Part shown: piece after piece, positions 1 to 34,933 of the stretch
Position numbering within the stretch: position 1 is the stretch's first letter
Layout: every line of letters starts with the position of its first letter
DNA from: Treponema sp.
GTDB taxonomy: Bacteria; Spirochaetota; Spirochaetia; Treponematales; Treponemataceae
Direction: 5' to 3'
DNA: 34,933 bases
NCBI GenBank assembly: GCA_024683675.1
Contig: JAIKYB010000019.1
Coordinates: forward strand, 1 to 34,933
Notes under the pieces: generated by a model
Seen by the model: the letters and a program-made list of their open reading frames with translations, nothing else
The model's database searches: none
Told to the model about the DNA's origin: nothing
Position numbers and translations under genes: made by a program

Positions 1-13
1 GGCGGAGTAGAAC

Positions 14-1348
14 ATGGCAAGCAATCCAATTGTAAATATGTTTAAAGTAAAAGAAATAAGAGATCGTTTGTTCTTTACATTTCTGATTCTGGCCGTATTC
101 CGCTTAGGAAGCGTTCTTACAGTACCAGGAATTGATGCAAACGTACTTATTAAGTACTTTGACGATTTAGCTGCACAGAACAACAATGCGTTTGCCAGTT
201 ACATGGACTTCTTCGTTGGAGGGGCATTCTCTAACTTCTCAGTATTTATGCTGGGAGTTATGCCTTTCATCTCTATGCAGATTATAATGCAACTTGCTGT
301 GATCATTTTCCCATCACTTAAGAGAATATCTCAGGAAGATGGAGGACAGAGAAAGATTGCTCAGTACACACGTATTGGAACAATCGTTGTTTGTATCATC
401 CAGGCCTGGGGTATGTCTGTTTATGCCAACAGCATTCCTGGTTGTATAGTTATTGAAAATAAAATTGCTTTCAGAGCACTTTTCATGTTAACTGTTACAA
501 CTGGTGCAATGGTTACTGTTTGGCTTGGTGATCAGATTACAGCCCGTGGAATTGGAAATGGTATTTCCATGATGATTTTTGCAGGTATCGTAGCTCGCCT
601 GCCTAATGCTATTGTAGAATTAGGACAGAAGGTAGCTGCCGGAGAAATCCAGCTTGTATTTGTTATCCTGGTAATTATCATGTTCATCGCAATTATTGCT
701 TTGGTAATTTATGAAGAATCAGGTCAGAGAAAGATTCCTGTTCACTATGCAAAGCGTGTAGTTGGAAGAAAAATGTACGGCGGACAGAGTACTTATATTC
801 CGTTCAAGGTTAATTCTTCAAACGTAATCCCTCTTATCTTTGCTTCTTCTATTCTTACATTACCTTTGACAATTGCTCAGACTTTTGCTCAGGGACAGAA
901 TTCAGCAAAATGGATTAATTCAGTTGCTAGAGTTTTGACTCCTAATGGTTTATGGTACAATATATTGTTGGTTATTCTTATTATCTTCTTTGCTTACTTC
1001 TACACTCAGGTAACACTGAACCCTACAGAAATTGCAAAGAACATCCGTGAAAACGGCGGCTCCATTCCGGGTGTGCGTACAGATAAGACTGAAGAATATC
1101 TGACAAAGATATTAAATAGACTTATATTACCTGGTGCATTGTTCCTTGCTCTTATTGCTATTATCCCAACAATCATTCAAAAGTTGTTTGGATTCCCACA
1201 GTCAATAAGCCAGCTTATGGGTGGAACTTCACTTATCATTATGATTGGTGTAGATCTTGATACAATGAGTCAGGTTGAGGCACTTCTTAAGATGCATCAT
1301 CATGATGGTCTTACAAAGAAGGGCAAAATTAGATCACGAAGTTTGTAA
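14..1348 (+). CDS. secY: Preprotein translocase subunit SecY
   Basis: 444 aa multi-TM protein; SecY-like motifs (RLGSVLTVPGID, NPTEIAKNIRENGGSIPGVR); followed by rpmJ/rpsM; SD ggcggag. Confidence 0.98.
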   Translation: MASNPIVNMFKVKEIRDRLFFTFLILAVFRLGSVLTVPGIDANVLIKYFDDLAAQNNNAFASYMDFFVGGAFSNFSVFMLGVMPFISMQIIMQLAVIIFPSLKRISQEDGGQRKIAQYTRIGTIVVCIIQAWGMSVYANSIPGCIVIENKIAFRALFMLTVTTGAMVTVWLGDQITARGIGNGISMMIFAGIVARLPNAIVELGQKVAAGEIQLVFVILVIIMFIAIIALVIYEESGQRKIPVHYAKRVVGRKMYGGQSTYIPFKVNSSNVIPLIFASSILTLPLTIAQTFAQGQNSAKWINSVARVLTPNGLWYNILLVILIIFFAYFYTQVTLNPTEIAKNIRENGGSIPGVRTDKTEEYLTKILNRLILPGALFLALIAIIPTIIQKLFGFPQSISQLMGGTSLIIMIGVDLDTMSQVEALLKMHHHDGLTKKGKIRSRSL

Positions 1349-1408
1349 TTTAATTAAAATTTCGTGAATTAACAGTAGAAAAGAACTGGGAATATGTGAT
1401 ATATTATC

Positions 1409-1454
1409 TTCTACCGAATTGCTCTCATTGCGAGGTGCCTAGAATTCGGTAGAA
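1409..1454 (+). promoter_or_regulatory. Long hairpin in the secY-rpmJ intergenic region, possible r-protein leader or processing site
   Basis: Perfect 12-bp inverted repeat TTCTACCGAATT / AATTCGGTAGAA with a partly self-complementary 22-nt loop, just upstream of rpmJ. Confidence 0.6.
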
Positions 1455-1474
1455 TATTCTCATGGGGGCTTTTT

Positions 1475-1588
1475 ATGAAAGTACGAACCAGTGTAAAACC
1501 TATCTGTGATAAATGTAAGGTTATCAAAAGAAACGGAATCATCCGTATTATTTGTACAAACCCAAAACATAAACAGAGACAGGGCTAA
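1475..1588 (+). CDS. rpmJ: 50S ribosomal protein L36 (missing from the ORF track, 37 aa)
   Basis: Translated by eye: [37 protein letters not shown]; zinc-binding (C+) form; canonical position between secY and rpsM. Confidence 0.97.
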
Positions 1589-1605
1589 GGCTTAAGGAGA
1601 AACAG

Positions 1606-1974
1606 ATGGCTCGAATTGCGGGAGTTGATATCCCAAACAAACATGTTGGTACCGCATTAACTTATATTTATGGTATCGGTCGTGCAACTGCACAGAAAAT
1701 CTGCGAAGAAGCCAAAATTGATCCTATGAAGATGGCAAACGATCTTACTCAGGATGAATTGGCAAAAATTCGTGAAATCATCGACGCTAATTACAAGACA
1801 GAAGGACGTCTTCGTTCAGAAATCGGTCTTAACCTTAAGCGCTTGATGGATATTGGATGCTATCGTGGTCTTCGTCACAAGAGAGGTCTTCCTGTACGCG
1901 GTCAGAGAACTCGTACAAATGCACGTACTCGTAAGGGTAAGAAGAAGACTGTTGCTAATAAGAAGAAAGCATAG
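1606..1974 (+). CDS. rpsM: 30S ribosomal protein S13
   Basis: [13 protein letters not shown]...[27 protein letters not shown] aaggag. Confidence 0.99.
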
Positions 1975-1988
1975 GCGGAGGATAAGTA

Positions 1989-2369
1989 ATGGCTGTCGCT
2001 AAGAAACGAAAGGAAAAAAAGAGCGTATACGAAGGAAATGTATATATTCAGGCTACGTTCAATAACACTATCGTAACTGTAACAGACTTGAAGGGCAATG
2101 CACTTGCATGGGCATCTTCAGGCGGACTCGGTTTCCGTGGAGCAAAAAAATCAACTCCATTTGCTGCTCAGTCTGTAGCTGAAACTGCTCTGCAGAAGGC
2201 TGCTAGTTATGGTCTGCGTGAAGTTCACGTATATGTAAAAGGACCGGGAATGGGACGTGAAAACGCTATCCGTTCAATCGGTGCTATGGGCTTGAGAGTA
2301 AAGTCTATTTCTGATGTTACTCCAATTCCACACAATGGCTGTCGTCCTCGTAAGACTCGACGCATGTAA
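1989..2369 (+). CDS. rpsK: 30S ribosomal protein S11
   Basis: [14 protein letters not shown]...[14 protein letters not shown]...[12 protein letters not shown]. Confidence 0.99.
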
Positions 2370-2388
2370 ATCTTAAGGAGAATACGTT

Positions 2389-2982
2389 ATGGGTAAAAGT
2401 ACACAGCCTCTGTTAAAGAGATGTAAAGCCTTGGGTATTAATCCTGTGGTAATGGGATATACAAAGGAATCTAAAAGAAACCAGAAAGAAGTAAGAAGAG
2501 CTAAGAAGTCTGAATATGGTCTTCAGCTTACTGAAAAGCAGAAGCTCCGCTTTATTTATGGTATTCTTGAAAAGCAGTTCAGAAGTTACTATGTAATGGC
2601 TACTAAAAAGCCAGGCGTTACAGGTGAAGTTTTACTCCAGATTTTGGAGTCTCGTCTGGATAACGTAGTATATCGTCTTGGATTCGCTAAAACACGTCAG
2701 CAGGCAAGACAGATGGTTAATCATGGACATATTACTGTAAATGGTAAGAAAGTTGATATTCCATCTTACTTGGTAAAAGTTGGCGATGTAATCGCACTCA
2801 AGGAATCAAGCAGAACAACAGGAATTAAGACTCTCGTTCTTGCAAACGGAGATAAAGTAGTTCCAAGTTGGCTTGAATCTGATGCTGAAAATTTCACTGG
2901 AAAGGTTGTTGCTTTGGCTGCTCGTTCAGATATTGACTTCGCAGTTAAAGAGAATCTTATCGTTGAATATTACTCTAAATAA
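2389..2982 (+). CDS. rpsD: 30S ribosomal protein S4 (zinc-free form)
   Basis: S4 domain LESRLDNVVYRLGFAKTRQQARQMVNHGHITVNGK; N-terminus lacks the 4-Cys zinc site. Confidence 0.98.
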   Translation: MGKSTQPLLKRCKALGINPVVMGYTKESKRNQKEVRRAKKSEYGLQLTEKQKLRFIYGILEKQFRSYYVMATKKPGVTGEVLLQILESRLDNVVYRLGFAKTRQQARQMVNHGHITVNGKKVDIPSYLVKVGDVIALKESSRTTGIKTLVLANGDKVVPSWLESDAENFTGKVVALAARSDIDFAVKENLIVEYYSK

Positions 2983-2997
2983 TAAAAAGGAGTTCAG

Positions 2998-4053
2998 ATG
3001 GCTCGAAAAAATTTGCTCAAAGGTTTTAAGAGGCCTAAAGGCATTACATTTGAACACATTAGTACAAATCCAAACTACGGTAAGTTTACTGCATATCCGT
3101 TCGAAACTGGTTTTGGTACAACAGTAGGAAATACTCTCAGAAGAGTCCTCTTGTCATCAATTCAGGGATATGCAATTACTTCTATCCGTATTACATCATA
3201 TGATGAGAATGGAATGTCACACATTATTTCTAGCGAATTTGATGCAATTCCAAATGTTGCAGAAGATACACTTGAAATTATTAATTCTTTGAAGATGATT
3301 CGTTTGAGACTTCCTAATGATGTTGAGCAGGATACAATCCAGTATGAATTTAAAGGTCCAGGCGTTGTAAAGAGCGATGACTTTGCTAAAGAAGGTCAGC
3401 TTGAAATCATGACTAAAGATGCTCTCATCTTTACTATGATGGAAGGTGCTCATCTGGATATTGAAATTCAGGTAGACCTTGGTCGTGGATATGTACCAGC
3501 AGAAACAAATGAACATTATATAGAAGTTGTTGGTACAATTCCTATGGATGCCATTTTCACTCCAGTTCCAAAAGTAAAATATTCTATTGAACCTTGTCGT
3601 GTAGGTCAGAGAAATGACTATGACAAGCTTATTCTTGAGATTTGGACTGATGGAACAATTACACCTGATAATGCTTTGGGTGAAGCTGCAAAGATTGCAA
3701 AAGAACATTTTGCTGTATTTGTAAACTTCAACGATAAGGATGTTTTAGGTTCGGATGAGAGTGATGAAGGCGATAAGGGTATTCAGGTACTTTTGAATAC
3801 ACCTGTTGAGGAATTGGAACTTTCAGTTCGTTCATCAAATTGTTTGAAGAATGCTAATATTCGTACAATCGGCGAATTGACAAAAAAGACTGAAGAAGAT
3901 ATTGCTAAGACCAGAAACTTTGGAAAGAAAAGTTTACAGGAAATTAAAGAAAAGCTCCAGGAATGGAACCTTACTCTTGGCATGACAGACTACAGTCATC
4001 TGAAGAATGCTGCCAATATAACTAAGCAGAAGGAAGAAACAGATGAATCATAG
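2998..4053 (+). CDS. rpoA: DNA-directed RNA polymerase subunit alpha
   Basis: [23 protein letters not shown]; alpha-CTD helix-hairpin-helix region [15 protein letters not shown]. Confidence 0.98.
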
Positions 4054-4567
4054 AAATGGTTTTAATCCGCTTTCACGTACAACAGCACATCGTCGTGCTA
4101 TGTCACGCAATATGGTAACATCGCTCTTTAGATATGAGCGTATTACTACTACAAAATCTAAGGCTTTGGAAGTAAGAAAGTCAGCTGAAAAGTTGATTAC
4201 CAGAGCTAAGGAAGACACAGTGCACAATCGTCGTGAAGCTGCTAAATTTATTCAAGATGAAAAGATTTTGAACAAGCTCTTTACAGAGATTGGACCACGT
4301 ATGAAGGAACGCAATGGTGGATATACACGCGTTCTTAAGTTGGGATACCGTCAGGGTGATGCTGCTGATGTAGTAATTCTTGAGTTGGTAGATTATAAGC
4401 TTGAAGATGAATCAAGTGCAGAAGAGAAGAAGCCTGCTAAGAAGGCTGCTGCTCCTAAGGCAAAGAAAGCTGCTGCACCAAAAGACTCAGCTGCTGAAAG
4501 CAAGCCAAAGAAGTCTACTTCAAAGAAAGCTGCTTCTGAAAAGAAAGAAGAAGCTTCTGCAGAGTAA
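4043..4567 (+). CDS. rplQ: 50S ribosomal protein L17 with a long Lys/Ala-rich C-terminal extension
   Basis: [50 protein letters not shown]; overlaps the rpoA end by 11 bp. Confidence 0.97.
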
Positions 4568-4584
4568 TTACAGAGGAGTTTGAT

Positions 4585-4821
4585 ATGTCAAAGAACCATC
4601 GTGGATCTGGAATTAGATCACTGCCTGCTCACGGACGTGGAACATGTGCTATCTGTGGAAAAACAGATATTAAAGTTCTGTGGGAAAAGGAAATTAATGG
4701 CGAAACTGTGAATATTTGTAAATTCTGTAACGCTGCATTGAAGAACAAAGCAAGAGCAGAAGCTCCTGCTGCTGCACCTGCTGCAGAAGAGGCTCCAGTT
4801 GCTGAGGCTGCTGCTGAGTAA
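4585..4821 (+). CDS. Small zinc-ribbon-like protein with Ala/Glu/Pro-rich tail, in the ribosomal operon
   Basis: SD gaggag; paired CxxC motifs CAICGKTD...CKFCN; lies between rplQ and the operon terminator. Confidence 0.8.
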   Translation: MSKNHRGSGIRSLPAHGRGTCAICGKTDIKVLWEKEINGETVNICKFCNAALKNKARAEAPAAAPAAEEAPVAEAAAE

Positions 4822-4842
4822 TTTCTGATATTCTCAGAATCC

Positions 4843-4878
4843 AAAAGACGTCATCAACATGGATGACGTCTTTTTTTT
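4843..4878 (+). terminator. Rho-independent terminator of the ribosomal operon
   Basis: AAAAGACGTCATC-aacatg-GATGACGTCTTTT followed by more T. Confidence 0.95.
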
Positions 4879-4911
4879 ATAGCTTTCATGTCAATTTTAA
4901 AGAGACCAATT

Positions 4912-4941
4912 TTGTTGATTTAATGCGAAATTTGTTATACT
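4912..4941 (+). promoter_or_regulatory. Promoter of the PilZ gene
   Basis: TTGTTG (4912-4917), 18 nt, TATACT (4936-4941), then 9 nt to ATG at 4951. Confidence 0.65.
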
Positions 4942-4950
4942 ATAGTCGTT

Positions 4951-6063
4951 ATGGGTGTTACTACAAGTCATCATATTCAGCATTATTATGACTATTTCAG
5001 AGATAAGGAAATAGTTTTTACTAAGGCAAACTTAAAAGCCCTAAAAATAGATCCACGTCAAATATATTTGAAATGCAATGGTGGACAGTGGCCATGTATT
5101 ATTAATTCAACATCACTTCAGCAGGTTAGAGTTTTTATTGGTACTGGAAGTGGAATTTATCAGGCTATAAATAAGAATCGTAGTGTTCCTATTTCAGTAA
5201 GATATTGTTTTTTTGGTAATAATGGAGAACCTGTACAATTTTTTGTAAACAGTACTGTAGCAGAAATAAAACCATATCCTGCTTCTAATGAGCTTGCAAT
5301 TGTAACTTTAAGTTTTACTCAAAGACCACCTGATGAGTTAATTTTACGACTTGGTGAATTTGTAGAAGTAAATGAAAACTTTAAGAATCGCAAGGAAGAA
5401 AGAATTAGTTTAAATGAAAATTCTTTACGTCAGTTAGGTATTCCAAAAGAAGAGTCTTATGTTTTTATTGAAGGTGTTCCACGTAAATGTGTAATGAAAG
5501 ATTTATCTTTCGGTGGTGCCCGTTTAATGGTAGTTGGTATTCCTAAATTCCTTGAAAAAAAGACAGTCGATTTAAGATTGTTTTTTACTGATACAAACGA
5601 AAAGATTTCCCTTCCTGGGGTTGTAAAAGAAGCTGAATTCCTGGAAGGTAGAAAAGATCTTTCTGTTGTACACATTGAGTTTAATGCTGATGACATTCCG
5701 ATGTCATATAAGTTTCATATAAACAGTTATATAACATCTTATCAGAAGAAGTTAATAGAAAAGCAGATGAGTAATCAGGTTGCTAAAGAAAAAGCTGATG
5801 CCGCTGCTGCTGCTAAGAAAGCTGAAATTTCTGCAGAAATGAAAAAGAGATCAGAAGAGCAGGCTAAATTAGAAGCTGCTAATGCTGCTAATGCTGCAAA
5901 GGTAGGACAGGCTGCTGCAGCTGCTTCTCCTGCTGCGGTTCAGCCGGCTCCTGCTAACTCAGTTACTGAATCTGTTGCACCTGCGGAACAAGCTGCTAGT
6001 CCGGCAGCCCCTGCAGCTAATGCAGAAGAAAAGCCAGCCGAAACTTCAAATACAACAAACTAA
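4951..6063 (+). CDS. PilZ-domain (c-di-GMP binding) protein with Ala-rich C-terminal tail
   Basis: RKEERI ... DLSFGGARL matches the RxxxR ... (D/N)xSxxG PilZ pattern; low-complexity A/E/P/K tail. Confidence 0.8.
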   Translation: MGVTTSHHIQHYYDYFRDKEIVFTKANLKALKIDPRQIYLKCNGGQWPCIINSTSLQQVRVFIGTGSGIYQAINKNRSVPISVRYCFFGNNGEPVQFFVNSTVAEIKPYPASNELAIVTLSFTQRPPDELILRLGEFVEVNENFKNRKEERISLNENSLRQLGIPKEESYVFIEGVPRKCVMKDLSFGGARLMVVGIPKFLEKKTVDLRLFFTDTNEKISLPGVVKEAEFLEGRKDLSVVHIEFNADDIPMSYKFHINSYITSYQKKLIEKQMSNQVAKEKADAAAAAKKAEISAEMKKRSEEQAKLEAANAANAAKVGQAAAAASPAAVQPAPANSVTESVAPAEQAASPAAPAANAEEKPAETSNTTN

Positions 6064-6079
6064 ATAATAAGGTATAAAG

Positions 6080-7231
6080 ATGAACGCTTCAAATCCATTG
6101 GAATCGATTTATTATATTGGGATTCCAGAAAATTTTATTGCTTCAGATTCTGCTTTTAAAATTGATACAACAATAAAGCTGCCGGTACAAAAAAAGATGG
6201 AAGATGATCCAGGTAATTTTAATCCTGAAGAAATTACATCTGAACAGATATTGGCTGGTATTCTTACAGTTTTGGCTTATGACAAGAAAAATGAACATCT
6301 TGATTATTACCGTTCAATAATAAAAAAGGTAAAGCCAAATATTAAAAAGGAATTATGTGAGGCTGCTATTCTTAAGACTAAGAATGAAGATTTTGATTTA
6401 GCAGAAGAAATCTTCTTGGCTTTACTTGGTCTGGATCCTGAGGATGAAGCTGTAATATTAAATATGGCTTTATTTCTTGATCAAAGAGCAGATTCTTACA
6501 GAGCATCTGGATTGATTGATGATGCTGATGCCTATGATGCAGACGCTTTAAGTTATTATCAGGATGCAATGAATGCAGATCCTCCTCTTGCAGATGCTTT
6601 CTTTAATGCAGGCTTTTATTTTATGAAAAAGCACAGTTATAGAGAAGCTAAAGATGCCTTTGAAACTTATATTGCCCTTACTTGTGATATTACAGATGAA
6701 GAACTGGGTGAAAATGGAGTTTATAAAAAGGAAAGAGCCCAGGAAATAATTAATAATATTACAAATCAAAATATGGATGATGAAGCTTTTCAGAAGGCCT
6801 ATGAATTGATTTCAAATGGACAGGAAGAAAAGGGTTTAATTGAAATAAGAAGCTTTTTGGAAAATAATCCAAAGGTTTGGAATGCCTGGTTTATGCTTGG
6901 TTGGGGATTAAGAAGACTTGAAAGATATTCTGATGCTGTGCAGGCTTTTAAGGAAGCTTTGAAATATGGTGGAGATACAAATTCGGATACCTATAATGAG
7001 CTGGCACTGTGCCTGGTACAGGAAAAGAAATTTGACCAGGCAAAAGAAAATCTTCTTAAGGCTTTTGAAATTGAACCAGAGAGCACTAAGATAATATCAA
7101 ATTTAGGATATCTTGCATTAGCGCAAGGTGATAAAGAGTCTGCCAGAAATTATTTTACAACAGTTTTGGAATATGACCCGAAAGATAAAATTGCAGCAAA
7201 TGAACTTTTGAAGCTGGAAAAATCAGAATGA
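6080..7231 (+). CDS. TPR-repeat protein
   Basis: Repeated TPR helices, e.g. WFMLGWGLRRLERYSDAVQAFKEALKYG and ISNLGYLALAQGDKESARNYFTTVLEYDP. Confidence 0.85.
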   Translation: MNASNPLESIYYIGIPENFIASDSAFKIDTTIKLPVQKKMEDDPGNFNPEEITSEQILAGILTVLAYDKKNEHLDYYRSIIKKVKPNIKKELCEAAILKTKNEDFDLAEEIFLALLGLDPEDEAVILNMALFLDQRADSYRASGLIDDADAYDADALSYYQDAMNADPPLADAFFNAGFYFMKKHSYREAKDAFETYIALTCDITDEELGENGVYKKERAQEIINNITNQNMDDEAFQKAYELISNGQEEKGLIEIRSFLENNPKVWNAWFMLGWGLRRLERYSDAVQAFKEALKYGGDTNSDTYNELALCLVQEKKFDQAKENLLKAFEIEPESTKIISNLGYLALAQGDKESARNYFTTVLEYDPKDKIAANELLKLEKSE

Positions 7232-7669
7232 TAATTCAATGGTATCGCCGACCGCGATACCATTTTTTTTGAACCAGCCTTGTGGGACTTCTAGTGCATA
7301 TCGAACAGACGATGTACTTAAAACCGGAGCCAGACTGTAGGGTTTCATGTCAAAAATATCACGGATTTTACCTGTGGAATCAATATAAGCAATTGAAAGG
7401 GGATGCGGAGTATTTTTCATCCAGAAGGAAAGAATCTGATCCTGTTCAAATATAAATATCATTCCAGTGCCTTCTGGAATCTTTTTTCTTTCCATGTAAC
7501 CTTTTGTACGGTCTTCAGGCTTTTTTGCTATTTCAGCTAAAACTTCAATTTCTTTTCCATTTGAAGTTTTTATTGTAAGAGACTTTTCTTCAAGTTTTTT
7601 GCCTGCAGCATAAATATTAGATAATAAAAATAATGTTGTAATAATTAAAGGTAAGGTGCGTTTTATCAT
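7223..7669 (-). CDS. DUF192 family secreted protein
   Basis: Signal peptide; KPEDRTKGYMERKKIPEGTGMIFIFEQDQILSFWMKNTPHPLSIAYID matches DUF192. Confidence 0.88.
   Translation of the reverse strand: MIKRTLPLIITTLFLLSNIYAAGKKLEEKSLTIKTSNGKEIEVLAEIAKKPEDRTKGYMERKKIPEGTGMIFIFEQDQILSFWMKNTPHPLSIAYIDSTGKIRDIFDMKPYSLAPVLSTSSVRYALEVPQGWFKKNGIAVGDTIELSF
7238..7270 (+). terminator. Intrinsic terminator of the pilZ-TPR operon, inside the 3' end of the opposing DUF192 gene
   Basis: AATGGTATCGC-cgacc-GCGATACCATT + T tract. Confidence 0.9.
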
Positions 7670-8208
7670 AATTCATCCAAAAACATTTCTTTCGTTCTTT
7701 CTGTTGGCGAGAGAGGAACGTTGTTGTAGTTTTGTGTATTTTTATAGATTTCGTTATCAATATATTTAAGAGTTAAAGGTCGTTCAAGACTCATTGTAAC
7801 GTCATCATTTTTCCAGCTGGCTGAATTAGGGTCAAAGGAATCTGGTTGCCCATACTTTTCTGTGAGCTTGGTAAATATAGAATAGTAATCCATTCTTTGA
7901 GGATTAATGTTTATGGTTATGATATATAATTCATCCATAAAAAATTGGAAATAGCATTGTTCCAGAAAATTTGAACCATGGCCTGTTCTGGCATCTGTTT
8001 CTATAAGTTCTCTGGTTCCTCCAGGAAGCAGGGAAACATCCCGGTCTCCGTGATAGCCAAAGTCAGGGTCTTTTACAAGCGCATCTTTTGTTTCTTCCAG
8101 ATTCATGCCTAAAATAATATCTTTATAGCCATTTGGCAGTTCTTCTGCGAATAGAGAAAAAAAACTTATAAGAGAGAAGAATAAAATAAATCTTTTCCAC
8201 CGGTACAT
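7666..8208 (-). CDS. Secreted hypothetical protein
   Basis: Signal peptide MYRWKRFILFFSLISFFSLFAEE; ATGA overlap with the downstream DUF192 ORF. Confidence 0.7.
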   Translation of the reverse strand: MYRWKRFILFFSLISFFSLFAEELPNGYKDIILGMNLEETKDALVKDPDFGYHGDRDVSLLPGGTRELIETDARTGHGSNFLEQCYFQFFMDELYIITININPQRMDYYSIFTKLTEKYGQPDSFDPNSASWKNDDVTMSLERPLTLKYIDNEIYKNTQNYNNVPLSPTERTKEMFLDEL

Positions 8209-8230
8209 ATTCTATGTATCGGAAGAAAAA

Positions 8231-9421
8231 CTATTTTGCATTATTTTTTCTATAAAAAGCTGCTTGTTTTATAAGCTCTTGTACGTCTTTGACGATTATT
8301 TTTCCGTTTTCTGGACGATAGTTTGATAACTGCCCAAAATCATGAATGGCTTTAGGATGCAGATGACTTGGAAGACCGCACATGTTTGCAAGGTCTTTTG
8401 GTGTAAGATCAAATACCATGTTGTGATTTGAAGTATTCAACGTAATCTTCTGTTTTTCTGCCTGAAGAGAAAGAATATCTACAAGTTTTTCTACAGGTTC
8501 TGTAAGGGCAGCATTATCAAGCTGACGATACATAGACCAGAGTCTTTCTGCAAGTGTTGTTGTGAGCTTTGCAATCAGCTGAGGCTGTGTAGCAACCATC
8601 TGATTAAAGTTAGAACGATTGATTACCATGAGTACGCAATCACTGTGGGCTATGGCGCTTGCAGAACGAGGTTTGTTTTCGATAAGAGCCATCTCACCGA
8701 ACATGTCACCTTTTTTAAGAACTGCCAAAGTTACTTCTTCGCCGTTTACAACCTTTGAAATAGCAACTTCACCGCGCTGGATAATGAACATGTCAGAGCC
8801 ACTTTGAGCTTCTGTAAATATCATTGTTTCTTTTGGATATTCACGAGTCTGTTCGTCTGTTGGTTCATAGTAAACAGCATGAGTTCTAGGTTTAAGGGAA
8901 ACAAAATGTTTTTTTGCAAATTCTGCAGATTCCCCTTCTGGTCTGGTTTTTAAATATTGGTAATATGCATAAGCAGCTATATCATAACGGGAAGTTTTCT
9001 CGTAGAAATGAGCTACTTTAAAAATCTGATTACGGTCATCTGTTACCACGGAATTAAGAGTTGCTTTAGTAAGCATCTGATTCATGGTACGCATTCGATT
9101 TGCGAAGGATTTGATAATCTTTAAAGCGATAGGTGTATTCTGAGCAATTAAGTCTGGATACTGTTCTTTTCTTACAGAAATTGCAACTACATCTGTTGTG
9201 GCGATTGCAGATTCAATTTGAAGGTGGCCAGACATACATGGAACTACACCAACGAAGTCACCAGGTCCATAAGTGATAGGCGCATCGTTGTTACCATTAG
9301 ATTTCATGCATCTGACTGAGCCTTTTTGAATAATATAAAAATGGTCGCTATCCGCTTTGCCTTCTACTACCAGGTAGGAGCCTTGACGGAAGTTTATAAT
9401 TTGTAGTTGCAACATATACAT
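8231..9421 (-). CDS. Double cyclic-nucleotide-binding-domain regulatory protein (Crp/Fnr-like)
   Basis: Two cNMP folds; the second carries FGEMALIENKPRSASAIA; helical C-terminal region. Start may be 9415. Confidence 0.85.
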   Translation of the reverse strand: MYMLQLQIINFRQGSYLVVEGKADSDHFYIIQKGSVRCMKSNGNNDAPITYGPGDFVGVVPCMSGHLQIESAIATTDVVAISVRKEQYPDLIAQNTPIALKIIKSFANRMRTMNQMLTKATLNSVVTDDRNQIFKVAHFYEKTSRYDIAAYAYYQYLKTRPEGESAEFAKKHFVSLKPRTHAVYYEPTDEQTREYPKETMIFTEAQSGSDMFIIQRGEVAISKVVNGEEVTLAVLKKGDMFGEMALIENKPRSASAIAHSDCVLMVINRSNFNQMVATQPQLIAKLTTTLAERLWSMYRQLDNAALTEPVEKLVDILSLQAEKQKITLNTSNHNMVFDLTPKDLANMCGLPSHLHPKAIHDFGQLSNYRPENGKIIVKDVQELIKQAAFYRKNNAK

Positions 9422-9424
9422 TAA

Positions 9425-9453
9425 AGTATAAGTTTACATTTTTCATTTGTCAA
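9425..9453 (-). promoter_or_regulatory. Near-consensus sigma70 promoter for the cNMP-binding protein
   Basis: Minus strand TTGACA (9453-9448), 17 nt, TATACT (9430-9425). Confidence 0.85.
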
Positions 9454-9475
9454 TAAGAGAAAATTTATTGCATTT

Positions 9476-10420
9476 TTAAATAAATATGATTTCGGGTTCA
9501 AGTAAAAAGCCAAGTTGTTCTTTTACTGTGGCTTGAACTTTTTCTACAAGAGTCTTAATGTCTGCAGCTGTGGCATTTCCTGTGTTGATAATAAAGTTGC
9601 CGTGGAAAGGAGCTATTTGTGCGCCGCCTACTTGCAGGCCTTTTAGTCCGCATTGGTCTATGATTTTTCCGCTAGGAGCTCCGAATGCATGATTGTTTTT
9701 GAATACACTGCCTGCACTTGGATATTTGAAGTGGCCTTTATCTACTCTTTCTGCAATGTATTTTTTACAATTTGCAAGAATATTTTCATGTTCTGATTGA
9801 GGAAGCTGCTTTAGCTTAAAAGTGGCCTGCAGAATAAATTTCCCGGCAGGTTTTTGGAAGGGAGATTTTTTATAGTCCCATTCAGAACTGTTAAAAAGGC
9901 TTTCTTTGCTTACAGCCTGTTTTCCTTGGAATTCAAAATATTTTGTTGAATAGAGAATATCGCTGATGGATTTGTCGAAGCAGCGGGCATTCATATAAAG
10001 GGCTCCACCCACGCTGCCTGGAAGCCCTGCAAATTCTTCAATACCAGTCAGATTTTTTTTTGTACAAAAGTCTACAAGGGCTGCCATTGGCAGGCCACTT
10101 TGACAAGAGATAAGAATACTTCCGTCTTCTTGGACAGAGTCTGCTTCCATGTAGATTTCTTTCAGGTTTTGACTGGAAATAATTGCTCCCGGATATGTGC
10201 CATCTGGAAAAACTATGTTGCTTGCTCCACCAATTACAAAGTAGGGGATATCGGCGGCTTTTACAGCTGAAATTGCAGAAATAAACTGATCTGTACTTTC
10301 CGGGCTTATGAATAGCCTTGCTGAACCGCCAACCTTAAAAGTTGATTTTTGAGCTAAAGGTTCATTTTCTTTATATGGAATCTTTGCAAGTTTTAATGAA
10401 GAAGCAAGAAAATCTATCAT
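9476..10420 (-). CDS. murB: UDP-N-acetylmuramate dehydrogenase
   Basis: FKVGGSARLFISP...VIGGASNIVFPDG...GLPGSVGGALYMNAR...YPSAGSVFKNN. Confidence 0.96.
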   Translation of the reverse strand: MIDFLASSLKLAKIPYKENEPLAQKSTFKVGGSARLFISPESTDQFISAISAVKAADIPYFVIGGASNIVFPDGTYPGAIISSQNLKEIYMEADSVQEDGSILISCQSGLPMAALVDFCTKKNLTGIEEFAGLPGSVGGALYMNARCFDKSISDILYSTKYFEFQGKQAVSKESLFNSSEWDYKKSPFQKPAGKFILQATFKLKQLPQSEHENILANCKKYIAERVDKGHFKYPSAGSVFKNNHAFGAPSGKIIDQCGLKGLQVGGAQIAPFHGNFIINTGNATAADIKTLVEKVQATVKEQLGFLLEPEIIFI

Positions 10421-10485
10421 AAAAAATATTATAGTGGGAAATGTAAAGTGGGGGAAGTGTAATTTTATTGTAAAAATGAGGCTTA

Positions 10486-10514
10486 TTGTTTAATCCAGAG
10501 GAAAATTGTATAAT
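10486..10514 (+). promoter_or_regulatory. Promoter for cysS
   Basis: TTGTTT (10486-10491), 17 nt, TATAAT (10509-10514). Confidence 0.7.
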
Positions 10515-10527
10515 TCTTTACACTAAG

Positions 10528-10618
10528 CAGGCGTTGCGGGCGGCGTTTGAGCCCGCAGAAGGGGTAGAGAGCGATGACGCGAAGCGTTAGCGCGAACGCA
10601 GGGGAAGGCTTTCCCCTC
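10528..10618. repeat. GC-rich palindromic element (REP-like) in the cysS 5' leader
   Basis: Sharp GC shift; TGCGGGC/GCCCGCA, GCGTT/AACGC and GGGGAA/TTCCCC hairpins. Confidence 0.65.
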
Positions 10619-10654
10619 CTGAATTTAATCCTAGAAAAATAGTAAGAGGTTTTT

Positions 10655-12244
10655 ATGGCACTTAAATTATACAATACAATGGGACGCAAATTGGAAGAGT
10701 TTAAACCAATTCAGGAAGGTCATGTTGGTTTTTATGGTTGTGGACCTACTGTTTATAATTATGCTCATATTGGTAATTTGAGGGCTTATGTTTTTCTGGA
10801 TGTTCTGGATAAAACTCTTACTTTGCTTGGCTATGATATTAAGCATGTAATGAATATTACTGATGTTGGCCACCTTACTGGAGATGGTGATGAAGGCGAG
10901 GATAAAATGAAAAAGTCTGCTGCTGAACGTCATCAGAGTGTACTTGAGGTTGCACAGTTTTATACAGAAGCTTTTATGAAGGATATTGATGCTTTGAATA
11001 TCCGTCATCCGGATGTTATTTGTAAGGCAACAGAGCATATTCCTGAAATGATTGAGCTGATTAAAAAGATTGAAGCTAATGGTCACACTTATATGGCCGG
11101 TGGAAATCTTTATTTTGATATTTCTACTTTCCCTGATTATGGTAAGCTTGCAAACCTGAATCTTGAGGAGCTGAAGGCTGGAGCTGGAAAGCGTAAGGTT
11201 GTTGTTGTTGATGAAAACAAGCGTAATCCTGGTGACTTTGTTCTCTGGTTTACAAAATCTAAGTTTGAAGATCAGGCTATGACCTGGGATTCTCCTTGGG
11301 GAAGGGGTTATCCTGGCTGGCATATTGAATGTTCTGCTATGAGTATGAAATATCTTGGTAAGCATATTGATATTCATACTGGTGGAATTGACCACGTGCC
11401 TGTTCATCATACAAATGAAATTGCTCAGTCGGAAGGAAGTTTTGACGAGGCTGAGCGCGCAAAGGGACCTTGGGTAAAGTATTGGCTGCATAATGAATTC
11501 CTTATTCTTGAAGGCGGTAAGATGAGTAAGTCTAGCGGGCATTTTATTACCCTGCAGACTTCGCTTCCTGCTGAAAAGGGCTTTTCTTTAAAGGATAAGG
11601 GCTACGCTCCTTTGGATTACCGTTTCTTCCTTTTGGGCGGTCATTATAGAAAACAGCTGGTATTTTCTCTGGAGGCTCTGGAGTCTGCAAAGAATGGTCG
11701 TGCGGCTTTAAATGCCAGAGTTGCAAAGCTGATTAGTCGGGCTAAAGAAGAGGAAGGGCTTGAACTTACTCGTGAAAATTATGCTTCTGTTTTGGCTGAT
11801 TTTGTTGGTGGCGCTCTTGATGAAGAGTCTATGTCTAAGTTCCGCCAGGGGCTTGAAAATGACCTTGCAACTCCGGTTGCTATGGCTGCTATGCAGAAGG
11901 TTGCCGGAGCTAAGGGGGGCATAAAGGCTTCTGTTGCACTTGCTACCTTGCTCAAGATGGATAGTGTTTTGAGTCTTGATGTAATTAAGAATGCTTTTGA
12001 TGTTTTGGATGAACAGGCTTTGCATAGTGGCACGGGCGCAGGTGCGGGTTCTCTTGCTGCTGGTGCAGCTGATGCTCATGCAGGTGACCCTGAAGCTGCT
12101 GAAATAGATGCACTTGTTGCAGAACGTACTTCTGCTAAAAAGAATAAAGATTTCGCTCGGGCTGACGAAATTCGTAACCTATTGGCTGCTCGCGGTGTTT
12201 TAATAATTGATACGCCAAATGGTCCTACATGGAAGCGTTCATAA
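10655..12244 (+). CDS. cysS: Cysteinyl-tRNA synthetase
   Basis: FYGCGPTVYNYAHIGNLRAYVFLD, GWHIECSAMSMKYLG, GGKMSKSSGH (KMSKS). Confidence 0.98.
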   Translation: MALKLYNTMGRKLEEFKPIQEGHVGFYGCGPTVYNYAHIGNLRAYVFLDVLDKTLTLLGYDIKHVMNITDVGHLTGDGDEGEDKMKKSAAERHQSVLEVAQFYTEAFMKDIDALNIRHPDVICKATEHIPEMIELIKKIEANGHTYMAGGNLYFDISTFPDYGKLANLNLEELKAGAGKRKVVVVDENKRNPGDFVLWFTKSKFEDQAMTWDSPWGRGYPGWHIECSAMSMKYLGKHIDIHTGGIDHVPVHHTNEIAQSEGSFDEAERAKGPWVKYWLHNEFLILEGGKMSKSSGHFITLQTSLPAEKGFSLKDKGYAPLDYRFFLLGGHYRKQLVFSLEALESAKNGRAALNARVAKLISRAKEEEGLELTRENYASVLADFVGGALDEESMSKFRQGLENDLATPVAMAAMQKVAGAKGGIKASVALATLLKMDSVLSLDVIKNAFDVLDEQALHSGTGAGAGSLAAGAADAHAGDPEAAEIDALVAERTSAKKNKDFARADEIRNLLAARGVLIIDTPNGPTWKRS

Positions 12245-12278
12245 ATCGTAAATTTTTTGTAACCTTTTTGGAGTTGTT

Positions 12279-12845
12279 GTGTTTAATAAGTTAGATGAGG
12301 GAAAGTTGACGTCTGAGGCTATAAATGCCGGAGACCCAGCGGATTTTAAGAAAATTTACGATGCTTCTATGCAGATGCTTTTTAAAATTGCATTTCGCGT
12401 TGTAAATGACGAAGAAGCCGCAGAAGACCTTGCTCATGATTCTTTGATTAAAGCAAATGAAAAGGCTTTGGTTTTTCCTTCATTAAATGATGCTAAGTAT
12501 TGGCTGATTCGCGTTGTAAAGAATGCTTCCTTGAATTATATCAAGCGCAAGAACCGCGAAAAGAAAGCCTATGAAAAGGTTTTGTACAGCGATACTAGAA
12601 AGGTGGAATCAGGTGAAACTGATTTATTAAAGCAGGAATCAATTAATAAAGCCAGGGAAGCTTTGAAGAAACTGCCACAGAATCTTCAGGATGTTCTGAT
12701 GTTACGGGAATATGCCGATCTTAATTATAAGGAGATTGGCCGTGTACTTGGAATTACTGAAGGAAATGTTAAGGTAAGAATCTTCAGGGCGCGGGAACAG
12801 CTTGTTAAAATAATAGGAGAAGATAATGTCTTTTTGCCCGAGTAA
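12279..12845 (+). CDS. ECF-family RNA polymerase sigma factor
   Basis: Sigma2 (EEAAEDLAHDSLIKA) and sigma4 (LPQNLQDVLMLREYADLNYKEIGRVLGITEGNVKVRIFRAREQL); GTG start with SD ggag. Confidence 0.92.
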   Translation: MFNKLDEGKLTSEAINAGDPADFKKIYDASMQMLFKIAFRVVNDEEAAEDLAHDSLIKANEKALVFPSLNDAKYWLIRVVKNASLNYIKRKNREKKAYEKVLYSDTRKVESGETDLLKQESINKAREALKKLPQNLQDVLMLREYADLNYKEIGRVLGITEGNVKVRIFRAREQLVKIIGEDNVFLPE

Positions 12846-13488
12846 AGATATCCATTCTGTTTATTTAGACAACGAATTGCCGGAAGTTTACAAAAAGGAA
12901 TACGAGGCTCACTTGGAAACTTGTGAGAAGTGTCGTAAAGAACTTGAAAGTATTAAGGCTCTTAGAGCTGCCTTGAGAGCAGATTCTGAGGCTATTAGTC
13001 CAGATCAGAAATTTCTGGATCAGAGCTATGAAAGGCTTATGGTTAAGATGTCTTATGCTAAGAATGTTGGAAAAACTTCTGAAAAGCGCTCTATTCGTCC
13101 GGCTTATTATGCTGCGGCAGCGGCTGCTGTTTTTGCTTTGATAATTCCTTTGCGTATGAATAAGGCTGACTCTGGTGCAGTTGCTTCTGCGGGCTCTGTG
13201 GCTTCTGTTCCTGTTGTTTCAATTCCTACAAATGCTAATAATGTTTCGTTTGACAGTGGAAAAAATGTTGTTGTTTCTGGTAATATACATGAAACAGTAA
13301 ATACTTCCAGAGGTCAGACAATTGATAATCAGGTGCTTTCTGATAACCTGCGTGAAATTGATGTTTTGCGCCCTGACTTTAAGGAAGATACAATTTCTAT
13401 AAGGATTAGTGTTCCTGGAATGGGCGAGTTTCCTGTGTTTGCAGAAATCAATGTTCCCAGGACGGTAATGTCAGGTAAAAGCGAGTGA
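12826..13488 (+). CDS. Zinc-finger membrane anti-sigma factor (zf-HC2 type)
   Basis: HLETCEKC (HxxxCxxC); one central TM helix; overlaps the sigma gene by 20 bp. Confidence 0.88.
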   Translation: MSFCPSKDIHSVYLDNELPEVYKKEYEAHLETCEKCRKELESIKALRAALRADSEAISPDQKFLDQSYERLMVKMSYAKNVGKTSEKRSIRPAYYAAAAAAVFALIIPLRMNKADSGAVASAGSVASVPVVSIPTNANNVSFDSGKNVVVSGNIHETVNTSRGQTIDNQVLSDNLREIDVLRPDFKEDTISIRISVPGMGEFPVFAEINVPRTVMSGKSE

Positions 13489-15200
13489 ATTCGTCAGGAA
13501 AAATAAGTTATTCTTTTCGCCGGTATCCTTTATTACGCTGGATACTCGGCATTATAATTCTGGCACTTATTGTATGTGCTATTTTTCTATTTACAATAAA
13601 AACAAAGATTGTTCCCGAAATAGACTCTGTTACTCCTCCGGTAGGTTCTCCGGGGGACGTAGTTACTATTAGCGGTCGTAATTTTGGAAATGAGCGGGAT
13701 ATGAGCTATGTTGAAATTGCAGGTACAAAGCTTACTGCAAGCTCTTATCTTTCCTGGAATGATAATATAATTCGTTTTGTTCTTCCTGATTCTGTGCAGG
13801 ATGGTCTTGTTATTGTAGGAACCAGAGACGCAAGGTCTGCACCGGCTCTTTTTGCAAATGAAATAGGAATTCCTGTTCCTGTCGAAAATAATACTGCACT
13901 TTCGGCAACTAAGCCGGTCATAAATTATTTGTCTTCTGAAAAGGCTGCTATTGGTGATATTCTTGTTATTCAGGGTAGTAATTTTGGAGATACAAGAAAT
14001 CAGTCTAAGGTATATTTTACAGCCAATTACAACAACAAAATAGAAACTGCTGATTTAACTAATATTGTGCTTTTGACAGAAAATATGATTGCCGCTAATG
14101 AAGAGGATTATGATTATGTTTCCTGGTCTGACACTGAGATTAAGGTTCATGTTCCTGATGGGGCTTATAGTGGCGTTGTAATTGTTGATAATAAAAAGGA
14201 ACGTTCTGAACCTAAGGCCATAACTATTAGTCAGGATGCTGGCGTAAAAAGTTATATAAACAAGAAGATTTACCTTTTGCAGTATACAGCTGATATTGCT
14301 GATGTTGTCGTTTCTGATATAGCTTCAATTACTCTTAGATGTCCGCTTCCATACGTGGGCATTGCTCAGCCTCATTATGAAATGACAGAGGTTACTCCAG
14401 CGCCTGTTTTACAAAATTATCAGAATAATCTTATTCATCAGGTAACTAAAAACAAGAGTAATACTCCTAAAACGGTCTTTTCGCAGACTTTTGTTCTTCC
14501 AGTTTATGAAATTAATTCAAGCATTAAGGCTGAAAAAATTTCTGCTTATAAGGGAAGTGACAGAAATATGTTTACACTGGCTCTTAGACCTGACGCCCTT
14601 GTTCCAAGCGGGGATGAAAAGTTGATTGAATTAGCAGGGGAAATTGTTGGTAAAGAAAAAAATCCTTATAAAAAGGCAAAACTGATTTATGATTATATGT
14701 GTGATAATTATAAGGTTTTGTCAAAGCTTAGAAAGAATGATGCAAATCCTTTGGACTTAATAAAAGACAAAAAGGGTGATGCTTATGATTTTGCAGTAAT
14801 CTATACTGCTTTGCTTAGGGCTTCCGGTATTCCTGCCGTTACTGATGCAGGTATTCTTGTTTGTCAGGATCTTATGACTCAGAGTCATTGGTGGTGTGAA
14901 TTTTATATAGAAAAACTGGGCTGGCTTCCTGTTGACCCGGCAATTGGTGGTGGTTTAGATTATAAGAAATGGGCAGAGGGAAATAATTCTGATAGTCGTG
15001 ATTATTATTTTGGAAATCTCGATTCTCATCATATTACATTCTCTCACGGCTGGAATCAGCTGAAGCCTTTTAGTTTGGATAACAAGATTGTGCAGCAGCC
15101 AAGAAGCTTTGCTCTTCAGTCTATCTGGGAAGAAGCCAGCGAAAGCACAGTAAAATACAGCAGCTACTGGAGTGTTCCGGTAGTAAAAGGAGTATATTGA
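13485..15200 (+). CDS. Membrane-anchored protein with two IPT/TIG domains and a transglutaminase-like domain
   Basis: N-terminal TM; two GD..VTISGRNFG / GD..VIQGSNFG IPT repeats; LLRASGIPAV...SHWWCEFY...GWLPVDPA. Confidence 0.85.
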   Translation: MNSSGKISYSFRRYPLLRWILGIIILALIVCAIFLFTIKTKIVPEIDSVTPPVGSPGDVVTISGRNFGNERDMSYVEIAGTKLTASSYLSWNDNIIRFVLPDSVQDGLVIVGTRDARSAPALFANEIGIPVPVENNTALSATKPVINYLSSEKAAIGDILVIQGSNFGDTRNQSKVYFTANYNNKIETADLTNIVLLTENMIAANEEDYDYVSWSDTEIKVHVPDGAYSGVVIVDNKKERSEPKAITISQDAGVKSYINKKIYLLQYTADIADVVVSDIASITLRCPLPYVGIAQPHYEMTEVTPAPVLQNYQNNLIHQVTKNKSNTPKTVFSQTFVLPVYEINSSIKAEKISAYKGSDRNMFTLALRPDALVPSGDEKLIELAGEIVGKEKNPYKKAKLIYDYMCDNYKVLSKLRKNDANPLDLIKDKKGDAYDFAVIYTALLRASGIPAVTDAGILVCQDLMTQSHWWCEFYIEKLGWLPVDPAIGGGLDYKKWAEGNNSDSRDYYFGNLDSHHITFSHGWNQLKPFSLDNKIVQQPRSFALQSIWEEASESTVKYSSYWSVPVVKGVY

Positions 15201-15901
15201 TGACTAAAGTATTGAGTGTTGGTGGTTCAATTATTGTTCCGGATAAGCCGGATGTAGATTTCCTTTCGGAATTTGTAGGGATGTGTAGCAAGTGGCTTGA
15301 TGAAGATAAATCACGCCGTTTGATTCTTGTTGCTGGCGGTGGTGCTCCTGCACGTGTTTACCAGACTGCTTACAGTGAAGTTGCTGGGGCTGCTGGTTTT
15401 TCTGCAGATGCAAATGCTGCTGACTGGATTGGTATTATGGCAACTCGCATCAATGCCCAGCTTTTGAAGGCTTGTTTTTCTTCTTATTGTAAGAATGATG
15501 TTGTTTATAATCCTACTCTTGAAGATTTGAAGTTTGATGGACAGGTGCTTGTTGCAAGTGGCTGGAAGCCAGGCTTTTCTACAGATACTGATGCTGTTTA
15601 CCTTGGTGAAAAATTTGGTGCTAAGACAATTGTAAATCTTTCGAATATAGAAAAGGTTTACACAGATGATCCTCGCAAGAATCCGGATGCAAAGCCTTTA
15701 GATACTATTTCCTGGGCTGACTTCCGTAAAATGGTTGGTGATGAATGGACACCCGGCAAGAATTGTCCTTTTGATCCAATTGCTTCTAAGAAGGCAAGTG
15801 AGCTTGGAATGAAGGTTATTTGTGCCGGTGGAAAAAATATTCCTAATATCAATGCAATATTGAATGATAAGGAATACATTGGTACTACAATTGGTGACTA
15901 A
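15200..15901 (+). CDS. Archaeal-type UMP kinase-like amino-acid kinase
   Basis: LSVGGSIIVPDKPD, LVAGGGAPARVYQ, FSTDTDAVYLGEKFGAKTIVNLSNIEKVYTDDPR; ATG at 15200 overlaps the upstream TGA, SD aaaggag (track start 15197 is TTG). Confidence 0.82.
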   Translation: MTKVLSVGGSIIVPDKPDVDFLSEFVGMCSKWLDEDKSRRLILVAGGGAPARVYQTAYSEVAGAAGFSADANAADWIGIMATRINAQLLKACFSSYCKNDVVYNPTLEDLKFDGQVLVASGWKPGFSTDTDAVYLGEKFGAKTIVNLSNIEKVYTDDPRKNPDAKPLDTISWADFRKMVGDEWTPGKNCPFDPIASKKASELGMKVICAGGKNIPNINAILNDKEYIGTTIGD

Positions 15902-15921
15902 GCTCTAGTGTTACCAATTTT
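15889..15921 (+). terminator. Possible intrinsic terminator between convergent genes
   Basis: AATTGGTGAC / GTTACCAATT stem (one G-U) then TT; short T tract. Confidence 0.5.
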
Positions 15922-16507
15922 CTAGTCTTACTAATATGGCGTCTATTTTGGCGCCATATTGAGGGTCTGTTGCCCATGTGCCCGTAAGGTCGTCTATAGT
16001 GATGGCAAGCTTTGTTTTATGAACCCAGTTATAGCGTGGGTCTATAAGTTCATTATTAAGCTTAACTTCTTCTGTGGTTGCATAGGCCTGCAGGTGTTGA
16101 ATGTGGGCACGGACTCCAAGTTCTTCTGTTTCAAATATTTCGCCAGGATGCTCTGGGTCCATGGCTCCTAAGCCGCAGTAATTGTGCCATTCCTTTTGTA
16201 CTAATCCACCAAATCTTAAGAAGCCTGTTTCAAGGCACATTTGTGCAAAAGCTACATCAGAATTTATTCCTTCTGCAGCAGCCTCGTCTATATAATACTG
16301 TGCAAAGCGACAAATATGGTCAAAATCTTCATCGGGATTATTCTGTATAAAAAAATCGGCAAGGTCTTCTGCCTTCAACTGTCCTTTCCCCAAAAGTGAC
16401 CTTGAAAGTGGTTCGGACATTTCCTTTTTGGGAAGACTTTTACAGGCTGTAAGGGCAATAATTGTTGATATTATAATAAAAAATTTAAGTGTAAGTTTCT
16501 TTTTCAT
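15911..16507 (-). CDS. Glucosaminidase-domain lipoprotein
   Basis: Lipobox LTAC; FAQMCLETGFLRFGGLVQKEWHNYCGLGA; GVRAHIQHLQAYA. Confidence 0.88.
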   Translation of the reverse strand: MKKKLTLKFFIIISTIIALTACKSLPKKEMSEPLSRSLLGKGQLKAEDLADFFIQNNPDEDFDHICRFAQYYIDEAAAEGINSDVAFAQMCLETGFLRFGGLVQKEWHNYCGLGAMDPEHPGEIFETEELGVRAHIQHLQAYATTEEVKLNNELIDPRYNWVHKTKLAITIDDLTGTWATDPQYGAKIDAILVRLENW

Positions 16508-16615
16508 AAAAATCCTATTATTTATTTGTCGGAATAAAAAAAATTCAACTTTATTGCAAGTTTTTTTTGAAAAAGCGTCCTGTTTTAACTTTTTTTGGGA
16601 AATATTATATATAGG

Positions 16616-17284
16616 ATGTATACAAATAAAAATAACAAATTAGATGTTCGGGAAAAGACCATGGAATATGGAATATCTTTTCCTTTTGATGAAGAGCTGG
16701 TAATGCTGATTCTGGGCAGTGGCAGTCGGGATGTGCCCATAAACCTGATGGCGCGTAAGATAGTGGAGGTAATGAACGAAAGTGAAAGCGAAGAATTAGT
16801 GCCGCGACTTATGGCTATAAAGGGGGTTGGGGAAAGTAAGGCGCTTGCTGTGGCGGCGGCTGTGGAGCTGGGGAGGCGGCGGAGTTCGCATTTGAAGGTG
16901 AGGATTCAACACCCCAGAGATATTATTCCTTTTTTGAGGAATTACGCTATAAGCAATAAGGAGCATTTTCTTTCTATAACATTGAACGGTAGCCATGAAA
17001 TTATTCAGATTCATGTTGTGTCTGTGGGAACGCTTACAAGAACTTTAATTCATCCAAGGGAAATATTTATGGATGCAATTCAGGAGTCTGCTTCCGCACT
17101 AATTGTTTGTCACAATCATCCTTCCGGGAACTGTGAGCCTTCAGAGGAGGATATTGAAACTACAAGAATCCTTTTGGAGGCTTCGCAGATTCTTGGAATT
17201 GCACTTTTGGATCATATTATTATTGATTGCGAAAATTATTTTAGTTTTGTGGAAAATAAAGTCTTGTTTACAAATGGGGACTAG
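16616..17284 (+). CDS. radC: RadC family (UPF0758) JAB-domain protein
   Basis: IKGVGESKALAVAAAVELGRR; ALIVCHNHPSGNCEPSEEDIETTR. Start uncertain: 16616 or 16661 (MEYGISF). Confidence 0.93.
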   Translation: MYTNKNNKLDVREKTMEYGISFPFDEELVMLILGSGSRDVPINLMARKIVEVMNESESEELVPRLMAIKGVGESKALAVAAAVELGRRRSSHLKVRIQHPRDIIPFLRNYAISNKEHFLSITLNGSHEIIQIHVVSVGTLTRTLIHPREIFMDAIQESASALIVCHNHPSGNCEPSEEDIETTRILLEASQILGIALLDHIIIDCENYFSFVENKVLFTNGD

Positions 17285-17308
17285 GATAAAATCAAAGCAG
17301 GTTTTGTA

Positions 17309-17641
17309 ATGAAGAATTTTTTGAAGCCTTTGGCCTGTTTTTTAGTATTATTTTTTTCTCTTGCAAGTGTCTTTGCTCAGGATTTTATAGAGCCTTTGGA
17401 TTATTCTGTGATTGAAGAGCTTGAATCTGGAGCCGAAGTCCGTATCGAATCAAATGTTCCTAAAACAGAAATCTATTTGAACGGCATATTTTACGGGAAG
17501 ACAAATCTGAATGTAAAGGACTTGATTCCTGGGGAATATCTGCTGACAGTAAAAAAGAAGGGTTATAAAGATTCTAGTTATGTAATTGAAGTCAGGCGAA
17601 ATTACAGACTTACTTATAAGCTTAAGCTGGAAAAATCCTAA
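17309..17641 (+). CDS. Secreted PEGA-domain protein
   Basis: Signal peptide; GAEVRIESNVPKTEIYLNGIFYGKTNLNVKDLIPGEYLLTVKKKGY. Confidence 0.85.
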   Translation: MKNFLKPLACFLVLFFSLASVFAQDFIEPLDYSVIEELESGAEVRIESNVPKTEIYLNGIFYGKTNLNVKDLIPGEYLLTVKKKGYKDSSYVIEVRRNYRLTYKLKLEKS

Positions 17642-17659
17642 GACAAATCTCATAAGTGA

Positions 17660-17688
17660 TTTAAAAGCTTTGGATTTTGTACTATACT
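17660..17688 (+). promoter_or_regulatory. Candidate promoter for htrA
   Basis: TTTAAA (17660-17665), 17 nt, TATACT (17683-17688). Confidence 0.5.
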
Positions 17689-17719
17689 AAAGTCCTATTT
17701 GTTGATTTTGGAGCTGGAA

Positions 17720-18964
17720 ATGAAATTATATACACGGGGACAGCTTGTTCGTTCTGTAATTATTGTTGGGCTTTCTCTTGGCCTTGTTTTTGCTATTGTA
17801 CTTATTAAATTGACAAAAGGACAGTCTCAGAAGCTTGCTGAAAGTCAGGAAAGCACTGGTCTTGAGACTGCGCTTGAAGCTGCAGAAGATGAAGCAATTG
17901 CTGGTGACACTTCTTTTCTTGAGGAAAATGCTGCAACTGTAATTCCTGTTGCAAATTCTTCCTCTTATTCTCAGGAAGAACTTCAGAATATAAATGTTTA
18001 TTCTATTTGTAACGAGGCTGTTGTAAATATTAATACTCAGATTGTGGCTTACGATTGGTTCCTGGAGCCTTATGTTCAGGACGGTGGCAGTGGAAGCGGT
18101 TCGATTATTGATAAAAGAGGCTATATTCTTACAAACGTACATGTAATTCAGAATGCTTCAAAAATTTATGTTTCACTTTTTGATGGAACTCAGTATGAAG
18201 CTGAAATTGTTGGTCAGGATCTGGACAGTGACCTTGCAGTTATTAAGTTTACTCCTCCTGATGGAATGGAATTAAAGACTATTGGTTTTGGAGATTCGAC
18301 ATCTTTGAAGGTTGGTCAGCGTGTAATTGCAATAGGAAATCCTTTCGGTTTGGAAAGAACTATGACAACGGGTATTGTTTCTGGTCTTGGTCGTCCTATT
18401 CAAAACAGTAACAATAGAATAATCAGAAATATGGTGCAGACTGATGCTGCTATAAATCCGGGAAATTCCGGCGGACCTTTGCTTGATACAAATGGAAAAA
18501 TGATTGGTATTAATACCATGATTAAATCCAGTTCCGGAAGCTCTTCTGGTGTTGGCTTTGCTGTTCCTGCTGAAACTGCAGTTCGTGTAGTTGCCGATTT
18601 AATCAAGTATGGAAAGGTTCAGCGTGGTAAAATTGATGCAAGCTTTGTTCAGAATAGCCAGAGAATAGCCCGTTATGCCGGTCTGGATCTTGCTACGGGG
18701 GTACTTGTTTCTCAGGTTACTAGTGGCGGTAAGGCAGAAAGTGCCGGCTTAAAAGGAGGCACTGAAGCTGTTTATTATGGTTCCCGACGCGATATAATTT
18801 ACATTGGTGGAGATGTAATTACGCAGATTGATAATATTTCGGTTACTACACTTGCAGATTATTATTCGGCTCTTGAAAGCAAGCGTCCTGGTGATGTAGT
18901 TATAGTTGTTGTAAGACGAAATAAACAGAATGTTACTTTGAAGGTGACTCTGGTAGAAAACTAA
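17720..18964 (+). CDS. htrA: Membrane-anchored trypsin-like serine protease with PDZ domain (HtrA/DegS-like)
   Basis: N-terminal TM; TNVHVI (His), DSDLAVIKF (Asp), NPGNSGGPLLD (Ser); one PDZ; ATG at 17720 with SD ggag. Confidence 0.94.
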   Translation: MKLYTRGQLVRSVIIVGLSLGLVFAIVLIKLTKGQSQKLAESQESTGLETALEAAEDEAIAGDTSFLEENAATVIPVANSSSYSQEELQNINVYSICNEAVVNINTQIVAYDWFLEPYVQDGGSGSGSIIDKRGYILTNVHVIQNASKIYVSLFDGTQYEAEIVGQDLDSDLAVIKFTPPDGMELKTIGFGDSTSLKVGQRVIAIGNPFGLERTMTTGIVSGLGRPIQNSNNRIIRNMVQTDAAINPGNSGGPLLDTNGKMIGINTMIKSSSGSSSGVGFAVPAETAVRVVADLIKYGKVQRGKIDASFVQNSQRIARYAGLDLATGVLVSQVTSGGKAESAGLKGGTEAVYYGSRRDIIYIGGDVITQIDNISVTTLADYYSALESKRPGDVVIVVVRRNKQNVTLKVTLVEN

Positions 18965-18973
18965 GGGGCTGTT

Positions 18974-20971
18974 ATGAGAAGATTTGAGGTTGTTTCTCCC
19001 TTTGAGCCAAGTGGCGATCAGGGGCAGGCAATTCAGAAGCTTTCTGAGGGCTTTTTACGGGGTGACAAGTTTCAGACTCTTAAGGGTGTAACAGGCTCTG
19101 GAAAGACCTTTACCATGGCTAAGATAATTGAAGCAGTTCAGCGGCCAACCTTAATCATCAGTCATAATAAAACTCTTTCTGCCCAGCTTTATCGTGAATT
19201 TAAATCTTTTTTTCCAAATAACGCAGTTGAATATTTTGTTTCCTACTACGATTATTATCAGCCGGAAGCTTATGTTGCGGCCAGAGACCTTTATATTGAA
19301 AAGGACTGTGATATAAATCAGGAAATTGACCGTTTGCGTCTGGCAGCTACCTACAGTCTTATGGAACGCCGTGATGTAATTGTAGTTGCAACTGTTTCCT
19401 GTATTTACGGTCTGGGTATGCCTGATGTTTACAAGGGCATGAGGGTACATGTAGAGACCGGACAGGCTTTGAATATAAAGAAGTTTGCTGAATCCTTAAT
19501 TTCAATGCAGTATTCTAGAAATGATGATGTTCTGGACCGGGGAAATTTCCGTATTAAGGGCGATGTAATTGAAGTTTTTCCTCCTTATATGGAAACAGAT
19601 GAAGCTTATAGAATTGAACTGGATTGGGAAGAGGTTGTTCGTATTCGCCGTTTTAATGTTTTAAATCGTGATGTTACCGGTGAACTGGAAGAAACAGTAT
19701 TCTATCCTGCCAAGCACTTTGTTGTTCCACATGATAAATTGATTGAAGCGACCGACCGTATCCAAAAAGAAATGGAAGAACAGGTAGAAGCCTTTAGAGC
19801 GGCTGGTAAAATGCTTGAGGCAGAAAGGCTTAAGACCCGCACAACTTATGATATTGAAATGCTCAAGGAAATGGGGACCTGTCCGGGTATTGAAAATTAT
19901 TCTGCTCCTATTGCGGGGCGAGCTCCCGGAGAGCCTCCTGCAACCCTTCTTCATTACTTTCCGGATGATTTTCTTTGCATGATAGATGAGGCTCACGTTT
20001 CTGTTCCACAAATTGGCGCCATGTATGAGGGGGATCGAAGCCGCAAACTGAATCTGATAAACTTTGGCTTCCGTTTACCTTCTGCTGCAGATAACAGACC
20101 TCTTAAAAAGGCTGAGTTCGACGCTAAAATGAACCAGATTATTTATGTAACGGCAACTCCACGTCCTGAAGAAGTAAAGCAGAGTAGTCAGGTTGTTGAA
20201 CAGCTTATTCGACCTACAGGTCTGCTTGACCCTATTATAGAAGTTAGACCAAGCGAAGGTCAGATGGAGGATATTTACAAGGAAGTGCGTGCCCGTATAG
20301 AAAAGCATGAACGCAGCCTTATTTTGACCTTAACTAAGAAAATGGCAGAGGATTTGACTGATTATCTGACCGAGTTGAAACTTAAGGTAAAGTATATTCA
20401 TTCTGAAATTGACACCTTTGAGAGAGTTGAAATATTGAAATCGCTGCGCAGTGGGGAAATTGACGTTTTGATTGGAATTAACCTTCTGCGCGAAGGTATT
20501 GATTTGCCTGAGGTTTCCTTTATTGCTCTCTTGGATGCTGATAAAATAGGCTTTTTGCGCAGTGAAACCTCTCTTATTCAGATAATTGGTCGTGCTGCCC
20601 GTAATTCTCAGGGTATGGTTGTTATGTATGCTGACCATATGAGCCCTGCTATGGAGGCGGCAATCCGCGAGACTAAGCACAGACGTGAGGTTCAGGAGGC
20701 CTATAACAAGGAGCATGGAATTACTCCAAAAACAATTTCCAAGGCTGTAGAGGATATTCTTGTGCACGAGAAAAAGGATGCTCAGGATGAAGCCAACATG
20801 GAAGTTGATGTGCTTATGAATAAGTCAAATCTCTTTAATGCTAAGGAACGCAAGAAGCTTATAAATGCACTTAAGCAGCAGATGTCTGATTATGCAGACC
20901 GCATGGAATACGAGCAGGCTGCCGCAGTGCGCGACAAAATCTATGAAATTGAGGCTCAGTACGGCAAATAG
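18974..20971 (+). CDS. uvrB: Excinuclease ABC subunit B
   Basis: LKGVTGSGKTFTMAKII; YYDYYQPEAYVAARDLYIEKD; C-terminal UVR motif. Confidence 0.98.
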   Translation: MRRFEVVSPFEPSGDQGQAIQKLSEGFLRGDKFQTLKGVTGSGKTFTMAKIIEAVQRPTLIISHNKTLSAQLYREFKSFFPNNAVEYFVSYYDYYQPEAYVAARDLYIEKDCDINQEIDRLRLAATYSLMERRDVIVVATVSCIYGLGMPDVYKGMRVHVETGQALNIKKFAESLISMQYSRNDDVLDRGNFRIKGDVIEVFPPYMETDEAYRIELDWEEVVRIRRFNVLNRDVTGELEETVFYPAKHFVVPHDKLIEATDRIQKEMEEQVEAFRAAGKMLEAERLKTRTTYDIEMLKEMGTCPGIENYSAPIAGRAPGEPPATLLHYFPDDFLCMIDEAHVSVPQIGAMYEGDRSRKLNLINFGFRLPSAADNRPLKKAEFDAKMNQIIYVTATPRPEEVKQSSQVVEQLIRPTGLLDPIIEVRPSEGQMEDIYKEVRARIEKHERSLILTLTKKMAEDLTDYLTELKLKVKYIHSEIDTFERVEILKSLRSGEIDVLIGINLLREGIDLPEVSFIALLDADKIGFLRSETSLIQIIGRAARNSQGMVVMYADHMSPAMEAAIRETKHRREVQEAYNKEHGITPKTISKAVEDILVHEKKDAQDEANMEVDVLMNKSNLFNAKERKKLINALKQQMSDYADRMEYEQAAAVRDKIYEIEAQYGK

Positions 20972-20973
20972 GC

Positions 20974-21843
20974 CTAGTAATTGTTCAGAGTTTTTCCTGT
21001 GTAAGTCTTTGCGTATTCTGCGCCAGCTCCACGGATAACTTCTTCCATTTTGCTTGTAAGGCGTTTTGCAGCAATTGGCTCTGACAAATCCTTGTATTCA
21101 TCAATTTTAATTACCGGAAGAAGCTTAAAATCATAAAGATAGCGTTCTACGTGGTTGTAAGACCAGAGAGGGTCGTGTTTTCCAAGTCCATATTTGTCAC
21201 TTCCGCCAATGAAGATTGGCTGGATGTCGCAGCCGCAGTAAAGTGCAATGCGGGCTGCTCCCTTCTTATAGTTGTTCTGGCCGTGGCGTGGAGAGCGGGT
21301 TCCTTCCGGGAAGATGATTACATTGCAGCCCTGGTCTGTAAGTTTTTTACATTCAACAAGGACATCATCAAATTCTGTGGTATTTGTAATATAGGCCTGA
21401 TTGATTACTCCGCGAAGAGGTGTATGAGTAAGGCTTCCTCTTACAATACAGGTTGAATTTGGTACAAGGGACATAATATAAACAAAGTCCAGAAGAGAAG
21501 GATGATTTGCAATTATAATCTTGCTGTGAATATCTCGGAATTCCTTTGGGTTTTCTACCTTTCGGATTGATGTACGGGTTACGTTCAGGCTGCCTAAAAA
21601 GTTTCTGAAAGTGTGAGAAATATAGGCTCTGGCAGTGATTCCAAAATCTTTTTTGCTGCCTAAAGAAAAAAGCCTGATAAATGGGAATACAAAAATTGCA
21701 AGGAAAACGGCACCCAATCCAAAATAGATTATGGCAAGAATCTTCATAAGACAGAAAAGGGGGTAAGAGAAGATGTTCTGGATTTTAGGTAGATCCTTGT
21801 GCCCGTATCTTTTTTCAAGTTCTTCTTTTGATTCTTTTGACAT
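20974..21843 (-). CDS. PlsC-like 1-acyl-glycerol-3-phosphate acyltransferase (ApeD-like)
   Basis: NHPSLLDFVYIM (HxxxxD) and FPEGTRSPRHG; next to the truncated KS. Confidence 0.85.
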   Translation of the reverse strand: MSKESKEELEKRYGHKDLPKIQNIFSYPLFCLMKILAIIYFGLGAVFLAIFVFPFIRLFSLGSKKDFGITARAYISHTFRNFLGSLNVTRTSIRKVENPKEFRDIHSKIIIANHPSLLDFVYIMSLVPNSTCIVRGSLTHTPLRGVINQAYITNTTEFDDVLVECKKLTDQGCNVIIFPEGTRSPRHGQNNYKKGAARIALYCGCDIQPIFIGGSDKYGLGKHDPLWSYNHVERYLYDFKLLPVIKIDEYKDLSEPIAAKRLTSKMEEVIRGAGAEYAKTYTGKTLNNY

Positions 21844-21853
21844 GCTCTGGCTC

Positions 21854-22516
21854 CTATTTAAGTATAAGCTTTATGAATTCCTGCGCTGATTCCGGTACAT
21901 TTGAAAAATCATCAAAGGAAATACAATTTGTTGTTTTATCTGAAGCTATAATTCCAGCAAATGCTAAAGGATAATTATCATCAGGTCTTTTTTCGCCATA
22001 GACTTCAGGAACCAGTTCATCAGCATAAACCAAAATAATTTTTTTTTCTGTGCCGGCAAGAACAGGTGCAGCAGCTGTCCTGAAAGCATCCTTAAAGTTT
22101 CCCTTTGAAGGATATATTACTGAATAGCCACCCTTTAATCCAAAGGCAAGAGTTGCTGAAGAAACTGGAGTATTGAAAACAGAAAGTGAAAATCCCGCTG
22201 GTAGAATCATATCGTCTTCAATAAGACCTTTGTTTATAGTAAATTCGCGTTCTATTTCTCCACGATTAGAAATAAAAACAATTTTTGTTTCAGGATTTAC
22301 GTGAGACTTTTCCAAAAGATTATGAATAACATGAACTGTCATTTTTGTAATCTGAGAAAGTCGGCGTCTGAATAAGGGGTCTGTATATTCAAGCTTAGGT
22401 GATTCTTTTATCTGCTCGATTGGAATTACATCATTAGCCCATTCCTGCCAGAGTTCATCATCTGACGCAAGGCCTGGAGCCCAAACTGTAATATCTGAAA
22501 AATAAATGTTCTTCAT
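21854..22516 (-). CDS. Truncated beta-ketoacyl synthase-like protein (ApeC/chain-length-factor-like)
   Basis: 220 aa KS N-terminal-like fold (VWAPGLASDDELWQEW; LRT-type helices; FAGIIAS) without a TACSSS motif. Confidence 0.75.
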   Translation of the reverse strand: MKNIYFSDITVWAPGLASDDELWQEWANDVIPIEQIKESPKLEYTDPLFRRRLSQITKMTVHVIHNLLEKSHVNPETKIVFISNRGEIEREFTINKGLIEDDMILPAGFSLSVFNTPVSSATLAFGLKGGYSVIYPSKGNFKDAFRTAAAPVLAGTEKKIILVYADELVPEVYGEKRPDDNYPLAFAGIIASDKTTNCISFDDFSNVPESAQEFIKLILK

Positions 22517-22541
22517 GCAGATTCTTATCCTATCAGACTAA

Positions 22542-23660
22542 TCAGATTTTTTTGAAGCACAAGAGTGAATATGCGTTAGAACCAAGGTTGTGGTGAGCAC
22601 AATCAAGCTTAAAGCCTGCTTCTTCAATGGCGTCAACCAGCTCCTGGTAGCGATACATCTTACTGTTTCCATTTGCAATACAGGTAAAGTAAAGTGAAGT
22701 GCCCATTAAAGAATAAGAGCTTGCTTCAAATTTCTGTTTGTCCCAGAGAGGCTCTAAAACCCAAACGTTTGTATTTTCGTTTGCAGCTTCATGCACCTTG
22801 CGCAGAATCTTTGTCACCTGATGAAGGCTAAAGCAGTCCAGGAATTGGCTCATCCATACTGCATCAGGATTTGCAGGAAGCTTTGTTGACTCTTCCAGTA
22901 CGTTTCCCATAGAAAAATCAACACGGTCTGCAAAGCCTGCATCTGCTGCATTCTTTTTTGCAACATTTGCCTGACCAGGAAGGTCGCAGATTGTCATTTT
23001 TACATCTTTGTCGTAACGGCAGCAGGTCAAAGACCATTTACCTGTATTTCCACCTATATCAAGGATTGTTTTAGGCTTCTTTGCAAAAACAATAGGGAGT
23101 GCTTCAGGAAAAGCGATGTCAGAGTAGAAGTGGTCAAATTCAAACCAGCTTTTTTTAGCCTGCTCTGGCAGAGTTGAAAGGGCCTCGTAAACTGTAGTCC
23201 ATTTATCACCAAAAACCTTAAGTCCTTCTGGTTTGCCGTTTACTATGGATTTTTCCATATCCCAGGCGCCCTCGTAACAAATGTCATTTGTAAACCAGAA
23301 ATTAACCTTTGTAAGGTCATCTTCTAAAAGCATCCATCCAATTTTTCCAAGCAGGTATCTTTCACTTTTGGGGTCTGATTCAGAATCCTTTGAAAGTTTT
23401 ATAACATTCATGCCTAGTGCCATTTCGCATAAAACTCCGGCACCATATTCTGAAATGTGAGTTTTTTCAGCCAGTTCTTTTCTGGAAATACCTTCATCTC
23501 CTGCATCAGAAATTGCCTGCATAAGTCCCAGATTCAACATTGTTTTAATTGCCTGAAAGGCCAGTGGGGCAAAAGCTATTTTCTGTGCTTCAAATTTTGC
23601 ATCAACAGCTCTTATGTCATCAGTTTTAAATTTGTTGATATTGTAGAAAGAAGAATCCAT
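22542..23660 (-). CDS. SAM-dependent O-methyltransferase (ApeB-like)
   Basis: ILDIGGNTGKWSLTCC SAM motif; DLPGQANVAKKNA; winged-helix dimerisation domain. Confidence 0.85.
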   Translation of the reverse strand: MDSSFYNINKFKTDDIRAVDAKFEAQKIAFAPLAFQAIKTMLNLGLMQAISDAGDEGISRKELAEKTHISEYGAGVLCEMALGMNVIKLSKDSESDPKSERYLLGKIGWMLLEDDLTKVNFWFTNDICYEGAWDMEKSIVNGKPEGLKVFGDKWTTVYEALSTLPEQAKKSWFEFDHFYSDIAFPEALPIVFAKKPKTILDIGGNTGKWSLTCCRYDKDVKMTICDLPGQANVAKKNAADAGFADRVDFSMGNVLEESTKLPANPDAVWMSQFLDCFSLHQVTKILRKVHEAANENTNVWVLEPLWDKQKFEASSYSLMGTSLYFTCIANGNSKMYRYQELVDAIEEAGFKLDCAHHNLGSNAYSLLCFKKI

Positions 23661-23691
23661 TTTTACTCCTGAATGCCTCTATACTATCTTT

Positions 23692-23709
23692 TAGTATGCT
23701 TTTTTTCAA
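23692..23709 (-). promoter_or_regulatory. Promoter region for the apeB-C-D-like operon
   Basis: Minus strand TTGAAA, 17-nt spacer, TAGTAT; -10 sits in an inverted repeat ATACTA-tcttt-TAGTAT (23681-23697). Coordinates approximate. Confidence 0.6.
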
Positions 23710-23804
23710 GATAGAGCTAGAAATTACTAAATATTGCGTTGTTTAGCATAGTTTTCAACCAAACGGAAAAGTAATTCATAATTTTCAATAAAAAAGTCAA
23801 TCTA

Positions 23805-23833
23805 TTGTCATTTTTTTTATGATTTACTATAAT
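23805..23833 (+). promoter_or_regulatory. Sigma70-type promoter for the plus-strand polyene operon
   Basis: TTGTCA (23805-23810), 17 nt, TATAAT (23828-23833). Confidence 0.85.
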
Positions 23834-23867
23834 GGTAAAACTACGTCATATAAATCAGGTATAGGTT

Positions 23868-24128
23868 ATGGATGAATTAAGGAAGGAAATTAAAACAACT
23901 ATTATTTCAGCTTTGCAATTAGAGGATATAACACCAGAAAATATTGTTGATTCTGAGCCTCTTTTTGGAGAAGGTTTGGGGCTTGATTCAATTGACGCTC
24001 TTGAATTAGGAGTAGCTCTTAAAAAGAAATTTGGTATTAAGTTTTCTGCAGAGAGCAGTGAAAATAAAAAGCATTTTGCTTCGGTAAATGCGCTGGCTGA
24101 CTATATTTCCAGCGAAAAGAATAAATAA
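23868..24128 (+). CDS. Acyl carrier protein 1 (ApeE-like)
   Basis: GLGLDSIDALELGVALKKKFGI phosphopantetheine Ser. Confidence 0.9.
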   Translation: MDELRKEIKTTIISALQLEDITPENIVDSEPLFGEGLGLDSIDALELGVALKKKFGIKFSAESSENKKHFASVNALADYISSEKNK

Positions 24129-24148
24129 GCTTATAAAAGGGGGATAAA

Positions 24149-24400
24149 ATGTCTAAGGACGAAATTTTCGACAAGCTTAAAAATATTCTCGTTTCAGAAT
24201 TTGAATTGGATGAAGGTGACGTAACACCAGATGCACTTCTTGGAGACGACTTGGATTTGGATTCTATTGACTCAATCGACTTGATTGTAAAGATGAAGGA
24301 ATTCATGCCAGCAGATAAGGGTAATGTAGATCCTTCTATCTTCAAGACAGTAAAGACTGTTCAGGACGTTGTAGACGCTCTTGTTCCTTATATGGCATAA
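24149..24400 (+). CDS. Acyl carrier protein 2 (ApeF-like)
   Basis: DDLDLDSIDSIDLIVKMKE phosphopantetheine Ser; SD gggg. Confidence 0.92.
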   Translation: MSKDEIFDKLKNILVSEFELDEGDVTPDALLGDDLDLDSIDSIDLIVKMKEFMPADKGNVDPSIFKTVKTVQDVVDALVPYMA

Positions 24401-24421
24401 GTTTTAGTCATAATTCTAATT

Positions 24422-26434
24422 ATGAAGACTTTCCTGCGTGTACTTTTTTATGTAGTTGCAGCTGTATATCCAATACTTGTTTTTACGCTGCTGGTTGTTT
24501 TTAAGGTTGATACTAAAGTTTTATCTTTGTGTATTATTGCTTTAGCCGCTGCATTCTTTTTAAGTGCCACAGGAAAAAAGAAGACCGGAGAGAAAGGTGC
24601 TCTTGACTGGAAACCGTTGGTTAGTTCAGTGCTCTTTCTTGCAGCCGGTCTTTTTTGTTTTATAACAGGCAAGGAATTCTTCCTTAAGATTTATTCTGTT
24701 GTTATAAACATTACCCTGCTATTTGTTTTTGGAAGCACCCTTTTTATGCCGCCAAACATAATTTTCCGTTTTGCGACACTGGCAGATAAGTCTATAAAAG
24801 GTTCTTCTTATGAACAGCAGGTTTATAAGTACTGCCGTAATGTCACCATTGTTTGGTGTTCTTTCTTTATTCTAAATGGTGCTGCAGCCTTCTGTACAAC
24901 CTTTTCCGCTTCAATTTTTGGATTAGATGAAGAGCAGGCTAGAACTGTTTGGGCTATTTATAATGGCGGTATTTCATACGTGCTTATGGGCACGCTTTTT
25001 GTAGTTGAATTTATTATCAGAAAATTGGTGGATGGAAAGATGATTAAGGCATATCCTATTACAAAATTTAATGCAGACTCCAGAAAGGATAATTACATTC
25101 TTTGTTATGATGATGTATGGTCAAAAAAATCTTACAAAACCTGGAAGGATTTTTTGATTGATACAGCAAAAATGAGAAAGTACATTGAAAGCCAGAATAT
25201 AGATGAGTATATCCTTCATTGTGAAGATTACTGGTATTTCCTTTGTACTTTTGTTGCCTTACTTCAGTGTAAAAAGGCAGCTTATCTTACTCAGAATATT
25301 TCAGAAAGTTTCCTGGCTGATGTTAGAAAAGCAGATATGGGCTTCCTGACAGATCAGAAGTCAGCTTCTAGTGATTATGCCTTTATTCCAGAGCTTATAG
25401 AAAATGCTCCACTTCCAGAGCTTTCTTATTATAGAACTACACCAGAAATTAATGGTGAAGAAACACGTATTTTCCTTTTCACTTCTGGAAGTACGGGAAA
25501 GCCAAAGGCTGTTCCACAGCGTATGAAGGAGTTTGAAGAGGATAATGCCTTCATTATTTCAAAGTGGGCTAAAGAATTTACTTCACGTAAGCTGGTTACA
25601 ACTGTAAGTCAGCATCATATTTATGGATTCCTTTTTGGTGTTTCTCTTCCTTTTACCCTGGGAACACCTTTCCGCAGAAACAGAGTAGAATTCCCTGAAG
25701 AATTCGAAAAAATGACTGATGAAAAATATATTTTGATTGCAACTCCAGCCTTCCTTAAGAGAACTGTAGAAGTAGAAGAAAAACTGAATATGAAGAATAT
25801 CTGGATTTTCTCTAGTGGTGGAGCTGTTTCTCCAGAGCTGGCTGTTGAATGTGGAAAGCTTTTTAAGTTCTATCCGCTTGAAGTTTATGGTTCAACAGAA
25901 ACTTCTGGAATTGCATATCGCCAGCAGGATAAAGACGGACTTATCTGGACTCCTTTTGCAAATGCAAAAATCTGGTTGGGTGATGATGGCTGTCTGAGAA
26001 TTATTTCTCCATATATCAAAGATCCAGCTGGTTTTGCAACTGCAGACCTTGCGGAAATTCATGAAGACGGACGTTTTATTTTGAAGGGACGTTCAGATTC
26101 AATTGTAAAAATCGAAGAAAAAAGAATCTCTATGACAGAGGTTGAAAATAGACTTTTGGAAAGTGGACTTGTAGAAGATGTAAAGGTTGTTGCTCTTAGT
26201 AATGATGTTCGTCAGTATCTTGCAGCTGCCCTTGTTCTGAATAAAAAAGGTCAGGAGCAGTTTAAGGATACAGAAAAGTTCCTTATCAATCGTTGGTTCC
26301 ATGATTATCTGATGAAGTTCTTTGAAAACGTCGTAATTCCAAAAAAATGGCGCTTTATGGACAAATTGCCAACAGATGTTCAGGGTAAAAAACATAAGCT
26401 TGAAATTATGGCATTGTTCGAAAAAACAGAATAG
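24422..26434 (+). CDS. Fusion: COG4648-like membrane domain (ApeG-like) + AMP-dependent acyl/aryl ligase (ApeH-like)
   Basis: N-terminal ~200 aa multi-TM with MPPNIIFRFATLADKSI...YCRNVTIVWCSFFILNG; C-terminal FTSGSTGKPKAVP, VYGSTETSG, GRSDSIVKI. Confidence 0.85.
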   Translation: MKTFLRVLFYVVAAVYPILVFTLLVVFKVDTKVLSLCIIALAAAFFLSATGKKKTGEKGALDWKPLVSSVLFLAAGLFCFITGKEFFLKIYSVVINITLLFVFGSTLFMPPNIIFRFATLADKSIKGSSYEQQVYKYCRNVTIVWCSFFILNGAAAFCTTFSASIFGLDEEQARTVWAIYNGGISYVLMGTLFVVEFIIRKLVDGKMIKAYPITKFNADSRKDNYILCYDDVWSKKSYKTWKDFLIDTAKMRKYIESQNIDEYILHCEDYWYFLCTFVALLQCKKAAYLTQNISESFLADVRKADMGFLTDQKSASSDYAFIPELIENAPLPELSYYRTTPEINGEETRIFLFTSGSTGKPKAVPQRMKEFEEDNAFIISKWAKEFTSRKLVTTVSQHHIYGFLFGVSLPFTLGTPFRRNRVEFPEEFEKMTDEKYILIATPAFLKRTVEVEEKLNMKNIWIFSSGGAVSPELAVECGKLFKFYPLEVYGSTETSGIAYRQQDKDGLIWTPFANAKIWLGDDGCLRIISPYIKDPAGFATADLAEIHEDGRFILKGRSDSIVKIEEKRISMTEVENRLLESGLVEDVKVVALSNDVRQYLAAALVLNKKGQEQFKDTEKFLINRWFHDYLMKFFENVVIPKKWRFMDKLPTDVQGKKHKLEIMALFEKTE

Positions 26435-26454
26435 TTTGGGGCAAAGGAGATAAT

Positions 26455-26829
26455 ATGAAAGAAGCAAATAATCACGATATTGTAAATGAAAAGGTAATTT
26501 CTAAGGATGATAATTCTATTGCTTTAGAATTTGTTATTCCTATCACAAGTGATTTCTTTGACGGTCATTTTCCAGAGTATAAGCTTTTACCAGCAGTAGC
26601 TCAGTTTGAAATTATTACAAGATTTTCACGCAAGTATTTTGGAACTCAGCGTTATGTTCCAAATATTAAGAGAATTAAGTTTTCGGCTCCAATCAGACCG
26701 GATACAAAAATCCATCTTGAACTTACATATAAAAAAGAGAAGGGGTCAGTAACATTTAATATGGCTGATGCCAACGTAGAAGGGAAAGTTTATTCATCTG
26801 GAACATTTAGTGTACTGGTTGAAGAATGA
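26455..26829 (+). CDS. Hotdog-fold 3-hydroxyacyl-ACP dehydratase (FabZ/ApeI-like)
   Basis: FFDGHFPEYKLLPAVAQFEII. Confidence 0.82.
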   Translation: MKEANNHDIVNEKVISKDDNSIALEFVIPITSDFFDGHFPEYKLLPAVAQFEIITRFSRKYFGTQRYVPNIKRIKFSAPIRPDTKIHLELTYKKEKGSVTFNMADANVEGKVYSSGTFSVLVEE

Positions 26830-27566
26830 AATACGGTTTTGTAATTCCTGTTTATAATCATGGAGCTGCTCTTGAAGCAGTTGTAAAAAATCTTCTTGAA
26901 TATCAGCTTCCAATAATCGTTGTTGATGATGGAAATGATGAAAAGAATAAGGCATATATTAATGATATTGCCCAGAGATATCCTCTTGTAACTTTAGTAG
27001 TACGTCCTAAAAATGGTGGTAAAGGGGCTGCCATGAAGGATGGTGTTCAAAAGGCTTATGAAATGGGGCTTACTCATATTCTTCAGCTTGATTCAGATGG
27101 TCAGCATGATGCCGCTCGTGTAGCTGGCTTTTTAGAAAAATCTCGCCAAAATCCGGAAGCAATTATTTGCGGCTATCCGGAATATGATGCTTCTGCGCCA
27201 AAACATAGGGTAAATGGCAGAAAGATTGCAAATGCCTGGATTCACTTTGTAACCCTTTCAAATGATATTGTAGATGCTATGATTGGTTTCCGTGTTTATC
27301 CGGTTCTTCCTTATATAAAGCTTACTAATTCACATGCTTATTTAGATGCCCGAATGGGGTATGATATAGATATTTTGGTTCGGCTTTATTGGAGAAATGT
27401 TCCTGTAATTTCTGAGCCGGTAAAGGTTTTTTATCCTTCTGATGGAATTTCAAACTTCCGCAATGTAAGGGATAATTTAAGAATTGCCGGAACTTATGCA
27501 AGACTTTGCATTGGAATGCTTTTACGCCTTCCTTTGTTAATAGCAAGAAAGAGGCGTCATGTCTGA
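26826..27566 (+). CDS. GT2-family glycosyltransferase (N-terminal half of ApeJ-like)
   Basis: VIPVYNHGAALEAVVKNLLEY...IIVVDDGNDE...HILQLDSDGQHD. Confidence 0.88.
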   Translation: MKYGFVIPVYNHGAALEAVVKNLLEYQLPIIVVDDGNDEKNKAYINDIAQRYPLVTLVVRPKNGGKGAAMKDGVQKAYEMGLTHILQLDSDGQHDAARVAGFLEKSRQNPEAIICGYPEYDASAPKHRVNGRKIANAWIHFVTLSNDIVDAMIGFRVYPVLPYIKLTNSHAYLDARMGYDIDILVRLYWRNVPVISEPVKVFYPSDGISNFRNVRDNLRIAGTYARLCIGMLLRLPLLIARKRRHV

Positions 27567-28533
27567 GCAAGAAAAAGAAAGTGATGTGCACTGGGCAGAT
27601 GAAAAAGAGGCAATTTCTTCAAATAAACCTCTTAAGCTTCTTTTGTTCATGTTTAAGACAATACCGACTTTCCTCGTTCATGCCGTTTGCTATCCAGTCA
27701 CTTTCTTTTTTCTGATTTTTTCACCACATGCAAAAAGGGATGCCCTAATTTATCAAAAGCGTCTGAAGGAATTTTCGGGTGGAAAGGTACCTCGTAAAAT
27801 AAGTCCCTATCGTCAGCTATTAAATTTTTCTCTTTGTGTGCTTGAAAAAATGGAAGGCTGGCTTGGTAAGGTAAATTATAACAGAATCAGATACGAAGAT
27901 GATGATATTGAAGAGCTTCTGGGGCTTTTAAGAGAAGGAAAGGGAGCAATCCTCCTTACTTCACATTTGGGAAACATGGAGCTTATGAGAAGCCTGCAGG
28001 ATTATAATACTCAGCTTTGTGGCCGTGAAGTTCCTGTTGTTATTATCATGGACATGAACGTTTCTGCCCAGTTTACTCAGACATTAAAGGAATTAAATCC
28101 AAATTATTCTATGAATGTTGTAGAGGCTTCTAATATTGGACCAGATTCTATGATTTATCTGGAAGAAGAAGCTGAAAAGGGCGCTTTGATTGTAATTGCG
28201 GGAGACCGAACCAGTGCTCAGAATAGAGATAAGGTTATCCGCAAGTCCTTCCTTGGAAAAGAGGCAGACTTTCCTTATGGCGTATTCTTAATTCCGGCTT
28301 TAATGAAGATTCCCCTTTATTATATGTTTGGAATGCGCTCTCACATGTCAATTTTCAAACCAAAGTATAATGTTCATATAGAAAAATCTCTGGTAGATTT
28401 TAATTGTCCTCGTTCAGAAAGAGAAGCTAGAATTTCTGATTGCTGCGGCGAGTTTGTGTCAAAACTGGAAAAATTCTGTATGATGTATCCATATCAGTGG
28501 TATAACTTTTTTAATTTCTGGAAAGAAGAATAA
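27559..28533 (+). CDS. Lauroyl/HtrB-type lipid acyltransferase (C-terminal half of ApeJ-like)
   Basis: LLTSHLGNMELMRSLQ motif; GDRTS; overlaps the GT gene by 8 bp. Confidence 0.85.
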   Translation: MSEQEKESDVHWADEKEAISSNKPLKLLLFMFKTIPTFLVHAVCYPVTFFFLIFSPHAKRDALIYQKRLKEFSGGKVPRKISPYRQLLNFSLCVLEKMEGWLGKVNYNRIRYEDDDIEELLGLLREGKGAILLTSHLGNMELMRSLQDYNTQLCGREVPVVIIMDMNVSAQFTQTLKELNPNYSMNVVEASNIGPDSMIYLEEEAEKGALIVIAGDRTSAQNRDKVIRKSFLGKEADFPYGVFLIPALMKIPLYYMFGMRSHMSIFKPKYNVHIEKSLVDFNCPRSEREARISDCCGEFVSKLEKFCMMYPYQWYNFFNFWKEE

Positions 28534-28551
28534 GATTTCTGGAGGCCTTTT

Positions 28552-29205
28552 ATGAAGAAAATCCTTTTTGCATTATTTTCTAGTATCATCCTTTTTAGTT
28601 CTGCTTTTGTATTTGCTCAGGAAAGTGCCGCTAAAGCCTCAATGACTCTGGAAACTGTATGTGGAGCTCTTGCTGGCAGGCCAAACACAGTTGGGGATTT
28701 TACTCAGATTAAGACTATTACTTCAAATGGCCGTACCCTTAAATCTTACGGAAGCTTTATAATCAGTCTGCAGGGAATAATGTGGAAAACAGAAAAGCCA
28801 TTTCCTTCTTCCTTAATTCTTACAGAAGAGGCAATGGTTCAGATTGCAGCTAATGGGAAAAAATCTGTAATGGATGGAAAGGATAATCAGATTTTTTCTA
28901 ATATTTCGGGAACCCTTTCTTCGGTATTTTCCGGAAATGTAGATGGTCTGAAAAAGAATTTTGAATGCACCTTTACAGATATGGGAAGCGGTAAATGGAC
29001 TCTTTTCCTAAGTCCAAAGGATTCTACTATTGCCTCTGTTATGAAGAGTCTCCAGCTTTCAGGTTCCTTTAATAATATGGAGGCAGAGCTTGAATCCTTA
29101 GAAATGGCAGAAGCTTCCGGAAATACTATAAAATACGAGTTTACAAATCAGAAATATCCAAAGGAACTTTCCGCCGATGAAAAACAGAACTTTATCATTA
29201 ACTGA
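28552..29205 (+). CDS. LolA-like outer-membrane lipoprotein carrier (ApeL-like)
   Basis: Signal peptide; GDFTQIKTITSNGRTLKSYGSFIISLQGIMWKTEKPFPSSLIL. Confidence 0.82.
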   Translation: MKKILFALFSSIILFSSAFVFAQESAAKASMTLETVCGALAGRPNTVGDFTQIKTITSNGRTLKSYGSFIISLQGIMWKTEKPFPSSLILTEEAMVQIAANGKKSVMDGKDNQIFSNISGTLSSVFSGNVDGLKKNFECTFTDMGSGKWTLFLSPKDSTIASVMKSLQLSGSFNNMEAELESLEMAEASGNTIKYEFTNQKYPKELSADEKQNFIIN

Positions 29206-31615
29206 TTCTTTTAAGAATATCCCTCAAAAAAGACTTCTTACTGTCTGGTTTATTTATCACTTTGCAATCATTGTATTTTTTCTACTTTCGCTGATTATTT
29301 TCCACGGTCAGATTGGAATTGATTCCGACTTATTCAATCTTGTTCCAAAAAGCATTTCTATGGCTTCGGTAAAAAAAGCTGACGATAAAATGATGGCTGT
29401 GACCTCCAGAAATGTTTTTGTGCTTGTAGCAAACGAGGATTTTTCTGAAGCCAAGAAGGTGGCTCAGGGGCTTTACGGGGCCCTGGAAGGAAGCGAAAAT
29501 TTTGAATCCCTTTCTCTTTACAATGATATTGGGGCAATGGGTGAAATTACAGACTTTTTATACAAGTATCGCTGTAATCTTATTGATGAAAAGACCGCTG
29601 ATTTAATTCTTGCTGAGGATTCCGGGGCTGAAGATTTTGCCATGAATGCTTTGGCTTCGGCTTATGGCGGCTTTACCATGCTTCCTCTTGATAATCTTGA
29701 TTCAGACCCTTTTATGCTTACTGAATACAATCTTCAGAATTATCTGGGTGCGGTTCAGAATGCAGGAACTGCAATGTCTGTAAAAGATGGCGTGCTTGCT
29801 TCTCAGTTTGAAGGAAAGTGGTACGTAATGCTTCGTGCAATTTTAAGCCAGAAGGGTGCAAAGCTTGCTTCAAAGGATAATGCCATTACCGAGATTTACA
29901 AGGCTTGTGATGTTTACGCTAATCAGGGAAGCGAATTTGTTTTTTCGGGTACCCCTTATCACAGTCATGAAAGTTCAAATTCAGCCAGCAGGGAAATTTC
30001 TATAATCGCAAGTCTTTCTATGCTGGTTGTTATAATCCTTTTGATTTTTATTTTCCGTTCTCCAAAGCCTTTGTTTTTTTCTGTAGGTTCAATTCTTACT
30101 TCAATCGGAATAGCCCTGCTGGCTACAATGGCCGTTTTTCATAAAATGCACGTAATTACACTGGTTTTTGGAACTTCCCTTATAGGTTCCTGTATAGATT
30201 ACAGTCTGCATTTCTTTACTCATTGGGCTGGAAACGACGAAATGAAGTCCAGTCTGGAAATTAGAAACCATATTTTTTCCGGTCTTCTAATGGCGATTAT
30301 TTCTACAGGAATCTGTTTCGCAATTCTTTTGTTTGCGCCTTTTACAATTTTGAAGCAGATGTCTCTTTTCTGTCTGGTCGGTTTGGTAAGCTCTTTCCTT
30401 ACTACAATTGCCATTTTCCCTTATATCAAGCTTCCTGCAAAGAGGGGAAATGTTCGTTTTGTAAAGGGCTTTTCCTGTGTGATTTCAAAGCTGGAGCAAA
30501 GATGGGTAGGACGCACTGTAATAACAATCCTCTTCCTTTTTGCCCTGATTTCTATTTGTCTTTTCCACAAAAATATTAGAATTAAAAATAATCTGCTTAC
30601 TCTTTATGATATGCAAGGAAAGCTGCTTCAGGATGAAATTACAGCTGCTAAGGTAATACAGTATACTCCTGGTGGCTGGTACATAGTCAGCGGAGAATCT
30701 GAAAATGAGGCCTTGTTGAACGAAGAAAATCTGCGCAGAGAATTCGAGGCCGCTACAGAAGGAGCCGTCGGTTATGTGAGCACTTCCAGCTTTGTTCCTT
30801 CAATTGAGGCCCAGAAAAAATCAAGGGCCGCTTACAATAAGCTTTTGGGACTTGCCGAAAAGCAGCTTGAAGCCCTGGGCTTTGAGAATGCCGCTGAACT
30901 TTCAGAAAGTCTAAAAGCAGATTTTCTGGCAAGCGAAGAGGATTTTGTTGCTTTTGGAAGAAATAATATCCCTGATTTTATATCTTCTGCAATTTCTTCT
31001 GCCTGGTTGGGTGAGGTTTCAGGAAAGTATTACACAGTTTTACTTCCTACAAAGGTTACAGATTATTCTTCTTACCGCTCTCTTTCCGATAAAAATGAAA
31101 ATGCCTTCTTTATCAGCAAGTCTCAGGATATTAGCGCGGATTTGGATCAGCTTACACAGATGGTTTTGAAATTCTTTGTAGTTGCTTATATCATCATGTT
31201 TATAATGCTTAGATTCTTCTATTCCTGGAAGCAGTCCTTTAAGATTATTTCTGTTCCCTTGCTGATTATTCTGGTTGTAATTGCAGTATTTGCTATCTGT
31301 AAAATTGATTTGGAATTCTTCTCTATTACGGGCTTGATTTTAGTTTTCGGTTTGGGCCTGGACTACATTATTTACATGATGGAAAATGAAAAGAAGAGTC
31401 AAACAGCCTTGTCTGAAAGTGAAAAGACTCTTGAGCCTTTTGCGACTATGGTTTCTTTTGTTACTACAATTATTTCCTTTGGAGCCTTGGCCCTTAGTTC
31501 CTTTAAGCCGGTTCATTTAATTGGACTTTCCATTTTTATTGGATTGGCTACTGCTTACGTTAGTTCTTTCTTCTATGGAAGAATCGGCCATAAAGACAAG
31601 AAGGAGTCAAAATAA
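29177..31615 (+). CDS. MMPL/RND-type exporter (ApeM-like)
   Basis: 812 aa; two TM blocks separated by large periplasmic loops; SLIGSCIDYSLHFFTHW and GLGLDYIIYMMENEKK. Confidence 0.88.
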   Translation: MKNRTLSLTDSFKNIPQKRLLTVWFIYHFAIIVFFLLSLIIFHGQIGIDSDLFNLVPKSISMASVKKADDKMMAVTSRNVFVLVANEDFSEAKKVAQGLYGALEGSENFESLSLYNDIGAMGEITDFLYKYRCNLIDEKTADLILAEDSGAEDFAMNALASAYGGFTMLPLDNLDSDPFMLTEYNLQNYLGAVQNAGTAMSVKDGVLASQFEGKWYVMLRAILSQKGAKLASKDNAITEIYKACDVYANQGSEFVFSGTPYHSHESSNSASREISIIASLSMLVVIILLIFIFRSPKPLFFSVGSILTSIGIALLATMAVFHKMHVITLVFGTSLIGSCIDYSLHFFTHWAGNDEMKSSLEIRNHIFSGLLMAIISTGICFAILLFAPFTILKQMSLFCLVGLVSSFLTTIAIFPYIKLPAKRGNVRFVKGFSCVISKLEQRWVGRTVITILFLFALISICLFHKNIRIKNNLLTLYDMQGKLLQDEITAAKVIQYTPGGWYIVSGESENEALLNEENLRREFEAATEGAVGYVSTSSFVPSIEAQKKSRAAYNKLLGLAEKQLEALGFENAAELSESLKADFLASEEDFVAFGRNNIPDFISSAISSAWLGEVSGKYYTVLLPTKVTDYSSYRSLSDKNENAFFISKSQDISADLDQLTQMVLKFFVVAYIIMFIMLRFFYSWKQSFKIISVPLLIILVVIAVFAICKIDLEFFSITGLILVFGLGLDYIIYMMENEKKSQTALSESEKTLEPFATMVSFVTTIISFGALALSSFKPVHLIGLSIFIGLATAYVSSFFYGRIGHKDKKESK

Positions 31616-32217
31616 TGAAGAAAATCTGTAAGCTGGGGATACTTCTTTTTGCTTGCCTGCTGGCTTTTACTTCCTGTGCTACTACAAAAAAAGCTTCACA
31701 GGCTTCTCTAAGGCCTGTTTATATTACAAACTCAAAAAAGATTAAGCTGCTGCCTTTGGAAAATAGCCAAACTTGTATAGACGGCCTTCAGCTTCTGACA
31801 GGGACCTTTAATGACAGCAGCTTTACTTTGCTTTCTTATACACAGATTGACAGCAGCATTATAAGTCTTGCCCTTATGAATGATATGGGTACAGATATGG
31901 GAAGCCTTATCTATGATGGCCTTACCGTAAATTTTGAGTCTGCCTTTTTGCCAAATCAGCTGCCTGGCGAGTACATAATAAGTGATATTCAAAATGCCTA
32001 TTATTCTGCTGCTGAGCTTGAAGCTTCTTATCAGGCAGCTCACCTAACTTTTAGTGTCAGCTCTGTGGAAGATCCGGATTCTCAGATAAAAGAAATCCGC
32101 CGTATTTATGATGGCAAAAAGCTGATAGAAGAAATTGAAATTAGCGAAAAGGAAGTTTATATAAAGAATTACCTGCGAGGATATTCTTACAATCTGCTGA
32201 ATTATGATGGAGAATAG
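31615..32217 (+). CDS. DUF3261-like lipoprotein (ApeN-like)
   Basis: Lipobox FTSC; position after the exporter. Confidence 0.65.
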   Translation: MKKICKLGILLFACLLAFTSCATTKKASQASLRPVYITNSKKIKLLPLENSQTCIDGLQLLTGTFNDSSFTLLSYTQIDSSIISLALMNDMGTDMGSLIYDGLTVNFESAFLPNQLPGEYIISDIQNAYYSAAELEASYQAAHLTFSVSSVEDPDSQIKEIRRIYDGKKLIEEIEISEKEVYIKNYLRGYSYNLLNYDGE

Positions 32218-32245
32218 GGGAGGATTTAAGGGGCTTTGACTGCGC

Positions 32246-32320
32246 GGTGCACTTTTGTGCGGGTCACTTTTGCACGGGGCACTTTTTTGGGGGGGCCCTT
32301 TTGCGGGAGGGCCCTTGTTA
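32246..32320. repeat. Degenerate 15-16 bp minisatellite upstream of the KS gene
   Basis: GGTGCACTTTTGTGC / GGGTCACTTTTGCAC / GGGGCACTTTTTTGG / GGGGGCCCTTTTGCG / GGAGGGCCCTTGTTA; contains a G7 tract. Confidence 0.8.
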
Positions 32321-32386
32321 TGCAGGTGGCACCCAAAAACAACATGTTTTCAAAATCCTTCTTTTGCATTACAATCCAATAAACAA

Positions 32387-33586
32387 ATGAAAACAACTTT
32401 GTATCTTTCAAAACCCGGCATTATGTCTTGTGCCGGAAAAAATATAGAAGAACTCTGGCAGTCTGTGACAAGCGGAAATCAAGACGGAATCAAAAAGGTT
32501 ACCACTTGCACTGGTGAAGAATTTTATGCCGCCCGTATTGCAGATTCTCTTTTAAAGCCTGCAGCGGCCCGCTATGATATGAGAATTATTCGTATAGAAG
32601 AAGCGGCTCTTAATCAAATTGCAGATGATATTAATCTGGCCTTGGAAAAATATGGCCCTGAACGAATAGCTGTTTGTCTTGGCTCCTGCGATAATGGAAC
32701 TGAATTTTCAATTGCAGGCCACCGCAAATTCTTTTCAGAAGGCAGCTTTCCAAAAGAATACAATATAGAAATGCAGGGCGCTGATTATGTTGCAACTTAT
32801 ATTTCTGAGCGTTTTGGAATAAAGGGCCCTTCAGCAACCTTTTCAACTGCCTGCTCCTCTAGTGCCGGTGCCATGATAAAGGCTGCAGAAATGATTATGG
32901 GCGGTCTGGTTGACGCTGCAATTGTTGGCGGAATCGATATAGCTTCTGATACAACTCTGGTTGGTTTTAATGCCCTGGAGGCTGTTTCTGCTGAAATTAC
33001 AAATCCTTTTAGTAAGAATCGGCATGGAATCACTCTTGGAGACGGAGCTGCATTTTTTATACTTTCCCGTGAACCTATTGGCTCAGAAGAAGCTGAAAAT
33101 TGCGTAAAGCTTTTAGGCTGGGGCGAAAGTGCAGATGCCTATCATATGACTTCGCCTGACCCAAGTGGAGCTGGTGCCCAAAAGGCAATCCAGAGAGCCC
33201 TGGAGAGCGCAGAAATAGAACCTGCTGATGTTGGCTATATAAATATGCATGGAACTGGAACCAAGTTTAATGACAGTATGGAAGCTAAGGCTATTGCATC
33301 CATTTTCGGTCAGGTAAAGGTTCCGGTTTCTACAACAAAGCCTGTAACCGGGCATACCTTGGGGGCGGCCGCTGCATTGGAAACTGCAATCTGTTGGGCA
33401 GCCTTAAAAGAAAAGAAGAGACTTCCTCTTCAGATTTGGGATGGCCAAAGGGACCCAGAACTTGAAGAGCTAAATATAATTGACAAAAATAATGCAAAAT
33501 CAAATGATGCAAAGAAACTAAAGGTTTGCCTTTCAAATTCTTTTGCCTTTGGTGGTGCAAATGCCTGCCTAGTAGTGGGAATATAA
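32387..33586 (+). CDS. Beta-ketoacyl-ACP synthase II type (ApeO-like)
   Basis: FSTACSSSAGAM (Cys), NMHGTGTKFNDS (His), TTKPVTGHTLGAAAALE (His). True start MKTTLYLSKPGIMSC at 32387; track start 32255 lies in the minisatellite. Confidence 0.93.
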   Translation: MKTTLYLSKPGIMSCAGKNIEELWQSVTSGNQDGIKKVTTCTGEEFYAARIADSLLKPAAARYDMRIIRIEEAALNQIADDINLALEKYGPERIAVCLGSCDNGTEFSIAGHRKFFSEGSFPKEYNIEMQGADYVATYISERFGIKGPSATFSTACSSSAGAMIKAAEMIMGGLVDAAIVGGIDIASDTTLVGFNALEAVSAEITNPFSKNRHGITLGDGAAFFILSREPIGSEEAENCVKLLGWGESADAYHMTSPDPSGAGAQKAIQRALESAEIEPADVGYINMHGTGTKFNDSMEAKAIASIFGQVKVPVSTTKPVTGHTLGAAAALETAICWAALKEKKRLPLQIWDGQRDPELEELNIIDKNNAKSNDAKKLKVCLSNSFAFGGANACLVVGI

Positions 33587-33597
33587 GGAGTTTAATA

Positions 33598-34086
33598 ATG
33601 AAAGAAATCCAGCAGCACATTGAGCATGATGAGCTTATTAATTATCTTCCACATAAGGGAAAGATGTTCCTTTTAAGCCGCGTTACCCAGCATGATATCA
33701 ACAATCATACAATTACGAGTGAATATGATATTACAGAAAACTGCATTTTCTATGAGCCAGAATTTGACGGAGTTCCTACCTGGGCTGGCTTTGAATTTAT
33801 GGCACAGGGCATTTCAGCTTTGACAGGAATTACAAATACAATGAAGGGAAGAACTCCTCTTCCTGGTTTTATTCTTTCTGTTATGGAATTCAAGGCTGAT
33901 GTAGGCTATCTTAAAAACAATACAACTATCCAGATGAAGATTGCCGAAGACTTCCGTGATGATGAAAATCATGTTTACAGATATATCTGTGAGCTTTACG
34001 CAAATAAGGGAGACGAAAAGCCTTCTGTTACTTCAAAAATCTCTGTAATGGAAACAGAAGACGCTCACGCTCTTTTTGGAGACTAA
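33598..34086 (+). CDS. 3-hydroxyacyl-ACP dehydratase-like hotdog protein (ApeP-like)
   Basis: YLPHKGKMFLLSRV...FDGVPTWAGFEFMAQGISALTG; ATG 33598 with SD aaggag (track start 33526 is too early). Confidence 0.82.
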   Translation: MKEIQQHIEHDELINYLPHKGKMFLLSRVTQHDINNHTITSEYDITENCIFYEPEFDGVPTWAGFEFMAQGISALTGITNTMKGRTPLPGFILSVMEFKADVGYLKNNTTIQMKIAEDFRDDENHVYRYICELYANKGDEKPSVTSKISVMETEDAHALFGD

Positions 34087-34099
34087 GCTCTTCTTTATT

Positions 34100-34933
34100 T
34101 TAGCGCTTGATTCTGATATTGCTGATAGCGCACTGATCTCCAGTAAGTGCTAAATACACTTCTGGAGTTTCTTCCTTAAGCAGAGTAATACTTTTTATTG
34201 AAATACCCGCATTTTCAGTTACAACAGTCAACTTGTTTTCTTCGCGGCGTACATAAAGCTTGCAGTCTATTCCTTCCTTGTTAAGCTTTTTCCATTCTTC
34301 CCAGCCATTGAAATCATCTTTTTTATCTATGATGATTGTGTTCTGAGCATACTGATAGGATTCCCAGTTTTCTCCATCAATTCGAATCAAGACAAATTCA
34401 CGGAAATTTGGACCATTTACCTTCTGGTTATCAGAATAGAAAAGGCTGATAAATGGACAGTGCCAGACAAGACGGGCAGTCGGCAGGCTCTTGGAATGGA
34501 AGGTAATTTTCATTCCGTCTGTTACTGGAACACCAATTGTTGAAGCAGATCTCCAGCCATCAACTTGAATACTTGGAATATCACCTTCTGGACCATCAAT
34601 ATAATTAAGTTCATCTGCGATTCTTGGAATATAATTTTCAGGGGCAACTTCTTCAGATTTATTAATTTCTACATTACTAATAGTGCAATATTGGCCGCTA
34701 ATGGCAAGATAGGCGTATCGGGAAGTATATTGCAAGGCTATAATAGTTTGAATATTCTGGAATTTATTTTTGATATTCAAAAGTATATGGTCCTTTTGTC
34801 TAAGGACATCAATATCATAATCAATACCTTTTTTGTATTCTTCCAGCCAATCTGGCTCTTCTTCATAATACTTAATAATATGATTTTTAATATTTCTTGC
34901 AGTTACACAATTATTCTGGCCGTCAAATCTAAG
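34100..34933 (-). CDS. Hypothetical protein, C-terminal part; reading frame open through the window edge
   Basis: The frame stays open upstream of the track start (a TTG): LRFDGQNNCVTARNIKNHIIKYYEEEPDWLEEYKKGIDYDIDVLRQKDHIL...; two copies of a YLA(I/L)(S/T)G..C.ISN motif. Confidence 0.65.
   Translation of the reverse strand, partial: LRFDGQNNCVTARNIKNHIIKYYEEEPDWLEEYKKGIDYDIDVLRQKDHILLNIKNKFQNIQTIIALQYTSRYAYLAISGQYCTISNVEINKSEEVAPENYIPRIADELNYIDGPEGDIPSIQVDGWRSASTIGVPVTDGMKITFHSKSLPTARLVWHCPFISLFYSDNQKVNGPNFREFVLIRIDGENWESYQYAQNTIIIDKKDDFNGWEEWKKLNKEGIDCKLYVRREENKLTVVTENAGISIKSITLLKEETPEVYLALTGDQCAISNIRIKR

Follow-up and report, generated by a model that had tools for sequence, protein, structure and literature searches.

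Few natural products are as widespread in bacteria as the aryl polyenes (APEs), which are chemically known from Proteobacteria and, as flexirubins, from Bacteroidota. The described systems closest to the locus presented here are the apeA-apeR cluster of Escherichia coli CFT073, for which chorismate lyase UbiC supplies 4-hydroxybenzoate (PMC8253772), the Xenorhabdus doucetiae enzymes represented by 6QSP and 6QSR, and the APE cluster of Acinetobacter baumannii (CP035931; structures in PMC8358021). Whether such clusters had been reported in spirochaetes was left as a question by the initial annotation of this DNA, and the answer is that they had, as cluster-class calls in metagenome studies: an APE cluster was reported by genome mining for Treponema_D sp900541945 (PMC8863827; PMC10904984) and numerous APE clusters for camel rumen Spirochaetota (PMC9177762), the parts of these three reports that deal with them giving class labels only and neither an analysis by gene nor a source of the starter or a product. 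These are probably the same cluster as the one described here, whether from its own genus or from a neighbouring one, and the present locus is real and not a new kind of system, software having already flagged its like in related spirochaetes; what is added here is a full gene assignment, the recovery of apeQ and apeR, a linked ammonia-lyase, and the outcome of the searches for UbiC, LpxC and DarB.

The window (the whole stretch of DNA that was analysed, 34,933 nt) is the entire contig JAIKYB010000019.1 (C120) of assembly GCA_024683675.1, which belongs to a gut/rumen-type Treponema sp. and comprises 2.4 Mb in 246 contigs at about 80% completeness and about 4% contamination, for which reason any gene absence from this genome (G000) is to be regarded as provisional. 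Positions 20974-34086 were found in the ORF listing to hold 14 intact ORFs arranged as two divergent units, apeD-apeC-apeB on the minus strand and apeE-F-(G+H fused)-I-J(split)-L-M-N-O-P on the plus strand (Table 1), and the ORFs together with the Pfam/NCBIfam profiles bear out the genes, families and two-unit layout listed in the initial annotation. The genes are indeed present throughout that interval, but it does not represent a complete cluster, as the contig end cuts it, and the ketosynthase gene is likewise present, but a start near 32387 suits it better than the TTG at 32255. The 5' flanking genes, named by eye from their translations, are ordinary (ribosomal proteins, cysS, uvrB), and by base composition the cluster does not stand out as an island of recent foreign origin (GC of 0.384 for the cluster vs 0.387 upstream). 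Promoter and terminator counts in the region are near chance, the number of promoter-like sites, such as the one tabulated, being no higher than chance would give.

Table 1. Features of the APE locus and its immediate surroundings within the window, with the supporting profile and protein matches.
Feature	Coordinates	Strand	Supporting evidence
apeD-like lysophospholipid/1-acylglycerol-phosphate acyltransferase (PlsC)	20974..21843	-	PF01553, 54.9 bits; 29% to E. coli ApeD, E=5e-23
apeC-like half-ketosynthase (chain length factor)	21854..22516	-	PF13723 (Ketoacyl-synt_2), 104.7 bits; 27% to E. coli ApeC
apeB-like SAM O-methyltransferase (FlxJ family)	22542..23660	-	NF053543, 452.7 bits (below the cut-off of 560); 46% to E. 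coli ApeB, E=1e-117
Promoter-like site TTGTCA-17-TATAAT	23805..23833	+	Divergent intergenic region, 5' of apeE; 11/12 match; suggestive only
apeE-like acyl carrier protein 1 (DSI phosphopantetheine site)	23868..24128	+	PRK09184, 91 bits (cut-off 70); 56% to E. coli ApeE
apeF-like acyl carrier protein 2	24149..24400	+	PRK05350, 83 bits (cut-off 65); 42% to E. coli ApeF
apeG-apeH fusion: COG4648 membrane domain and AMP-dependent acyl-ACP ligase	24422..26434	+	PF00501; 36% to ApeG and 27% to ApeH (E. coli), one ORF
apeI-like hotdog dehydratase, catalytic-type GHFP motif	26455..26829	+	PF22818 (ApeI-like) above cut-off; 32% to reference ApeI; best PDB match 6QSR_A
apeJ N-half: GT2 glycosyltransferase	26826..27566	+	46% to A. 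baumannii, 41% to E. coli ApeJ
apeJ C-half: HtrB-like acyltransferase	27559..28533	+	28% to A. baumannii (E=3e-51), 26% to E. coli ApeJ (E=6e-43)
apeL-like LolA carrier	28552..29205	+	PF03548; NF053544 LolA2_flexi, 74.9 bits; 27% to E. coli ApeL, E=2e-23
apeM-like MMPL/RND exporter	29177..31615	+	PF03176; 24% to E. coli ApeM, E=2e-36
apeN-like DUF3261 lipoprotein (LolB-like), lipobox near N-terminus	31615..32217	+	PF11659, 60.5 bits; 23% to E. coli ApeN, E=1e-7
apeO-like ketosynthase, Cys-His-His triad	32387..33586	+	PRK09185, 402.5 bits (cut-off 407); 39% to E. coli ApeO
apeP-like hotdog dehydratase (LPH motif)	33601..34086	+	PF22817 just above cut-off; 24-26% to reference ApeP; A. baumannii ApeP, E=6e-14
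HD-GYP gene, C-terminal end, cut by contig end	34100..34933	-	Aligns to residues 521-802 of the G003 802-aa protein

The E. coli CFT073 and A. baumannii (CP035931) APE clusters served as references for the protein comparison, in which each window protein found its best match within the E. coli cluster in its proper Ape counterpart, with the order of the genes also as expected, so that the match lies far beyond chance. Several of the orthologues are only 22-30% identical to their E. coli counterparts. The likeness to ApeB-ApeP of E. coli CFT073 and Xenorhabdus, which had been claimed at the outset, is upheld by this one-to-one collinearity and by 6QSP/6QSR being the closest structures for ApeO (6QSP_A, E=5e-71), ApeC (6QSP_B, itself an ApeC and the sole PDB match, E=1.7e-11) and ApeI; ApeP has no match in the PDB, and the HtrB-like acyltransferase none in Pfam. 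The top NCBIfam model of the GT2 gene, a polyprenyl-phospho-N-acetylgalactosaminyl synthase, stays far under its cut-off (50 of 370 bits). In the alignments, the motifs listed for ApeO, ApeI and ApeP are retained, and ApeC lacks the active-site Cys and conserves the RRR motif.

With both the E. coli and the X. doucetiae systems the locus has the same enzymes in common, including the KS-CLF heterodimer, the two ACPs and the LolA/MMPL/DUF3261 export set, and with E. coli CFT073 also the order E-F-G-H-I-J-L-M-N-O-P, which there continues into Q-R. The Treponema locus departs from that of E. coli in that D-C-B are set off as a divergent unit, ApeG is fused to ApeH, J is split in two genes, apeA and apeK are lacking, Q-R appear to be set apart by an HD-GYP gene, an ammonia-lyase stands in place of the UbiC-derived 4-hydroxybenzoate, and LpxC was not found in the genome. 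The A. baumannii cluster, to which the match is likewise one-to-one and collinear, is similar in its core, its split glycosyltransferase/acyltransferase and its aromatic amino-acid lyase, yet its locus includes ApeK, an FAD protein and a phosphopantetheinyl transferase gene, H is fused to I, and there is no methyltransferase in the cluster.

Neither the ketoreductase ApeQ nor the ketosynthase ApeR is encoded in the window, but the possibility that the cluster is an incomplete one devoid of a ketoreductase and a second ketosynthase was ruled out, as both turn up elsewhere in the assembly: C33 carries all of apeQ (944-1693; 57% to E. coli ApeQ), and apeR spans C33 into C231 (about 50% to E. coli ApeR), the ends of these two contigs overlapping by 141 bases. 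The junction between the window and C33 is suggested by the HD-GYP gene that is cut by the end of the window, since an ORF at one end of C33, after which apeQ and apeR come, matches the N-terminus (residues 1-474) of the same 802-aa homologue in genome G003, where the intact HD-GYP gene lies between apeP and apeQ; we infer from this the order apeP (window), HD-GYP, apeQ, apeR, with the three contigs laid out as window, C33 and C231 and an unassembled gap of about 140 bases. In genome G025, everything from B/C/D to Q/R, followed by the lyase, is present on one contig. Window, C33 and C231 jointly carry a genuine and nearly complete APE gene set.

Past apeR, C231 encodes an aromatic amino-acid ammonia-lyase. 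This protein has the ASG cofactor motif, and the models and structures that come closest to it are BagA/FevW, tyrosine aminomutase and AdmH. Close homologues of it occur in 13 of the 20 ApeC-positive genus mates and in 1 of the 15 ApeC-negative ones (Fisher p = 0.0006, a rough figure, as the genomes compared are related and incomplete), and in two other spirochaetes (L234 and L235) the cluster itself includes a lyase homologue. A starter of 4-hydroxybenzoate supplied via UbiC was rejected, as no protein of the Chor_lyase family, the only one searched for in this respect, was found in the source genome or 35 relatives, the E. coli control being positive. The linked and co-occurring lyase and the failure to find UbiC make an amino-acid-derived aryl starter (from Tyr, Phe or His) likely; the lyase, however, cannot be the sole route to it across the genus, given that 7 ApeC-positive genus mates, some of them only partly assembled, have no close lyase and must have another source.

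All in all, the window locus is, in all likelihood, an APE lipid biosynthesis and export locus, as the parts that define such loci are all there: the ApeO-ApeC pair, the tandem free ACPs ApeE/ApeF, ApeGH, ApeI-ApeP and ApeL/M/N in the window, and ApeQ/ApeR on C33 and C231. It is true that every one of the enzymes is FAS-like and that the adenylating ligase could take a non-aromatic acid, the sequence not revealing starter specificity, so a type II FAS-like pathway to a fatty acyl lipid that is polyunsaturated or otherwise modified but bears no aryl head might be envisaged; this seems most improbable, though, as the KS-CLF, the two ACPs, the ligase, the methyltransferase and the linked aromatic amino-acid lyase specifically match APE clusters. 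Nor is the kinship found merely a generic one with FabZ, FabF and ACPs, and the APE-type call of the initial annotation holds: in addition to the matches to 6QSP_A, 6QSP_B and 6QSR_A, a ketosynthase tree (19 ApeO and 14 ApeR rows plus Treponema housekeeping FabF) groups ApeO and ApeR each with its E. coli/Acinetobacter orthologues, on one side of a branch and apart from FabF, in 100% of bootstraps. A locus that is present and no longer functional, decaying after the loss of apeK and the displacement of Q and R, would account for the subclade without apeK and for the HD-GYP gene that parts apeQ/apeR from apeP in G003 and, by the layout proposed above, in the source genome, but it is very unlikely in view of all 14 window ORFs being intact with their key motifs kept, of the conservation of the cluster in many species, and of the E. 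coli apeK deletion, which still makes immature APE carboxylic acids and loses the full lipid (PMC8253772). It is for this last reason that an APE locus lacking ApeK is treated here as a variant.

A flexirubin cluster (i.e., one for an aryl polyene-dialkylresorcinol ester) of the Bacteroidota type, recently acquired, would also share the methyltransferase, LolA, lyase and KS-CLF parts, and the top NCBIfam models of the methyltransferase and of LolA are flexirubin-named (FlxJ, LolA2), both with scores below the cut-off, while an ammonia-lyase is a feature of flexirubin loci as well. The C231 lyase, on the other hand, is nearer to the one within the A. baumannii APE cluster (40%) than to that of Persicobacter (31%) and reaches 348 bits with FlxA against a cut-off of 700, ApeQ/ApeR are 49-57% identical to the E. 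coli/Acinetobacter proteins vs 34-40% to those of Persicobacter, the gene order is different, and the dialkylresorcinol synthase DarB had no match above the cut-off in the source genome (about 80% complete) or 35 relatives. Flexirubin identity is accordingly disfavoured and deserves very little credence, and the earlier description of the locus as related to flexirubin clusters is right only loosely, given that DarB was not found in these genomes and most of the proteins are nearer to the E. coli/Acinetobacter APE clusters than to the flexirubin-like cluster of Persicobacter (Bacteroidota).

For the APE locus, the enzymatic steps, starter acid, anchor, location and function of the product can be proposed from the gene content. 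The ammonia-lyase on the adjacent contig would yield an aryl acrylate, which the ApeH part of the G-H fusion would put on ACP1; ApeO-ApeC, with the help of ApeR, would condense malonyl units, ApeQ would reduce and the ApeI-ApeP pair dehydrate them to a conjugated polyene, with the aryl head methylated by ApeB; ApeD and the two-gene ApeJ could then couple the polyenoyl chain with a lipid that is glycosylated, and transport of this APE lipid towards the outer membrane might fall to ApeM, the LolA-like ApeL and the lipoprotein ApeN. One phosphopantetheinyl transferase match, of the AcpS family (PF01648), was the sole one seen in the genome. Both ApeA and the ApeK thioesterase are absent from the locus; cluster-type ApeK was found in none of G000, G002, G003, G015 and G025, the only thioesterase of the source genome being a distant YbgC-like one, and is present in G001, G004, G020, T. 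porcinum and T. socranskii.

The premise that treponemes lack LPS, from which the initial annotation had argued, was found to hold for the genus, LpxC being detected in neither the source genome nor the 35 relatives (four controls positive). As LpxC belongs to lipid A synthesis, a non-LPS anchor for the APE lipid is likely. The X. doucetiae APE lipid reportedly (Grammbitter and colleagues, whose work is cited in PMC9966250) bears a galactosamine-phosphate-glycerol moiety and not lipid A, so the absence of LPS should be no bar to the pathway, and the product, once at the outer membrane, would probably be an antioxidant pigment for which lipid A is not needed. A bolder reading, to which we would assign a rather low probability, is that lipid A-less spirochaetes use an amino-acid-derived cinnamoyl/coumaroyl-type starter, the fused ApeGH and no dedicated ApeK to build an outer-leaflet polyene glycolipid that partly takes the place of LPS in protecting the envelope, and this in an anaerobe.

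The half-ketosynthase family PF13723 was matched in 90 of the 394 Spirochaetota genomes, with some of the matches residing in long unrelated ketosynthase proteins; matches that other spirochaetes show in ORFs of 700-860 aa do not have the size of an ApeC and were left out of the APE count. A near-complete APE operon is also present (L232 and L233) in a family of 3.2 Mb genomes of 25-27% GC that appear to be Brachyspira-like. Full gene sets across Treponema and such low-GC genomes make APE a candidate major envelope pigment where LpxC was not detected. When GTDB genomes were scanned with the G-H fusion, 461 relatives emerged. The best 80 of them come from spirochaete-type loci only, most have Treponema or Spirochaet- in the title, and T. 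bryantii, T. porcinum, T. socranskii and Treponema sp. JC4 are represented; with T. bryantii, T. porcinum and T. socranskii as cultured carriers, the questions of antioxidant function and anchoring are directly testable.

Conservation within the aryl polyene (APE) locus is uneven among close genus mates. When loci L083, L084, L085, L087 and L088 are set against the window, identity is 86-95% for ApeQ, 94-96% for ApeR and about 90-96% for the lyase, but falls to about 71% for ApeO. This large disparity suggests either differing rates or an exchange of the Q-R-lyase block. The HD-GYP protein, which carries an extra C-terminal region, is encoded between apeP and apeQ in genus mate G003 and probably also in the source genome (G000), while in genus mate G015 two ORFs of similar summed size occupy this position; the gene might couple APE production to turnover of c-di-GMP, or it might have been inserted there by chance. 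A DUF1846 gene (PF08903), for which we know of no APE role, adjoins apeR in G000 and G003, and size-matched ORFs lie at the corresponding place in G015 and G025.

Further afield, two spirochaete genomes of family f30 (G142 and G176; 3.2 Mb, GC 25-27%), which look Brachyspira-like, hold a near-complete APE operon (C-E-GH-I-J2-K-L-M-O-P-Q; loci L232 and L233), and ApeC matches are strong in nearly all f30 genomes among those listed. In locus L035 of genus mate G023 the G-H ORF is 793 aa long and a stand-alone apeI did not turn up, a combination that fits a candidate G-H-I fusion, resembling the H-I fusion of the A. baumannii APE cluster.

Many terminator-like hairpins fall between apeN and apeO in a hairpin scan whose terminator counts are near chance.

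Coordinates of features at the APE loci
Feature	Location	Remark
HD-GYP protein gene	window 34100-34933; L083 1854-3278	
DUF1846 protein gene	L084 4583-6091; L085 4108-5589	
apeO	window 32387-33586	
G-H ORF	L035 9487-11868	
Short repetitive stem-forming stretch	window 32240-32290	between apeN and apeO
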